From the NCBI RefSeq assembly GCF_009938165.1, contig NZ_AP019650.1:1116001-1180000 (forward strand): a DNA stretch of 64,000 nucleotides, read 5' to 3'. Position numbers and translations under genes: made by a program. Below are positions 1-64,000 of the stretch, in pieces (the first letter of the stretch is position 1; each line of letters starts with the position of its first letter). This DNA comes from Vibrio taketomensis. GTDB lineage: Bacteria; Pseudomonadota; Gammaproteobacteria; Enterobacterales; Vibrionaceae. Below the pieces are notes generated by a model. The model did not search any database. It was given only the letters and a program-made list of their open reading frames with translations, and was not told the DNA's origin.

Positions 1-76
1 GCCTATTACCATCGTGTTCTTACTCGCTCAACGCTGGTTGGTAGGCGGATTAACCGCAGGCGGCGTAAAAGGCTAA
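1..76 (+). CDS. malG: MalG, maltose ABC permease, C-terminal end only
   Basis: The first complete codon is at base 2 and the frame reads PITIVFLLAQRWLVGG then LTAGGVKG and a TAA stop. This is the characteristic C-terminal tail of MalG, the inner-membrane permease subunit of the MalFGK2 maltose/maltodextrin importer. Only about 24 residues lie in the window; the rest is upstream of base 1. The presence of lamB and malM just downstream fits the usual maltose cluster. The assignment rests on the tail sequence and the neighbours. Confidence 0.85.
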   Translation, partial: PITIVFLLAQRWLVGGLTAGGVKG

Positions 77-110
77 CAACCTCAATCATTAACCGTTAAA
101 TTCATGATTT

Positions 111-138
111 AAAGTCAGCAGTTTTCTGCTGACTTTTT
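111..138 (+). terminator. Rho-independent terminator after malG
   Basis: An 11-bp perfect stem (AAAGTCAGCAG / CTGCTGACTTT) with a TTTT loop is followed directly by further T residues. It lies 35 bases after the malG stop and should end the malEFG-type transcript. Confidence 0.85.
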
Positions 139-836
139 CTTTATCTTCACCACTCAAGCCAGTGACAATCCTCTCAATCTAACCTATTAACGTCACTGGA
201 TTATAAACCCAGCCACTGAGCTTCTTTTCCACTTCTACTAATGCTGTTTAATATCAAGATGATTCTGATACAAAAACAATCCATACCTAAGTAGCCTCAG
301 AATGCTTAGGGATATAATACGCAATCAAATTTGAAATCTAGCTCACCAACATTATCAATTCAACGTAATTAATATCCAAACTCATGAAAAAGAGCTGACA
401 TATAATTTCTACCTAACAACAATATGAATAAAAATTAACAATTAATATAATATGACCTGCATCTCAATCTGATAAATATTCACCTTATCTTTTATTATTT
501 TTATTGGTAATTTTATTACTAATCCATTAAGAACGATTGATAAGTTTGATACAGGTAACAAAAACAGGCATTAAACAGATAGAAAACCACTAACTCATCC
601 TTATTTTAGTGATATTCATCATTTTCCACCCACTACTTATTCATCTACTCCCCCCTACGCCCTCCCTATATTTAGCGCGATTGGATGACGTTTCTTATCT
701 ACTCCTTCGGTAATCTTATTTTCGTCAAATACAAACGGGAAAGCATTCCCAACGACCTCTCTGCTTTGGTGTTTCCCCCAATTAACCCAAAGCAAGCAGA
801 GACCAAATAATGATAAAAACCTTAATGGAGTTAAGA
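139..836 (+). promoter_or_regulatory. Long AT-rich leader of lamB with possible MalT hexamers
   Basis: About 700 bases contain no convincing gene. The stretch is AT-rich. Two copies of GGATGA, the core of MalT activator boxes, occur at 683-688 (plus strand) and 595-600 (minus strand, read as TCATCC). A C-rich run lies at about 650-665. MalT activates lamB in enterics and vibrios, so these hexamers are candidate sites, but six-base matches are weak evidence. I see nothing else that can be named here. Confidence 0.35.
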
Positions 837-2163
837 ATGAAAAAAGTAAGTGCAATCGCTGCTGCTATTTTTTCTACTTTAGCAGTCGGAACCGCTGCTG
901 CTGCAGAAGCAGACTTTCATGGCTATATGCGTGCAGGCTTTGGCGCAAACGCTGATGGCGGCTCACAATTTTGTTACGGTAACGGTGGCCCAACAACATT
1001 TGGTCATGCTGTAGGTCGTTTGGGTGATGAGTGTGATAACTACGCTGAACTCGCTCTAAACGTGAATAAAGTATGGGAAAGCAGTGAAGGTGGCTCGTTC
1101 AACATTCACACATTAGTTGCTTACGGTACCTATGAAAATGGCGGTTTAGACGGTCGCGGTAACTCTTTCCAAGCTATCGGTACAGACCCTGATGGCCCTT
1201 GGGAAGGTGAACGTGCATCATTCCGCGAAGCATGGGCAGACTACACCATGGCTGATGGCAAGCGTCTTTGGGCGGGTGAGCGTTACTATGGCCGTAAAGA
1301 TGTACATATCATGGACTTCTACTACGTGAACAACTCTGGCGCTGGTATTGGTCTTGAAACATCGATCTAGGTTTTGCTAAATTCCATATGGCAGCAGTAC
1401 AACATAAATGGAAAACCCTCTACTAGACGTTGACAAAAACACCTTTGGAAGGCACACAAGTTTACTCGACTGCTAACTCCATTGACCTACGTCTAACCGG
1501 CATTGAAACTAACGATAAAGGTAGCTTAGAGCTTCTTAGCAGCAAAACCATCACACACTGATGTACAAAAAATGCCATCGATAACGGCATCGGAAATTCA
1601 GGTGATTACAGCCTTGATAAAACAGGCTTCTTCTTTACCGCTGAGCACACTCAAGGATTTGATTTAGGTTTTAACAAAGCTGTGCTTCAATACGCTACCG
1701 AGGGCTACGCATGGCAGGCTTCGTTGGTAACCACACTGGTGACTCATACAATATGGGAGGACCTGGTGGCGACAACCAAGAGGGTCGTGAATCGGTACGC
1801 TTTATCGATTGGGGTGTGATCGAAGCAGACAAATGGAACCTTGGTTACTCATTTGTTTACGCTCAATTGCTAGACGACGGTAACGGTAACAGCGACGGTA
1901 AAGCACTAAGTGTTGTACTTCGTCCTGGCTACAAATGGTCTGAAACGATGAGCACAATCGTTGAGATGGGTTACCATCAAGATGAATACCCATGGGCAGA
2001 TAAACAAGATCTCACTAAGTTTACTATCGCTCAACAATGGCAAGCTGGCTCAAATTTTTGGGCACGTCCAGCAATCCGAGTTTTCGCTTCTAGCTACTCT
2101 GGCGACAAAGCGGTTGATGACAACGATCTAATGTTCGGCGCACAAGTTGAAGCTTGGTGGTAA
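837..2163 (+). pseudogene. lamB: LamB maltoporin, frameshifted in the middle
   Basis: This encodes the outer-membrane maltoporin, an 18-stranded trimeric barrel for maltodextrin diffusion. The start at 837 (MKKVSAIAAAIFSTLAVG) gives a clean signal peptide ending AAA-EADFHGYMRAGF, which is typical of LamB; the in-frame ATG at 810 would spoil it. The frame is intact to about 1357, where GAAACATCGAT seems to lack one A of an expected GAAAACATCGAT, giving a premature TAG at 1368. More shifts follow up to about 1715. From there the frame is open again to the C-terminus ending in EAWW, with an aromatic final residue as in porins. Protein similarity continues through all frames, so the gene is complete apart from a few indels within about 360 bases. 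Either the gene is inactivated or the read quality is poor here. Confidence 0.85.
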
Positions 2164-2203
2164 ACCCATTAGCACTCACTTAAACGTCAGTATTGTCTAG
2201 AAC

Positions 2204-2230
2204 AAGATAGCCAGCGAGTCTGGCTATCTT
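2204..2230 (+). terminator. Stem-loop between lamB and malM
   Basis: An 11-bp perfect stem (AAGATAGCCAG / CTGGCTATCTT) with a 5-base loop lies between lamB and malM. No T-run follows and the malM ribosome binding site (GCAGGAG) starts six bases later. It may act as a 3' stabiliser or partial attenuator that lowers malM output relative to lamB. Confidence 0.6.
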
Positions 2231-2248
2231 GCTTGCAGGAGTATATCA

Positions 2249-3091
2249 ATGAAAAAAATAGCCACAGTGTTACTTGGAGTTTCGGTCTTATTCGGTTGCT
2301 CAAGCCATCAAGACTTTGGTAGCCATAATCCTACCGAGCAATCTATTTCAAAAATTGAGCAGATTGAATGGCAGCAGGTTGATATTCCAGCAAACTTTTC
2401 ATTCCATATCAGTAGTAACACGCAGTATCTCACCAACCAAGATTTCTCCAGCCCTGTTGCTGGCTTTGCTTTTGAAGTCACCGAACCTGAAATCACCATT
2501 GAAGTATCTGGCATCGTTAAGCAACTAAAAGTATTCGCACCTAACCTCGCCCTTTACGACCAAAACTTCAATTTAATCAGAAACTACAATGCATCCTATT
2601 TTGATTACGATGACACCGACTTTATTCGCGGTGATGTCTTATTTGGCGATATCGTGCTCAACCTACCAATTCAAACAACCAAAATTTACGGTTTGATTTA
2701 TACCACGAAGCAAGATCTGGCAGACACCACCGAACTTCTTCACCCAGCTAAAGCCATGGCTATCGCCAAGCGTACTGTGCCGCCACAAATTGATAATCCG
2801 ATTGCTCAGCATGTTGAGCAAGGTGAGATTCGAATTGCGCTCAAACGTGACAGCGGCCTATCGAGTTTTATACAGTCATCAAAATCGGCATCCGCACCAG
2901 AAATTCCGGTAATTGCGACCAAAACAGCCGTTGTTGCATTACCTGAAACAGAAAACTACTACCACTCATCCATCAAAGCAGCCGTTGCAGCGGATGATAT
3001 ACCTAAGGCGCTTGCTCTGTTAGAGGAAGCCAAATCCATCGGCATCAAGGATGCCCAAAAGGTATTTGTGAATGCGGTAAACAATCGATAA
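2249..3091 (+). CDS. malM: MalM, maltose-regulon periplasmic lipoprotein
   Basis: The 280-residue protein resembles MalM, a periplasmic protein of the maltose regulon whose exact job is not settled. The N-terminus MKKIATVLLGVSVLFGCSS has a lipobox with Cys17, so this form is probably lipid-anchored. A central beta-rich part (about residues 45-165) carries the family's PVAGFAFEVTEP-like stretch, and the last 45 residues form a helical tail. It follows lamB by 85 bases with a good GCAGGAG ribosome site, and a strong terminator closes the unit. MalT control is expected from the family, not shown here. Confidence 0.85.
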   Translation: MKKIATVLLGVSVLFGCSSHQDFGSHNPTEQSISKIEQIEWQQVDIPANFSFHISSNTQYLTNQDFSSPVAGFAFEVTEPEITIEVSGIVKQLKVFAPNLALYDQNFNLIRNYNASYFDYDDTDFIRGDVLFGDIVLNLPIQTTKIYGLIYTTKQDLADTTELLHPAKAMAIAKRTVPPQIDNPIAQHVEQGEIRIALKRDSGLSSFIQSSKSASAPEIPVIATKTAVVALPETENYYHSSIKAAVAADDIPKALALLEEAKSIGIKDAQKVFVNAVNNR

Positions 3092-3115
3092 TCAACATTT
3101 AGCCCAATAAACTAA

Positions 3116-3151
3116 AAAGCCCCTGCTCATCATTCGATAGCCAGGGGCTTT
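3116..3151 (+). terminator. Terminator after malM
   Basis: A 10-bp stem AAAGCCCCTG / CAGGGGCTTT with a 16-base loop ends in a short T-run. It lies 24 bases after the malM stop. Confidence 0.8.
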
Positions 3152-3355
3152 CTCATTTTATCAATCAGTCAAATGGTTACGCCTAAGAGGAAATTTTACA
3201 CTGTAAAATCAAACGCCAAGCCCGCAGCTACAAAGCCACGCACTAGCAACGATAACCACAAACCTCGATGTGACTTATTAACCTTGCAAATCAGGTGGAC
3301 ATATCACCAAAGCGGAACAACACTTATAGCCAAACAATCCGTCTCGGGGGCGAGT

Positions 3356-4288
3356 ATGAAAGAGTACAAAAACATTCTATTTGTGAGCCAAGGATTATCT
3401 GATGAACATCGCGCTTTAGAGCAGTCAATCAAACTGGCACATAGCAATCAGGCGGATTTACGCGGGCTGATACTCTGCCCTACCCTCCCATCGAATATGC
3501 AGAAATACGAGCATCTGTATGAGCAATCGCTGGAAGATCATCTTGCGCGGCAGATACAATATTTACTGGCTGAAGAACAAATAAATGATGAACTTCCGTT
3601 CAATATTGAGATCGGGAGCGGCGATAAGCCTGTCGTCAAAGCTATTGAAACCGTTTTAACCCATCAACATGATTTATTGATAAAAGATATTGAGCTCAAT
3701 GACACAGATTCTCGCGGGTTTCGAGCATTAGATATGCAGTTATTACGTAAATGTCCCTGCGCGGTTTGGCTCCATCGCCCCAGTGCCAAAACCGAACTTA
3801 AACAGCGTATCGCGGTTGCAATTGACCCTGTTGCGTCAACGAAAGAAGAGCAAGCATTAGCGCTGCAATTACTGCACACTGGTCATGCGTTGGCTCGCGA
3901 GCACGATAACCACTTACACATCATCTCCTGCTGGCAATATGAACTGGAACATTACCTTCGTCATCACTCATGGATCCAAGTCGATGATGAAGAACTGAAT
4001 GCCGAAGTGGCGCTTGCACGACACAATCATCTCAACTTGCTCAATGAGTTGATCGACAAATCCAATCTAGAATGTGAGATTGCCATTCACCATATCAATG
4101 GTCGAGCCGACGAAGAAATACCACGTAGCGTCAATGAACTAGGAATAGATATCCTCGTCATGGGCACCGTTGCGCGGGGCGGCGTAAAAGGTTTAGTCAT
4201 GGGAAATACCGCAGAGAATATTTGCCAGTCGCTCACCTGTTCATTGGTCGCACTCAAACCAGCGAGTTTCCGCACGCCCATTAGCTAA
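3356..4288 (+). CDS. uspE: Tandem universal stress protein, UspE-like
   Basis: The 310-residue protein contains two Usp domains in tandem (about 1-145 and 155-305), the layout of UspE. The second domain ends with DILVMGTVARGGVKGLVMGNTAENI, the Gly-rich nucleotide-binding loop (G-2x-G-9x-G-S/T) of ATP-binding Usps; the first domain lacks it. UspE-type proteins act in the cytoplasm in stress survival and motility/adhesion control. I chose ATG 3356, preceded by GGGGGCGAG, over the upstream in-frame ATG at 3173, because the extra 61 residues do not resemble Usp and the 310-aa product matches the family length. Single gene, no clear terminator after it. Confidence 0.8.
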   Translation: MKEYKNILFVSQGLSDEHRALEQSIKLAHSNQADLRGLILCPTLPSNMQKYEHLYEQSLEDHLARQIQYLLAEEQINDELPFNIEIGSGDKPVVKAIETVLTHQHDLLIKDIELNDTDSRGFRALDMQLLRKCPCAVWLHRPSAKTELKQRIAVAIDPVASTKEEQALALQLLHTGHALAREHDNHLHIISCWQYELEHYLRHHSWIQVDDEELNAEVALARHNHLNLLNELIDKSNLECEIAIHHINGRADEEIPRSVNELGIDILVMGTVARGGVKGLVMGNTAENICQSLTCSLVALKPASFRTPIS

Positions 4289-4489
4289 TGCACTTTTAGG
4301 AAATTTCTTACAGAATCATTAATAAAAGCATTTCAAATTGAGATCTTGCTTCCTATCTGTATGGCTAAGTTTCACCCTACAATACGCCGCGAATAATCTG
4401 AGCAGCAGACTCAGAAAGCGACAATACAGCCACGTCCACATTGCACGTAGGCTCGCTCGCAACGCATAACACGACATTCAAGGAGAGAT

Positions 4490-4636
4490 ATGAAATTAGG
4501 GTTTAAATGCTTTCGCTGTAAAACTCGGGATACTTGCAAAGCCTATTTAGAATCGATAACCAACATCCAAATTATCGAACAACATGAATTGGATTTGTTA
4601 CTACGAAACGCAAAGACAAAAGCTAAACGCCGTTAG
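4490..4636 (+). CDS. Small Cys-rich basic protein, 48 aa, unknown
   Basis: A short gene with a strong ribosome site (AGGAGAG at 4481-4487, correctly spaced) encodes MKLGFKCFRCKTRDTC at its start and a basic KTKAKRR end. Cys7, Cys10 and Cys16 (C-x2-C-x5-C) could bind a metal or form disulfides; there is no signal peptide. The middle is helical (EQHELDLLLRNA). It stands alone between the stress protein and rlhA. I do not recognise the family. Support is the ribosome site, the full-length open frame and the patterned cysteines. Confidence 0.6.
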   Translation: MKLGFKCFRCKTRDTCKAYLESITNIQIIEQHELDLLLRNAKTKAKRR

Positions 4637-4833
4637 TTTTCCTCGTATTAGCCTTCCATTCTCACTCAGCCTATTGATATAACAGCAAATCCATCGACAC
4701 ACTCTCTAGGCTGAGGGCAACCAACATTCACGAGGCTTCAAAAAGAGGGAGAGACAAAACTCCAATTAAATTCGCATCCTGGTTACGAAACACGTAAAAT
4801 GCGCGCCTATTTTTATTGTGTAAGAGATAAATA

Positions 4834-6819
4834 GTGACACGCGATCAATTTGAGTTATTGGCTCCTGGTGGAGATTTGGATTCAATCAAAGCTGCGATTG
4901 CCGCGGGTGCTGATGCAATATATTGCGGCCTTGACCGTTTTAACGCTCGCAACCGCGCGACCAACTTAACCTTAGATAACTTGAACGGCGTGTTAACTCT
5001 TGCACACCAGCACAACTGCAAAATTTTTCTGACCCTAAATGTTTTGATCCTCGAGAGCGAAATTCCTGCAATCGTGCGTCTACTTAGCCAACTCAACACC
5101 ACTCAAATCGATGGTGTGATCGTGCAAGATTTAGGATTAGCGTACATTCTCAAGCATCATTTTCCTGACTTAGATGTACATGCCTCAACGCAGCTCAATA
5201 CTCACAATGAAGGGCAGATTCGTTTTCTCAATCAATTAACGGCCAGTCGTGTGAACCTCTCTCGAGAGCTTAATATCAATGAGATCAAACATCTGGCCGA
5301 ATTTGGTAAACAGCACAATGTGATGATGGAAGTGTTTGTTCACGGTTCTTACTGTATTGGCTTTTCCGGTATTTGTTATATCAGCTCTGCGCGCAATGGT
5401 GCATCAGGCAACCGTGGTCGTTGTAGCCAACCTTGTCGCGAGCAATATGAACCGACTAAAACTGGCAACCATTACCCACTGAACTTAAAAGACAACTCCG
5501 CCTTTGGCGATCTACAGGCGCTAGCTGATGCCGGAGTTTACTCACTTAAAGTTGAAGGCCGCATCAAGAAATCACACTACGTTTATACCGTGGTGAACAA
5601 CTGGCGTAAACAAATCGACCGTTTGTGTGATGGCGAAGCGCTATCGACTGATACTCGAGAGCTATACACCGTATTTAACCGTGATTTTTCCAATGCATTT
5701 TTGCAAGGCGAATACGGGAAAGCAATGTATATCGACAACCCTCGCGACCATGCTGTAAAACACTTCGCGCAAGTTTATCAGTGCCAAAGCATTGATGACG
5801 TGCAGCAAGTAAAGAAAAAATTGTACGACGATAAGACTGCGATCATCGAAACCGTTGCTAACAAAACGGCCGATTTCGATGTCACGAGTAACATCGCCAA
5901 AGCGAGCCTCAAAGGGGCGATTGATGCGCCAACACTGCCTGCATTAGAACATTCAGCTGCCACTGCTGCCCCTAAATTATCTGTGCTCATTTCCGATCCA
6001 GCAGACGCTTACCTATGCGAGCAGGAAAACATTGATGTGTATCTGCAATTGCCAATGGGCTTAGCCGATGAATGCGCATCCCTGATTGCGCTATTCCAAG
6101 CACAACCAACACTTAAACCTTGGTTCCCAGCGATTTTGATTGGCGACGATTTTACGGCCGCTCATGAATTTTTGTCGACATTGAAACCAAGCATGCTTAT
6201 CACCAATAACTCCGGTGTAGGTATGATTGCGAAAGATCTTGGCTTGAATTGGGTTGCCGGCCCACAAATGAACACGACTAACTCTTATGCGTTAAAGTGT
6301 TTGCAACAAGAGTTTGCTGCAAGCGGCGCATTTATCTCTAACGAGCTAAATATGAAGCAGATGCGCCACATCAAACGTGCACCATCAATGCGCACTTTCT
6401 ACAGCATTTACCACCCAAATACGCTGCTTACAAGCCGTCAGTGTTTGTTCCAACAAACCGAAGGGTGCAAGAAAATTAAAGTCAACAAAGGCTGTTTGAA
6501 GCGCTGTAACAAGCGCACCTCAATCATCAACTTGAAAGACAATCCATACGTAATTCAAAAACAGCGCGGCAGCCACAACTCGATATACAGTGAACACAAC
6601 GTGCTTAACCTCGAAGTGCTTAGCGATCTACCCCTGCTGTTTACGGATGTGATGATCGATCTGCGTGATATTCAAACTGAAACCAAAGTTGAAGCAACGA
6701 AACTCGCGCTTGTACAGTTGTTTAGCCAAGCACTACAAGAAGGAAATATGGCAGAGCGTCAGCAAATTGCTAAAGCGATTCAGCCGACGGCCAACGCTCA
6801 ATACCTAAAAGGGCTGTAA
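4834..6819 (+). CDS. rlhA: RlhA, 23S rRNA C2501 hydroxylation enzyme (U32 family)
   Basis: The 661-residue protein belongs to the U32 'peptidase' family; the RlhA/YdcP branch makes 5-hydroxycytidine at C2501 of 23S rRNA. The N-terminal part begins FELLAPGGDLDSIKAAIAAGADAIYCG, typical of U32, and residues about 170-205 give the U32 signature with clustered cysteines (SYCIGFSGICY..GNRGRCSQPCR). More cysteines near residues 543-563 (CLFQQTEGCKK...KGCLKRC) fit a proposed iron-sulfur site. The length is close to E. coli RlhA. The start is GTG 4834; the upstream AAGAG is a weak ribosome site. It stands as a single gene. Confidence 0.85.
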   Translation: MTRDQFELLAPGGDLDSIKAAIAAGADAIYCGLDRFNARNRATNLTLDNLNGVLTLAHQHNCKIFLTLNVLILESEIPAIVRLLSQLNTTQIDGVIVQDLGLAYILKHHFPDLDVHASTQLNTHNEGQIRFLNQLTASRVNLSRELNINEIKHLAEFGKQHNVMMEVFVHGSYCIGFSGICYISSARNGASGNRGRCSQPCREQYEPTKTGNHYPLNLKDNSAFGDLQALADAGVYSLKVEGRIKKSHYVYTVVNNWRKQIDRLCDGEALSTDTRELYTVFNRDFSNAFLQGEYGKAMYIDNPRDHAVKHFAQVYQCQSIDDVQQVKKKLYDDKTAIIETVANKTADFDVTSNIAKASLKGAIDAPTLPALEHSAATAAPKLSVLISDPADAYLCEQENIDVYLQLPMGLADECASLIALFQAQPTLKPWFPAILIGDDFTAAHEFLSTLKPSMLITNNSGVGMIAKDLGLNWVAGPQMNTTNSYALKCLQQEFAASGAFISNELNMKQMRHIKRAPSMRTFYSIYHPNTLLTSRQCLFQQTEGCKKIKVNKGCLKRCNKRTSIINLKDNPYVIQKQRGSHNSIYSEHNVLNLEVLSDLPLLFTDVMIDLRDIQTETKVEATKLALVQLFSQALQEGNMAERQQIAKAIQPTANAQYLKGL

Positions 6820-6937
6820 TCAGCCCCTTTAGCGCCCATTTCTGTCATCTGTTTCGACAAATGATACAAAAATGTGACAATTCGCATACCATCTTTTGGT
6901 AGAAGTCATTATCTTAGTTAGTGGAGCAATAAGCTTC

Positions 6938-7150
6938 ATGACAAAACTAGGATATTTTATGATTGTATGGTCGATTGCAGGTTTGGTTATCTTTTTCATC
7001 GCTCAATTTCTTACACCAACGAAAGCTATAACGGTTAAGCAAGTTTGCTGCGGACTTATCTCATGTGTACTTGGCCCGTTAATGCTCATTGCAGTTGTCG
7101 GCTCTTACATCAACGCAAATATTTGGCTAAAACGCTCCGCAACCGCGTAA
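6938..7150 (+). CDS. Small two-helix membrane protein, unknown
   Basis: The 70-residue product has two hydrophobic segments (about residues 7-26 and 36-57) joined by a short Thr/Lys/Val loop, and a basic end. The start is uncertain: ATG 6938, ATG 6959 (preceded by AGGA) and an upstream TTG at 6896 are all in frame. I prefer 6938 or 6959. No family is recognised. A hairpin terminator follows. Confidence 0.55.
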   Translation: MTKLGYFMIVWSIAGLVIFFIAQFLTPTKAITVKQVCCGLISCVLGPLMLIAVVGSYINANIWLKRSATA

Positions 7151-7177
7151 ACGAGTATTCGCGTTAATCTATCCTAT

Positions 7178-7214
7178 GACCTGCCCGACTCTTGGTGAGT
7201 AACAACGGCAGGTC
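7178..7214 (+). terminator. Terminator after the small membrane protein
   Basis: An 8-bp stem GACCTGCC / GGCAGGTC with a 21-base loop is followed by ATATTATTTTT. Confidence 0.6.
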
Positions 7215-7332
7215 ATATTATTTTTACCCCTTTCATCTTCAAGTGCCCTTCTTATTTTTAAGCCTTCTATGCCTCTTTTAGCACATATTCTTACGATACA
7301 ATCGCCTTTCACAATTGATAGGTAGATAACCC

Positions 7333-7659
7333 ATGAGCCAAGCGCCAACCAAAATCACTTTCTTTGAATTCCTCACTCCGCTTATCACGGCAGGAAAAAA
7401 AACCATTACCATTCGTGATGAAGCAGAAAGCCACTACGTACCGGGTACACAAGTTGAGGTATTTACCTTAGAAACCGATCGCAAGGTTGGTGAAATCAAA
7501 ATTTTGTCAGTTGAACCACTAAAATACGATGAGATTAATGAGTTCCACGCTGAGCAAGAAGCGCTACCATTAGATGAGCTAAAACGTCTGATTGCTGAGA
7601 TTTACCCAAATTTGAATGAACTGTACATGATCAGCTATGAGCTCGTGTCTGTTGAGTAA
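7333..7659 (+). CDS. yqfB: YqfB, N4-acetylcytidine amidohydrolase (ASCH domain)
   Basis: The 108-residue protein is a single ASCH-fold domain closely resembling E. coli YqfB, which hydrolyses N4-acetylcytidine to cytidine and acetate in the cytoplasm. The motif AGKKTITIRDE covers Lys23 and Thr26, and HAEQE supplies Glu76. These correspond to the Lys21/Thr24/Glu74 catalytic triad of the E. coli enzyme. It is a single gene with a strong terminator shared with the convergent membrane-protein gene. Confidence 0.85.
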   Translation: MSQAPTKITFFEFLTPLITAGKKTITIRDEAESHYVPGTQVEVFTLETDRKVGEIKILSVEPLKYDEINEFHAEQEALPLDELKRLIAEIYPNLNELYMISYELVSVE

Positions 7660-7661
7660 TT

Positions 7662-7691
7662 AAAAAAAGAGGCGATAACGCCTCTTTTTTT
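7662..7691. terminator. Bidirectional terminator
   Basis: AAAAAAAGAGGCG-ATAA-CGCCTCTTTTTTT is a perfect 13-bp hairpin with A and T runs on either side, serving yqfB and the convergent gene at 7693. Confidence 0.9.
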
Positions 7692-7692
7692 A

Positions 7693-8214
7693 CTAGATTG
7701 ATTCTCGAAACCAAAACCGCTCAGTGCGAGCATGCTTTTTACGTTTTGATGCCACGATATAAAAGAACCCTATCATCAGCGGTAAATACCAAGTTAAGAC
7801 TTCCACTAACTGGTGTTGGGATAATATCGGTAAGTTTAGTGTTCCGGCAAATAATTGCTCATCAACAAACACCATCAATGATGGAGCGACCACATACAAA
7901 AAACCGAATAACGCTCCGAGTAAAGCGTATTGAGCGACGCTAATCAGGCCAGTAAACACTCCCAATATCACGCCAAATGTCATGGCAAAAACCACACTCA
8001 GCACGACCGACTGACACAGACTAATCAGCATAGTCATGTCAATCCAATGATTACTGTTTAAGTGCTGCTGGAATGAAGGGAAAAGATTTAAACAACCTTG
8101 CAGCAGTTGCTCAGAATAATTGGCATACCATGCGCTCGCAAACACTGCGCTATAGGCACCAAAAAGCAGTAAGCCAATCACTAATGCGCAGATTCCACAC
8201 ACAAGTTTGTACAT
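7693..8214 (-). CDS. Four-helix membrane protein, unknown
   Basis: The 173-residue protein has hydrophobic segments at about residues 5-28, 62-84, 88-114 and 137-157, and a basic cytoplasmic-type tail (ASKRKKHARTERF). The first segment is followed by a 30-residue polar loop. No motif that I recognise is present. It is a single gene converging on yqfB. Confidence 0.65.
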   Translation of the reverse strand: MYKLVCGICALVIGLLLFGAYSAVFASAWYANYSEQLLQGCLNLFPSFQQHLNSNHWIDMTMLISLCQSVVLSVVFAMTFGVILGVFTGLISVAQYALLGALFGFLYVVAPSLMVFVDEQLFAGTLNLPILSQHQLVEVLTWYLPLMIGFFYIVASKRKKHARTERFWFRESI

Positions 8215-8391
8215 GACTAGCCCTATAAGTTAATTTATTTGATTAGTTATCAATAAGCCTTAAAACAGGACAATATCCAAGCAGTTTGAGCAAAACTTAT
8301 AACCTAGCGCTCATTTCTTTCTTCTCATGTGTTAGCTTCAATCCAAAACGCAGTGCAAAACCAAACACCCAAGGCCAACATTCAAAAAATG

Positions 8392-8419
8392 CAAAAAGCA
8401 GAGGCTTAGCTCTGCTTTT
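8392..8419 (-). terminator. Terminator of the oxidoreductase gene
   Basis: GCAGAG / CTCTGC extends to an AAAAAGCAGAG / CTCTGCTTTT hairpin with a 6-base loop. On the minus strand it ends in TTTTTGC, about 20 bases after the stop of the oxidoreductase gene. Confidence 0.75.
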
Positions 8420-8437
8420 CATTGATGACAGCTATGA

Positions 8438-9403
8438 TTATTGCTCGACAACTGGACGCACATCATAGCTATGAATCATTGGTGTTCCGTTATCATCAAG
8501 ACTCATTAACCATGTTTCATCAACGGCCATATCAACCGGTTGACCTTGCATCATCGACTCTGGGTAAGTTTCGGCAATAAGACGAATATGTAAATCAACT
8601 TGATACTGATCACCCAATTCTTTAATGCTGAGTTGATGCACATTATGCTGACAATTTGGTTTGAATGTTGCGCGCGCAACACCATACCAATCATTGAAAC
8701 CTTGATGCCCAACAAAAATACCTTCTGGCGATTGCCATTGCACATCAGAAGCCAAGTAGCGTGTATATTGCGCGGTATCCTCTGCTAACTGATCAAATTG
8801 AGCAAACCACTGCTTAACTAGAGCGGTAATTTTGGCTTCTGGCGACTCCGTTAAGTGGCGCACACTGGTAATGAGACGCTGTGCATGTTCAGTTGCTCGA
8901 GCCTGTACGTCTTCCAATTCGTTATACACGCTAGGAATGTAAACCATTCGATGACTATAGATTGGCTTTTGAAAATTCATACCCGCTAAATAACTTGTTT
9001 GCTGAAGTGGGTGAATCAATTGCTCAATCGTAAAGTGGTTATAACCAAGTGGTTCATACGACTCGGCCGGGCCACCAATGGTAAACGACAAAATTAAGTC
9101 TTTACCTTTTAACTTGTCGCCATGCGTGCCGTAAGCAAAATTGAAACTAAAGACATCATCGATCCATTTTTTCAGTAACGCGGGGACTGAATACCAATAA
9201 AAAGGAAACTGCAGAATCACGACATCAGCAGCGATCAATGCTTGCTGCTCGGCAGCCACATCAATTTGATAATCTGGGTAAAGCTCATCGAGACGGCGCA
9301 CTGACACATTATCCAATTGCTCAGAAACTTGCTGCAACACCACACTGTTCGTGTAAGAAGAATCTAAATCTGGATGACCTGAAATAACTAATACTTGGCT
9401 CAT
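8438..9403 (-). CDS. NAD(P)H oxidoreductase fused to SnoaL-like domain
   Basis: The 321-residue protein joins two parts. Residues 1-190 form a flavodoxin-like NAD(P)H dehydrogenase (quinone) domain of the KefF/MdaB/YwrO type: VLVISGHPDLDSS at the FMN phosphate site, FPFYWYSVPALLKKWID, and SFTIGGPAESY. Residues about 205-321 resemble a SnoaL/NTF2-like domain (TRYLASDVQW..VGHQGFNDW). The likely role is FMN-dependent two-electron reduction of quinones or similar electrophiles; the tail's role is unknown. I start at 9403 (after GAGGACAG) rather than 9448, because the extra 15 residues are not family-like. A LysR gene is divergently placed 135 bases away and may control it. Confidence 0.75.
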   Translation of the reverse strand: MSQVLVISGHPDLDSSYTNSVVLQQVSEQLDNVSVRRLDELYPDYQIDVAAEQQALIAADVVILQFPFYWYSVPALLKKWIDDVFSFNFAYGTHGDKLKGKDLILSFTIGGPAESYEPLGYNHFTIEQLIHPLQQTSYLAGMNFQKPIYSHRMVYIPSVYNELEDVQARATEHAQRLITSVRHLTESPEAKITALVKQWFAQFDQLAEDTAQYTRYLASDVQWQSPEGIFVGHQGFNDWYGVARATFKPNCQHNVHQLSIKELGDQYQVDLHIRLIAETYPESMMQGQPVDMAVDETWLMSLDDNGTPMIHSYDVRPVVEQ

Positions 9404-9538
9404 AACTCTGTCCTCAAAAAAGTGGCTGCTAAGCGATGAACAAAGCATACCCTCTCGTTATTAGTTTTAGATGTTGTTTGCTTAAATAATTATTAGCTAT
9501 AGACTAACAATAACCTCTAAAAGGCGAGTTATCTGCAA

Positions 9539-10450
9539 ATGAACGGTACCACTTATAATCAGCTTATGATGTTTCACACCATCGTTGGTGAAGGCAGTAT
9601 TTCGGGTGCTGCACGCAAACTAGAGATTGCACCACCGTCGGTCAGCCAAGCGTTAAAGTCATTGGAGGAGAGCCTCGGACTACCACTATTTACTCGTACC
9701 ACCCGTCGCATCGAATTGACCCAAGCAGGGCAACAACTGTTTGAGCGCACCAAAGATTCAATGGATGAACTGAGTTTAGCGCTTGAAAGCGTGAGTGACC
9801 TAAGCAAAGTACCATCGGGCAAACTGCGCATTACTATGCCGCGTTTTGCTTACCAAATTTACATAGCACCAATCTACAGCGAATTTTGCCAACGCTATCC
9901 AGAAATAGAACTTGAGATCTCGGTTTCTGATGCCACTGTAGACATTCTTACTGAGGGTTTTGATGTCGGAATTCGCTTTGGTGACAAAGTTGAAGATGGC
10001 ATGATTGCGCGCCCACTCACAGCCAATCAGCCTGAAGCGCTATTTGCCTCACCACGTTACCTTGCTCAACACGGCGTTCCCACCAACGTGGATGAACTGC
10101 GTCAACATAAGTTTATTCAATACCGGTTTATTACTTCCCATCAATTAGCCCCACTACGCTTAAATGTGGAGGGTGAAACCGTCACTGTTGCCACCAATAC
10201 AGCTCTGATAGTCAATGACACCGATCTTCTCATTGACGCAGCACTAAATGGCATCGGCTTATGCCGAATTATCGAGCCTATAGTAGCAAAACACCTAGAA
10301 ACAGGCGCGTTAGTCCCTATACTTGAGTCCTATTGGTACGATTACGTTGGCCTGTATGTTTACTTCCATAAAGACGCGCAAAAAGCCAAACGAGTCCGTG
10401 TATTAATCGACTTTTTGTTGGAAAAAATTGCGGCGGAGCAACTGAAATGA
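9539..10450 (+). CDS. LysR-family regulator
   Basis: The 303-residue protein has an N-terminal winged helix (about 3-62: GSISGAARKLEIAPPSVSQALKSLE) and a substrate-binding domain (about 88-295). It is divergent from the oxidoreductase fusion, the usual arrangement of a LysR gene and its target. Its stop overlaps the start of the following kinase gene (ATGA), so the two are co-translated. The ligand is unknown. Confidence 0.85.
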   Translation: MNGTTYNQLMMFHTIVGEGSISGAARKLEIAPPSVSQALKSLEESLGLPLFTRTTRRIELTQAGQQLFERTKDSMDELSLALESVSDLSKVPSGKLRITMPRFAYQIYIAPIYSEFCQRYPEIELEISVSDATVDILTEGFDVGIRFGDKVEDGMIARPLTANQPEALFASPRYLAQHGVPTNVDELRQHKFIQYRFITSHQLAPLRLNVEGETVTVATNTALIVNDTDLLIDAALNGIGLCRIIEPIVAKHLETGALVPILESYWYDYVGLYVYFHKDAQKAKRVRVLIDFLLEKIAAEQLK

Positions 10451-10971
10451 CCTCACCTATTTTGTACATTTTCTCTGGTTTGCCGGGCAGCGGAAAATCA
10501 ACATTGGCTAAAGCCCTAGCCCGAGTAACCAAGGCTAGCTACCTGCGTATCGACACGGTCGAACAGGGCATCCGTGACTTATGTCAGTTTAAAGTAGAAG
10601 GTGAAGGCTATCGGCTCAGTTATCGTGTCGCCAGTGACAATCTCGAACTGGGCAACAGTGTGATTGCCGACAGCTGCAATCCGATCGAGTTAACTCGCGA
10701 AGAATGGCAAGACGTTGCAAACAATCTAAACGCCCAATTTATCAATATCGAAGTACGCTGTAGTGATAAAACCGAGCACAAACAGAGGGTAGAAGAACGC
10801 GTCAGTGAAGTGACCAATCTTATACTACCCAGTTGGCAACAGGTAGTTGATCGTGAATACCATCCTTGGAACTCAAACAGCATCAATTTGGTTAAAATCG
10901 ACACTGCAGGTAAGTCAATTCAAGAAAGTATCGAAGAATTGCTCCAACTGCTAAAGGCTCATCAACGTTAA
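10447..10971 (+). CDS. P-loop nucleotide kinase-like ATPase
   Basis: The 174-residue protein starts with a Walker A motif, IFSGLPGSGKST (residues 8-19), followed by a short kinase-like fold with a lid-like Arg-rich stretch (KQRVEERV). It belongs to the AAA_33 / Zeta-like small kinase group; the phosphate acceptor cannot be told. It overlaps the LysR gene by four bases, and its last four bases overlap the end of the convergent patatin gene. Confidence 0.75.
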   Translation: MTSPILYIFSGLPGSGKSTLAKALARVTKASYLRIDTVEQGIRDLCQFKVEGEGYRLSYRVASDNLELGNSVIADSCNPIELTREEWQDVANNLNAQFINIEVRCSDKTEHKQRVEERVSEVTNLILPSWQQVVDREYHPWNSNSINLVKIDTAGKSIQESIEELLQLLKAHQR

Positions 10972-11840
10972 CCTTGCTGCCAACGAGTAATCGCAGCTTT
11001 ACCTGTCGTTAAACCTAACTCGTATGCTTGCTCTAATGAACGACAATCTTGGCTTAAGCGCTTAAGTTTAAACTCTTCTGGTGGGCAAATTTGGATGATC
11101 TCCACCCCTTGCGGAGGGTTGGCAATCAGTTCCAAACTCTGATTGTAACGTTCAGAACGCGTCAGCATCGCAGGTATCAAATCAGGAGTATCACGCAACA
11201 AATATTTTAGTAACGCTTTATGTTTATCCGCCCCTTTACGATAACTCTGCGGACGGCTACGCAGTAACATGATCTTTTTCGCCCCTCGACGAATCGCTTC
11301 AGCGACGGGTAAAGCGTCAGCAACACCACCATCAACATAGCGCTGACCGTCGAGTTCAACACCATGGCGATATAGTATGGGTAATGCGCTCGATGCTTTC
11401 ATCGTGTCCGCTAAAATCTCAACGTTTGGTGTGGGATAACAAGCTTTACCAGAGTTACGATCGGTCACGACCATAAAAAACGGACGTGAATCTGCCTGCA
11501 GAGCCTGTTTGTCGATCCCCAACTCTTCAAGCGTGATTTTCCACATCCAATCGAGATCCATAAAATCACCACCACGCAAATATTGGCGTAGACTGAGAAA
11601 TTCTTTTCTGCGGCTGTAATCAAGATAGATCTTGAGGTTGCGCTTAGGCATTTTTGCCAGATAAGCGGCTAAATTACTAGCACCAGCAGAGACACCCCAA
11701 AAGCTATCGAATGGAGAGAAGTTTTCCGCTAAAAAATGGTCCAAAACTCCACAGGAAAATACACCACGCATCGCTCCGCCTTCAACAATTAAAGCCGAGC
11801 GACCAACTTGATCAACCGTGTTCATACTTGCCTTTTCCAT
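10968..11840 (-). CDS. Patatin-like phospholipase, YjjU type
   Basis: The 290-residue protein carries the patatin Ser-Asp dyad: oxyanion loop GGAMRG (residues 21-26), nucleophile elbow GVSAG with Ser51, and DGG with Asp170. The family hydrolyses acyl esters of lipids. The length and order match the YjjU branch. Start 11840 or the internal Met at 11825 are both possible. No signal peptide, so probably cytoplasmic or peripheral to the inner membrane. Confidence 0.8.
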   Translation of the reverse strand: MEKASMNTVDQVGRSALIVEGGAMRGVFSCGVLDHFLAENFSPFDSFWGVSAGASNLAAYLAKMPKRNLKIYLDYSRRKEFLSLRQYLRGGDFMDLDWMWKITLEELGIDKQALQADSRPFFMVVTDRNSGKACYPTPNVEILADTMKASSALPILYRHGVELDGQRYVDGGVADALPVAEAIRRGAKKIMLLRSRPQSYRKGADKHKALLKYLLRDTPDLIPAMLTRSERYNQSLELIANPPQGVEIIQICPPEEFKLKRLSQDCRSLEQAYELGLTTGKAAITRWQQG

Positions 11841-11971
11841 CCCAATTCGATTGCGCTACATTAGCAGAACTTACACTCGACTCGATAGCAAAAATTCGTC
11901 TTCCTATTCGAGTTACGCCTACTGAGCATATAGGTTTTGTCGTGTGCGTTTGCTTTCAACATATCAATGAG

Positions 11972-12415
11972 TTAAAGAGGATCTTCAGGATTGGTTAGCA
12001 GCGACTCACCAATGTGCGCTTTCGCTCGCTCATCGTCTGGGTTTCTAAGATTACAACTATCAAGTGATAAACAACCACAACCGATGCACCCATCAAGGTC
12101 ACTTTGCAGTGCTTTCAACTGATTGATGCGATGCTCAAGTTGATCGCGCCAAGCAGTAGCCATCTCACGCCACTCCTTATTGGAAGGTGCCTTGTGTTTA
12201 GGTAAAGATTCAAACGCGCTAGCGATCTCCTCCAGTGATAGACCCACTTGTTGCGCTGCTTTGATTACCGACACACGACGTATCACGCTGCGATCATAAC
12301 GTCTTTGGTTACCCTCATTACGCCAACTGTATATGAGGCCTTTTTGCTCGTAAAAGTGTAATGCGGAAACCTTCACACCCGTTCGCTTCGCAACTTCCCC
12401 AACTGACAATTCCAT
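11972..12415 (-). CDS. soxR: SoxR, redox-sensing MerR-family activator
   Basis: The 147-residue protein has a MerR winged helix (MELSVGEVAKRTGVKVSALHFYE), a dimerisation helix and the SoxR cysteine cluster Cys110-x2-Cys113-x-Cys115-x5-Cys121, which binds the [2Fe-2S] centre. SoxR is activated by redox-cycling compounds and superoxide. I chose Met at 12415 because it is the standard SoxR start; the frame opens 8 codons earlier. No soxS is seen beside it, as in most non-enteric bacteria, where SoxR acts directly on its targets. Confidence 0.9.
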   Translation of the reverse strand: MELSVGEVAKRTGVKVSALHFYEQKGLIYSWRNEGNQRRYDRSVIRRVSVIKAAQQVGLSLEEIASAFESLPKHKAPSNKEWREMATAWRDQLEHRINQLKALQSDLDGCIGCGCLSLDSCNLRNPDDERAKAHIGESLLTNPEDPL

Positions 12416-12477
12416 ATATACCACTGCTTTGACTAACACCTAGGTTTATTGGTACTGAAAGGATGGGATTCTGTCAA

Positions 12478-12506
12478 ACAAAAAGGCCACTAAAGAAATA
12501 GTGGCC
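12478..12506 (-). terminator. Terminator of the 64-aa gene
   Basis: An 8-bp stem GGCCACTA / TAGTGGCC with a 6-base loop, followed on the minus strand by TTTTTG. Confidence 0.8.
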
Positions 12507-12519
12507 CGGGTGCTAAGCT

Positions 12520-12714
12520 TTATTTTTCAATCGACATTCCAATGTCTTCAAGGCGTTGCTTAAAAGCATCGACGCTTTCTGCCTGATAAGTAGGTGAGCC
12601 GTTGAAGTAACGAGGTTTTTCTGGTGCTAATGCGTTTTTCAGTGCTTTCTCTTGCTCGATATCATCATGGTAAACCGTGACTCGATTTGGGATATCCTGC
12701 TTAAAAGTCGCCAT
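12520..12714 (-). CDS. Small soluble protein, 64 aa, unknown
   Basis: The gene has a strong ribosome site (AAAGGAGAA) and its own terminator. The product starts MATFKQDIPNRVTVYHDD, is acidic and basic in alternation, and has no cysteine or membrane segment. I do not recognise the family. Its clean start and terminator make it a likely real gene. Confidence 0.65.
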   Translation of the reverse strand: MATFKQDIPNRVTVYHDDIEQEKALKNALAPEKPRYFNGSPTYQAESVDAFKQRLEDIGMSIEK

Positions 12715-13223
12715 TATGTTCTCCTTTCATTTGGCTTAACGTTACTTTTAAGCGTAGATAACGGACTAAAAGAGTCAAAGCGTTAGAGTAATGTTGAGAA
12801 TCATTACCAGCAACAAATCCATTTAACACGCTGTTTTTTATTGTTTTATCTTTAATGACTTTTCCACACAAAATTTTGCTTTTGTTTTTAATTACGCCAC
12901 CACGTATAGTTTGCACTCAATTCGCGAATATTTTTTCACCACCTGCAACGATCTATCCCAGCGAATTTGTCTCTCTAAAAACCTAAATTATTGGAGGTGG
13001 ATCACTGTTTATAAACGTATTTCTTGGGGAATGAACAAATTTTTGTCAAAGCTAATGTCCTATAGTTCACTATTATGAATATATGGATGAGAACGACCAA
13101 AAGCGCTCTCATTTACAACGACGTAAGCACAATGATAATAACGATAAGCACCCATTGTTAGCGACTATAAAAATAGAACGAGAAAAGTCACAGCAATTCG
13201 CGCTTGTACTGCATTGGTAACCA
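12715..13223. promoter_or_regulatory. Divergent leader between the 64-aa gene and glgX
   Basis: About 500 bases without a convincing gene. A GGATGA hexamer (core of a MalT box) occurs at 13085-13090, 134 bases before glgX. This is only suggestive. Nothing else nameable is seen. Confidence 0.3.
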
Positions 13224-15203
13224 ATGATAACTATGACAACAGCCGTTTCTAGCCCATATCCTCTCGGTGCAACTTTAGCTCCACAGGGTTGTAATTTTTC
13301 AATCTATGCACCTGATTGTGATGATATTCGACTTGCCCTTTTTGACCATCAAGGACAGCGTCAAACCTACCCGCTCAAACACGAATACGCGGGAATAAAA
13401 CATACATTCGTCCCTGATATACAAGCAGGGCAACGTTATGGGTACATCACCATCATCAAAGGACAGGAGCACTACTTAGCCGATCCTTATGCCAAGGCGA
13501 TCGATCAGCCTTTGCATTACACTCCTCCTTTTAATGCTCGTAAAAGTTTTCAACTTGCCAAATGTGTCGTGACCAGTGACCAATTTGACTGGCAAGGCGT
13601 TTGTTCGCCTAAACGACCAAAGCAAGAAATGGTGATCTATGAGACTCACGTAAAAGGCGTCACTAAACTCAATCCTGAAGTGCCAATCGAACAACAAGGT
13701 ACTTATCTCGGCTTGGTTAGCGAAGCGATGTTGAACTTCTACCAGCAGCAAAACATTAATACCTTGCAGCTTTTGCCCATTGCCGTCTGTATGCATGAAC
13801 CCCATTTGCTTGATATGGGAAAAGTAAATTATTGGGGCTACAACCCTTATTTGTTTATGGCACCCGATCCTCGCTACGCAGCAAAAGACGCCGTTCAAGA
13901 ACTGAAAACTGCGGTGCGAGAACTGCATAGACAAGGTATCGAAGTCATATTAGATGTGGTCTACAACCATACCGCAGAAGGCGGTCAAGATGGCCCTACC
14001 TTTAATTTGCGCGGCTTAGATAAACATTACTACTTAACCCATGGTCAGCACTTGGCTAACTATACCGGTTGTGGCAACACCGTTGACCTTACTTATCAAC
14101 CGGCTTTAAACCTCGTCATGGACACCCTGCGATACTGGGTGAATGAATTTCACATTGATGGCTTCCGCTTTGATCTCGCCGCGACATTAGGCCGAGAAGG
14201 CGATCAATTTAACCCCAATAGCGCCTTTTTTAAGGCAGTGGCACAAGACCCGATTCTTAAACAGGTCAAACTGATTGCCGAGCCTTGGGATATTGGTCCT
14301 AACGGTTATCAAGTAGGTAATTTCCCATTTGGTTGGAGTGAATGTAATGATCGCCTACGTGATATTAGCCGCAGCTTCTGGCGTGGCGACCAGGGCTTTC
14401 TCACTGAACTGGCGACCCGCATGATGGGCTCGAGAGATTTTTATAGTGCAGCTAATTGGCCTTATCGCCTTACCGTTAACTACATCACTTATCATGATGG
14501 ATTTTGTTTGCAAGATTTAGTCTCTTACAAGTCTAAGCACAATGAGAGTAATGGTGAGCAAAACCGGGATGGTCATGGCGATAACCGTTCCGCCAATTAT
14601 GGCAAGGAAGGGGAAACTGACGACCCGTTGATCATCGAGCTACGTGAAAAGCAAAAGCGTAATTTTATGGCGACTTTGCTGTTTTCCTTTGGTATTCCGC
14701 ACATATTATTTGCTGATGTGCTATCTCACACCCAAAAGGGCAATAACAACGCCTACTGCCAAGACAATCCGACGAGTTGGCTTGACTGGCAACTCGACGA
14801 TCGTAAGCAATCATTCCGAGATTGGTTAGCCAAAATGGCTGCCGCGCGGGAGCAATATATGCTGCCGTTTATCGATGCATTTAGCGGAGAGACACGCAAC
14901 GATAACCGAGTCTATTGGCGCCAGCTCGACGGCAATGCTCTCAGTCATGAAGATTGGAACAAAGTGACGGCTGTGGGCTTACATATGGGAATTGATGACG
15001 ATGGTGATGAGCTGTTCTACGCGATAAACCAAACCGATGCTCCCGCCAGGTTTAGTTTACCGAATAAAACCGGGCAAAAATGGACCATGATATGCAACAC
15101 AAGTGGTACGAGTATGCATAAGGCCGTGGATAAAAAGAGTATCGTTTTAGAGCCAGTTTCAATCGCGATTTTTTTCTCATCAGCAACAGCAGCCAAGCTA
15201 TAA
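13224..15203 (+). CDS. glgX: GlgX-type glycogen/maltodextrin debranching enzyme
   Basis: The 659-residue protein is a GH13 isoamylase-type enzyme that cleaves alpha-1,6 branches of glycogen or limit dextrin. An N-terminal CBM48-like domain (about 10-110) precedes the (beta/alpha)8 barrel. Visible motifs are VILDVVYNHT (region I), DGFRFDLA with nucleophile Asp317, IAEPWD with acid Glu353 and TYHDG with Asp425. Length matches GlgX. The start may be ATG 13224 or 13233. The enzyme links the maltose genes to glycogen use. A long stem-loop follows. Confidence 0.85.
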   Translation: MITMTTAVSSPYPLGATLAPQGCNFSIYAPDCDDIRLALFDHQGQRQTYPLKHEYAGIKHTFVPDIQAGQRYGYITIIKGQEHYLADPYAKAIDQPLHYTPPFNARKSFQLAKCVVTSDQFDWQGVCSPKRPKQEMVIYETHVKGVTKLNPEVPIEQQGTYLGLVSEAMLNFYQQQNINTLQLLPIAVCMHEPHLLDMGKVNYWGYNPYLFMAPDPRYAAKDAVQELKTAVRELHRQGIEVILDVVYNHTAEGGQDGPTFNLRGLDKHYYLTHGQHLANYTGCGNTVDLTYQPALNLVMDTLRYWVNEFHIDGFRFDLAATLGREGDQFNPNSAFFKAVAQDPILKQVKLIAEPWDIGPNGYQVGNFPFGWSECNDRLRDISRSFWRGDQGFLTELATRMMGSRDFYSAANWPYRLTVNYITYHDGFCLQDLVSYKSKHNESNGEQNRDGHGDNRSANYGKEGETDDPLIIELREKQKRNFMATLLFSFGIPHILFADVLSHTQKGNNNAYCQDNPTSWLDWQLDDRKQSFRDWLAKMAAAREQYMLPFIDAFSGETRNDNRVYWRQLDGNALSHEDWNKVTAVGLHMGIDDDGDELFYAINQTDAPARFSLPNKTGQKWTMICNTSGTSMHKAVDKKSIVLEPVSIAIFFSSATAAKL

Positions 15204-15209
15204 ACTAAA

Positions 15210-15250
15210 AAGCATCAAGTTGTATATAAATCGATACAGCTTGATGCTTA
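15210..15250 (+). terminator. Long stem-loop after glgX
   Basis: A 16-bp inverted repeat with one G-U pair (AAGCATCAAGTTGTAT / ATACAGCTTGATGCTT) starts 7 bases after the glgX stop; the following T-run is weak. Confidence 0.65.
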
Positions 15251-15354
15251 ATTCTTATGTCCTTGTGCCTGTAGCACGGATTGCTAATTTGAATAGATCA
15301 ATTTAAAATACGACATAAATCACAATATTTAGTCATATTTTAGCAATTCACATC

Positions 15355-17121
15355 ATGGCTTTACCTAAGTTCGTCACAAGAAGCATCAAACCGTACGTAA
15401 TCCTTCTATCACTATGTATGCTTTATCTTGCATATCAACAAATGAAGCATTCTGAGCACAATGCTCAATCTCAATCTATTGCGAATTTGAACACGGCCGC
15501 TCATCTTGTTTCCGCTCAAGTAGAAGCCGCATCGAGCAAACTATTCTTGCTCGACAATGCAAAATCAATCAAAGAGTTTGATATTACTGCGCGCGAAATT
15601 CTAAAACACTCCCCTATCTACGCAGATATCATTCACGTAAACCAAGAGACTGGACAATACCGCTCGGCACAAATGCTGCCTACGAATACAGAGAAAAACT
15701 CGCACATTCTTTGGACGCCATTAATCGCTTTCTCGGCGAATGTCGCGATTTCATCTCTTTATGAAAAGTCACCAGGAAATTGGGTGTTTGCCGTAAGATA
15801 CACACCAAACGCAATTCAACAGATCTGGCTAGAGTTCGATCTAAAACACACCACACAAAGCCTACGTGGATTACGTACGCTAGACAGTGGCTACGTGTTT
15901 GTGGTTGATCGCCATACAGGTCGATTGGTTTTCCACCCGGATCCGAACCGCATTGGCACGCCTTCTTTAAGCTATGAAAGTGGCATCGATGGCATGCTTG
16001 ATTCGGGGATTAGCTTTGCAGAGCACGAGTACTTATACCGCTCGGAACATAAAGTATCGATATTTGATGCCAACAATGAGTTTGATTGGGTATTTATCGC
16101 AGGCACAAACCGCTCAGAGTTTTTCACTGCGTCTTCTCAATTCGCACTCACTGCGTTGTTTATTCTGTCGTTACTCTACATTGCTGGCGCACTAGGCTAT
16201 TTGTCTAAACAACTCGGTCGCTCGCTCTCAACATTAAATGGACAGAGTGATATCACAGGTTTTAAACGCCAGTTGCGTTCTGTCATTGACCGTTTTATTC
16301 CACATAAAGGCGTGCAGCTTTGTTTATACAGTGAGCAACACGGTCAATTCTCGGTAGTGGATTTCCATGGAAACAATCGAGTGGTGCTGTGTGACAAGCA
16401 ACTTGCGCAGCAATTGGTTTACAGCAAAATTCACATGATCAGTAAAAAATTGGCTGATCCACTCGCGGCTAAATTGCAAATTCGCAGCAATCACTACGCC
16501 ATTCCACTGCGTAATAACACCGAATTAGTTGGCGTCATCTATATTCAAACTTGGTTTCCATGCAGCAGCACGATTATTCACATGATCCGCGGTTACAGTG
16601 AAGTAGCGCTTTGTAACCTGTTATTACACAAGAGCCTAATGAGTAAAGATGTGATGACCAAACTCGATAGTCAGCACACCATGAATGCTTCTATTGATTG
16701 TCACCAACATTCTGAAAACATCTATTTCGCGCAACTGGAGATCGACTTTTTCGAGCAAATCCTGAATCATCATGGTTCTCAATGTGCCGACAAAATTATT
16801 ATTTCGACTGCCGAGTTGATGCAAACCTGTTTCCCTAAACCGAGGGCGATCAGCTTAGCTCGAGATGGTATTAATAAATTCAGTTTGCTGTTTCATGCAC
16901 ATGATAAAGCCGATGCACTGACCAAATGTGACGAATTGCGCCAGCTCATTGAGAAAAACCCAGTAAGAATTGGCGAACTCACCGTCCCTTATACCGTAAG
17001 TATTGGCGGTGGTTTGGTTGAAAACACCCATCAAGAAACACTCTGCTACACCGAGAGAGCTTTGTATAAAGCCAAAGGCGCAGGTCGTAATCAGGTGAGT
17101 TTTAGCGCTTTTGCTATGTAG
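15355..17121 (+). CDS. Cache-domain sensor with degenerate GGDEF domain
   Basis: The 588-residue membrane protein has a TM helix (about 11-27), a periplasmic Cache-like sensor (about 40-255, with LDSGYVFVVDRHTGRLVFHPDP), a second TM (about 262-283), a linker that may be GAF-like, and a C-terminal GGDEF fold ending YTVSIGGG..ALYKAKGAGRNQV. The active-site loop is degraded: the expected R-x-G-G-D-E-F reads R503-D-G-I-N-K-F509, so both metal and catalytic acid positions are lost. It is therefore probably not a cyclase; it could bind GTP or c-di-GMP or serve as a partner domain. Single gene with a terminator. Confidence 0.8.
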   Translation: MALPKFVTRSIKPYVILLSLCMLYLAYQQMKHSEHNAQSQSIANLNTAAHLVSAQVEAASSKLFLLDNAKSIKEFDITAREILKHSPIYADIIHVNQETGQYRSAQMLPTNTEKNSHILWTPLIAFSANVAISSLYEKSPGNWVFAVRYTPNAIQQIWLEFDLKHTTQSLRGLRTLDSGYVFVVDRHTGRLVFHPDPNRIGTPSLSYESGIDGMLDSGISFAEHEYLYRSEHKVSIFDANNEFDWVFIAGTNRSEFFTASSQFALTALFILSLLYIAGALGYLSKQLGRSLSTLNGQSDITGFKRQLRSVIDRFIPHKGVQLCLYSEQHGQFSVVDFHGNNRVVLCDKQLAQQLVYSKIHMISKKLADPLAAKLQIRSNHYAIPLRNNTELVGVIYIQTWFPCSSTIIHMIRGYSEVALCNLLLHKSLMSKDVMTKLDSQHTMNASIDCHQHSENIYFAQLEIDFFEQILNHHGSQCADKIIISTAELMQTCFPKPRAISLARDGINKFSLLFHAHDKADALTKCDELRQLIEKNPVRIGELTVPYTVSIGGGLVENTHQETLCYTERALYKAKGAGRNQVSFSAFAM

Positions 17122-17137
17122 TGACTCTCAATCAATG

Positions 17138-17163
17138 AAAGAAGGCTCTGCCTTCTTTTTTTT
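17138..17163 (+). terminator. Terminator after the GGDEF gene
   Basis: AAAGAAGG-CTCTG-CCTTCTTT hairpin followed by a run of T residues. Confidence 0.8.
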
Positions 17164-17282
17164 AACCCCGCGATCCATCGTGGTGATACTAGCCTCATAA
17201 CCTCACCCTGAAAGAAAAATTCATTAGGTATCGCAAGCATGGACTGCGAGAATATAGCTTGCCCAACTCTTAAGGAAAGACG

Positions 17283-18152
17283 ATGAGTGAATCTAAAATT
17301 TCCACCTCACAGCTCGCAAAGCTGAGAGAGTGCAGCGCGAAAGAGCTGTTTAATCAATTAAAGCGAGCGGGATACATCAATCGCAGCGATGAGAGTTGGG
17401 TATTGACTGAAATCGGCGCTAAATTTGGTGGTGAGTACGTTCAACATAGCAAGTTTGGTCAGTTTATTGTTTGGCCTGCCAATCTGTTAATTGACGAGCA
17501 ACTGAGTAGTAGTAAGCACCTCTCTGCCACTCAATTAGGTCAACGGCTTAACCTTAGCGCTAAACGTATCAATCAGCTATTAAGTGAACTCGGGTGGATA
17601 CAAAAAACCGAACAAGGCTGGATGGTCACTCCAACAGGGCTGACACATGGTGCGCAGCAAAAAGTGGATAGTGAGAGTGAGCAGCATTTTGTCACTTGGC
17701 ATGAAACCATCGTACGCAATAAACGTCTCAGACAAAGTGTGGTTGAATATCGGGGGCAAGATGCTGACGCCAATGCGACAGATAAATCTTTTGCTAGTTT
17801 TCAGCACAAATTCGCGGCTAAACATCGCACGTTAGATGGGCATTATGTTCGCACTCAAGCCGAATTAATTATCGATAACTGGCTATATATGAACGGCATT
17901 GTGCATGCCTACGATCGACAACTCCCTATCGAACAAGATCAACTCAGTGATTTCTATCTGCCGAGCGGAAAAGTGTATATTCAGTATTGGGGTGACGAGC
18001 ATGGCCCATTGTCTGACAACGAGATCGATCGCGTACGCCAAATCTACCAACAATACCAATTTTCCTTAATTGAACTGTTTGTTGATGAGATAGATAAACT
18101 CGATCAGATTCTACCAAGCCGCTTACGTGAATATGGCATTCATGCTTACTAA
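17283..18152 (+). CDS. Two winged-helix domains plus nuclease-like C-terminal domain
   Basis: The 289-residue protein starts with two tandem winged-helix units of the phage antirepressor/KilA-C-like kind (about 5-50 and 75-125, each ending in a 'GW...T..G' strand pair). Residues about 185-285 resemble a restriction-endonuclease fold of the very-short-patch/helicase-associated type: Glu194 in RTQAELIIDNWL, Asp223 in SDFYLP, and IQYWG with Gln234 where the catalytic Glu usually stands. A nucleic-acid role is likely, but the Glu-to-Gln change leaves nuclease activity in doubt. It is a single gene with good ribosome site (AAGGAAAGACG). Confidence 0.65.
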   Translation: MSESKISTSQLAKLRECSAKELFNQLKRAGYINRSDESWVLTEIGAKFGGEYVQHSKFGQFIVWPANLLIDEQLSSSKHLSATQLGQRLNLSAKRINQLLSELGWIQKTEQGWMVTPTGLTHGAQQKVDSESEQHFVTWHETIVRNKRLRQSVVEYRGQDADANATDKSFASFQHKFAAKHRTLDGHYVRTQAELIIDNWLYMNGIVHAYDRQLPIEQDQLSDFYLPSGKVYIQYWGDEHGPLSDNEIDRVRQIYQQYQFSLIELFVDEIDKLDQILPSRLREYGIHAY

Positions 18153-18218
18153 CCAAATCGACAGTTCAACAACAAGTAAGTGATGCCCATTACCTGATTC
18201 GATGCTGTACATGACAAT

Positions 18219-18246
18219 AAAAAACGCCACTCAACGTGGCGTTTTT
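18219..18246. terminator. Bidirectional terminator
   Basis: AAAACGCCAC-TCAAC-GTGGCGTTTT perfect 10-bp hairpin with flanking A and T runs between two convergent genes. Confidence 0.85.
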
Positions 18247-18274
18247 CAGTTTGTATTCAGTAAATGGCGCTAGA

Positions 18275-18706
18275 TTACTTTCTTAGTGAGTAGCGGGCTG
18301 CCGCTGCTTCTTCTTTAGAAACGATTGTCTGACCAATGGGTGCCAATGAAATCACCGCAAGTTTCAAGTGTTGCAGCGCAAATGGAATACCGATGATAGT
18401 AACGAAACACGCTACCGCAGACAGAATATGGCCTATTGCCAACCAAATACCGGCTACGAAGAACCAAATGATGTTACCGACAATACCGAATGGACTGGTA
18501 CCAATATCTATCTCATTGGTTAACTCATTGCGCGAAATCGCTTCTTGGCCAAATGGGAAGAAAGAGAACTTACCGATGACAAAACAAGCCCTGCCCCATG
18601 GAATGCCAATAATACTGATGAACGCGATCAAACTTACTAGCCACCATGCTAAGCCCATCACTACACCACCACAAATAAACCAAATGATGTTACCTAGTGT
18701 ACGCAT
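18275..18706 (-). CDS. yccF: YccF family inner-membrane protein
   Basis: The 143-residue protein contains two copies of the YccF domain: each repeats the pattern GNIIWF...(long helix)...IGIPF/W (about residues 4-52 and 73-121). The start at 18706 (MRTLGNIIWF), after GAGG, gives the family length. YccF is an inner-membrane protein of unknown role. It lies 80 bases downstream of the frameshifted TSUP gene and may be co-transcribed with it. Confidence 0.8.
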   Translation of the reverse strand: MRTLGNIIWFICGGVVMGLAWWLVSLIAFISIIGIPWGRACFVIGKFSFFPFGQEAISRNELTNEIDIGTSPFGIVGNIIWFFVAGIWLAIGHILSAVACFVTIIGIPFALQHLKLAVISLAPIGQTIVSKEEAAAARYSLRK

Positions 18707-18786
18707 GTAAATTGCCTCTTTGTTTCTTACTTTAGTGGTTATACTCAGCCAACCAGTATTCATAGTGTTCATGAACCTAACATGAA

Positions 18787-19517
18787 TCACATCGCCGCAA
18801 TACCCTGCCAAACCGCAGTTGCTCCGCTTATTGAGCATAGCATCAATGCCCCTAAACGAATCTTTTCTTTGGGTAAGGAGCCAGTTGTCATGCGAGCTAA
18901 TTGATACCCGGCCCAACCCGCCGGAATAAGTGGAATCGTGATCCATAAGTGATGCAAAGTTAGAAAACCAACGGGAGCTTGAACAGCAAGCGAAATCATA
19001 GAACTAAAGACAAAAAATGCCGATAGATTTCCGCGCAATTTATCCGCATCTTGGTGCTGCAACAGTAGCGCCATTGGCGGGCCACCGATCGCCGAGCTGG
19101 TGCCGAAGAATCCAGAAAGAAAACCCGCAATGCCCATACGTGTTGGCGTTGGTTCAATACGAAACGGCATCAGGCTAATAACAACCGCAAGCAGCACTAA
19201 TACGCCTAGCCACAATGCCAAGACATCACCAGACACATACAGCAGCAACAAACCACCAGCAATAGAGCCCGGAATACGTCCCATTAACGCAATTTTAAGC
19301 CCGCCAATTTCGATATTGCTGCGATATTTCATGGCATTAAGAATAGAGATGAAAAGCGCCATACGATAGGTGCCGGCACATAATCAGGAGAAACTAAGAA
19401 AAGTAGCGGTGCGGCAACAATAGCAAGCCCAAAACCAATTGAGGTTTGTACAAAAGCGCCAACGAAAATAAGAAACGCAGCCAAAAGCGCTTCTGACGTG
19501 AACCACTCAGAAATCAT
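18787..19517 (-). pseudogene. TSUP (TauE/SafE) exporter with single frameshift
   Basis: Start 19517 gives MISEWFTSEALLAAFLIFVGAFVQTSIGFGLAIVAAPLL, the typical first repeat of a sulfite-exporter TauE/SafE family membrane protein. The frame runs to about 19363 (SPDYVPAPIV) and then continues one base out of phase as MALFISILNAMKYR...GFLSGFFGTSSAIGGPPMALL. One missing A (GTATGG instead of GTAATGG) would explain it. With the base restored, the product is about 243 residues, the usual size. Either a lesion in this strain or a read error; the substrate (an organic sulfur compound or sulfite) is only a family guess. Confidence 0.75.
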
Positions 19518-19539
19518 CGATGAATTCTACAAGAAAAGG

Positions 19540-19570
19540 AAAGAGAGCTGAGTATAACCCAGCTCTCTTT
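19540..19570 (-). terminator. Terminator after the MFS gene
   Basis: An 11-bp stem AAAGAGAGCTG / CAGCTCTCTTT with a 9-base loop lies between the MFS stop and the TSUP start. Confidence 0.75.
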
Positions 19571-19632
19571 ATTACGCTTAATAATTATGCGCTTTTAATC
19601 AAACGCATATCGTCTTCAGACCAGCTTTGCTA

Positions 19633-20841
19633 TCAAGCCGCAGCCAGACGCGCAACTGGTTTATCGTTGATTGGAATATGCAGCAGTGCTGCTACAAATG
19701 CCAATACCACGGTTGACCACCAAATTGGCTCGTAACTGCCGTAATAGTCATAAATTCGGCCACCCGCCCAAGCGCCCAAGAAGCTGCCAACTTGGTGAGT
19801 AAAGAACACTAAACCATACAAGGTTGACAGGTAACGAGCACCAAAAATCTGACGAACTAGACCTGAAGTCAGTGGCACGGTACCCAACCAACAAAAGCCA
19901 ATTGCCCCACCAAAAATAGCAGCGGTGTGCTCAGTAATTGGTAGTGATACAAATCCAGCAATCACGACTGTACGCATCAAATAAAGCGCAGACATAACGT
20001 AACGCTTATTGAATTTGTCACCCATCACGCCCCAAAAGTAAGAGCCGAAGATGTTAAAGATACCAACATAGGCAAGTGCCATTGCCGCACTCGACGCTGG
20101 GAGGTGTTTATCGGCTAAATAGCTTGGCAAATGGGTGGCAATAAACATCACGTGGAAGCCACAAACAAAGAAACCCGCATGAATCAACCAGTAGCCGCGG
20201 TGGCTAAACGCCTCTTTTATTGCTTGAGAAAGAGTGATGTCATTGGCTGCTTGAGTCGTCGCTTGTACGCCCGCTGGCTTGGCCGTTTTCATAAACATGC
20301 TCAGTGCCATCATCACGGTACATAACATTGCAAACACTTGCAGCGCGTGTTGCCAACCAAAATCATTCAACAGGTATTGCGCGCCTGGGATCATCGCGAA
20401 CATGCCAAATGATCCCGCTGCGGTGGTTAAACCAAATGCTTTTGCCGCATGCTCTGCGGGTACGACTTTAGCGACTGCACCAAGCACAATCACGTAACTT
20501 GTCGCACTTAGACCCAAACCAACTAATGCCCCTAAAGTCAGGTATAACATGCTGGATTCAGCCGTAATCGATGTGAAGTACAAACCTAACGCATAAGAAA
20601 GTGCACCTAAAAAGATAATGCGTTTCGATCCGAACTTATCTGCCGCCATACCAATAAATGGTTGGAAAACACCAAACAAAAGATTTTGCAGTGCGATAGC
20701 AAAGCTAAAAAATTCACGGCCGGTACCAAAGTGCTCTGAAATTGGCATCATGAAAATACCAAATGACTGTCGGATACCTAGGCTAGTGATCAGAATACCG
20801 ATCCCTAACCACACTAATAGTGGAAAACGAAAAATACTCAT
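19633..20841 (-). CDS. MFS transporter (oxalate/monocarboxylate-like)
   Basis: The 402-residue protein has 12 predicted membrane helices with the MFS loop motif GMAADKFGSKRI after helix 2 and a related GVMGDKFNKR after helix 8. The sequence resembles the oxalate:formate/monocarboxylate antiporter branch (CynX/OFA-like); the substrate is unknown. The start is Met 20841, since the frame upstream lies in the preceding small gene. It follows that His-rich gene by 7 bases, so the two form an operon. Confidence 0.75.
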   Translation of the reverse strand: MSIFRFPLLVWLGIGILITSLGIRQSFGIFMMPISEHFGTGREFFSFAIALQNLLFGVFQPFIGMAADKFGSKRIIFLGALSYALGLYFTSITAESSMLYLTLGALVGLGLSATSYVIVLGAVAKVVPAEHAAKAFGLTTAAGSFGMFAMIPGAQYLLNDFGWQHALQVFAMLCTVMMALSMFMKTAKPAGVQATTQAANDITLSQAIKEAFSHRGYWLIHAGFFVCGFHVMFIATHLPSYLADKHLPASSAAMALAYVGIFNIFGSYFWGVMGDKFNKRYVMSALYLMRTVVIAGFVSLPITEHTAAIFGGAIGFCWLGTVPLTSGLVRQIFGARYLSTLYGLVFFTHQVGSFLGAWAGGRIYDYYGSYEPIWWSTVVLAFVAALLHIPINDKPVARLAAA

Positions 20842-20848
20842 GACAACC

Positions 20849-21025
20849 TTAATGATGATGAGAATGAGAAGAGTGTCCTTCTGAACTGCTTTGATGGCAG
20901 CCCATATCAACCGCTTGTTGAGCGAGTAGCTCAAGCAAAGGTTCGCAGTGATGAACCGCAACCAGCGTAATACCAAGCAGTAACGCCATTCGGGTTAGCT
21001 GAGCAGCCAAAGATTGAGAGAACAT
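20849..21025 (-). CDS. Small His-rich membrane protein upstream of the MFS gene
   Basis: The 58-residue product has one hydrophobic helix (about residues 9-24, MALLLGITLVAV), then HHCEP, a short helix, and a C-terminal metal-binding-like tail (MGCHQSSSEGHSSHSHHH). The start at 21025 follows AGGACT. Its stop is 7 bases from the MFS start, so they are co-transcribed. The two His clusters and two Cys suggest divalent-metal binding. I do not know the family. The pairing hints at metal-linked function of the transporter, which is inference. Confidence 0.6.
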   Translation of the reverse strand: MFSQSLAAQLTRMALLLGITLVAVHHCEPLLELLAQQAVDMGCHQSSSEGHSSHSHHH

Positions 21026-21350
21026 ACTGAGTCCTGAAGTTAAAAGAGCGCGGAGTGTATGGTTGCAAAAACAAAACATCCAATGACATTTTGTCAGGTT
21101 AACTATGCATTTTATGCATGACGATTACAGTCAGATTAAACTCTGCGCATAGTCTTAGTAGGCAAGAAAAGTAGGCTTTAACAATGTCGTGAGCATGCGC
21201 CATCACTTTAGGCGAATTGTTGGCATATCTCCTACACAATATCGCATCCAGTTTCGCGAGTAATTTGGCTCTCAATTATCATTTCATCATCTAGACTTAC
21301 ACATGATTAAAAGCCTTATCTCTTAAACATCGAATAGCAAAAGGACAATT

Positions 21351-21641
21351 ATGGCTTACTTAACTATCGTCGCTCACATCGTATCAAAACCAGACCAAAT
21401 CGATTTGGTCAAACAAGAGCTGTTGAACTTAATTGAATTCACTCGTAATGAAGAGGGGTGTGTTAACTACGATTTGCATCAAGACAATACCAACCCAGCT
21501 ATATTTTTGTTTTATGAAAACTGGGTAGATCGTGATTTATGGCAACAGCATATGGCGAATTCACACATTGAACGTTACCTCGCTGCCACCGATGGTGCGG
21601 TTGAAAGTTTTGTCGTGCATGAAATGACGAAAATTGGATAA
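21351..21641 (+). CDS. YgiN-like antibiotic-biosynthesis monooxygenase fold protein
   Basis: The 96-residue protein is a single ABM ferredoxin-like domain: VAHIVSKPDQIDLVKQELLNLI, GCVNYDLHQD, FLFYENWVDRDLWQQHMANSH. It belongs to the putative quinol monooxygenase (YgiN) group; members act as dimers without cofactor, in many cases on quinols. A ribosome site AAAGGA precedes the start and a strong terminator follows. Confidence 0.8.
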   Translation: MAYLTIVAHIVSKPDQIDLVKQELLNLIEFTRNEEGCVNYDLHQDNTNPAIFLFYENWVDRDLWQQHMANSHIERYLAATDGAVESFVVHEMTKIG

Positions 21642-21674
21642 AAAAAGCCCCGCGATACTGGCGGGGGCTTTTTA
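21641..21674. terminator. Bidirectional terminator
   Basis: AAAAAAGCCCCGC / GCGGGGGCTTTTT hairpin lies between the monooxygenase gene and the convergent HAD gene. Confidence 0.85.
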
Positions 21675-21685
21675 TTTTTGAAGCC

Positions 21686-22492
21686 TTACTCGACATTAAG
21701 CACCTTTTGCTTAATCACGGTAAGAACACCGTTATCGGTATTACTTGGGGCACTATAGCGAGCGAGTTTTTTCACTTCTGGGTGTGCATTTTCCATTGCA
21801 TATGAGTGGTAACTCGATTTCAGCATTTCCACATCATTAAAGTAGTCACCAAAACTCATGGTTTGCTCATGGGTGAAGCCCAATGTTTTCTGCAAATGTT
21901 CGATTGCAGCGCCTTTAGACGCGTCTGCATGCATTACATCCAACCAAATGTGAGCGCTCACTACCACTTGATTATCCGCACCAAAATGTTCATTTAGGCT
22001 CGGATAAACTAAGGCCTCAGTACCATCAAAATGGCAAATCGCAATTTTGATGAACTCATCGTCGACTTGCAGTAAATCTTCTACGTACTGACACTCGTGG
22101 TAATACTTAGAAATCTCCGCCAATGCTCGAGGGTCTTGCGTCTCAATATAGGCCGTTCGCTTACCGCACAGAACAATATAAGCGCCTTCAATCTCTCGTG
22201 TAACGCGAATCACGGCGTGGGCAACGCCCTCTCCTAGCGCGCAACTATATAGCTCTTTACCTTGATGCATTACCACCGTGCCATTTTCAGCGATAAACAT
22301 CATTTGATCTTTAATTGGCGCAAAAGTTTGCTCAAGGCTAGCGAATTGACGACCAGAAGCGGCTGCAAAGATGATGCCTTGCTCGCTTAACTGCTGGTAA
22401 ACATCGTAAAACTCTGGATTGAGCTGAGAAGAGGCATCAAGCAGTGTGCCGTCCATATCTGAAGCGATAAATTTGATTGAATGTAGAGACAT
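21686..22492 (-). CDS. Cof-type HAD phosphatase, SupH/YbiV-like
   Basis: The 268-residue protein has the HAD motifs in order: IASDMDGTLLD (residues 9-18, nucleophile Asp), AASGRQ (motif II), the Cof-type cap between about 85 and 185, Lys in DASKGAA (motif III) and SFGDYFNDVEML (motif IV). It resembles the SupH/YbiV sugar-phosphate phosphatases. Cytoplasmic; the natural substrate is not determined. Confidence 0.8.
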   Translation of the reverse strand: MSLHSIKFIASDMDGTLLDASSQLNPEFYDVYQQLSEQGIIFAAASGRQFASLEQTFAPIKDQMMFIAENGTVVMHQGKELYSCALGEGVAHAVIRVTREIEGAYIVLCGKRTAYIETQDPRALAEISKYYHECQYVEDLLQVDDEFIKIAICHFDGTEALVYPSLNEHFGADNQVVVSAHIWLDVMHADASKGAAIEHLQKTLGFTHEQTMSFGDYFNDVEMLKSSYHSYAMENAHPEVKKLARYSAPSNTDNGVLTVIKQKVLNVE

Positions 22493-22755
22493 TTGAATTA
22501 CGTTTTTTGGCTAATTGGACTTAAGTATAGAAGACCGCAGATTGCGCCAACTCCCGTGCAAAGTAAACCCCAAAAGGCGGAGCAATTTTTTGCGACGTTA
22601 TCCGTATTTTCCTTATTTACATTCGGCTACCTTTGTCGTGCAACGCAACGATAACGTTTGCGGTTAAAAATTAATGCATTTATATGCCATTTAGCCACTT
22701 GTTGAATTCCAATTCCGCGCTTATGATAGCGACGATCAGTGAATAGAGAATTGGT

Positions 22756-23253
22756 ATGAACCGACTGTGGATTAAACAAGGCCGAATGATAAGCGTTATG
22801 CTTAGCCTTCTGCTCGCCTGTTTATTCGCGGGTATCGCCAGTGCAAATCATGCCCCATCAATCTCTTTTTCTCCAGCCTTCACTGATACATTTATAAGTG
22901 ATAACCACTTAAATGATACCCAAGCACCACCAGCTGAAAATAGAGATTCTTCACCTGAATCTCGACGATTTGACGTTGAGCAGCGTGCGCCCGCAAAATC
23001 CTTAGCACCAAGTCTCGCTTCTATCTTGCGCAATGGTTCGTTTGTTCCGGAACGTTTGCACGAAGCAGAACCAACTTATGAATTGGTGTTTGATTTTAGT
23101 CAGTCTGTTACTTCTGCATTGGTTTGGCGAGTATACCTCGCACTTGACCATTGGCACGATTGGACATTGAACCCTCCTTCCACTCTCCACCGGATCGCCG
23201 GATGGAAAGAGTCCAATATCATCTATCGGTTTATCGCCCAAGCCGACGCCTAA
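22756..23253 (+). CDS. vemP: VemP, Sec-monitoring translation-arrest peptide
   Basis: The 165-residue protein has an export signal (MNRLWIKQGRMISVMLSLLLACLFAGIASA), a low-complexity middle, and a C-terminus TLHRIAGWKESN-IIYRFIAQADA. It lies directly upstream of secD-secF, exactly as VemP does in Vibrio alginolyticus. As I recall, VemP there is 159 residues and arrests with Gln156 in the ribosome; here Gln162 is likewise the fourth-last codon. VemP arrests its own translation when export is poor (low Na+, SecDF1 weak) and this opens the secD2 ribosome site. The identification rests on position, signal peptide and the end sequence. Confidence 0.85.
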   Translation: MNRLWIKQGRMISVMLSLLLACLFAGIASANHAPSISFSPAFTDTFISDNHLNDTQAPPAENRDSSPESRRFDVEQRAPAKSLAPSLASILRNGSFVPERLHEAEPTYELVFDFSQSVTSALVWRVYLALDHWHDWTLNPPSTLHRIAGWKESNIIYRFIAQADA

Positions 23254-23255
23254 CC

Positions 23256-23425
23256 TTCTTCGCTGTGTTAAAGCAGCTGCGAACTCGCACATCTATCGAT
23301 CATGCTTGTGATTGAGCAGATGCGCTATTTGAATTTCCATCCCGCCTCGTATTACGCGTATATCGCTTAGGCCGAGTGATGGAACTTGATATTGCACTCC
23401 TATTGGCCTGAGCCAAAGAGAAGAA
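23256..23425 (+). promoter_or_regulatory. vemP-secD2 intergenic RNA switch masking secD2 ribosome site
   Basis: TTCTTC at 23256-23261, three bases after the vemP stop, can pair with GAAGAA at 23420-23425, which lies in the secD2 ribosome-binding region (start 23430). A small hairpin TTGGC-CTGA-GCCAA (23403-23416) sits just before it. A ribosome stalled with Gln162 (codon 23239-23241) would reach to about 23255 and could block the upstream strand. Only six pairs are seen by eye; a fuller fold needs a folding program. The mechanism is known for VemP; this pairing is my inference. Confidence 0.5.
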
Positions 23426-23429
23426 TGTT

Positions 23430-25244
23430 ATGCATAAAAAGAAAACCAATCGAACCGTGCTGAACCATTATTCAGCATGGAAATATGTGGTACTCGTCGC
23501 CACAGTCATCATCATGTTGTTAAGCGCCTTACCGTCTTGGTTTGGTGAAGACCCAGCGGTTATCGTTGATCAAAAAGACGCCCCTCTGTCTGTTGTAACC
23601 ATCAAACAAAAACTTGAATCTGAGGGCATGAGCGTCGCTCGTGTTTCACAACAAGATGGTCATACGACCATTGTTCTCGCCAATGCGACCGATCAAAACC
23701 ATGCCAAAGAGCTGATCTCCAATCTGGTGCCTGAAAACGACATCGTGACATTAGCTATGGTTCCAGCTGCGCCTAAATGGCTACTGGAAATGGGCTTTAA
23801 ACCAATCAAACTTGGTCTAGATTTACGTGGTGGCGTGCAGTTCTTGCTTGATGTAGATATGAATGAGGTGTTCCATTCGCATGCCGAGCAAGCCCAAGAC
23901 TCAATCAAAAACTTTGCACGAGAAGAACGTATTCGTGGTGTGCGTGTTGACGTCAGTCACGACTCAATCCTTGAGATCAAAGCACCAAGCGAAGACGCTG
24001 TGGCAGAAATTCGTCAATATGTGCGTGAACAATTTCCACAATGGGTTGTACGAGGTGACGGCGATCTTAACCTCACCATGGCGCTATCTGAAAATGAAGA
24101 AAACACACTAACAAGCCTCACTGTACAGCAAAACTTGCAAACCATGCGTAGCCGTATTGAAGAACTAGGCATCACCGAAGCTGCGGTACAACGTCAAGGT
24201 CAGCACCGTATTCGTATTGAGCTACCAGGTGTGCAAGATCCAGCAGCAGCGAAAAATGTGATTGGTGCGACAGCAAGCCTTGCGTTCTACGAAGTAAAAC
24301 CAGAGCGTTCTGTCGGTACGATTACCATTCCTGACCAAGATGGTCGCCCTATCCACGTAGTGCGTAAACCAGTTCTAAGTGGTGAGCACATCGTTGATGC
24401 TCGAGCTGGAATGGGTGAAATGGGTATGCCTGAGGTTAACATCACGCTGGATTCTGCTGGCGGCAAAATGATGTCTGACTTCTCAGGTAAACACATCGGT
24501 AAACCAATGGCGACTGGCTATAGCGAATACAGCCGCGATGCGAAAGGCCATGTTGAACAATCTAATACCATCATTAGTGTTGCAACTATCCAATCTCAGT
24601 TGGGCAACCGCTTTAGAATTACAGGTGTTGGTCAACTTGCTGATGCGCAAAATCTTGCGTTGTTACTTCGCGCAGGCTCACTCACTGCGCCAGTGACTAT
24701 CGTTGAAGAACGTACCATTGGCCCATCTCTTGGTGCTGAAAACATCAAAAATGGTTTTGAAGCACTGGCACTAGGTTTGAGCTTAACGCTGCTATTTATG
24801 GCGGTGTGGTATCGCAAACTAGGTTGGGTGGCAAACCTTGCTCTCGTGATCAACATGGTGATGCTATTGGGTCTCATTGCTCTGCTACCAGGAGCGGTAC
24901 TGACCTTACCAGGCATTGCAGGTTTGGTACTGACCATCGGTATGGCGGTCGATACCAACGTGCTTATCTTTGAACGAATTAAAGAAAAACTTCGCGAAGG
25001 TCGCAGTATGGCGCAATCCATTGACCTTGGCTTTAGCAGCGCTTTTGCCACTATTCTTGACTCAAACATCACTACCCTAATCTCTGCAGCAACGCTGTAT
25101 GCGATTGGTAATGGCCCAATCCAAGGCTTTGCCTTAACTCTGGGTCTTGGTCTATTGACCAGTATGTTCACCGGCATTTTCGCTTCCCGTGCGGTGATCA
25201 ATATTTTTTGGGGTAAAGATTCACGTCGTGGTGTGAGGGTATAA
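23430..25244 (+). CDS. secD2: SecD (second copy), Sec translocon auxiliary
   Basis: The 604-residue protein has a first TM (about 18-36), a large periplasmic P1 domain with FKPIKLGLDLRGGVQFLL, and five C-terminal TM segments. The conserved AVDTNVLIFERIKEKLREG in the fourth TM bears the Asp used for ion coupling. SecD with SecF uses the ion gradient to pull exported proteins out of the SecYEG channel. This copy follows vemP and is the inducible pair of Vibrio (SecDF2, reported to be less dependent on Na+). secF starts three bases after its stop. Confidence 0.9.
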   Translation: MHKKKTNRTVLNHYSAWKYVVLVATVIIMLLSALPSWFGEDPAVIVDQKDAPLSVVTIKQKLESEGMSVARVSQQDGHTTIVLANATDQNHAKELISNLVPENDIVTLAMVPAAPKWLLEMGFKPIKLGLDLRGGVQFLLDVDMNEVFHSHAEQAQDSIKNFAREERIRGVRVDVSHDSILEIKAPSEDAVAEIRQYVREQFPQWVVRGDGDLNLTMALSENEENTLTSLTVQQNLQTMRSRIEELGITEAAVQRQGQHRIRIELPGVQDPAAAKNVIGATASLAFYEVKPERSVGTITIPDQDGRPIHVVRKPVLSGEHIVDARAGMGEMGMPEVNITLDSAGGKMMSDFSGKHIGKPMATGYSEYSRDAKGHVEQSNTIISVATIQSQLGNRFRITGVGQLADAQNLALLLRAGSLTAPVTIVEERTIGPSLGAENIKNGFEALALGLSLTLLFMAVWYRKLGWVANLALVINMVMLLGLIALLPGAVLTLPGIAGLVLTIGMAVDTNVLIFERIKEKLREGRSMAQSIDLGFSSAFATILDSNITTLISAATLYAIGNGPIQGFALTLGLGLLTSMFTGIFASRAVINIFWGKDSRRGVRV

Positions 25245-25246
25245 CA

Positions 25247-26143
25247 ATGACTAAAATGAGCAAACTAACTAAATGGCGTCATGCCGGCACTCTGCTATCG
25301 TGCTTTTTTATTATTGCATCGATCTTCATGCTGGCGACCAAAGGCCTTAACTATGGTCTAGATTTTACCGGCGGTATGATCAGCGAAGTACGCCTCGACC
25401 AGACACTGACAGGCCCACAAATTCAAGCAAAATTGGAAGCGGCGCTACACCAACCGGTATCGGTCGTATCGACTGGTGATCAAGGCCAATGGATGCTTCG
25501 CTACGCGGCACCGGAAAACCTACAACAGCAACCTGAGATCAAGCCACTACTCGAGAGCTTTTCTAAACACGTTGAAATGATTAACGTTAGTTTAGTGGGT
25601 CCACAGGTAGGCCAAGAATTAGCTGAGCAAGGTGGCTTGGCGGTACTTATCACCCTAATGGTGATTCTGGCTTACCTAAGCTTCCGCTTTGAATGGCGTT
25701 TAGCATCAGGTGCTTTGCTGGCACTGCTACATGACGTATTCATTTTGCTTGGTTTCTTCGCTTTTACTGGTTTGGAGTTCAACCTAACCGTATTGGCGGC
25801 ACTGTTGGCGGTGCTGGGTTACTCGCTCAATGACTCGATCATCATCTCTGACCGTATTCGTGAGTTGCTTAAAGCCAATGTGAAACTGCCAATTGCTGAG
25901 CTAAACAACCAGGCGATTCTTAATACGCTATCACGTACATTAATCACCTCTGGCACAACATTGATTTCTGTCGTATCGCTATGGCTACTTGGTGGTGAAC
26001 CACTATACGGTTTCTCAGTCACCATGTTTATCGGTATTGTGGCAGGTACTTGGTCAACCATGACTATCGCCACCATTATTCCTGAAGTGGCAAAACTAGG
26101 TCCTCAGCACTACGCACCAGAAGTGATTTCTGATGCACCTTAG
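25247..26143 (+). CDS. secF2: SecF (second copy), Sec translocon auxiliary
   Basis: The 298-residue protein has the SecF layout: one N-terminal TM, the GLDFTGGMISEVR motif at about residues 32-50, a short periplasmic part and five TM segments with LGYSLNDSIIISDRIREL. It is the partner of SecD and is translated with it (three-base gap). The pair is closed by a strong terminator. Confidence 0.9.
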   Translation: MTKMSKLTKWRHAGTLLSCFFIIASIFMLATKGLNYGLDFTGGMISEVRLDQTLTGPQIQAKLEAALHQPVSVVSTGDQGQWMLRYAAPENLQQQPEIKPLLESFSKHVEMINVSLVGPQVGQELAEQGGLAVLITLMVILAYLSFRFEWRLASGALLALLHDVFILLGFFAFTGLEFNLTVLAALLAVLGYSLNDSIIISDRIRELLKANVKLPIAELNNQAILNTLSRTLITSGTTLISVVSLWLLGGEPLYGFSVTMFIGIVAGTWSTMTIATIIPEVAKLGPQHYAPEVISDAP

Positions 26144-26200
26144 CCATTGAATTAATAGAAAGTAAATCAGCTCAAATATAACAATAAAGTGCGTTTATTT

Positions 26201-26235
26201 GCCCCAATCCCGTTACCTAGGTTGGGGCTTTTTTT
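26201..26235. terminator. Terminator after secF2
   Basis: GCCCCAA / TTGGGGC stem with a 14-base loop followed by seven T residues; it also separates secF2 from the convergent aldehyde dehydrogenase gene. Confidence 0.85.
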
Positions 26236-26252
26236 ATCCCGAGATCTGCCAA

Positions 26253-27689
26253 TTAACGCAGCAAGAAACGAGAAAGCAGGTGCTTAAACTTGTCTTGATA
26301 TTCCATCAAGTAACGACTGCGAGGTAACCAATATGGCGTGGTCAATACGGTTTTGGCTTTAGAAAAGGTGCGAAAACCTTCAATGCCATGATAGTGCCCC
26401 ATACCCGATTGTCCGATACCGCCAAATGGCGCATCCTTCGCAGACACATGCATTAGCGCATCGTTAATACATAGACCGCCGCTGTGGGTTTGATTACGTA
26501 CTTGTTCAATCAATGCTTTGTCTTGACTCATCAGGTACATCGCTAATGGTCTTGGCTTATTCTCGATATATTCGAACACTTGATGAATATGACGATAACC
26601 GACGATGGGCAATATCGGTCCGAAAATCTCTTCATTCATCACCGCCATCCCATCACTTAAGTTAGTAATCAAGTGCGGGAGCATTACTCGCTCCTCCGTT
26701 AACCAATCAAGTGTATGGATGGTCGCCCCTTTTTCCTTGGCTTCCTCGATATATCCTTGTAAACGGTCATACTGGCGTTGATTAATGATGCTTGTCATTG
26801 GGCGCGAAGTCGTTAAAAAGAGCTGCTTAAACCGCTCTAAATAGAGGTCAATAAACTCCTGCTGCAACGTTTCTGGCAACAGCACATAGTCAGGTGCTAC
26901 ACAGATTTGCCCCGCATTCAGCGATTTTGCCATTAAAATTGTATCAACAGCTTTGCTTAAATTCGCATCTGGCGCGATGATCACCGGTGATTTACCGCCT
27001 AATTCAAGCGTGACTGGTGTCAGGTTCTTCGCCGCCTGTTGTGCAACCAAGCGACCGACTGTTGTCGACCCAGTAAACAATAAATGATCAAATGGCAGTT
27101 GAGAGAAGTACTGCGCAATGTCCACTTCACCTTCAACAACAAATACGTGGGATTCAAGCGTTGCCAGAATTTGGCTTAAGATTTGATTGGTAGCAGGTGT
27201 ATACTCACTCAACTTCACCATCACTCGGTTACCCGCTGCAATGGCCGTTGCGATTGGCCCTATGCTAAGAAATATTGGAAAATTCCATGGCACAATCACC
27301 CCGATCACACCCAGTGGCTGATACACCACTTCAAGTTTTGACGGGCTGAGCATTAAACCGGCTCGGCGTCCAGAGGGCTTCATCCATTTGCTCAAATGTT
27401 TCGCGGTATAATTGATATGCTCGATGGCAGGCAACAAATCACAAATCACGCTATCGAACTCGGAGCGATAACCAAAATCTTCGCTAAGGGCTTTCTCTAA
27501 ATCAGCTTGATGGCGCAACAACGCCAGTTTTAGTTGCTCCAATCTCGCAAGACGCTTGTTCACATCAGCAAAAGGCTCCGTCTGATAAAGCGCACCGAGT
27601 TCTTCAAACAATGTTTTGAGCTCTGCTTGCGATTTTACGTGGGCCTTTTGCCAGCGATTGAGATCGACGACCTTTTCCATTTCACTCAT
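26253..27689 (-). CDS. Aldehyde dehydrogenase, coniferyl-aldehyde type
   Basis: The 478-residue protein is an ALDH superfamily NAD(P)-dependent enzyme. Visible elements are PWNFPIFLSIGPI (substrate/nucleotide site), FTGSTTVGR, the active Glu in TLELGGKSP, the catalytic Cys in LNAGQICVAPDYV, and EEIFGPILPIVGY. The DYV context and length place it in the coniferyl aldehyde dehydrogenase (CalB-like) group, which also includes general long-chain aldehyde enzymes. Start 27689 or Met4. Single gene, its natural substrate unknown. Confidence 0.8.
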   Translation of the reverse strand: MSEMEKVVDLNRWQKAHVKSQAELKTLFEELGALYQTEPFADVNKRLARLEQLKLALLRHQADLEKALSEDFGYRSEFDSVICDLLPAIEHINYTAKHLSKWMKPSGRRAGLMLSPSKLEVVYQPLGVIGVIVPWNFPIFLSIGPIATAIAAGNRVMVKLSEYTPATNQILSQILATLESHVFVVEGEVDIAQYFSQLPFDHLLFTGSTTVGRLVAQQAAKNLTPVTLELGGKSPVIIAPDANLSKAVDTILMAKSLNAGQICVAPDYVLLPETLQQEFIDLYLERFKQLFLTTSRPMTSIINQRQYDRLQGYIEEAKEKGATIHTLDWLTEERVMLPHLITNLSDGMAVMNEEIFGPILPIVGYRHIHQVFEYIENKPRPLAMYLMSQDKALIEQVRNQTHSGGLCINDALMHVSAKDAPFGGIGQSGMGHYHGIEGFRTFSKAKTVLTTPYWLPRSRYLMEYQDKFKHLLSRFLLR

Positions 27690-27735
27690 ACCTACATCCC
27701 AAACTACTCTAAATTATATACCAACCTATCTTCGT

Positions 27736-28569
27736 TCAGAGTAAACGCCGTCTCAAGCCTGATTTTTCCAAAATTCGCGTCGAGATCTCTTCCACCGATA
27801 AACGACTGGTATTGATATAGGGAATAGCTTCACGGCGAAATAACGCTTCAACCCCGGCCAGCTCAGCCAAGCATTGCTCTGTACTTGCATAGTCACTCCC
27901 CGCCAATCGACTCTCGCGAATCTCAGTTAAACGCTCTGCATCAATGGTGAGCCCGAATAGCTTGTGGCGATGAATCTCAAACTCCGGCAACAGTCGTAAA
28001 CGCTGAATGTCTTCTTCAATAAACGGGTAATTCACCACCCTTAAACCAAACTGCATCGCCATGTAGAGACTGGTCGGTGTTTTTCCGCTGCGTGACACAC
28101 CAAGCAAAATGATGTCGGCTTTTTCCAGCCCTTTGAGGGTAATGCCGTCATCATGAGCCAAGGTATATTCAATGGCTGCTATGCGATCAAAATAGCTATC
28201 AGAATCTTTACCCACACTACGTGAGCGCTGCATTTTTGGCACCGGCGTTAATTGCGTATCTCGCTCAACTTTTTGCACCACACTCTCAAGAACATCGTAA
28301 CAATGAGCCGGAGCCTCCAGTAGCAATGTCTTTAATTCGGGCACCACAATAGAGAAAAACACTAAAGGCTTTTCCCCACTACGCGCATAAGACACATGCA
28401 GCTCTTTTAACACATTGTTCAACTTTTCCTCACTTTCCACAAAGGGAAAGGTTTTTTCATTTGGCGTGAAAGAAAATTGACCCAGAACAACGTGCCCTAA
28501 AGTTTCACATGTTATGGCTGTACCATCAGAAACGTAGAATACATCACGTCTTTGACTATTGTTTTGCAT
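27736..28569 (-). CDS. ppsR: PpsR, PEP synthase kinase/pyrophosphorylase
   Basis: The 277-residue protein (DUF299) has the family start [18 protein letters not shown] and the P-loop [14 protein letters not shown] near residue 155. It switches PEP synthase off by ADP-dependent phosphorylation of its Thr and on again by phosphate-dependent dephosphorylation. Its target gene ppsA is divergent next to it, the common arrangement. An ATG start is followed directly by [14 protein letters not shown]. Confidence 0.9.
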
Positions 28570-28692
28570 GTTTTATTTAAGCTTTAAAATTTATTTGATT
28601 AGGATGACTCCATAATACAAATAAATAACTCGAACAGACTATAACGCTGAGCACAGCTTTGAAAAAAATGTTAAAAAATTTTTCAATTTTCA

Positions 28693-28706
28693 GCCAAACG
28701 TTTGCC
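28693..28706. promoter_or_regulatory. Palindrome between ppsR and ppsA, possible Cra site
   Basis: CAAACGTTTG (28695-28704) is a perfect palindrome 42 bases before ppsA. Cra activates ppsA in E. coli and binds AAACG-centred LacI-family operators, so this is a candidate Cra site. No experiment supports it here. Confidence 0.35.
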
Positions 28707-28747
28707 ATATAAAACCCTACGCTAAATGCTGCAATCTGGAGAAAGAT

Positions 28748-31117
28748 ATGCAAAACAATACCCTATGGTTCAATGGCCTATCCATGGAAGATGTTGATAA
28801 GGTCGGTGGTAAAAATGCCTCACTCGGTGAAATGGTTTCCAACCTTGCCAAAGCCGGAGTCTCCGTGCCTAACGGTTTTGCTACGACCTCTTATGCCTTT
28901 AACCAATTTCTCGATCATGACGGACTTGATGAACGAATCCATCAACTTCTTGACCAACTCAATGTTGAAGACGTTGACGCACTGCGCAAAACTGGCGCAC
29001 AAATTCGTCAATGGGTACTAGATGCGCCTTTCCCCACAGATTTAGAACAAGATATTCGTGATAATTACGCCGAACTGACTGCCGGCAAGCCTGAAATGTC
29101 GGTGGCAGTTCGCTCTTCTGCCACGGCTGAAGACCTTCCTGATGCTTCTTTTGCAGGCCAACAAGAAACATTTCTTAACGTCAAAGGCATCGATGCGGTG
29201 CTCGAAGCAACCAAACATGTCTACGCTTCACTATTTAATGACCGTGCAATTTCCTACCGTGTACACCAAGGCTTTAACCACCGTGGCATCTCATTATCGG
29301 CAGGGATTCAATGCATGGTGCGCTCTGACAAAGCCTCTTCTGGCGTCATGTTTACCCTTGATACCGAGTCCGGCTTTGACCAAGTGGTCTTTATTACCTC
29401 TTCTTGGGGCTTAGGCGAAATGGTGGTGCAAGGGGCGGTCAACCCAGACGAATTCTACGTCCACAAACCAATGCTGGAAGCGGGTCACCATTCGATCGTT
29501 AAAAAGACCTTTGGCTCAAAACAGATCAAAATGATCTACTCACCAAATCCAGAGATTGGCAAACAAGTTGAAATTATTGATACCGATGAGCATGAACGTA
29601 ACCAGTTTTCACTCAACGATGCCGAAATCGAAGAATTGGCCAAACAAGCGCTGATCATTGAAAAACACTATCAGCGCCCGATGGACATTGAATGGGCAAA
29701 AGATGGCATTGATGGGCAGCTATACATCGTACAAGCACGCCCAGAAACGGTATGTTCGCAAAGCCAGCAAAACGTCATCGAACGCTACGAGTTGAACAAT
29801 AAAGCGGAAGTTTTGCTTGAAGGCCGCGCGATTGGTCAACGTATCGGAACAGGTCCGGTGCGTTTGGTCGACTCACTCGATCAAATGTCACTGGTGCAAG
29901 ATGGTGATGTGCTCGTCACTGACATGACGGACCCAGACTGGGAACCAGTCATGAAAAAAGCCTCAGCCATTGTGACTAACCGCGGTGGCCGAACTTGTCA
30001 TGCAGCCATCATCGCACGTGAACTTGGTATTCCTGCGATCGTCGGTTGTGGTAATGCAACTGAGGCACTGGCTGACGGTGGCACGGTGACCGTTTCTTGT
30101 GCTGAAGGCGAAACCGGCTATGTGTATAAAGGTGAGCTCGATTTTGAAGTAAAACGCTCTGCGGTCGATGAGCTGCCGCTCCTCCCTACCAAAGTGATGA
30201 TGAACGTCGGTAACCCAGATCGCGCGTTTGATTTCGCCCAAATCCCAAACGAAGGGGTCGGTCTGGCAAGACTTGAATTTATCATCAACAAAATGATTGG
30301 CATTCACCCTAAAGCCCTGCTTAACTTCGAGGCTCAATCGGATGAACTTAAAGCCCAAATCAAGCAACATATTCGTGGCTATAAAGACCCCGTCGAGTTT
30401 TACGTCAGCAAGCTGACCGAAGGAATTGCCACTATCGCCGCCGCATTCTGGCCAAAACGTGTCATTGTGCGCATGTCTGACTTTAAATCCAATGAATATG
30501 CCAATCTGATTGGCGGTAAAGCTTACGAGCCACATGAAGAGAACCCAATGCTTGGTTTCCGTGGCGCTTCTCGCTACATTGCGGCCGACTTTGAGCCTTG
30601 TTTTGGGCTTGAAACCCAAGCCATTAAACGTGTGCGTAATGAGATGGGGCTGAAAAACGTAGAAATCATGATCCCATTTGTTCGCACCACCGATGAAGCC
30701 GCAGCAGTGATTGATCTCTTGGCAAAATTTGACCTGCGCCGTGGGGAACAGGGCCTTAAAGTGATCATGATGTGCGAATTACCATCCAATGCAGTGGTAG
30801 CCGAGGAGTTCCTCAAGCACTTTGATGGCTTCTCAATCGGCTCAAACGACATGACCCAGTTAACGCTCGGCCTAGACCGCGATTCTGGCGATGTGGCATA
30901 TCTGTTTGATGAGCGCAATCCTGCGGTAAAAGCGATGTTGAAAATGGCGATCGAAGCGGCCACCAAGGCAGGTAAATACGTTGGTATTTGCGGCCAAGGC
31001 CCATCGGATCATGACGATCTCGCTCAGTGGTTAATGGAACAAGGCATCAGCTCAGTATCACTTAATCCAGACACAGTGATTGATACTTGGTTGAAACTCA
31101 GCAAAGTGGGTAACTAA
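28748..31117 (+). CDS. ppsA: Phosphoenolpyruvate synthase
   Basis: The 789-residue protein converts pyruvate and ATP to PEP, AMP and phosphate for gluconeogenesis. Domains in order: ATP-grasp/PPDK_N (about 15-345, [11 protein letters not shown]), the phosphohistidine swivelling domain with [15 protein letters not shown] (His418), and the PEP-binding barrel with [16 protein letters not shown] and the catalytic Cys748 in GICGQGPSD. Full length. It is divergent from its regulator ppsR and ends at a terminator. Confidence 0.93.
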
Positions 31118-31135
31118 TATACCCATTCTATAAAC

Positions 31136-31163
31136 AAGCCCTTGCTGTGTAAGCAGGGCTTTC
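31136..31163 (+). terminator. Terminator after ppsA
   Basis: AAGCCCTTGCT / AGCAGGGCTT imperfect hairpin 19 bases after the ppsA stop, followed by TTTC. Confidence 0.65.
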
Positions 31164-31179
31164 TATATGATCGATATTC

Positions 31180-31546
31180 TCAACTAGGATGAACGCTGAT
31201 CTCAATCAGATTTTGTCGGATCAACAAATATACCGGTGAATTGCACCAACAGCCCCGACTTTTCTACTGGCCCTTCGATAATCTCAACCTTTTCTTTCTG
31301 TAGATGCTCAATAACGTCAGCCAGCGGCCAATTGGTGATTAAGCACACATCGCCTGAGCCTACATTGGCAATATTTCTCGGCTCTTGCCCCAAAAGCTGC
31401 AAATTGATCTTCTGCTGACCAAATTTTAACGCTCGGCGGCCATTAGCAAACGTCACCGCTTCCATGCATAACACCCGCTGATAAAAGCTGACCGACCGTT
31501 CGATATCAGCAACAGTAAGCACGATATGGTCAATATGGCTGATCAT
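31180..31546 (-). pseudogene. VOC-family (glyoxalase-like) protein, frameshifted near C-terminus
   Basis: Start 31546 gives MISHIDHIVLTVADIERSVSFYQRVLCMEAVTF, a VOC/glyoxalase fold protein of the YP_...-type single-module group (~125 aa). The frame is open to GIFVDPTKSD and then stops, where the family continues with a conserved '(R)DPDxNLIEIS' end. That end (LIEISVHPS) is found in another frame, stopping at 31180. Small deletions at about 31211-31225 explain it. The metal ligands (His near residue 7, Glu in the missing tail) would be restored by correcting them. This marks the right edge of ordinary sequence before the error-dense region. Confidence 0.65.
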
Positions 31547-31620
31547 GGCTATCCACCCTTTGTGACCTCAGCTACCCTATTGGATATGGTTTCTATTCAG
31601 ACTAATTGTTAGTACTTACT

Positions 31621-33726
31621 TCACATCCTCATACTCGTGTTGGAGTCGGTACCGACAAAGATCTGTAATTGTGTTGCTTCTTGCTCAAAACGATCATTGA
31701 TTCCCGTAAAACGCTAGTTCATCTGCCTTAATGGTAAAGCAAACCTTAGTTTCCTCACCTGCTGCGATAAACTGTTTTGCAAAGCCTTTGAGCTCGCGCT
31801 TAGGTCGTGTCGTTGAAGTGCCCGTTTGCGAAATGTGGCATTGAACAACTTCGTAACCATCGACTGCTGAACTATTGCGTACATCAACAGCAACTTCAAT
31901 ATCATCACCCACTGAATAGCGCTCTGAATTCACAACTAAATTGGAATATTCAGATTGACTGAAGCTAAGCCCATGCCAAACGGATACAATGGCGTATGCT
32001 GAGGTCTTTATACGCTCCTGAACGCCCTCATCTACCCAACTCTTTACGCGCATAGTAAATTGGAATTTGACCAGTTGATCTTGGTACCGTCATGGTCAGT
32101 TTACCTGACGGATTATTAATACCATAGAGTGTTCGAGCTACCGCATTGCCCGTTTGAGTGCCACTTTGCAAGCATAGATTGGGCATCTGCATAACGCTCA
32201 ATCGCAGCAGACGGCACTGGACGCCCAGTACATTGCACGATGATTAACGGTTTACCCGTTCTACCAATCGCTTCAATCATCTGCTCTTGACCTGCGGGTA
32301 AGGTAAGCTCAGCAATATTTCTTGCTTCACCCGTTCTGCGGTGGCTTTCTCCAACACAGCACCACAATATCAGCACGATGCGCACACTCAACCATCTCAT
32401 CACTAAATGCACAATCATCGGTGATGACCGTGTTTCGCATTACTCAGTTGTTTAATACCTTCAATAATAGAGACCACATCATCGGCTTTACCATCAAGAC
32501 ACCAGAACCAAGATGCTGGCGTTTTGGTCAGCATGCGGACCAATAACGGCTACTGTCAAACCGCTGTCTTGTAGCGGTAAATATGCCTTGTTGTTTTCAG
32601 CATCACCAAGCATTGCTCGGCAAGCTTAAGCGCCATCTCGCTGTGGGAAGATTTACCCAACATCTGTTTGTGAGATTCAGGATCTACATAAGGGGTTTTC
32701 AAATAGCCCGGCTCGGAACTTAGTTAGCAAAACACGGCGTACAGAGTCATCAACATAGTTCATCAACTCAGTTTTTCTCTAACGCTGATGCGACAAAATC
32801 CTCATAAGCTTCATGGGTCATCGCCATATCAATGCCGGCTTGAAGTGCTTTAACCGCCGCTTCTGTGCCATTTTTGCGACGCCAAAGTACTCAGATCAGA
32901 AATTGAGCCCCAATCGCTAACAACCATGCCAGAAAATCTTTGTTGTTGTTTTAACCAACCTTGAACCAGCGCTTTAGAGCCTGTCACTGGCGTGCCACCA
33001 AGATCATTAAAACCTGACATCACGTTGCGACACCACCTCAATTGCTGCTTTAAATGGTGGCAGATAAACGTTATGTAAAAGTGTTAGCAGAGATCTCGGT
33101 GGTATCATAGTCACGCCACCTTCAGAAGCGCCATAACCGACAAAATGCTTAGCGCATGCCACTAAACTGTCAGCCGCAGGCAGGATCGTCGCCTTGAAAC
33201 CTTTACGACTGCTTTGCCATTTGGCTGGTTAAAACGGATCTTCACCTGAACTTTCAATAACTCGACCCCAACGAGGATCGCGCACAAATGTCGAGCATCG
33301 GGCAAAGTCAATTAATGCCTAAGGATGCCGCTTCCGCTGCAATACAGCGATAAACTTTTCAACCAATTCAGGGTTCCATGAACATGATTGAGCTAACGGG
33401 ATTGGCAGCACGGTTTTTGCCCGTAAATCACATCACGAGCAAAATAATTGGGATCCCAAGTCGACTGCCTTCAACCGCCGCTGTTTGGATTTCATTCAAT
33501 TGATTTGGGTCAACCGTTTCGCCTGGCGCATTCCCAAAGCGGTATCGGCAAGAATACGCGAGCCCCATTCACCTCGGCTGACTTTAGCTAAATAAACCTC
33601 ACGGTTGTCAGCGTATTCCAACATCGGGGACTGGCAAAGTTGACCAATTTTCTCCACCAACAGTCATTTTCGCTAAGAGATCTTCTACGCTCATGATGAG
33701 GTAGTGACGCATCTTGATACTTTCCA
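31621..33726 (-). pseudogene. GH3 beta-glucosidase, many frameshifts
   Basis: Joining frames gives an approximately 700-residue family 3 glycosidase without signal peptide, thus cytoplasmic. In order: an N-terminal barrel (GEWGSRILADTALGNAPG, IPIIFARDVI, FAPMLDICRDPRWGR), the nucleophile Asp in VVSDWGS (codon 32913-32915), the second domain (CVGESHRRTGEARNIAELTLP) and the fibronectin-like end (GLSFSQSEYSN.. to FVGTDSNTSMRM). The apparent stop at 31694 is a shift; the true end is probably 31621. It should release glucose from imported beta-glucosides. It is the last gene of the import operon. In Listeria innocua, as I recall, a GH3 beta-glucosidase sits with the sophoro-oligosaccharide phosphorylase in the same way. 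Confidence 0.75.
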
Positions 33727-33739
33727 TTGGTTACTCCAT

Positions 33740-34189
33740 ATTGCTCCTGGCGTTGTAGTAAGGAAGGCTTCTGTCAGAAACTCTCTCATTTCGCTGGCAA
33801 GTTGCACGTTACCTGAATCACTTGCTACCTGTTGAAGTTGATCCGCCGCTTCTGGTATAGCGAGAATCTAGTTCGACATAAATCTGAATAAACTCTTCTA
33901 GTTGCTTCGCACTCAACTGATTAATAATCTCGTTTGGCTTCACTAAGGCTTGGTAGTAATAGTTAGGCTTAGGACCGAGCACCGCCCTTCAGGTTTCGAT
34001 AACTTGTTGATAGCCACCTAAATACTCATCACCTCGGCGCAGCTCCGGTTTGTTCATCCTTTAAGGCAATAATCGTTACCTTGCTGTTTGTTGCTCAGTT
34101 GCAAACTCAGTATTGCTGAGAAAGGTTATAGGTTTTAAGCCATGCCACGCTATACGCCACCAGCACCAGTGCCGCCAAAGCGCCCACTT
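33740..34189 (-). pseudogene. Broken small membrane-anchored protein, unknown
   Basis: Between the second permease and the GH3 gene lie about 450 bases that do not code in one frame. Joining frames gives one hydrophobic helix (ALAALVLVAYSVAWLK) and then a helical soluble part (GDEYLGGYQQVIE, GPKPNYYYQALVKPNEII, LSAKQLEEFIQIYVELDSR, PEAADQLQQVASDSGNV, ASEMREFLTEAF). I do not recognise it. The position just after a MalG-type permease suggests an accessory to the importer. Its start and end are uncertain because of indels. Confidence 0.4.
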
Positions 34190-34191
34190 GA

Positions 34192-35012
34192 TCAGATTGT
34201 GTTCATCACTTCACCTACCCCGGTAAACGCTTTAATGAAGTTCTTTTGCAAACAGAAGAAAACAATATACCGGACCGCTATCATGGTTGTCATCGCCCAT
34301 AACTGCTCCAAGTTCGTTCCCGGAACTTCAGTTTGGAAGTTATACAAGGCTAATTGCAGCGTCATTAATGACTCATCACGAACGTACAGTAGCGGTCCCA
34401 TAAAGTCATTCCACGCCCCATGAAGGTCAAATACCTACAGTAGCCAGTGCTGGGCGTAGCATTGGCAGACAATCTTTCTAAAGATGCAGAATTCACTTGC
34501 GCCATCAATGCGTGCCGCTTCCAAGGTAAGCGTTGTCAATCTCGCCATAAACTGAACCAACAAAGAAGATGTTATACGCACTGATCGAGCCTGGAATAAT
34601 CAACACTCGGTGTGTATTAATCAGTTCCACTCATACATCATCATGTAAGTCGGAATGGTAAAAGTACGGCTGGAATCATCATCGAACCCAAAATAACTTT
34701 TAACAAAACTCGTCCTGGAAGATTAGTTTGACGATGGCATACAAACCATTGAGAGAACAAAGTATTTAGTGCAGTAACAGAAACTGAGATGAAAATAGTA
34801 TTAAAGAACCATGAAACAAATTCACTGGCTCAAATACTTCAATATAGCCTTTGAATGACCACTCTTTTGGTAGACTGTTCCGGGTAAATACTTTCTGGAC
34901 CAGTCTTGAATGAGTTAATAATCATATAAAAGAATGGATACATCACCAATATAGAAACGGAGTACCAAAAGTGCCATAGAATTAATATGGTTTTATTTTT
35001 ATTCTTTTCCAT
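34192..35012 (-). pseudogene. Sugar ABC permease, MalG type, frameshifted
   Basis: The start at 35012 reads MEKNKNKTILILWHFWYSVSILVMYPFFYMIINSFKT, typical of the second (MalG/LacG) permease of sugar ABC importers. The C-terminus reads HGAWNDFMGPLLY-like, then LMTLQLALYNFQTEVPGT..KNFIKAFTGVGEVMNTI and the stop at 34192. The EAA-loop region lies in other frames between. About 273 residues if repaired. It pairs with the upstream MalF-type permease, three bases apart. Confidence 0.7.
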
Positions 35013-35014
35013 CG

Positions 35015-35877
35015 TTAATCTTCGCTTACTAGTGATCTTCAACTGCATCATGGTTAACAAGTAAATAGCAGCAGCAAGCATCAAGCCTATCGTTGACGCC
35101 TCACCATCTTCATCTACTCAAAACCTGTTTGATAGAGATATAAAACCGGCGTGCTGCTGATTAGTGGACCACCACTTAAATCAAAGTTCATAAAGACTTC
35201 AATGAACATTTTAAACCGTTAATATTCATGGTCATAACAAAGATGATTTGCGGCATGATCGTGGCGGTGTGATTTTGCTCGTTTTACGCCACCACGAAGC
35301 GCCATCGATATCAGCAGCTTCAAACAAAGAACGATCAATACTTGCAATACCGCCAAGGGAAAATGATCATCTGAACACCAAACCACTTCCAGGCGCTGAA
35401 CACTGCAATCACAGGCATTGGCAACCATTGCTCAAACTTCAAAAACAGGCTCGCTTAACATAGATGATTCGACCATCGCTTTACTGGACCAGATGGTCCA
35501 GAAACAAAATCAAGATCACCATCGCAACCGTGATCGAAGTAATGACTGGTATAAACATAATGGTTCGGAAGAAACTTGCCATAAATTTAATTCATTTAAC
35601 AGCAAAGCTAAACCCAAGCCAATAATAAAGCTCAGAAATACAAATATAACCTGGTTAAATAACACGTTAAATAGTGACTTCCAAATAACGTATCTGTTAC
35701 AACAGAAATCCAGTTTGCCAAACCAACAAACTTAGTGTTTTCCGGAAGCAAAATATTCACATTCAAAAACTACTTTCAAAGAAAGAAAGGAAGATGGATA
35801 CATCAAAAGAAAACAGTGAAATATATAATCCAAGGTTACCAAGATACATATCCCATAATGAGATTATTTCTTTTCAT
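35015..35877 (-). pseudogene. Sugar ABC permease, MalF type, frameshifted
   Basis: Start 35877 reads MKRNNLIMGYV and, over several frames, PWIIYFTVF, ENTKFVGLANWISVVTDT, then GASWWRKTSKI near the EAA loop and an end DGEASTIGLMLAAAIYLLTMMQLKITS with a likely stop at 35015-35017. This is the first inner-membrane permease of a MalFG-type sugar importer (about 287 residues). It lies between the binding protein and the second permease, the standard order. Confidence 0.7.
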
Positions 35878-35905
35878 ATTTTTACCACACTAATCCGTTG
35901 ATATA

Positions 35906-37128
35906 TTATTGCTTAAATATATCTTTAGCCTGTTGACTTGCTGCATCGACAGCTTGTTGAGTGTCACTTCTTTCAACACTACTTTGGAGTATTGCTGCAA
36001 AATGATATTGGCCACATCTGCCGACTGTGCAAATGGTTCACTCATGATGGTATAGGAAGTTGCTCCACAAACGGTTTTGCCTCAACACTCTTGTAATAGG
36101 GCGCTCTTTCAACGATACCAACGCTGGAAGCTGACCAAGCGTCATGTTCGCTTTGTGGTTTAGCTCGTCATCCATCAAGACTTGGACAAACTGCCAGCTC
36201 AACTGCTCTAGTTCTTGATCACTTTTAAAGATCATCAGTGCGCGACCATCTAACGTCGAATAAGATTGATCACCTTTGTTTAGAGTTGGAATCGGCGCTA
36301 ACCCAACATCTTCACCAATCACCATTGGCTTTTGCAGCTTCCGCCAAGTTGGCTTTCCAACCGAAACCAAACTGTGGCCACATACCAATGTTTCTTGAGA
36401 AAAGCTCTTCTCCATAGTAAGTGGGGCATACTGCTGTACTCGCTGCATAGTCGAGAGAAACGTCGCCATATTGGCGTCTTGCTTATCGAAAATGGGATGA
36501 GTACCAAAACGGTTTAACAAGGTATATTCACCACCGTTGAAGTTGTAATACAACTGAGCAAGCATCCCCAATACCAGCTCCCGTCGATAGGACGTCATTC
36601 CATAGCACTGTCCCATAGACTGGGCTGCCATCGGCTCTTGGCGGCAGTTGGTTTATTTTATTCGCCGCAACAAAACTCATCCCAAGTTTTAGGCGGTTGT
36701 TCGGGTCTAATCCCGCTTCACGAAATAGCTCTTTGTTGTAAATCATTAGCTGGGTGGTCACATTCCATGGAATGTAGTAGCTGCGACAAAATTTTGCGCA
36801 TAAATACCGGATCAATACGCTCAACCAATTCTTGATAACCTTCGAATTGATCAAAATATGCCAATTTCCCCATCTTGGCATAGCCGGTTGGTAACCAAAC
36901 ACCCTGCATAGAGGTTTGGCAAGTCACCGGCAACCATACGTGTCTCTAGGTTTTCATCGTTCGATACCACCACTTTCACGTCAGGAAAGCGTTTATTAAA
37001 TTCAGGAATCACTTCCTGACGAACGAAGTTCATATAGTTACCTGCAGGCGTCATCACCTCTAACTTGGTGGCAGCCGCCGCGCGGTTTGATAGCTAAGGC
37101 AAGCGCACCCGATTAACCATTTCTTCAT
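35906..37128 (-). pseudogene. Extracellular sugar-binding protein of the ABC importer, frameshifted
   Basis: Start 37128 gives MKKWLIGCA and a signal peptide once one shift is removed. The body has LEVMTPAGNYMNFVRQEVIPEFNKRFPDVKVVVSNDENLETRMVAGDLPN, YYIPWNVTTQLMIYNKELFREAGLDP and MSFVAANKINQLPPRADGSPVYG, which is a family 1 solute-binding protein (SBP_bac_1). The C-terminus QQAVDAASQQAKDIFKQ ends at 35906. About 407 residues. As the first gene after the regulator it should capture the oligosaccharide in the periplasm. Confidence 0.72.
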
Positions 37129-37160
37129 GATCACCCTACAAAGTTTCCCTCGAGATCAGC

Positions 37161-38107
37161 TTAGTTGGTGGATGCGTAATTCTTCCAGGTCTTTTCACCG
37201 TTAAGTGCATCAATCAATGTTTGTGCAGCTAACTCACCCATACCTGTTTTCTGATGGGAGATGGTCGTTAACCTAGGAATCATCAATTCAGCCATATGTA
37301 TATCGTCAAAACCGACTAGCTTCATATCTTCGGGGATATTGATACCGTGCTCTTTTGCAGCACGCATATATAGCCATTTCATCGTTCGCTGCAAAACCGC
37401 TTTCGGCTGTTTGCCTTTTCGAGCAGTTCTAGCATTTGTGCGTACTGATTTCTCAGTGAAGTCACTCTCAACCAGCAAGTCATCATTTACAGCAATTTTA
37501 GTACCCAAGTGCAGAGATGTATCCATCAAGGCGTTTTTGAGCATCGTATGAGTCATTCGGTCCACCAAAGTAATAAATCTCTTCGCATCCAGAAGCGATC
37601 AAGGCTTTGGTGGCAGCAACTACACCACCGAAGTTATCAATCAAAATGTTATAAATGTGTGGACCTGAAACCTCGCGGTCCAAAACTGCAATGGGAAATC
37701 CTTTTTCGCTATAGCCTTTAAGAACTCATCATCAAACGAGTTGGTAAGAATAATGGCACCGTCAACGACTCTGTCTCAGAATGTATTTATGCGCAGTCGA
37801 ATTTTCATTGCCGTACATACTGCATGCCACTAGGTCATATCCATGTTGATGACATACTTGTTCAATACCTTTCACTAATTCACTGTAGATAGGGCCAAAC
37901 CATGAGTTGAAGAATAGACCGATAGCATTGCTCTTTTTCTGCTTGAGTTGTTTTGCATTGCTATTTGCTACGTAATTCATTTCTGCGGCAACGCTAAGCA
38001 CGTGCTTGCGTGTAGCTTCACTGATACGAGTGCTTCCGTTCATAGCATAAGAAACGGTCGCAATCGACACGTTTGCTTTTGGCTACATCTTTAATCGTAA
38101 CTGTCAT
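37161..38107 (-). pseudogene. LacI-family regulator of the glucan locus, frameshifted
   Basis: Start 38107 reads MTVTIKDVAK, then after a shift VSIATVSYAMNGSTRISEATRKHVLSVAAEMNYVAN, the LacI/PurR DNA-binding domain with its hinge. The sugar-binding part reads SNAIGLFFNSWFGPIYSELVKGIEQVCHQHGYDLVACSMYGNE, VSGPHIYNILIDNFGGVVAATKALIASGCEEIYYFGGP and LVGFDDIHMAELMIPRLTTISHQKTGMGELAAQTLIDAL. About 315 residues. It lies directly before the binding-protein gene and probably controls the locus through AAACGTTT-type operators. Confidence 0.75.
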
Positions 38108-38155
38108 GTATAAATTATGTCCTTGTTTAGAATCATTAACCGCCAACTGGTTTTG

Positions 38156-38168
38156 TTGAAACGATTCT
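38156..38168. promoter_or_regulatory. Candidate operator before the LacI-type gene
   Basis: TTGAAACGATTCT, an imperfect match to the AAACGTTT palindromes found elsewhere in the locus, lies about 50 bases before the regulator's start. Confidence 0.35.
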
Positions 38169-38222
38169 ACCAAGAAAGCGCATTAAGCAACAATTATTGC
38201 TGAATTAGCGTTAGAAGGCGGG

Positions 38223-38250
38223 AGGTTAATCCGGATTTCCGGATTAACCT
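38223..38250 (-). terminator. Perfect 12-bp hairpin after the GH94 gene
   Basis: AGGTTAATCCGG / CCGGATTAACCT with a 4-base loop. It lies 50 bases after the GH94 stop and ahead of the regulator. No T-run follows on the minus strand, so it may be a terminator with help from Rho or a processing hairpin. Confidence 0.55.
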
Positions 38251-38299
38251 CATTTCTTAAAGTAATTTCAGTAAATTGTCGTTCTGATTTAAGTTTTAT

Positions 38300-41200
38300 T
38301 CAACCACTACGACATACCAACGCCGCACCGGAACGATAGCGGTTAGGCATTAACTCAAATGGTACGTCTTGACCATTCAGTTTAATCGTTTTAGGTGTAT
38401 GACTGCCTTGTTGTGGTGAAATAAGCAGTTTAACCAACTTACCTTCGATTTCGTATTCAATAGCAACCTTGCCCAAACGTGGCGAGATAACTGGGTCAAG
38501 AACCAAATCATGGTTGTCGAAACGTAGACCGAACACACTACTAATCAATTGATTTAAATGAATCCCAGGCCCACTTGAATAGATTCTCCAGCCACCTTTA
38601 CTGCCACTTCACCAGAGCGTACTTTTCAAAGTTATCGTAAGCCATGTAACGGTCGTTAAACTTGGCATCAGAGCTCGAAGTATACGTTCGACTGGCGCAG
38701 CTCTGCATTTGGAACCCATCTTGAATACCAACAGGAATAATCTTGTACAGGTTATCAAATACCGCTTCTGCATCCCCAGCACATAACGCTTCAATAAAAC
38801 GAATATGCGCATGGCGGTACTGAAGACCGACTTCACGCCCCAGGTTCGCCGCTAACTCTGCACGTTTAAAATACGTTTGTTCACCCGCTTTATATTCAGC
38901 CATTTTATCCATCAAGCGCACACCATCAGGATGAACCAAACGATCTTTGATCACTGCCATGGCTGTGCGCCATTTTCGGCGAAAATGTCTCGGAGATAAT
39001 TGAGCGACTCGCAGGCAGTAAACGATGCTTAATGCCTGTTTTCTTATCAGCAGGGTGAAGTAAATATTCCACTTCTTTCACTTCGCCATTTTCGGCACGA
39101 TCAAAGTGAATAAAGCCAGCGATGGTGTCATCTTTAATCAAGTAGTGGTAGTAATCATGCTCCATTGCTTGTGCCAACTGCGCCAGTTGCGCAGAGAACT
39201 CAACGTGTGATGCATTCTTTTCTAGCACTGTAACCATGCCTTTCAATGCTTGTAAGGTAAGCGGAATCGTCAACCACTAACCATATTTTCACGCAATGAC
39301 TGATTCGCAGGCTGCAAAGTATCATCCCAGTCACCATCACCATAACAAAGAGTGACGTACCAGGGGACTAGATTGTCGATAATGTGCTGAACTTGGCGTT
39401 CAACGTGAGCAAACAGTGAGTATGTTTGTTCACTCTTCGCAAACCATGATGCGCTAATGTGTATGGCAACATTTCATTGAGCAATTCGAAGTCACCCGTC
39501 ACAGCGAGGTAATCGGCTAGTGCTTTTAATGGCAAACAACGATGTCACCATGTGACTCTTCTTGTTGAATTACCGCATATTGATCAAACATAAACCATTG
39601 TGGCCACGTGCCGGTTTCTTGATACTGATGACTATAGATTTCTTTAAACAAGTCGCGAGCTTTCGCGTACTCTTGCATCGACATAAACAGCTCAAACGGA
39701 CCTTGCGATACATCACGTGTACCCACGCCGCGCCTGGTATTGCTCTAAACCATGCGGCGTGCTGTAGTGCACACAAGGGCGTTATGTGTAACCAATGTAC
39801 CGTCTCATTCAGACGTTGGCTGTTCAATTCATCGGCTTCGAAATGCAGCTTGAAACCTTTAGTCAGTTGATTGACTTGAGGTGGCATTTTGCCGTCTCTT
39901 CATCAAAATCTACCCACCCTTTTGAATTAACACCGTTAAACTCGCCACAATAGCAATACGAGCTTTATCGCTAACAATACCTTTAAGAACTAGGTATTCA
40001 GGAGTTAGTCTCTGGATTGGTGAAGATATCGCTCGCTAAGCTCGGCACTTGGCTCAATTGCGAAACTTAGATCTTTACCGAACTTATCAATCAGTTCATT
40101 TCACCGCGAACAACGAAACCTTACCCTCTTGGCTCACAGAATCTTGCTTTCACCTTCGTTGTTGCCAAACACCAATTGATGAGACACTGCAACTTCGAGT
40201 AAAGAATTCAGACCATGAGTAGCAATCTCAAGTTGAATGAGCGGCGATTCTGCAGCAGCAAACGAGCGTACTTCAATGAAACCATCGCCGTATTTATAGA
40301 TCAACGAGTAGTGGTACCAACTTCGTATGCTGAGGCATACCCAAAACTTGGTATTGCTCGCCTTGTTTTACCCAAATTCGCTGACCGCTGTTAGCAAACT
40401 GGTTCAATGGGTTACGACATACGCCTAATAGCTTGTTGAAGAAGTATTGCCTAGCGTCAATTGCGAGTTAAATACACCATAGATGTGGTGCGTCGCGCTC
40501 ATGATTGGGTTGCGGTAATCTTTGTTGTTGCCTGATGCAATGACGCATGACCCGTTGCACGCTCAAGATAGCGCTCTTTAGCTGCTAACGTCACGTATTG
40601 GCTGTCGCCATAGAAAAATGACAACAATTCAGAGCCCTGCTTTTCAGCGAAACGTCGCTCATCGCCAAACCAATCAACTAACTCTTGCTCCGTAAGCTCT
40701 GCGCCATTGATGTATGCCGCTTTTGCTTGGGGCTGATGTTTCCAGCGCTGACTCAAGTTGAGAGCAGCCAGACTTGGCATGCAATTCAACAATCGTTGAC
40801 ATCGCAATGGGTTGAGTCCAGTTAGAGCTAGAACAATTGGCTTCCACAATCGCATAGAAAGTATGGATAGCTGCCTTGTTTGACTGAGCAATGCTTGGCG
40901 CAGTTTGCAAAGCAACATAGCCAAATTCATATGGTACTTTTCGTTTGGTAGTTCACGCAGTTCCAGTGCCGCTGCCTGACCAGTAAACTTAAATTGTTTA
41001 CCGAAGAATTGATAGCCATCTGTACTGTAAACCAACGATAGGGCTGAAACAACCAAGTTGAATACGAGGGTTACCAGAACTTTGCGGTAAGTTCTGGCGA
41101 CTACATAGCGTAAACCACACTCAGGTGAATTAAACACCTCATGATCAAGGTACTGTGAACAGTATGCTTCATTGGTTTTCACTGCGCCTTCATCAGCTAA

Positions 41201-41580
41201 GCCAAGGTCTTGACCGTAAACGGATCATAGTTGAAATCGCTACCACTGGTGTTCAACACTTCAACGTCGTAAAGCATTCTCGACAATTTTTACTGCAACA
41301 GTAGCTTGGAATACGTCGGTTGTCGTGCGCCATGCAGGTAAACCACTTGACTGTATAAACGTTTCAATTTGTTGATTAAAAAGCAACGGCGTTGCTGTTA
41401 CCACATCATTTTCAAATGCGTAAGTAAATATTGCTGATTGCGTGTTCGCCAGTTGGTGTTCAAATAGCGATACCATCAGTTTGTCACTGCGAATAGCAGC
41501 CAACATGCCCTGTGGGCTAAATGTCATATTGAGTTTTCACCACCGACATTCAGTGCCGGTTGATTAATTTATTGGTACAT
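38300..41580 (-). pseudogene. GH94 phosphorylase, 1,2-beta-oligoglucan phosphorylase type, frameshifted
   Basis: Joining frames yields an approximately 1090-residue protein. Near its middle are GTRDVSQGPFELF and CYGDGDWDDTLQPANQSLRENM (DWDD at 39321-39332), the GH94 region expected to hold the catalytic Asp; cellobiose phosphorylases have DWNDGM there instead and are ~800 residues. The C-terminal third has YFSSSDAKFNDRYMAYDNFEKY, GGWRIYSSGPGIHLNQLI and FGLRFDNHDLVLDPVISPRLGK. Size and motifs match the Listeria-type enzyme that phosphorolyses sophoro-oligosaccharides to glucose 1-phosphate. The start may be ATG 41580 or Met 41527. No signal peptide is seen, so cytoplasmic. Subfamily assignment is from memory and needs a search. 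Confidence 0.68.
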
Positions 41581-42704
41581 TGCGAATACTCTCAGACGCC
41601 GCAAAGATTAAGAATAAAATATTGTTGTCAGTCGCATCATCAAACAGATGACACTTACTCATGAATAGTTCGATATAGCAACGGCTTGCAACCAATGGGA
41701 TCAGCTCTCGATCTGACTGCTTACATACCACTCGGCAACCAAGTACATTAAGGTGGATATATACCTCCGAGCCAAGTTCCTATCGCTTCAACTTCCGCTG
41801 ATAACGTATTGGGATTACTTTCGCTGCACACAGCGATATGCTCAGGTCGAATACCACACATGAACGGGTTTATCTAGCCACATTTCTGCCCGTGCGTGAC
41901 GCTCTTGTGGCGATCGCACTTTACCACCTAAGTTAACACCAACCGCATCGCCCGATTTAACCACTTTACCACCTAGCATATTCATTGCTGGCGACCAATA
42001 AATTCTGCTACAAAGCGATTCTTTGGATTGTGATAAACGTTCATCGGTGTATCAACTTGCATGATACTGCCTTTGTTAAGAATGCATACACGGTCACCAT
42101 CGTCATTGCTTCCACCTGATCATGTGTAACGTAAATCATGGTCGCAGGGCTACCGGAATCCTTTAGCTGCTGGTGCAAACGCGTAATACGCATGCGCATT
42201 GATACCGCAATTTAGCATCAAGGTTTGATAACGGTTCATCAAAAGAAATACCTGGTTTGCGCACCATTGCGCGTCCGAGCCACTCGTTGACGCTGACCGC
42301 CAGACATCTGCTTCGGCTTGCGATCAGGCAACTCAGTAATCTCTAGTAGCTCAGCAGCTTCTGCTACACGACGTTCAATTTCTTGTTTGATTTCTTAGCT
42401 GTCTCCAAACCGAACGCCATGTTTTCATAGGTTGTCATATGTGGGTATAGCGCATAGTTTGGAAAACCATCGCAATTCCACGGTCTTTTGGAGGCAAGTC
42501 ATTACACACCTTGTCACCAATTGATAACTGACCGCTGGTAATGCTTTCTAATCCTGCAACCATTCTCAGCATGGTTGATTTCGCACATCCTGAAGGTCCA
42601 ACTAGCACCATAAATTCACCATCCTTGATGTCTAAAACATCATGAATCGCGTGGAAACCGTTGTCATAAACCTTATTGATGCCTTCGAGTGTAACCTTTG
42701 CCAT
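41564..42704 (-). pseudogene. Sugar ABC importer ATPase, MsmK/MalK-like, frameshifted
   Basis: Start 42704 reads [24 protein letters not shown]. Motifs in order are Walker [29 protein letters not shown] (ABC signature), [10 protein letters not shown] (Walker B) and the C-terminal TOBE-like part with KCHLFDDATDNN. The Walker A third Gly is Ala (GPSGCA not GPSGCG). About 380 residues; the exact end near 41564-41610 is unclear and may overlap the GH94 start. Such ATPases drive the MalFG-type permeases encoded at 34.2-35.9 kb. Confidence 0.7.
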
Positions 42705-42731
42705 TGGCTTTTTATTCCTATTCAAAAGCTA

Positions 42732-42748
42732 TGTTAAACGTTTCAACA
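42732..42748. promoter_or_regulatory. Candidate LacI-family operator before the ATPase gene
   Basis: TGTTAAACGTTTCAACA, centred on CG at 42739-42740, is a near-palindrome 28 bases before the ATPase start. Confidence 0.5.
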
Positions 42749-42813
42749 AAGAGTAGCGATACAGAGGTTTTAATCAATCTATAAATACAACTACTCTTAC
42801 GTTTCGTGATCTT

Positions 42814-44194
42814 TTATCTAGTGTTACGGGGTAGCGGATAAGTTTCATCAGCAACAAAGTCGTCATACATTAACTCAGAGTCGCTTGATAATTTCTTGAA
42901 GCTAAATAGCGATGAACGTTGCCACGTATAGACTCAGAAATGAATGCTCCCACAAACATCCCCTGATCAAGACCAATGACTTTATGAGATACTTCTCCTT
43001 GGTCATTGATAGCATCAACCCATCAGCACTGGTTTCTATTTGCGGATTATCCTGTTTAAGTTTGTTTAAACGATTTAAGGCGTCCGTTTCATTTATCATG
43101 TAATAGAGCGCTAGAGTATGCGGAGAACCTGTTGTTCCTGTCTCGATCGAATTACCAAATTTGCGATAACTTTCTGAGACGCTTTCTAAACCATAAGCGG
43201 CATAGCCGTCAGCAACGGTAGCCGAAGCGGAAACAAATGGAATACTGTACTTGTCCGCGTAAGTTGCATGGACACGAGAAAAGTCAGTCACTATCTGATA
43301 ATCCGGTATTAAACTCGCCTCATCTAGCCACAATGCTGGCAACATAGCTTGGAAATAAGAACCATCCCAAGTCAGTAGCGATTTACTGTGTTGCCATTAA
43401 GCTCCACATTCCCCGTCATTAACCACATATCTTCAAACACTGTAGTTGGCACTCGCCTTCGCACACTAACACCGCCCAAAGAGGCGCCAGGCGGCTCTCG
43501 TTGGCTTTGCGATCGATGTAGTACCAAGAAAATCATTAGATTTATTGCTCCAACCTGCCCTCAATAATCCTCGAGTTGAATCATAAAGCGCTTCCCAACC
43601 ACTTTGTTGTGCCGTCAGTAGCTGTTCCGCCCGAGCTGCAATTGCGTTTAAACGTTCATTACTATCATTTTCAAAGCGCCAACTAGCCCAGCTAAAGTAA
43701 ACGACGTAATTGCGTTATCGACAGCCGATGCCGTCGCATCTTGATTAATGGCTAATTTCTGGTTTTCAAATTGGTAGAGCCAATAGAACAATCCACGCCA
43801 CTTCGGTGCGGCTTCTAATTGTGTCAGAGACTCGCTCTAAACGAGTGATCGCTTTCTCATCGTTAGCTTCAACCATTTCTATCAAGACATTGATATATAA
43901 AGCAATGGTTGAAATATTAGTGTAAGAAGAGACCGCTATATTCTCACCGTTAACCAATACGTGGTCGTATGGCAAATGCGTGCTGCTAGAAACACCGATT
44001 CCATCCAGAAAGTAATCGATGTTATCTTGCAGTGACTGTTCAAACCCTGCTGGATAGACATCTGGGGCAAGTTCAATTGCATTGATCGCCGTGTGATTGG
44101 GTAATTGGGTAGACGTTTGACTATCAGATGAACCACCACAACCCATCATCAAAACAAGAGTAGAAGCAACAAAAGGGATAGATATTCGTTTCAT
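42814..44194 (-). pseudogene. Secreted lipoprotein glycosidase (GH144/glycoamylase-like), paralogue 1, frameshifted
   Basis: Start 44194 gives MKRISIPFVASTLVLMMGCGGSS, a lipoprotein signal with Cys19. The body, over several frames, parallels the second copy: YFLDGIGV, SYTNISTIALYINVLIEMVEAND, FQAMLPALWLDEASLIPDYQIVTDFSRVHATYADKYSIPFVSASATVADGYAAYGLESVSESY, GTTGSPHTLALYYMINE. This is an (alpha/alpha)6-barrel enzyme with the layout of the glycoamylase/GH144 group, which contains endo-beta-1,2-glucanases. About 460 residues, likely outer-membrane anchored. Function is inferred from fold pattern and locus. Confidence 0.6.
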
Positions 44195-44213
44195 AACAAC
44201 CTCTAAATTAGGC

Positions 44214-44235
44214 ATAAAAAGCCCCGAAGGGCTTT
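44214..44235 (-). terminator. Terminator after the porin gene
   Basis: On the minus strand AAAGCCC-TTCG-GGGCTTT is followed by TTTTA. It lies 77 bases after the porin stop and ends the glycosidase 2-porin transcript. Confidence 0.8.
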
Positions 44236-44311
44236 GAGCAGTGTTAGGGCGCAATCTCGATAAGTTTAAATAAACTAATTGGTTAATAACTTATATTGCT
44301 TTGCAATTTGA

Positions 44312-45329
44312 TCAGAATGTCCAAATCACGCCGACTTTGGCAAACACACCTCTTTGTCACCCCAAGTGTACTGATTGCCATTGCGCTGTTGATGGTCACG
44401 ATACGCTAGATCTGCGAGCAGACTGATTGACTGGTTAACCGGAATTTCGGTGTATAACGCATAGTTGTTGTAGTCATACCCCGTACCATCAAAGATTTCG
44501 GTTTCACCTAATTCGTATCGTAATTCCAGATATACGCCACTATCGAACTTAAACTGTACGAGCGGCTTAATCGCTGTTTCTGTCCACGCAAAGTCATTCT
44601 TATCTTCGTGATATAAGAACTTAGTGCCAAGATTGATCCAGTTATTTAAACGATAAACATAAAGCGGTTCCGTTTCATAAAACATCGCCCCTTCTTCATC
44701 CCAATAACCAGACTCAGGTTTAGGTGCAAGAAGTGATTGCCGAAAGTAAAATTCAGCTCTGGCGTGATCTGGTAACGCGTGCTCTCTTCAAAGCCTGTCA
44801 CTTTTCGTAGCCAAATTCAATCGCATGGTTAAATGACTCGTTTACCCACTTCTCATAACGTGGCATTAATTCCGTAGTCAACAGTGCATTGCCTTCCGAG
44901 ACTTTGTCTTTACCACGATACTTATGCGTTTCTTTTAACACGTAAGCTAATCGGAAATTATCCGTTATCTTGGTTGAACCATCTGCAAAGATAATCGATT
45001 GAAATAGCTGACTTGGTGCATTGTCATAGACATATTCTTCATATTCAAAACCAGTCAGAACACGGGTTCGCTTCATAGTTGCGACAGATTCATTAGAAGC
45101 CATCAACACATCACCAAAGCCTCCCACATCTTCTAATCCTCAAAACTGGTGGTGGTAAGTGCACCATAATTGGGAAATTCAATGCCATCCCACATACGAG
45201 GTTGCTCTTTTAGCGCAGCATAACCGTCAAGTTCAACGCCTTGCCAGAAGCCTACCTTCTCCCTTCTGCAAATACAGGCAATGAGGATGCGGCAGTAAGA
45301 GCGAGCGCAAGTGCCGTTAGTTGTTTCAT
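44312..45329 (-). pseudogene. Outer-membrane porin of the glucan locus, frameshifted
   Basis: Start 45329 reads MKQLTALALALTAASSLPVFA, a clear signal peptide. The body alternates as beta strands (TRVLTGFEYEEYVYD, DNFRLAYVLKETHKY, SFNHAIEFGYEK, WINLGTKFLYHEDKNDFAWTETAIKPLVQFKFDSGVYLELRYELGE, SISLLADLAYRDHQQRNGNQYTWGD) and, after one shift, ends EVFAKVGVIWTF, a barrel with the C-terminal Phe typical of outer-membrane proteins. About 339 residues. It should admit the oligosaccharides; the porin family is not one I can name. Confidence 0.65.
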
Positions 45330-45346
45330 ACTAATACCACTCACTG

Positions 45347-46678
45347 TTAACCGTTGTTTGGAACATAACTGCGATACATCTGCTGAACATCAGCCATGTA
45401 ACCACGAGCCGTTAAGTACTTTTCTACATCTGCGTTGATTTCATCAGCTAAGAACACCAACAAACATTCCTTGGTCAGAGATAGGATCTTGGTTGACATT
45501 TTTCCTTGTGAATCAACAGCATCATACCAACCAAACTCTGACTCAATTTGCGGGTAGTAGTTCTTCAGCGCTTTCAATGCTTGCACTGATGTTTCAGGGC
45601 TAACGATGTAAGACAGTGCGAGCGCATGGCGTGCCAGTTGTACCTTCATGAATTTCATTGTTGAATTTCACTTTGCTCTCTGACAGGAATGGGACACCAA
45701 ATGCTGCATAGGCGTCATCAACCGTCGCAGAAGAAGATACCAGTGGAATGTTGTGCTTCGCAGCATAAGTCATCTGCAAGAAAGTCATGTCTTTGACCAT
45801 AGTGTAATCAGGCATCAACTCTTGCTCATTCAGCCAAATTGCAGGCAGCATAGCTTGGAAATAAGCACCATCCCAAGTCAGCATTGGATTGTATTCTTTA
45901 CCATTGAAAGTGTACTTATGGGTATAGAGTTCCATAGTATCGAAAGCAGATTGAGGGATGGCTTTATCGCCCGTTCCTTTCGTAATAAGCGCAGCCCAAA
46001 GTGGCGCTAAACGGCTTTCATTCGCTTTACGGTCGATGTAGTAAGGAAGCGCCGCATCATTTTAGTGCTCCATCCCGCATGCAACAGACCTCGACCTTGG
46101 TCATAAATTTCAAACCAGCCTTGTTTTGTCCAACGAGAATGGCTTCAATACGTTCAACAATTTTTGTTTCTCGGCATCCGTTGCGTCCAGGTACGCACCA
46201 GCTACGCCTGCGAGTGCAAGAGCTAAGTTGGCGTTATCAACCGCAGGAACAATACCGTCGGCTGTTGGTTTTAGCTTACCTTCAACAATATCGTACGGCC
46301 AGAAATATAGACCTTTCCATGTCGGTGTTTCTTCCTAATACATCAAGCACTTCCGCGATACGTGTTAAGGCTTTTCCTTCACCTGCTTTTTCAGCTTCAA
46401 CCAAAATATTCAGATACAAACCAATTTCTGTCGTGTTTACGTAGTAATGCGGTTTACCTTACCTTCCACAATCGAAACAGTGTCAAAAGAACTTTAGCAA
46501 CAGGGTCTACGCCAACACCATCTCTAAAGAAGTTAAGGTTATTTTGCAATTCCGCTTTAAATTGCGCTGGATACAGATGGTCACGAACAGATAATTCATT
46601 AATAACCACATCGCTTGCGAATGCATTACTAGCGAGGCCAAACAGCACAGCGACTGCGAGTACTTTTGTATTTATCAT
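45347..46678 (-). pseudogene. Secreted glycosidase (GH144/glycoamylase-like), paralogue 2, frameshifted
   Basis: Start 46678 gives MINTKVLAVAVLFGLASNAFA, a cleavable signal. Joined frames give EIGLYLNILVEAEKAGEGKALTRIAEVLDVL, GLYFWPYDIVEGKLKP, DQGRGLLHAGW, YYIDRKANESRLAPLWAALITKG, NPMLTWDGAYFQAMLPAIWLNEQELMPDYTMV, AAFGVPFLSESKVKFNNEIHEGTTGTP, EFGWYDAVDSQGK and an end SYVPNNG. The order (Trp-Asp-Gly box, then FGVP box, then G-WYDA-D) is that of the glycoamylase/GH144 (alpha/alpha)6 enzymes. About 443 residues, soluble in the periplasm or exported. Likely a depolymerase for the locus's glucan. Confidence 0.62.
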
Positions 46679-47064
46679 TGTAGAATTCCGTTTTATTTCG
46701 CTGGACTCAAACTTAAACGTTTCTATTAATCTGTGATAAATATTCGTGGTCGTCAATACTGTTAGTTGTGTAAACGTGATCCAGTTACAATATTATTTAT
46801 TTTTCGAATAAAAATAGCACTAAAAATAAAATTAACCATTTTAATTCAATAACTTAAAGGAACAAAACAATAAATAACACTCATCTATTCATCCAAGTAC
46901 ATTCCGTTAAACCATGCCAAAACTTGGTCATAATCACAAAACGAATAGTCGTTTAAACGTTTTACTTGATTAGTAAAGCCAATATGGACATGCTTTAACC
47001 AATTAAACGTTTAAACAAATTTTATCCCTACAAAATTTTAAGCGGTATAACGATATGACCTGTA
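46679..47064. promoter_or_regulatory. Divergent control region with three candidate operators
   Basis: This 386-base AT-rich region separates the minus-strand glycosidase operon from the plus-strand lipoprotein. It holds three AAACGTTT cores: 46713-46725 (TTAAACGTTTCTA, 35 bases before the glycosidase start), 46951-46965 (GTTTAAACGTTTTAC) and 47003-47014 (TTAAACGTTTAA, a perfect palindrome). All probably bind the LacI-family regulator of the locus. No promoter elements are called with confidence. Confidence 0.55.
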
Positions 47065-48288
47065 ATGTTTTTAACAAAGCTCCTCGCGACTCTAATATGC
47101 ACAGCAGGCTTAACTGGCTGTTTAGATGATCCATACAATGAGCCTGATACCTCAACGCCACCACCTACATCACAAGAGATCCTTTATATTCACCAAATGG
47201 TGATAGCGCTTTTATTCTGGCGATTACTGATAGTAGTGGAACCGAAGCGATCGTGGACGGTAATAACGTTTCTCAAGGCAATGTTAGCGTTACCAATATC
47301 TCTGGCGAAAAAACGGTATGTTAAACGTCACTATCACTGACAATAAATCTGGAAGAATTGCACTCACAAGTGGCGATAGCAGTAATGTTAATTTAAATGT
47401 TGATCCTGCAACCTCTACATTGCAGTTTTCTACGCGAGCTATGAGTCTGCCAAGTTCAGGGCAAGAGATTTACATCACTAGCCAAAAGAGCACGACACTG
47501 ATATAGGTAAAGTATCGCTTACCAGTAGTTACACAGCTAGTTATAAAGGATCGACACAAACAATTAAGATCCCTCTATCCTGTTTTACTGAAGCGGGAAT
47601 GGACTTTAATGATGCTATATCACCGTTTACTTTCGTATCTAACAACAACCTCAATTTTGATCTTGGCAACATCCGCATCGTGACGAACTCAATAAATCAG
47701 CAAGATGTGTTGGAGTGTGACAACACAAGTACTTTACTCAAGCTGATGACCCTAGTGATGCCTTCAAAGCAAGCAAAGTATTTGTGGTAGGAAGCCCTTC
47801 AACCGGATGGGCAACAGCAGTTACCAACTGGATGACAGTCGGAAATTCTACCCTTCACTGGGGACATGACCACATTCGCATTGAATACAGTAACGCTCCA
47901 GCAGGAGAAAATGGTGGCTTAGTACTTGCAACTCAGGACAAGTCATTAAAGACATATCAAACTATGTAGATAGTGGTGTTCTACAGTTCATGTTTTATGT
48001 AGATAGCTATGCTAATCACCCGACTAAACGCTTCCAAGTTCAGATGGAGTCCAGCACTCATGGAACTCCGAGCCATACTTTCTACCAGCAGGAGCAGCAG
48101 AGAAAGGTTGGCAGCAAATTCAAGTACCACTGAGAGATCTATTTACTCGTAAAGATGGTTCTATCAATATCAATGCGCTAAGAAATATAGATAAAGCCGT
48201 ATCAATCTTGCCAGAATGGGTGGAAGGTGAAGACACGCTTCAAGGAATGGACTTCTCTATTGGCAGTGTACAGGTGGTTGTCCCATAA
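47065..48288 (+). pseudogene. Surface lipoprotein with two ExoP-like glycan-binding domains, frameshifted
   Basis: Start 47065 (MFLTKLLATLICTAGLTGCLDD) has a lipobox with Cys19. Joined frames give two similar beta domains. The first (~30-200) ends IKIPLSCFTEAGMDFNDAISPFTFVSNNNLNFDLGNIRIV; the second (~210-405) ends IQVPLRDLFTRKDGSININALRNIDKAVSI.... This resembles the C-terminal domain of ExoP-type GH3 beta-glucanases. It has no catalytic domain, so it is probably a glycan-capture protein on the outer membrane. About 407 residues; divergent from the degradation genes. Confidence 0.55.
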
Positions 48289-48310
48289 CTGAAATTGATA
48301 TCATTAATAC

Positions 48311-48338
48311 AAGCTTACAGGGAGTTACCTGTAAGCTT
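48311..48338 (+). terminator. Stem-loop after the lipoprotein gene
   Basis: An 11-bp perfect stem AAGCTTACAGG / CCTGTAAGCTT with a 6-base loop; the T-run is weak. Confidence 0.6.
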
Positions 48339-48362
48339 TACATAACAGATATATACAGTTAA

Positions 48363-49295
48363 TTAGCAAGCCAAAACTTTATAACCCAACACCGCCTTAA
48401 GTTCACCCATAGATTGAAATTGTTGTTTGAGAATACGCATTGGTGTTACTGGCATACCATAGAAATCCACTCTATCACCAATAATCTCGCCACCTAAGTC
48501 TGTAAGAATATGAATGGTTGCATCTCGCGCATCCGTCATGATTTCATCGGTGTTGTGGAACAAATACTCGAGGGAATGAAGAGCCAAAGCCTTACCAATA
48601 CCTAATCCTCTAAAACGACTATCGACTGCAAACCGCCCCCAATGCCATTCTTCATTTTCTTGCCAGCACGCAACTGCACCGACAACGTATTCACCAGAAC
48701 GAGCTACCCACCATTGTTGTGGAATATCGACATTGAGTGGAACGAGATTGCTAGGTATATTCTGTTCCCCCGTGAATGTATCCAATATTAAATCATCAAC
48801 CTCAATTTTATACTCTGGTCTTAGTTGCTCAATTTGGACTCTGGCTTTGTTGTGCGTGGCGTTTTTGCGAAATGCACTTAATCTCAATGCTCTTAGCCCC
48901 TGAATCACTGTCTCCGACTCTTCACAGGTCATCAACCCAAGCAACTCAGAAAGCTCATTATTTGCTGAGTTGTCAGCACTCGCTAATCGATTTACTCCGC
49001 ACATAGTGAGCACATAGCTTTTCTGCCGCTTGTCATTGGGGTTACAAACTACGTCAACGAACTTCATTTCGACTAACGTGTTAATGGCTCGACTTAGCGA
49101 TCCTTTTTCAACATTGAGCTGGTTAGACAGCTCCGTAAATGGCGTTAAGCCATTTTTACGTAAATAAGTCAGTAGATGAACTTGGGTGAGTGAGAGCCCT
49201 GAATTTAAGCAATTTTTATCTAATAAACCGAGCTCCCTCACTAGATATCTCAGCTCACTACGGATTTGTTCAATAGGCGACATTGCGTTTATCAT
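48363..49295 (-). CDS. MarR regulator fused to GNAT acetyltransferase
   Basis: The 310-residue protein has a MarR winged helix (about 10-140: SLTQVHLLTYLRKNGLTPFTELSNQLNVEKGSLSRAINTLVEMKFV) and a GNAT domain (about 150-305: WHWGRFAVDSRFRGLGIGKALALHSLEYLF with the acetyl-CoA Q/R-x-x-G-x-G/A loop). Such fusions are known but their ligand and acetyl acceptor are not. Start 49295 or Met at 49283. Two matching 21-bp palindromes stand directly in front and suggest autoregulation. This gene begins the return to intact frames. Confidence 0.8.
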   Translation of the reverse strand: MINAMSPIEQIRSELRYLVRELGLLDKNCLNSGLSLTQVHLLTYLRKNGLTPFTELSNQLNVEKGSLSRAINTLVEMKFVDVVCNPNDKRQKSYVLTMCGVNRLASADNSANNELSELLGLMTCEESETVIQGLRALRLSAFRKNATHNKARVQIEQLRPEYKIEVDDLILDTFTGEQNIPSNLVPLNVDIPQQWWVARSGEYVVGAVACWQENEEWHWGRFAVDSRFRGLGIGKALALHSLEYLFHNTDEIMTDARDATIHILTDLGGEIIGDRVDFYGMPVTPMRILKQQFQSMGELKAVLGYKVLAC

Positions 49296-49300
49296 TAAAC

Positions 49301-49321
49301 TTTGTTGACAGTATCAACAAA
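49301..49321. promoter_or_regulatory. MarR-type operator 1
   Basis: A 21-bp inverted repeat with arms TTTGTTGA and TATCAACAAA (centre at 49311), 6 bases before the MarR-GNAT start. Confidence 0.65.
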
Positions 49322-49348
49322 CTCGCTCAAAGCGCATAAGAAGTCAAC

Positions 49349-49369
49349 TTTGTTGTCAGTAACAACAAA
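49349..49369. promoter_or_regulatory. MarR-type operator 2
   Basis: A second 21-bp inverted repeat with arms TTTGTTGT and AACAACAAA. It is 48 bases centre-to-centre from the first, consistent with two dimers flanking the promoter. Confidence 0.65.
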
Positions 49370-49411
49370 AATAATCAGACCTAGTTAGCATAATGTGCCG
49401 ATAGGCGTATA

Positions 49412-50356
49412 TCACCCACCATACATTCGACCGAAGTTGGGAATGTTCTTCTCCCAAATCGGTGTTTCCTCGCCAATCACCGCCTTCAATGTATCAATAA
49501 ACAACTTAGTTTTGATCGGGGCATCACGATGAGGATACACGGCATAAAAAGTACCAAAGTCATCGATGTTTACATCGGTCATAATCGGGATCAGTTTGCC
49601 TTGCTTAATTTCGTCTTGCACCATTTGTGCAGTAATCACGGCAAGCGTATTACCACCAGCCGCACTCCTAGCCAACATCTCCACATCATTAACTTTGTAC
49701 GCAACGTTAAGTTGGAAATACTGCTGTTTGCCTTGATTATCTTGATAACCAAACTTATCAAACAACAAACCAGGGGCGGCATAGATACTGGCAGGTAGCG
49801 ACTCGAGTTTTTCCAGTGAGTTCACCTCACCATGTTTTTTTAGAAACGCTGGAGAAGCAACAATCAATAATCGACTACGTGCGAGCTTGCGGCTGATCAG
49901 AGTCGAGTTTTTAGGCTTGCCAATGCGAAAGCCAATATCAAATCCTTCCTTGACCATATCGACCATTCGATCTTCCAGACGCAGTTCGAATTCCACATCA
50001 GGGTACTGTTGCTGAAAAAGTGAAATCGCATCTTGTACATACTGACGACCAAACATGGTTGAGCTTGTAATGCGCAGCAACCCACAAGGTTCAGCATGAT
50101 AGTTTTGGGCTAAGCGTTGAGTATCACTTAACAGCATTCGCAATGATTTGGCTTGGTTGATCATCTCATTACCTGCCGCAGTCAAAGACAATGAACGTGT
50201 AGTGCGATTGAGCAAACGTACGCCCAACTCATCCTCTAAACGGCTGATCTGTTTTGATATGACGGAACGGTCAACATTTTTTTGTTCTGCTACTTTAATG
50301 AATGACCCCAGCTCAACCACATCAAGTAACAGTAATAAACGACTAGAAAAATCCAT
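49412..50356 (-). CDS. LysR-family regulator
   Basis: The 314-residue protein has the LysR winged helix (about 5-62: GSFIKVAEQKNVDRSVISKQISRLEDELG) and a periplasmic-binding-like sensor domain (about 90-300). It is divergent from the enoyl-CoA hydratase-like gene, its probable target. The ligand is unknown. Confidence 0.85.
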   Translation of the reverse strand: MDFSSRLLLLLDVVELGSFIKVAEQKNVDRSVISKQISRLEDELGVRLLNRTTRSLSLTAAGNEMINQAKSLRMLLSDTQRLAQNYHAEPCGLLRITSSTMFGRQYVQDAISLFQQQYPDVEFELRLEDRMVDMVKEGFDIGFRIGKPKNSTLISRKLARSRLLIVASPAFLKKHGEVNSLEKLESLPASIYAAPGLLFDKFGYQDNQGKQQYFQLNVAYKVNDVEMLARSAAGGNTLAVITAQMVQDEIKQGKLIPIMTDVNIDDFGTFYAVYPHRDAPIKTKLFIDTLKAVIGEETPIWEKNIPNFGRMYGG

Positions 50357-50498
50357 ACCACTCCATTGTTGCTTTCATAGCATCAATTATGTGCAAATTA
50401 GTTTATTTTCTAATCTTATAACAAACCTATAGTAGCTGCACACAACGGGAGAGGTTCTCCACTCAATTAATTTTGCTATACCCCATGAGGAAGCTACG

Positions 50499-51308
50499 AT
50501 GAAAACGCTATCGATCACTCAACAAAACGGCATTACTACAGTAGAAATCAACAATCCACCAGTGAACGTAATCACGGTCGATGTTATCAACGAGGTCAAT
50601 CAATTTGTTCTGTCGCTGAAAGATGACCGCGAAACGAAAGTCGTGGTATTTAAATCCATGCATGAAACTTTCTTCTTGGCTCATTTAGATTTAAACGTCA
50701 TCAATGGCACACAAGGTGGTCAAGCGGCATCGATTGAATTCAATCACATGATTGCCAATATTAAAGCGATGAAACAAGTCTCTGTCGCAGTTGTCGATGG
50801 CGTAGCTCGAGGTGGTGGCAATGAGTTTGTGATGGCATGTGATTTGGCTTACGGCACTGAAAATGCGGCATTCGCGCAACCTGAGATTCACGTCAACATT
50901 CCTACCGGCGGTCAAGGTGCAGTTCAGTTTGCTCGTCGTATGGGAAAAAACAAAGCGCTTCAGGCATTATTGCTTGGCAATGACTTTACGGCTCAGCAAG
51001 CAGAGCAACTAAACATCATCACTCAGTTCGTGCCCAAAGCAGAGATAGAGGTATTTTTAGCTGCAACACTGCGTATTATCAGCCAGTTAGAGGTGCGTGA
51101 TATCGTGATGTATAAAGAGATTATTGCCGCTTCGATTAAAGATGAAGAAGCTGGCGCAGAACTTGAGTTACGCTACTTCTTAGAGCGCGCCAAAGAACAA
51201 AAAACGGCGGCTATCATTGCGGCATTTTTAAAACATGCTGGGCAAACTGAGCGTGAAGCCAAAGACATTCAAGGTATCTTTGTGGATACTGCAGCAGAGC
51301 TACGCTAA
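50499..51308 (+). CDS. Enoyl-CoA hydratase/isomerase family protein
   Basis: The 269-residue protein has the crotonase fold with INNPPVNVI at the start, the oxyanion-hole region VDGVARGGGNEFVMACDLAYG and QPEIHVNIPTGGQGAVQFARRMG. The typical second catalytic Glu region is present as PEI. Substrate is not evident. It follows AGGAAG and is divergent from the LysR gene; a hairpin terminator follows. Confidence 0.75.
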   Translation: MKTLSITQQNGITTVEINNPPVNVITVDVINEVNQFVLSLKDDRETKVVVFKSMHETFFLAHLDLNVINGTQGGQAASIEFNHMIANIKAMKQVSVAVVDGVARGGGNEFVMACDLAYGTENAAFAQPEIHVNIPTGGQGAVQFARRMGKNKALQALLLGNDFTAQQAEQLNIITQFVPKAEIEVFLAATLRIISQLEVRDIVMYKEIIAASIKDEEAGAELELRYFLERAKEQKTAAIIAAFLKHAGQTEREAKDIQGIFVDTAAELR

Positions 51309-51315
51309 TAAAACA

Positions 51316-51348
51316 AAAGCCAAGCTAGATTATCGCTAACTTGGCTTA
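51316..51348. terminator. Bidirectional terminator
   Basis: AAGCCAAG / CTTGGCTT stem between the hydratase and the convergent GNAT gene. Confidence 0.7.
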
Positions 51349-51366
51349 TAACCATCTTATTTTTTA

Positions 51367-51867
51367 TTAATTCGACAACTGCATTTCCATCAGGGAGGCA
51401 TCATCGCCATAGGTGGAGCTGACATCATTGCTGTCTAGTGGTGCAAAGCCGAGGCTAGACCAATAACTGCTAGAGCCTTGTACCGCAACTAGGTTTATCC
51501 TTTTAACACCTTGTCGTTGAGTGAATTCGAACACCTTCTTTGTCAGTAATCGCCCCACCCCTTTACCTTGGGCTTTGCTGCTCACTGCCATATCATGGAT
51601 GAAATGTTGATGTTGACCGCTTACTTTTGTAAGAGGCTGAAATAGCTTAGGTGGCGTTGGACTATCCCAAGGATGAGAAAGTAAGTAACCCGCAATCTCT
51701 CCATCTTTTGACTCACAGACAAAGCAGGTCTTGGGAGAGACAAGGCTTTTACTTTTTAGTACGTCGATACTTTCAACCACACCATCATGGTAGGCTTCTG
51801 CCTGAATTTTGATTATCGAATCCCAATCAGACTCAACCACCGCCCTAACTTTCAAATTACACCTCAA
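51367..51867 (-). CDS. GNAT acetyltransferase
   Basis: The 166-residue protein shows the GNAT order: an N-terminal beta-alpha pair (VRAVVESDWDSIIKIQAEAYHD), IHDMAVSSKAQGKGVGRLLTKKVFEF with the acetyl-CoA loop (Q-G-K-G-V-G), and the final VQGSSSYWSSLGFAPL. The acceptor is unknown. Single gene. Confidence 0.8.
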   Translation of the reverse strand: MRCNLKVRAVVESDWDSIIKIQAEAYHDGVVESIDVLKSKSLVSPKTCFVCESKDGEIAGYLLSHPWDSPTPPKLFQPLTKVSGQHQHFIHDMAVSSKAQGKGVGRLLTKKVFEFTQRQGVKRINLVAVQGSSSYWSSLGFAPLDSNDVSSTYGDDASLMEMQLSN

Positions 51868-51968
51868 ATCAAATTGTTATTTCAATAAACGCTACTTGTT
51901 AGTGATAATGCCCGCTTTGGTATTTTATCTCAATTTAAATCAAAAGCTTAAACTTGAATCATGAACAT

Positions 51969-52370
51969 TCAAAGCTTCTCAATAAACTCTTCACATTGAT
52001 TGCATTTATAACCATGCTTGTAAAAAAACAAAGGGAAACCAAGCAGAATAAAGACTAAAAACGCTGAGCGCTTTCCTTTCGTATAGGCGACTAGGTCATG
52101 GCTACCGCATTTTGGGCAAACTTCACTACGCTCTGCTTCGGGCATCTCGTTATCAACATCTTGTGAGAAGTCACTGCTTAAGATTTGTAGCGCTTGTTCA
52201 GCATCACGATCAGCAACCATCAAACGCACACCACCGATGGCGTTAGAGTATAACCATTGGGTATTAACGGTGTGCTCATCTGCAATATAGCTCTCTATTC
52301 CGGCACTCTCTAAACTCGCTTTTGCGATATGTGCTTCATGAGGAAATGAGTATCTTGCTACCACAATCAT
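51969..52370 (-). CDS. DUF2007 protein with C-terminal zinc ribbon and membrane helix
   Basis: The 133-residue protein begins with a DUF2007 domain (ARYSFPHEAHIAKASLESAGIESYIADE..GGVRLMVADRDAEQALQILS). This is followed by CPKCGSHDL, a hydrophobic segment (SAFLVFILLGFPLFFYK) and CNQC. The two CxxC pairs could bind zinc. Function unknown. Single gene. Confidence 0.75.
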   Translation of the reverse strand: MIVVARYSFPHEAHIAKASLESAGIESYIADEHTVNTQWLYSNAIGGVRLMVADRDAEQALQILSSDFSQDVDNEMPEAERSEVCPKCGSHDLVAYTKGKRSAFLVFILLGFPLFFYKHGYKCNQCEEFIEKL

Positions 52371-52528
52371 GCGTAACTCCTTCTCTCTTCAATCTCAAGA
52401 ATTCCTATTTGACTCACTATAGTGCTGCGATTGTCATTACACCAAAGCTGAATATTACTCTAATGCTAATTTAAGAAAACTTAGTTTTCACTAAATTGGA
52501 GCATATCATTAACATTTTATGTTGTAAC

Positions 52529-52547
52529 GATAATGGTTATCAGTAAG
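52529..52547. promoter_or_regulatory. Fur box before the iron-uptake operon
   Basis: GATAATGGTTATCAGTAAG matches the 19-bp Fur consensus well (inverted GATAAT arms) and lies 34 bases before the P19 gene. Fur would shut the operon when iron is plentiful. Confidence 0.75.
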
Positions 52548-52580
52548 ATTCTCGACATCAGTCGATAATGGAATAACATA

Positions 52581-53135
52581 ATGAAAAAAGCTCAACTTGC
52601 TCTGCTCACCACTATGGTTTTAGGTTCAACTTCTGTTCTTGCGCAAGAGTACCCTCTTGGTCAACCAACAATCAAAGACGGCATGGAAATTCAAGGTGTA
52701 TACCTTCAGCCAATCACTATGGATATGGATGGTATGACCCACATGCACAATTTATCAGCTAAAGAGTCTGATGTTCACCTAGAAGCCGACATTCACGCCG
52801 TAGAAGAGAACCCTAACGGCTTTGCCGAAGGTGCGTGGATCCCTTACCTAACCATCAAGTATTCAGTGGATAAACTGGGTGACAAAAAAGCGGCACAAAC
52901 AGGCGAATTTATGCCGATGGTTGCCAGCGATGGTCCTCACTATGGCAAAAACATCAAACTCGATGGCAATGGTAAATACAAAGTAACCTTTACCATTTAC
53001 CCGCCTTCATACAACAAAAACGTCGGATTTGGTCGCCATATCGATAAAGAAACTGGTGTGGCACCTTGGTTCAAGCCATTCGATGTCACTTGGGAATTTA
53101 ACTACGCCGGCGTTGGCCGCAAAGGTAGTTACTAA
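52581..53135 (+). CDS. P19/FetP-type periplasmic iron-binding protein
   Basis: The 184-residue protein has a signal peptide (cut after SVLA, about residue 21) and the P19/Tp34 iron-transport fold: EIQGVYLQPITMDMDG, HMHNLSAKESDVHLEADIHA, EGAWIPYLTIKY, GRHIDKETGVAPWF. His and Met residues there are the copper/iron ligands in this family. It supplies ferrous iron to the FTR1 permease. First gene of the Fur-controlled operon. Confidence 0.82.
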   Translation: MKKAQLALLTTMVLGSTSVLAQEYPLGQPTIKDGMEIQGVYLQPITMDMDGMTHMHNLSAKESDVHLEADIHAVEENPNGFAEGAWIPYLTIKYSVDKLGDKKAAQTGEFMPMVASDGPHYGKNIKLDGNGKYKVTFTIYPPSYNKNVGFGRHIDKETGVAPWFKPFDVTWEFNYAGVGRKGSY

Positions 53136-53197
53136 CTCACCGATTGTAATAATTTGGGGCATCAGCCCCTTTGTATCCACATCTCACGATATCGCCC

Positions 53198-53544
53198 ATG
53201 AAAAATCGCTCATCTTTGTTATTGCCGCCTTATGCACTATGTCCTCCCTGTCAGTGTTGGCCGCAGAAAAATTCACCACGCAATTGCAAATGAAAAATGG
53301 CCAATTGATCCCACAAGTTTTAGACGTTCCAACGGGAAAAATCATTCGCATAAAAGTCTCCAACATTGGTAATCAACCTGCTGAATTTGAAAGTACCCAA
53401 CTACGTAGAGAAAAGGTTCTTGCGCCGGGCGCTCATTCGGTGGTCGTCATTGCTCCCCTACGTGCTGGCACTTACACCTTCTTTGATGATTTTCACCTTG
53501 ATCTTCCAGCAGGAAAAATCATCGCTAAAGAGCGAGTAGAATAA
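53198..53544 (+). CDS. Exported cupredoxin-like protein of the iron operon, start affected by A-run
   Basis: The frame ending at 53544 encodes about 115 residues: LIFVIAALCTMSSLSVLA (signal) then EKFTTQLQMKNGQLIPQVLDVPTGKIIRIKVSNIGNQPAEFESTQ...GAHSVVVIAPLRAGTYTFFDDFH, a cupredoxin fold of the EfeO N-domain/FetP-partner type. The proper start MKK-S is at 53198, but the A-run after it has five A where six are needed, so the frame from that ATG is off by one. Otherwise the first in-frame Met is 53239, inside the signal. Its stop overlaps the FTR1 start. Confidence 0.6.
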
Positions 53545-54386
53545 TGGGACAAGTCGCATTTGTTATTTGGCGTGAGAGCATTGAAGCGCTGCTGCTGATC
53601 AGCATTATCTTTGCGTGGATTAAACAAAATGATGACAGCCAACAAGGCATGAAATATCTATGGTATGGCGTAGGATTTGGCTGCGGCGTATCGGTGTTGC
53701 TGGCCTCTGCTATCTATGGAGTTTTCAACATTCTTGGGGATACCGAGCAATCCATCTTTATGATCGGGATGGAGTTTATCGCCTGCATATTAATTGTCCA
53801 AATGGTGTGTTGGATGAATAGTCGAGGCAGAATGTTAAAGTCCGAGCTTGAATCCGGCCTTAGCGAACAAACCAAACATCGCAGTTGGTGGGGCGTCACC
53901 TTGATCGTGGCCATTGCCATTGCCCGTGAAGGCAGTGAAATCGTGGTATTTCTCTCCAGCTTTATCATGACGCTCAACTCAAACAATGCGGCAGAATTTT
54001 TTACTGAAGTGTTTACTGGTATCGCACTTGCCGCACTGACTATCTATCTGTTCTCTCTGTTTAAGCGCTTTATTCCATGGAAAATTTTCTTCAACATCAC
54101 CGGCATCATTTTGCTTTTCCTTGCACTATCTCTATTGCTTAGAGGGGTTGAAGAAAGCATTAACTTGCTGATTGAATATGATTATTCCGTGCCCGATTTT
54201 CTTTACCTACCGGCTTGGAATACTACCGCAATAATTGATGACTCAACCGTGTTTGGCAACTTACTAGCGTCATTCTTTGCTTATCGTTCGCAACCGATAT
54301 GGCTCAGCGTCATTACCTTTGTGCTGTACTGGATCGCTGTCGGTTCACTGATGGTTTTCGGAGGGAAAAATGAACAGCAAAACTAA
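53544..54386 (+). CDS. FTR1-family iron permease (EfeU-like)
   Basis: The 280-residue membrane protein has about seven helices and two iron-binding motifs of the FTR1/EfeU type: R10-E-S-I-E14 at the start and R128-E-G-S-E132. It moves iron across the inner membrane; the periplasmic partners around it bind and oxidise ferrous iron. It overlaps the cupredoxin stop and the next gene's start by 17 bases. Confidence 0.87.
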   Translation: MGQVAFVIWRESIEALLLISIIFAWIKQNDDSQQGMKYLWYGVGFGCGVSVLLASAIYGVFNILGDTEQSIFMIGMEFIACILIVQMVCWMNSRGRMLKSELESGLSEQTKHRSWWGVTLIVAIAIAREGSEIVVFLSSFIMTLNSNNAAEFFTEVFTGIALAALTIYLFSLFKRFIPWKIFFNITGIILLFLALSLLLRGVEESINLLIEYDYSVPDFLYLPAWNTTAIIDDSTVFGNLLASFFAYRSQPIWLSVITFVLYWIAVGSLMVFGGKNEQQN

Positions 54387-55266
54387 ACCATTTCTGACCG
54401 CTAGTTGCCTACTATTAAGCCTAATAGTCAGCGCATCAGTCAGTGCAAAAGCATTACGTTCTCCGGTTCAAACCGGAGATGACATTATTGTGGCCAGAGG
54501 TGATATACCAACACCAGCGAAATACCATCAAGCGACTCAAGCCGTATTGGCGTACGCAAGTCAAAATGTGGCCTCAATTATCTCGCGGCTTAATCAGCTT
54601 AACGCTGCTTTAAGCAGTGGTGATTTATCCCAAGCTCAGCAGCTCTACGTACAAGCTCACCAACACTATGAGCAGATTCGCCCTATCATACGGCTGTTTG
54701 GCCATACCGATCGCATCATTAACTCCCGTGCAAGCGACTTCCTGCAAGGAACATCGGATTATCGGTTTAAAGGCTTTCACCTAGTTGAATACTTGCTTTT
54801 TGACAGTAAAAACCTGCCTGCGGCAAAAGATGCGGTCGACGAGCTGTTGATGTACACCAAAGATCTCAAACAGCGTATCGCACAAGAGCAGATTGAAATT
54901 CCTAAACTGGTGCAATCATCAGCCGATTTCATTGAAATGGCGATTGAGGTCAAGCTCGCTGGCAAGGAAAACCTCTACAGTCGCTCAGACATTGCTGATA
55001 TGGCGGCCAATGTGGCAGGTTCTCAACATATTATTGAACAAATATCGGCCTTTATTCCGCCATCGGTCCTAAAGCCAATTGACCGTCACTACCAACAAAT
55101 CAATGCAATTTTGGCGCATTACCTAACACCAAAGGGTCACTACAAAACCTTTGAAGCGCTAACCGCACATGACAAGAAAAAGCTCTATTCCCTATTGTCA
55201 CAACAAGCCGACTTACTGGCGACACTAAGAGCCACATTAGACGTTGATGTCTATTTCAAGTTTTAG
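54370..55266 (+). CDS. efeO: EfeO/EfeM-like M75 (imelysin) periplasmic protein
   Basis: The 298-residue protein has a signal peptide (about 1-27) and the imelysin/M75 helical fold. The HxxE motif (His137-L-V-Glu140 in FKGFHLVEYLLF) is thought to bind metal. There is no N-terminal cupredoxin, which is instead encoded separately upstream. It overlaps the FTR1 gene by 17 bases, and EfeB follows. Confidence 0.82.
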   Translation: MNSKTKPFLTASCLLLSLIVSASVSAKALRSPVQTGDDIIVARGDIPTPAKYHQATQAVLAYASQNVASIISRLNQLNAALSSGDLSQAQQLYVQAHQHYEQIRPIIRLFGHTDRIINSRASDFLQGTSDYRFKGFHLVEYLLFDSKNLPAAKDAVDELLMYTKDLKQRIAQEQIEIPKLVQSSADFIEMAIEVKLAGKENLYSRSDIADMAANVAGSQHIIEQISAFIPPSVLKPIDRHYQQINAILAHYLTPKGHYKTFEALTAHDKKKLYSLLSQQADLLATLRATLDVDVYFKF

Positions 55267-55276
55267 GCGAAATATA

Positions 55277-56545
55277 ATGAAAAATACGCAAAATTCGGCA
55301 AAATCAGCGGTGTCTCGCCGTAACGTTCTTAAAGCGATTGCTGCAAGTGGCGCAGCATTAACCCTCCCAAGTATGGCAGCATCGGGAGCAAATCAGTGCC
55401 ATGACTACGCAAAAGTGATCAAGTTCAACGGTTTACATCAAGCAGGCGTAATCACCAAAGAGCAAAAGGATGCGTCTTTCATTGCCTTTGATGTCACCAC
55501 AGAAAGCCTGGATGAGCTTGAACAGTGCTTTAAAATCCTCACTGACCGTATCGCCTATTTAACGCAAGCTCATGCCATTACACCGAACACTAACGACAAA
55601 CTACCCCCTCGTGAATCGGGTATTTTAGGCAGTTACTTAAAACCTGATGCCCTGACCATTACCGTGGCACTCGGTGACAGTTTGTTTGATTCTCGTTTTG
55701 GCCTCAGTACATTCAAACCTAAGCATTTGGTTGAAATGAAAAGTTTTCCGAATGATCAATTAGAACAAGATTGGTGCGGCGGCGACATCACACTACAAAT
55801 CTGTGCCAACAGCCCAGAAAGCGTGATTTATGCTCTACGTGATATTATTCGCCACACCAATCCTTACCTTGTTCCGGTTTGGAAAATGGATGGGTTTCTA
55901 CCATCACGCAATATTGATAACCAATCAACACCCATCAACTTATTTGGTTTTAAAGACGGCACTGGCAATGCACCTAGTGACAACACCCAACTTATGGACG
56001 ATATCGTTTGGGTAACCGATGATGACAAAGACCAACCGTGGTGTGTAGGTGGCAGCTATCAGGCCATCCGCTTGATTCGCTTTAATCTCGAATTTTGGGA
56101 CCGCACACCACTAGAAGATCAAGAAAATGACTTTGGTCGTCATAAAGTGAGTGGAGCGCCTATCGGGATGAAAAATGAGCAAGACTCACCTGAGTTTGCT
56201 AAAGATCCTCACGGTGATCGTATTTTGTTTGATTCTCACATGCGCCGAGCGGAGCCGCGCAACCCACATCGCCATACCGCCGAGCTTCGTCGCCGAAGCT
56301 ATAGCTATTCACTTGGGGTAAGCAATACTGGTGCATTGGATATGGGGCTGATTTTTGTTTGCTATCAGCAAAACCTCAAAACCGGCTTTATCGACACGCA
56401 AAAACGCCTCAATGGCGAACCGTTGGAACGCTATGTCAAACCTTTCGGCGGCGGTTATTATTTTGTACTACCGGGTTTAGATAACAAGCAAACCTATTTG
56501 GCGAGCCAGCTATTTGCTTTAGCCAAGCACAAACCATTAGGATAA
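55277..56545 (+). CDS. efeB: EfeB, deferrochelatase/DyP-type peroxidase, Tat-exported
   Basis: The 422-residue protein has a Tat signal with SRRNVLK at residues 13-19 and a DyP peroxidase body: IRHTNPYLVPVWKMDGFL, LFGFKDGTGNAPS (distal Asp motif), the proximal haem His region HTAELRRRSYSY. It oxidises ferrous iron or removes haem iron in the periplasm. I start at 55277; the frame upstream at 55244 is out of family. The last gene of the operon; a terminator follows. Confidence 0.87.
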   Translation: MKNTQNSAKSAVSRRNVLKAIAASGAALTLPSMAASGANQCHDYAKVIKFNGLHQAGVITKEQKDASFIAFDVTTESLDELEQCFKILTDRIAYLTQAHAITPNTNDKLPPRESGILGSYLKPDALTITVALGDSLFDSRFGLSTFKPKHLVEMKSFPNDQLEQDWCGGDITLQICANSPESVIYALRDIIRHTNPYLVPVWKMDGFLPSRNIDNQSTPINLFGFKDGTGNAPSDNTQLMDDIVWVTDDDKDQPWCVGGSYQAIRLIRFNLEFWDRTPLEDQENDFGRHKVSGAPIGMKNEQDSPEFAKDPHGDRILFDSHMRRAEPRNPHRHTAELRRRSYSYSLGVSNTGALDMGLIFVCYQQNLKTGFIDTQKRLNGEPLERYVKPFGGGYYFVLPGLDNKQTYLASQLFALAKHKPLG

Positions 56546-56567
56546 GAGCAGTCACGTCACTTTGATC

Positions 56568-56597
56568 AAAAAAGGTCGCTTTGATAGCGACCTTTTA
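56568..56597. terminator. Terminator after efeB
   Basis: AAAAAAGGTCGCT / AGCGACCTTTT hairpin followed by T residues; shared with the convergent pyrophosphatase gene. Confidence 0.85.
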
Positions 56598-56629
56598 TTC
56601 ATCAATAGCTTAGCAATTTAGCATCAAAC

Positions 56630-57286
56630 TTATGGTTTATAGTGCTTAATTGCTTGCTCAAGAACGTTGCTCGCTTCTTTACTTGTCATTACGCCTTCAA
56701 CTTCGATTCCGCCGTCAATGCCTTTGTAGTTAGCAAACCACGTTTGCGCAATTTCAACCACTCCTGGGTAGTTTTTCTGAAGCACTTCAATCGACTCAAC
56801 GTCTTTAAATGGTGATTGTTCGACCACAGGCACTGCAATCAACTTGTCATCTTGCTCACCACCGTCGAGCATTTTCAAGCCGCCAATCACACGCACTGGC
56901 ACTACGCTACCGCGCTCTAAAGCCGCACCCAGCACGAGAATATCGAGAGGGTCACCGTCGCCACCTAAAGATTTTGGCAACGCTGTGCTTGGAATCGTGC
57001 CGTAGTTACCTGGGTAGCCAAGGTACTGAACAATACGCGGTTGGCCATTTTTAAATTCCCAGTTGATAATTGAGCTATCGTTTTTGCTCACTTCCCACTT
57101 TTCATTACTTCCGGCTGGGATTTCAATAATCGCATTAACCGTACCATTATCATTCTTGCTCGGAATATCGGCGAGATAGTCAAAGTCCGCTTTGATTGTG
57201 TAGGTATCAACCTGATCAAAATCATTTGCCGCCATAACAGATGCTGACGCTAATAAAATACTTGTCAATAATAGTGATTTTTTCAT
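56630..57286 (-). CDS. Exported inorganic pyrophosphatase, family I
   Basis: The 218-residue protein has a signal peptide (MKKSLLLTSILLASASVMAAN, start 57286) ahead of a family I soluble pyrophosphatase. The body has NAIIEIPAGSNEKWEV, the YLGYPGNYGTIPST metal site and the GDGDPLDILVLG signature. The exported form is unusual because most family I enzymes are cytoplasmic. Two further in-frame Met upstream would mask the signal. Single gene. Confidence 0.8.
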   Translation of the reverse strand: MKKSLLLTSILLASASVMAANDFDQVDTYTIKADFDYLADIPSKNDNGTVNAIIEIPAGSNEKWEVSKNDSSIINWEFKNGQPRIVQYLGYPGNYGTIPSTALPKSLGGDGDPLDILVLGAALERGSVVPVRVIGGLKMLDGGEQDDKLIAVPVVEQSPFKDVESIEVLQKNYPGVVEIAQTWFANYKGIDGGIEVEGVMTSKEASNVLEQAIKHYKP

Positions 57287-57591
57287 TTTAATTTCCATGT
57301 CAAAAACAAACGTATCTTTGATTGATTTCATTAAGACTAAATGAAAGATTTATGTACTTTTAAGAACCTGCACGAGTGAGATGTACTGACTGTTTATCCC
57401 ATGCTAGTCCAGCGAATGTTTCATTCGCGGAGTTATTCTAACTCGGTGCAAATTTCATATTCATGGCAGAAAATCACAATAACAATGCGGCTGGTTATAT
57501 TAATTAAGGTTACGTAAAGAAGTACGTTAGGCCTCGCAAATTAGAATTAATATTTGACTGAAAACGGTTTGTGTTATTGCGTCAAAAATGC
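57287..57591. other. Intergenic stretch between the pyrophosphatase and the small exported protein gene
   Basis: About 300 bases without a gene. A 7-bp stem GCGAATG-TTT-CATTCGC lies at 57412-57428. Nothing else is seen. Confidence 0.4.
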
Positions 57592-57861
57592 TTATTTATC
57601 GGGCATACCTTCGATTTTAATGCCATCAGCAAGAATGCAATCTCGAGCTTGCATTAACATGGCAAACGCCTCTTCAAACTCCCCTTCTTTAGCATTAGCA
57701 ATCTTATTTGCAGCTTGGGGAAATTGGCATTTTTTGACAATTTCATCTTGTACACTAATAGGGACTAATTCCCCATTCGGATAAAACCACTTGGGGGCTT
57801 CGTGAGCCAATGTCTGAAAACTCACCACACTCAACAAAGCCATTTTTATCACGTTATGCAT
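57592..57861 (-). CDS. Small exported protein, 89 aa, unknown
   Basis: Start 57861 gives MHNVIKMALLSVVSFQTLA-HEAPKWFYPNGELVPIS, a signal peptide and a short soluble part with two cysteines (KKCQFPQAANKI, ARDCILADG) that may form a disulfide. It lies 41 bases after the MFS stop and is probably in the same transcript. Unrecognised. Confidence 0.55.
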   Translation of the reverse strand: MHNVIKMALLSVVSFQTLAHEAPKWFYPNGELVPISVQDEIVKKCQFPQAANKIANAKEGEFEEAFAMLMQARDCILADGIKIEGMPDK

Positions 57862-57902
57862 AACAACATCCATGTAATCTAACAACGAACCCACAAATGG
57901 GA

Positions 57903-59276
57903 TTAACCATGTTCTGGTTTCGTCAATTGCTCATCCACTAATACATTAGCCTGGCTTTGTTGCTCTGCGAGTTGCAGCTTCAACTTTTTAACCTCAGCAC
58001 GCAAGCGCACCAATTCTTCTTTATGAGTTTCGTTCGGCTTAATCGCAAACTCATGAGCATCACCTTGGCGATCAATAATATATGGGCGACCCGCTTTGGT
58101 TGCTAACACACCCCACACTAAACATAACACCAAACACATCATCATTGATGCATCCCAACTCCCGGTATAAGTATGCAATGCGCCAAAGCTAATCGGACCA
58201 AATGCCGCTAATAAATAACCGACAAACTGAGCCATGCCTGACAATGCAGCGGCTTGAGGAGCGTCATGAGTCCGAATACCAACAAATGATAAACCAAGAA
58301 TAAAGCCACCACCGAAGCTAAAACCAAACAACAAAATCCATACGGCAGCCAGTTTAGGGAACAACATCAAACCGCTAATACCGATCAACGAAAAAGCGGC
58401 CATTAAAAGGCATAACCCACGCTTATCTTTAAATTTTGCCATCAAAGGAATCAAAGCCAACGCAGGAATTGCGGTCGCAAATTGCATCAAACCATGCAAA
58501 AAGCCTGCTTGTTGTTCGGAATAGCCTTTATCGATTAATACACTCGGCAGCCACGCCAAAAAGATATACATAATAAAGGAGTTAATGCCGAGAAAAAATG
58601 AGACCTGCCAAGCCGCTTTTGTGCGCCATAAATAACTATGGCTATCGAGTTGCGCGGTGTCTTTCGTTGGTTTGGTTGAAAGCTTAACTTGTGGCAGCCA
58701 AACTAGCATCGCCACCACAATCGAAACGATGACCGATAGTAAAGAAAAACCCCAATCAGGAATCAATGTTATGCCGGCACTCTTTGCTGAGTTTGCTAAT
58801 GGAATAGAAATACTCGCAACCACCGTTGAGCCTATCCCCATGATAAGAACATACAATGCGGTTAACGTGGGCAGATGGTTGGGAAAATCACGCTTTAACA
58901 AACTCGGTAGCAGGACATTACCGATTGCAATCCCAACTCCAATAACCACTGTGCCCGCAAAGAGCATACTCGCAGAACCTTGAGATCGCGCAACAACACC
59001 GATAAATAACGCCACCAATGCCAACATCAACGAAATCTCTAACCCGAGCTTTTGCGCCATTTTGGTTGCCAGTGGTGAACAAAAAGCAAAGGCTAATAGC
59101 GGCAGTGTCGTTAACATACCTGCTTGAGTCGCGTTTAAATTCAAATCATGAGTCACCCAATCAATGACTGGGCCAATGCTCGCTAGGGGGCTTCTAAGGT
59201 TCGCTGCAATCAATAAAATGCCAAGGATAATCAGTCCTCTACCCGCAACACGCATGTTTCTTTTTTCGTGTATCAT
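57903..59276 (-). CDS. MFS transporter, CynX/NimT-like
   Basis: The 457-residue protein starts RGLIILGILLIAANLRSPLASIGPVIDWVTHDLNL, the CynX (cyanate)/NimT (nitroimidazole) type, with 12 membrane helices and a 55-residue hydrophilic tail ending in a coiled coil (EELVRLRAEVKKLKLQLAEQQS). A very good ribosome site (AGGAGAGG) supports start 59276. The substrate is not known. The AraC gene is divergent 92 bases away. Confidence 0.8.
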   Translation of the reverse strand: MIHEKRNMRVAGRGLIILGILLIAANLRSPLASIGPVIDWVTHDLNLNATQAGMLTTLPLLAFAFCSPLATKMAQKLGLEISLMLALVALFIGVVARSQGSASMLFAGTVVIGVGIAIGNVLLPSLLKRDFPNHLPTLTALYVLIMGIGSTVVASISIPLANSAKSAGITLIPDWGFSLLSVIVSIVVAMLVWLPQVKLSTKPTKDTAQLDSHSYLWRTKAAWQVSFFLGINSFIMYIFLAWLPSVLIDKGYSEQQAGFLHGLMQFATAIPALALIPLMAKFKDKRGLCLLMAAFSLIGISGLMLFPKLAAVWILLFGFSFGGGFILGLSFVGIRTHDAPQAAALSGMAQFVGYLLAAFGPISFGALHTYTGSWDASMMMCLVLCLVWGVLATKAGRPYIIDRQGDAHEFAIKPNETHKEELVRLRAEVKKLKLQLAEQQSQANVLVDEQLTKPEHG

Positions 59277-59368
59277 CTACCTCTCCTCAATGGTCGGCTC
59301 CATTATAGTGATCTACATCTCGGAAAATTGGTGTATATTGACAAAAAACATCGCAAAACGGTCAAACC

Positions 59369-60157
59369 ATGGAGATACCTAACCTACTGGATGATTTTGA
59401 CTCCGATAACTTCACGCAATCGGTCGTCGCACATCGTGTCAGTTCAAACATTCAGGCTTTAGAAACTGTCTATCATCGCCATGAAAAAGGTCAGCTTGTT
59501 ATGCCATTAACTGGCTGCGTGACTTGCACCATTGATGATGCAATATGGATGGTGCCGACCAATTGTGCCGTCTGGATTCCTAGCCAAGTCGCACATAGCA
59601 ATCTCATCACCAGTAATACTGATGTGTGCATGCTATTTGTTGACCCTGCGGTAAAAGATATTCCGACACAAAGCTGCACCATTGCGGTTTCACCTCTACT
59701 ACGAGAAACCATCATTCGACTTGCGGCCAGCGACCAAGACTATCAGCCAGAGAGTCGAACTGCTCGTTTGGTTTCAGTATTAATCGATGAACTGGTTTCC
59801 ATGCCTGAAGAGCATTATGACTTTCCGATTCCTAGTGAACCAAGGCTAAATCGCATCGCGCAAGCCATGTTAGCCAAGCCTCATGAGCGGCATTGTGTTG
59901 ATTACTGGGCCAAACGTTATGCGATGAGTGAACGCACACTCACTCGGTTAATTAAGCAAGAACTCGGGATCAGTTTCAGTCATTGGCGCCGTCAACTAGA
60001 TATTGTGCTATCGCTGAAAAAGCTCTCAGCCGATACACCAGTGCAACGTATCGCCGAAGACCTTGGCTATGAATCGGTGAGTGCCTATATTCACTTTTTT
60101 AAGAAAAATTTAGGTTTGCCACCTAAACAATATATTAAGCAGCATTTTTCACACTAA
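59369..60157 (+). CDS. AraC-family regulator
   Basis: The 262-residue protein has an N-terminal cupin-like sensor (about 25-110) and a double helix-turn-helix AraC DNA-binding domain (about 155-258: HCVDYWAKRYAMSERTLTRLIKQELGISFSHWRR and PVQRIAEDLGYESVSAYIHFFKKNLGLPPKQY). It is divergent from the CynX-like MFS gene and probably controls it. Confidence 0.85.
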   Translation: MEIPNLLDDFDSDNFTQSVVAHRVSSNIQALETVYHRHEKGQLVMPLTGCVTCTIDDAIWMVPTNCAVWIPSQVAHSNLITSNTDVCMLFVDPAVKDIPTQSCTIAVSPLLRETIIRLAASDQDYQPESRTARLVSVLIDELVSMPEEHYDFPIPSEPRLNRIAQAMLAKPHERHCVDYWAKRYAMSERTLTRLIKQELGISFSHWRRQLDIVLSLKKLSADTPVQRIAEDLGYESVSAYIHFFKKNLGLPPKQYIKQHFSH

Positions 60158-60296
60158 ATTGAACAGCTCCGTTTAGAAAGGCGTTCATTAAACCGCCAGT
60201 CAGCATCTTAAATTACTGAAATATGGGCAAAGTCACTGAAAACAGAACGTCATTCCATTATTTTCCGTGCGCAATTTATACTTGGAATTTAATAAA

Positions 60297-60557
60297 ATGA
60301 TGAAAGCTCTTTTCGCGGTTTCGACTCTACTTGCTCTGACCGCATGTTCTGGCGCTAACGTAACCAGCCAAATGCGTGATTTTGACAACACTAGCCCAGA
60401 AAAAATGCTACGTTGCGTAACCGTTGAAACTAACGATTCTGACACGAATGAAGAATTAGCAGCCTACGATGGTTGGTCATTGGTTTACGCTTCTGAATAC
60501 ACCACTGACAACAAATCAACCACAGAGCTAACCATGTGCTTTGAGAAAGCAATGTAA
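60297..60557 (+). CDS. Small lipoprotein
   Basis: Starts MMKALFAVSTLLALTACSG, a lipobox with Cys at 17. The remaining ~70 residues are acidic with two cysteines (MLRCVTVET, TMCFEKAM). Starts 60297 and 60300 are both possible; the frame upstream of 60297 is unlikely. Function unknown. Terminator follows. Confidence 0.7.
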   Translation: MMKALFAVSTLLALTACSGANVTSQMRDFDNTSPEKMLRCVTVETNDSDTNEELAAYDGWSLVYASEYTTDNKSTTELTMCFEKAM

Positions 60558-60585
60558 TCATTACATTGCTTAGTAAGTTCAGACT

Positions 60586-60610
60586 AAGGCATCCTATTAG
60601 GGTGCCTTTT
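60586..60610 (+). terminator. Terminator after the small lipoprotein
   Basis: AAGGCAtCC / GGgTGCCTTTT hairpin followed by TTTATTTAT. Confidence 0.65.
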
Positions 60611-60645
60611 ATTTATCTGCCGTCAAACAGCACTATGCTTACCTG

Positions 60646-61482
60646 CTAAACCAATCTCAACTCATAAAATGGCAATTCAAGCGTAGGCTCAAAACCTAAT
60701 TTCTGTGCCAAGTTGAATGATCCTTTATTGCCCTTACGACAAGACCAGATAGGCTCCAATTGATTTTCGAACGCATGCTCAATCAATCTGGCGGTAATAA
60801 TTGAACCAAAGCCGCGATTTCGATGTTGTGAATCCGTTTCCATCCCCAGTTCTAGTTTGCCATCCATTAAAAACGCAGCAAAAGACGTTGCGACATTTAC
60901 GTCATCCACTTTTAGCGAAAAACCAATACTGCGAGTGAAAAACTCGTCAGCATTGTTCCAAAATCTTGCGGGTATTACACTGCCTTGAATACGGCCAAAC
61001 GCCACCTTATCGACTGCGACACAATTAAAGTCATCGAGTTGGATTTCTGATCGATACTGCTGGTATTTGTTGCGATCAAACGCAAAGTTAACTCGAACAT
61101 GTTTCACGACTTTCGCGTGAGCATCAAGAGGGAGATCATTGGCATCTAACTCGGATAACTTATTGTCAAAGCACTCCTCAACACGGCGCTGGAGCTCTGC
61201 CGGAAATACTTGCAACCATTCCGTTTGCTCTCGAGTTCCGCATGTCCCCAGGCAATAATGCTTTAAGTCATTATTTAGAAATTCATCGCTGACTTTACCA
61301 AATAACAGAGACATACCGTAAGGATGCACGATATAGAAAGCTTGCGGTAAACTTATATCATCGGTGTAAACCTTACCGGTAACATGATGAAGCAAAACAG
61401 CTTTGGCAAAGAGATGGTTTACTTCAACCGATTTGAGCGCAGACAAGGCTATGGAATATTGCTCTGGAGGTAATACTTTCAA
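60646..61482 (-). CDS. GNAT acetyltransferase with long N-terminal domain
   Basis: The 278-residue protein resembles the ZmaR-type GNAT group: a non-catalytic N-domain (about 1-135) and a GNAT domain (about 140-278) with ELGMETDSQHRNRGFGSIITARLIEHAF (acetyl-CoA loop R-N-R-G-F-G) and the final NLAQKLGFEPTLELPFY. The target is unknown. Single gene. Confidence 0.7.
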   Translation of the reverse strand: MKVLPPEQYSIALSALKSVEVNHLFAKAVLLHHVTGKVYTDDISLPQAFYIVHPYGMSLLFGKVSDEFLNNDLKHYCLGTCGTREQTEWLQVFPAELQRRVEECFDNKLSELDANDLPLDAHAKVVKHVRVNFAFDRNKYQQYRSEIQLDDFNCVAVDKVAFGRIQGSVIPARFWNNADEFFTRSIGFSLKVDDVNVATSFAAFLMDGKLELGMETDSQHRNRGFGSIITARLIEHAFENQLEPIWSCRKGNKGSFNLAQKLGFEPTLELPFYELRLV

Positions 61483-61642
61483 CGGGCATTCTCTTTAGTT
61501 TGATTGGAAAGAAATTCTTTTCTACTTCAATCACGAAAATATGAAAACACCACTGAGAATAATATTAGTTATATTGGAGTCAGCTCGCGTTTTTAGTAAA
61601 AAAATTGTCCACCAGCGGTGAATAAGTGGAAACAGTCAGCAC

Positions 61643-61668
61643 AAAAAAGCATCTCGAAAGATGCTTTT
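61643..61668 (-). terminator. Terminator after ribB
   Basis: AAAAGCATCT / AGATGCTTTT hairpin with a UUCG tetraloop on the minus strand, followed by TT; 70 bases after the ribB stop. Confidence 0.85.
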
Positions 61669-61737
61669 AGTATCGATGAACAATTTCTAAATCCGCAGAT
61701 TCACGATGTCATAACTGCCAATGTATTAACAATCGGA

Positions 61738-62394
61738 TTAAGCCGTTTTCTGCAGACTTTGCATGCGGTACTGAACGATATCTTCAATCGTTAACACTGG
61801 CATACCATGTGCTTTCGCAAAGGTGACGATTTCAGGCGTTTTTGCCATGGTGCCATCAGGATTGGTCAATTCACACAACAGACCTGCTGGCTGCAAACCT
61901 GCCAACGTCACCAAATCAATGGTACCTTCAGTATGACCGCGGCGTGTCAACACTCCACCATCTCGAGCACGCAGTGGGAACACATGACCTGGTCGAGCTA
62001 AATCACTTGCCTTCGCATCAGCAGCAATTGCCGTTTTTACTGTCGTAACGCGATCTTGCGCCGATACGCCAGTCGTCACACCTTTTTTCGCTTCAATCGT
62101 AACAGTAAACCCTGTTTGATTAACGCTGTCGTTGTTTTCGACCATTGGCGGCAATTCTAGTTGATTGGCACGTTCTTCAGTAAGACATAAGCACACAATG
62201 CCGCTACATTCACGGATCATCAAGGCCATTTGCTGCGCAGTTAAATGCTCGGCTGAGTAGATGATATCGCCTTCGTTTTCACGATCTTCATCGTCAAGCA
62301 GCATAACGCCTTGACCATTTTGTAGCGCTTCAATCGCTTTATTTACGCGAGTAATTGGGTCGCCGAATTCGGCAAGAAGTGATGTCTGATTCAT
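61738..62394 (-). CDS. ribB: RibB, 3,4-dihydroxy-2-butanone-4-phosphate synthase
   Basis: The 218-residue protein makes the four-carbon unit of riboflavin from ribulose 5-phosphate. Visible motifs: [19 protein letters not shown] (metal and substrate site), [39 protein letters not shown] and the closing [10 protein letters not shown]. The length equals E. coli RibB. The start is 62394, after GGAG; the frame opens 4 codons earlier. An FMN riboswitch upstream controls it. Confidence 0.95.
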
Positions 62395-62506
62395 GGTTAA
62401 CTCCAAAATAATTACCAGAATCAGGGCTCATTTTGAGGGATAGAACACAATGCAAAATGCACCAGCGCACAACGGACAAAACCCGCTTAACTCTGGTGTG
62501 TTACTC

Positions 62507-62660
62507 ATTCTCTCTCATCCGGACTCTAACCGTCGGCTCTGGCTTCTCACCAGATCTGCTGACCTCGAAAAATCGAGCGCTCGCGGGCTCATCTAGCTTC
62601 ATCAATTTCCGACAAACCTAAATATACCGCCGGTAGGGAATTTCACCCTGCCCTGAGAAT
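62507..62660 (-). promoter_or_regulatory. FMN riboswitch (RFN element) of ribB
   Basis: On the minus strand, the aptamer runs from ATTCTCAGGGCAGGGTGAAA to GAGAGAGAAT. It includes the conserved CCTACCGGCGGTA, GAGCCCGCGAGC, TGGTGAGAAGCCAGAGCCGACGG and AGAGTCCGGATG blocks; the P1 helix pairs ATTCTC (62660-62655) with GAGAAT (62512-62507). It lies 113 bases before ribB and should reduce ribB expression when FMN is high. A very good match to the known RFN consensus. Confidence 0.95.
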
Positions 62661-62944
62661 TACAGTTTTAATTGTTTACCTAAAATTAGGCGTTTAGAGG
62701 GTATTACATATCGAGACGGTTTGGAAACAGAAATTGAACTGTATCGTGAATTTAGACTGTTCTCACTGCCGCTGTTTCACTGGATATTGACACACTTCAT
62801 TGTTGTTGAAATGCATATAAAACAACTTCCCAGATCGCCCTTTCGCTACCATAGAATCAATTCGGATCAATATCTAAAGGACTAATCATTATTTACCCCT
62901 AGCAGTTAAAACGCAGCAGGGATACACCATAAGGACATCTACCC

Positions 62945-63631
62945 ATGAATCGAATCTCACTCACTCTATTATTGGGACTTGCCGTTTTAAGCGTCGGCTG
63001 TAGTTCAAATCGTAATGAGCCCGAAACCAAAATTAACGCGCGAACAAATGAAGCAGCAACTCGCAGAACAGCGAATTGCTAAAATTTGTCATAGTGTAGA
63101 AAACACCTCTGTGTTCCGGGAAATCTTAATCTTAAAACCTAGATACCGCTTTTGAACAGATGGTTGCAGAGCAATTTAAAGGCGTTTTTGAGCAGCAAGC
63201 TCTGGGCAATCCGGCCATGAAGAAATCGAAGTTTCTTTTCCCAGATGATGATTGGGTGTTCATCAACAGCACAAACTACGAACTGCCTGCGCAGATCAAT
63301 ATTGGCGATGAAGTATTTAAACAATACACATTGAGGAGATCCGCGAGCAAAGAATTACTCATTTTCTCGACATAACCAAGATTGAACAATATGGTCCTTC
63401 TTACTTATTTACATGGAATAGAGGTATGAGAGCAGCATTTGGTGAAACGGCTGTTGAATATCAAAATAATGATTATCGCGTCGAAAGTGTCACCTCCATC
63501 TGCTCTAGCTCAATGGGAAGAAACTATATGCGAGAAAATTTGCCGGAGTAACTTGCAAAGACTCAACCCAATTCGCTTACTACCTAAACATGTATCAAAG
63601 TGGCGATTGCGAGTACCAATCGAAACAATAA
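62945..63631 (+). pseudogene. Lipoprotein, frameshifted, unknown
   Basis: Starts MNRISLTLLLGLAVLSVGCSSNRNEPETK, a lipobox with Cys19, then stops in frame at about 63080. Other frames continue the protein: MKQQLAEQRIAKICHSVENTS, VAEQFKGVFEQQALGNPAMKKSKFLFPDDDWVFINSTNYELPAQINIGDEVFKQYT, FLDITKIEQYGPSYLFTWNRGMRAAFGETAVEYQNNDYRVESVTSICSSSMG and VTCKDSTQFAYYLNMYQSGDCEYQSKQ to 63631. Roughly 225 residues if repaired. Three or more shifts. I do not recognise the family. Confidence 0.55.
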
Positions 63632-63650
63632 AAACAGAGCCTAAACGTAA

Positions 63651-63674
63651 AAAGCCAGATCGAAATCTGGCTTT
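63651..63674. terminator. Terminator after the broken lipoprotein
   Basis: AAAGCCAGAT-CGAA-ATCTGGCTTT perfect 10-bp hairpin. Confidence 0.8.
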
Positions 63675-63736
63675 GTGGCTTACCGATGAAGTTTACTTCA
63701 CCTAATAATCTTTCTAGGGGGTGAAATCAGTGGTGA

Positions 63737-64000
63737 CTAAGCACTGATAGGTGAAGCTTTTTTGCTACGCATAACATCACGTATCTTCAAGAGCAAAATG
63801 ATACTGGCGAGCATGAAAGTAATCGCGTTCGCAATGATGATTGGCCAATCTTGCATGGCTAAGCCGTAAACAAGCCACAAAAACACGCCAAACACGAAGC
63901 AGCTATACATAGCTAAAGAAATCGAGTTGGTATCGCCCGTTTTTAGAATGTGGAGCACTTGCGGAACAAAAGAGCATGTGGTGCAAAAGGCGGCAATATA
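63737..64000 (-). CDS. SemiSWEET sugar transporter, 5' end outside the window
   Basis: The frame is open to the window edge and reads YIAAFCTTCSFVPQVLHILKTGDTNSISLAMY..GVFLWLVYGLAM..WPIIIANAITFMLASIILLLKIRD. This has the PQ-loop (FVPQV), the T-x-S-I-S motif and three membrane helices of bacterial SemiSWEET proteins, which work as dimers and move small sugars. At least 87 residues are present; the N-terminal part lies beyond 64000. Confidence 0.75.
   Translation of the reverse strand, partial: YIAAFCTTCSFVPQVLHILKTGDTNSISLAMYSCFVFGVFLWLVYGLAMQDWPIIIANAITFMLASIILLLKIRDVMRSKKASPISA

What the first reader, a model, noticed from the sequence alone, without database searches (positions are those of the whole stretch)
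31621..48288. A glucan-utilisation locus, probably for beta-1,2-glucan
One contiguous region holds a large GH94 phosphorylase with DWDDTLQP (not DWNDGM), a GH3 beta-glucosidase, an MalFG-type importer with binding protein and ATPase, a LacI-type regulator, a porin, two (alpha/alpha)6 secreted enzymes with glycoamylase/GH144 features, and a surface lipoprotein. Together they form a full path: capture, cut, import, phosphorolyse, hydrolyse. I know of the cytoplasmic half in Listeria; the Gram-negative version with porin and outer-membrane parts is less familiar.
Basis: partly seen in the sequence, partly recalled or inferred. Interest (0 to 1): 0.72.

Follow-up and report, generated by a model that had tools for sequence, protein, structure and literature searches.

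The report
Beta-1,2-glucan eating locus, badly sequenced
A Vibrio carries a complete set of genes for capturing, importing and breaking down the unusual sugar polymer beta-1,2-glucan, and the many frame breaks in the deposited sequence look more like sequencing errors than dead genes.

Summary
The gene content is real: 12 genes at 31.58-48.29 kb match, in order, a locus that is intact in other Vibrio species. None is open here: 134 frameshifts (116 deletions, 18 insertions) and 16 stops. In-frame pieces of 8 genes show no overall missense excess over intact relatives, and runs of 6 or more equal bases are nearly absent (1; about 21 expected). A second accessory cluster in this genome is damaged alike. 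I read this as uncorrected long-read error, so the cell's locus is probably intact. [quoted passage not shown] the two secreted enzymes are GH192 beta-1,2-glucanases, not GH144; the porin model is closest to CymA, a cyclodextrin porin. With importer, LacI regulator, GH3 enzyme and surface lipoprotein this is a full Gram-negative beta-1,2-glucan path. SOGP is in 21 of 227 Vibrio genomes, GH192 in 17, all among those 21. New variant of a known kind. Lead in passing: a sister SOGP clade (Photobacterium, Endozoicomonas, two Vibrio) carries sulfatases instead of GH192 in 6 of 8 rows, hinting at an undescribed sulfated beta-1,2-glucan.

The parts
47068..48285 (+). surface lipoprotein, ortholog of a 784-790 aa protein with Exop_C and CBM30-like domains; broken in the assembly
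   Evidence: 6 frameshifts, 4 stops, large gaps; the alignment starts at 46786 but its N-terminal part is doubtful; lipobox in V. breoganii ortholog
46688..47067 (.). divergent intergenic (promoter) region between the lipoprotein gene and the operon
   Evidence: gap between mapped genes; promoter function inferred
45350..46687 (-). GH192 beta-1,2-glucanase, secreted (paralog a); broken
   Evidence: 9 frameshifts; acid motif ANESRLA at 46025, base motif AVDN at 46244
44315..45332 (-). CymA-like outer-membrane porin; broken
   Evidence: 5 frameshifts; barrel model of V. breoganii ortholog
42838..44194 (-). GH192 beta-1,2-glucanase, perhaps a lipoprotein (paralog b); broken
   Evidence: 7 frameshifts; ANESRLA at 43505, AVDN at 43725
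41609..42704 (-). UgpC/MalK-type ABC importer ATPase; broken
   Evidence: 8 frameshifts; Walker A at 42599
38258..41580 (-). [quoted passage not shown] broken
   Evidence: 29 frameshifts, 4 stops; catalytic DWDD at 39332
37139..38107 (-). LacI-family regulator; broken
   Evidence: 8 frameshifts
35909..37128 (-). sugar-binding protein of the ABC importer; broken
   Evidence: 13 frameshifts
35019..35877 (-). MalF-type permease; broken
   Evidence: 12 frameshifts, 1 stop
34207..35012 (-). MalG-type permease; broken
   Evidence: 7 frameshifts
33734..34202 (-). conserved 162-aa membrane-anchored, weakly TPR-like protein of unknown function; broken
   Evidence: (5 frameshifts, 1 stop)
31579..33737 (-). 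GH3 beta-glucosidase without evident signal peptide in orthologs; broken
   Evidence: (25 frameshifts, 6 stops)
31202..31546 (-). left flank: open glyoxalase-like gene, 114 aa (three relatives 121-129 aa; whether its end is damaged was not tested); outside the locus
48363..49295 (-). right flank: open MarR-GNAT regulator gene (outside the locus)

Best explanation
A beta-1,2-glucan utilisation locus of a Vibrio, probably intact in the living cell and broken only in this assembly. A surface lipoprotein holds the glucan. Two GH192 enzymes cut it, one perhaps on the surface and one in the periplasm. A CymA-like porin lets the pieces (or cyclic glucan) through the outer membrane. A MalFGK-type ABC importer brings sophoro-oligosaccharides into the cytoplasm. 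SOGP phosphorolyses them to glucose 1-phosphate and sophorose, and the GH3 enzyme splits sophorose to glucose. A LacI-type protein regulates the operon. The frameshifts are consensus errors of uncorrected long reads that remain in accessory regions of this genome. Shown by computation: gene identity, order, active-site motifs, error pattern. Inferred: substrate, location of each step, regulation, cause of the errors.
For: Substrate: SOGP domain set, best solved relative LpSOGP, 13 of 14 LpSOGP sugar-pocket residues identical in G021 by eye (with passages of PMC5309861); two GH192 homologs at E 9.7e-172 and 3.2e-115, catalytic motifs of both in window pieces; in the genus GH192 is found only in SOGP genomes (17 of 17); same operon core in Vibrio, Photobacterium, Endozoicomonas and Yersinia similis; porin model closest to CymA. 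Error reading: 134 frameshifts, 116 of them deletions, but identity to V. fortis 69.0% for the window against 69.5, 70.9 and 66.6% for three intact loci, and lineage-specific changes 62 of 1488 against 66 of 1492, 41 of 1467, 148 of 1574; 1 run of 6 or more in 16.7 kb, where the lowest count in any such stretch of 21 sampled sequences is 4 (itself a damaged cluster), then 7 (tandem repeat chunk) and 8; Poisson P 2e-08 from the flanks; same damage in an unrelated accessory cluster.
Against: No reads were available, so the error reading is indirect. Lesion sites are only slightly richer in homopolymers in the G021 ortholog (10% against 6% with runs of 5 or more; mean 2.99 against 2.79, reached by 52 of 5000 resamples). 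The damaged stretch ends close to the locus borders, as real decay would. Error density (about one per 118 nt) is high. MalG keeps a missense excess (11 of 127 against 1-3 of 117-119) and a cruder count showed a general excess. The GH3 enzyme has Lys where Lin1840 has the sophorose-binding Arg572. I saw no activity data for any Vibrio enzyme of this locus.
Confidence: 0.77

Rival explanations
1. A genuine, recently dead pseudogene cluster: the species lost use of beta-1,2-glucan and the operon decays by small deletions.
For: All 12 genes broken while flanking genes are open; damage ends near the locus borders; judged by the SOGP_N and GH192 matches, among 21 Vibrio genomes with SOGP only G000 is badly broken and G133 (perhaps V. 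maritimus) mildly.
Against: No overall missense excess and a normal codon-position pattern; only 3 stops in 2620 compared in-frame codons; homopolymer depletion; the same pattern in a second, unrelated cluster. Real decay should add far more substitutions than indels (recalled, not from a call).
Confidence: 0.13
2. The locus is for another glucan (beta-1,3, mixed, or a substituted periplasmic glucan) and the enzymes have drifted in specificity.
For: GH3 lacks the Arg572 equivalent; LpSOGP Gly623 is Ser here; the binding protein has no close solved relative (best E 5.5e-15).
Against: SOGP and GH192 point independently to the beta-1,2 linkage; the rest of the SOGP pocket that could be read is conserved; the representatives of GH192-194 were reported to act specifically on beta-1,2-glucan (PMC12102758 abstract).
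Confidence: 0.08
3. The patch is foreign long-read sequence (another Vibrio in the sample) wrongly placed in this chromosome.
For: Damage confined to whole accessory clusters in the two cases studied; no genome among the listed matches keeps the same flanks beside the locus.
Against: G+C of the locus is the host's; two separate clusters would both have to be misplaced.
Confidence: 0.04

Closest known systems
Listeria innocua SOGP cluster lin1838-lin1843 (PMC3960220, PMC4757417; passages read)
   Same: SOGP (GH94), GH3 beta-glucosidase, ABC importer genes and LacI regulator side by side; same cytosolic phosphorolysis plus hydrolysis
   Different: The passages read name no endo-glucanase, porin or surface lipoprotein; here SOGP is part of a Gram-negative set with GH192 enzymes and an outer-membrane porin
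GH192 beta-1,2-glucanases EeSGL1, PgSGL1, PgSGL2 of Endozoicomonas and Photobacterium (PMC12102758; abstract, passages, sections 2.1, 2.2, 4.2 and the first part of the Discussion)
   Same: Both secreted enzymes belong here by sequence and catalytic residues
   Different: The parts read characterise enzymes, not an SOGP operon; the E. elysicola SOGP locus fetched here has no GH192 within 10 kb
CymA porin of Klebsiella oxytoca (4v3h, 4v3g, 4d5b; Pfam calls its family a putative cyclodextrin porin)
   Same: The porin model ranks CymA chains in places 1-8
   Different: 16-17% identity; TM-score about 0.5-0.6; substrate untested
Nanopore-only assemblies with residual indel errors (Homopolish paper PMC8011154; passages)
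   Same: Deletion-dominated indels, fewer mismatches, reading-frame shifts; homologous genomes can correct them
   Different: Which technology or polishing made this assembly is unknown

Membership tests
SOGP (1,2-beta-oligoglucan phosphorylase, GH94) | SOGP_N, supersandwich, GH94 catalytic and SOGP_4th domains in about 1120 aa | tested here: met
   Intact ortholog L014:10362-13736; in the window SOGP_N is matched at 114.9 bits with 3 stops inside
SOGP (1,2-beta-oligoglucan phosphorylase, GH94) | Catalytic acid and sophorose-pocket residues of LpSOGP | tested here: met
   13 of 14 residues identical in G021, G623 is Ser (read by eye, chain number taken as paper number +1); Y1004-S1006 lay in the part not printed; in window pieces TNEAY, HGLEQ, DWDDTLQ, RAELAAN, GREVGLQYRHAH, YSSGPG found, AAWGTRD not found
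SOGP (1,2-beta-oligoglucan phosphorylase, GH94) | Phosphorolysis of sophoro-oligosaccharides of 3 or more units | not testable with these tools
   needs enzyme assay
GH192 | Sequence homology to EeSGL1 | tested here: met
   8XUJ at E 9.7e-172 and 3.2e-115, (intact G021 orthologs)
GH192 | General acid Glu (E221 of EeSGL1) and base Asp (D149) | tested here: met
   in the intact orthologs by eye (chain number taken as paper number +1) and as motifs in window pieces of both paralogs
GH144 | Homology to CpSGL/XcSGL (solved structures 5GZK, 8XUL) | tested here: not met
   at E 0.001 the PDB search gave only 8xuj and, for paralog a, 8wy1 (GH189) at 3e-05
Lin1840-type GH3 sophorose beta-glucosidase | GH3 domains, no signal peptide, related to Lin1840/JMB19063 | tested here: met
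   Lin1840 E 2.4e-140, JMB19063 3.9e-148, neither the best hit; no tree was built
Lin1840-type GH3 sophorose beta-glucosidase | Arg at position 572 (587 in JMB19063) | tested here: not met
   Lys in G003 by alignment and by motif in 10 of 10 SOGP-linked GH3 proteins
Genuine pseudogene cluster | Excess of amino-acid changes over intact relatives | tested here: not met
   (8 of 12 genes; MalG alone shows an excess)
Long-read consensus error patch | Deletion-rich indels, homopolymer depletion, no substitution excess | tested here: met
   but the link of lesions to homopolymers is weak
Long-read consensus error patch | Reads disagree with the consensus | not testable with these tools
   no reads held

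The most novel reading that the evidence does not exclude
The SOGP core operon is a shared inner engine with two interchangeable outer modules: GH192 plus a CymA-like porin for plain (perhaps cyclic) beta-1,2-glucan, and sulfatases for a sulfated beta-1,2-glucan that has not been described. The window holds the first kind; Photobacterium, Endozoicomonas, V. inusitatus and V. methylphosphonaticus hold the second.
Probability: 0.25. Interest if true: 0.68.

Novelty: new variant of a known kind. Interest (0 to 1): 0.4.

Why it matters
It extends beta-1,2-glucan use, known to me from the Listeria cytoplasmic half and from single enzymes, to a full Gram-negative path in mostly marine bacteria, with a candidate porin and a surface binder. 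It also warns that a genome rated 99.97% complete can carry whole accessory operons that look dead but probably are not, which matters for any scan that counts pseudogenes. The sulfatase-bearing sister loci make a concrete prediction about an unknown glucan.

Tried and rejected
GH144 assignment: rejected. The GH94 Pfam model on the own genome found only the intact gene at C1:488293; the window's copy is a SOGP found with PF21958. The 784-aa gene, labelled porA in my scripts, is a lipoprotein; the porin is the 347-aa gene (labelled lp347). KdgM-like was my first guess for the porin; the fold search put CymA and OmpG first; the profile search against PDB sequences gave nothing and Pfam only weak hits in single members. 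Alignment A2 held a MipA-type protein by mistake and was replaced by A7. Empty-site test: among the listed matches no genome keeps ppsA next to the glyoxalase gene or the two flanks together, so the insertion history stays open. The first relative-rate attempt with ungapped BLAST pieces showed a window excess (205 of 1900 otherwise invariant sites, against 25 of 1720, 16 of 1711 and 64 of 1759); I put it down to pieces that ran on past frame breaks (14 stops in them); GH192a and ATPase, without stops, showed no excess, LacI (8 of 173) and SBP (11 of 202) a slight one; trims five codons around every gap-type break, but insertion-type breaks are not trimmed. L116, another stretch without ORFs, is tandem 5.4-kb repeats, read as rRNA operons (no RNA search run). 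The other 18 sampled chunks were judged only by ORF cover and run density; small damaged patches in them would be missed. In one search G013 proteins without a tblastn hit or under 35% identity were left out. V. maritimus also has 7 frameshifts in 5 genes of the locus with normal homopolymer density; errors or decay unresolved. Controls: 58 gene comparisons in 5 intact loci (the lipoprotein was missing in L016 and L028); 57 of 58 without frameshift, the exception being the shorter lipoprotein of L017 (2); stops in 8 of 58 (1 to 8 each), which I take as alignment past gene ends or to non-orthologs.
Full report
What is there. The window lies in G000 contig 2 (1,116,001-1,180,000) of a 4.3-Mb, two-contig genome. 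The named records of the genome scan and family names such as VP0952 in a near relative put it in Vibrio; the species could not be named. Between 31.2 and 48.3 kb the longest ORF is 227 aa, while both flanks hold ordinary open genes: ppsA, a glyoxalase-like gene (114 aa, against 121-129 aa in three relatives), MarR-GNAT, LysR, enoyl-CoA hydratase. DNA search found the locus in other Vibrio genomes, best in G021, G009 and G003, at about 70% identity, where long ORFs replace the fragments.

Gene content. tblastn with the intact proteins maps 12 genes onto the window in the same order. On the minus strand: GH192a, porin, GH192b, ATPase, SOGP, LacI, binding protein, MalF, MalG, a 162-aa protein, GH3; divergently on the plus strand a large lipoprotein. 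Pfam and NCBIfam on intact orthologs support these names where they have a model; the porin and the 162-aa protein have none there. ATPase-SOGP-LacI-SBP-MalF-MalG-GH3 is conserved in Vibrio, Photobacterium, Endozoicomonas and Yersinia similis, with exceptions: the second P. rosenbergii copy (L035) has no GH3 after MalG, two records (L031, L033) are short contigs, and the 162-aa gene was not called by my ORF filter in L025, L035, L036 and L037.

Families. SOGP has the full SOGP domain set and LpSOGP as best solved relative at E 3.6e-221. From the passages of PMC5309861 that list the pocket residues, I compared 14 in the printed alignment by eye: 13 are identical and Gly623 is Ser. Both secreted enzymes match 8XUJ, which PMC12102758 names EeSGL1, of Group 1 = GH192; the general acid and base named there are kept in the intact proteins, and their motifs in the window's own pieces. 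The GH3 enzyme matches Lin1840 and JMB19063 among others and its orthologs have no evident signal peptide, but they carry Lys where those enzymes have the sophorose-binding Arg (for G003; motif in 10 of 10 proteins). AlphaFold2 on 7 aligned orthologs gives the 347-aa protein a beta barrel of about 14 strands (mean pLDDT 69.6, first 92 residues under 50), and Foldseek ranks CymA chains in places 1-8 and OmpG next. Pfam calls CymA a putative cyclodextrin porin; this suggests, without proving, uptake of cyclic beta-1,2-glucan. The 162-aa protein is a membrane-anchored helical, weakly TPR-like protein (no match at E 0.001).

Dead or misread. A frameshift-aware alignment to G021 proteins counts 134 frameshifts (116 deletions, 18 insertions) and 16 stops over 5262 aligned residues; in five intact loci 57 of 58 gene comparisons have none. 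If the locus had decayed, missense changes should have piled up too. On 2620 in-frame codons of 8 genes, identity to V. fortis is 69.0% for the window and 69.5, 70.9 and 66.6% for G021, V. sinensis and G003; lineage-specific changes at otherwise invariant sites are 62 of 1488 against 66 of 1492, 41 of 1467 and 148 of 1574; the share of differences from G021 at third positions is 0.62 against 0.64 and 0.57. Four genes were left out of that count (lipoprotein, porin, GH192b, 162 aa); MalG alone shows an excess (11 of 127). An earlier, cruder count showed a general excess, 205 of 1900, that I attribute to pieces running into wrong frames. The locus holds 1 run of 6 or more equal bases; the flanks predict about 21 (P 2e-08). 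In 20 sampled 20-kb chunks and the left flank the lowest count in any 16.7-kb stretch is 4, in a chunk that is itself damaged, then 7 in the tandem-repeat chunk, then 8. That damaged chunk, C2:700,001-720,000, is an aryl-polyene-like cluster (name recalled from its ApeI, ketoacyl synthase and lyase domains); matched to 17 open genes of G013 it shows 76 frameshifts (71 deletions, 5 insertions), 11 stops and 4 runs of 6 or more in 16.4 kb. So at least 1 of 20 chunks holds another damaged cluster. Two unrelated accessory clusters damaged alike, indels without substitutions, and lost homopolymers fit uncorrected long-read consensus. PMC8011154 (passages) describes such errors and polishing by homologous genomes; regions without close homologs would stay uncorrected, which could explain why accessory clusters are hit. 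That last step is inference. Against it: the lesion sites are only weakly tied to homopolymers in G021, and no reads were seen.

Distribution. SOGP_N is in 21 of 227 Vibrio genomes, own included; 19 of the other 20 have no stop in the match. GH192 is in 17 of 227 at E 1e-20, all among those 21. A tree of 21 SOGP proteins has a clade of 8 rows (support 97/97), 6 of them with sulfatases in the fetched stretch (Endozoicomonas, Photobacterium, V. inusitatus, V. methylphosphonaticus) and 2 on short contigs with neither label, and a clade of 10 Vibrio rows (98/96), 9 with GH192 and porin and V. comitans with the porin only. Y. similis, with GH192, stands outside both on a long branch; Fictibacillus was labelled GH192 from a 24% match. 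All labels together need 5 changes (shuffled mean 8.8, as low in 0 of 200). Seven of seven sulfatases looked at carry C[GQ]PSR; the one searched is closest to a putative sulfatase, a mucin-desulfating sulfatase and a GlcNAc-6-sulfatase. In L030, L032, L036 and L038 one sulfatase gene follows GH3 directly. This is the most novel lead: no paper in the library holds the terms 2-glucan, sulfatase and oligoglucan phosphorylase together.

Known or new. Judged by titles and the starts of abstracts, searches listed no paper on a Vibrio beta-1,2-glucan locus (852 papers fit, 12 were shown); the Vibrio mentions in the two SOGP papers I opened concern chitobiose and lacto-N-biose phosphorylases. Supplements and closed papers were not seen, and the GH192 authors may describe the Photobacterium gene cluster there. 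Verdict: a real beta-1,2-glucan locus, new variant of a known kind, probably misread in this assembly.

Noticed in passing
L130 (G000:C2:700001-720000), about 3-19.6 kb: A second accessory cluster (ketoacyl synthases, ApeI-like dehydratase, aromatic lyase, AMP-binding; aryl-polyene-like) with 76 frameshifts against 17 genes that are open in G013.
   Followed up: yes
L030 20750-22399 and 6898-8370; L032 3231-4940 and 20582-22180; L036 2490-4232 and 20439-22043; L038 20378-22042: SOGP loci of Endozoicomonas, Photobacterium and two Vibrio carry sulfatases with CGPSR/CQPSR motif, hinting at a sulfated beta-1,2-glucan.
   Followed up: partly
L024 4875-15764: V. maritimus has 7 frameshifts in 5 genes of the same locus, with normal homopolymer density; errors or early decay unresolved.
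   Followed up: partly
window 33734-34202; L023 17490-17978: Conserved 162-aa membrane-anchored, weakly TPR-like protein inside the SOGP operon, no Pfam or NCBIfam match in the G021 ortholog.
   Followed up: partly
L016 16598-17953; L027 1960-3276; L028 4749-6047: A MipA-family protein stands near the locus in the V. fortis group; its protein (from L016) has no match in the window.
   Followed up: no
L032 4974-8366; L036 5559-8264: Proteins of 1130 and 901 aa next to the sulfatase-type operons have no Pfam match; the first also has no PDB sequence match.
   Followed up: partly
L116 (G000:C1:300001-320000): Tandem copies of about 5.2-5.5 kb, read as rRNA operons from their spacing and lack of ORFs; no RNA search was run.
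   Followed up: partly
L037 3606-20218: Yersinia similis carries the SOGP operon with GH192 and the porin, divergently arranged, next to an autotransporter gene.
   Followed up: no
G083, G136, G222: Three Vibrio genomes have GH192 copies about 13-34 kb away from their SOGP gene; in G222 these are in addition to a near copy.
   Followed up: no
L032 and L035: Photobacterium rosenbergii has two SOGP genes about 60 kb apart on one contig.
   Followed up: no
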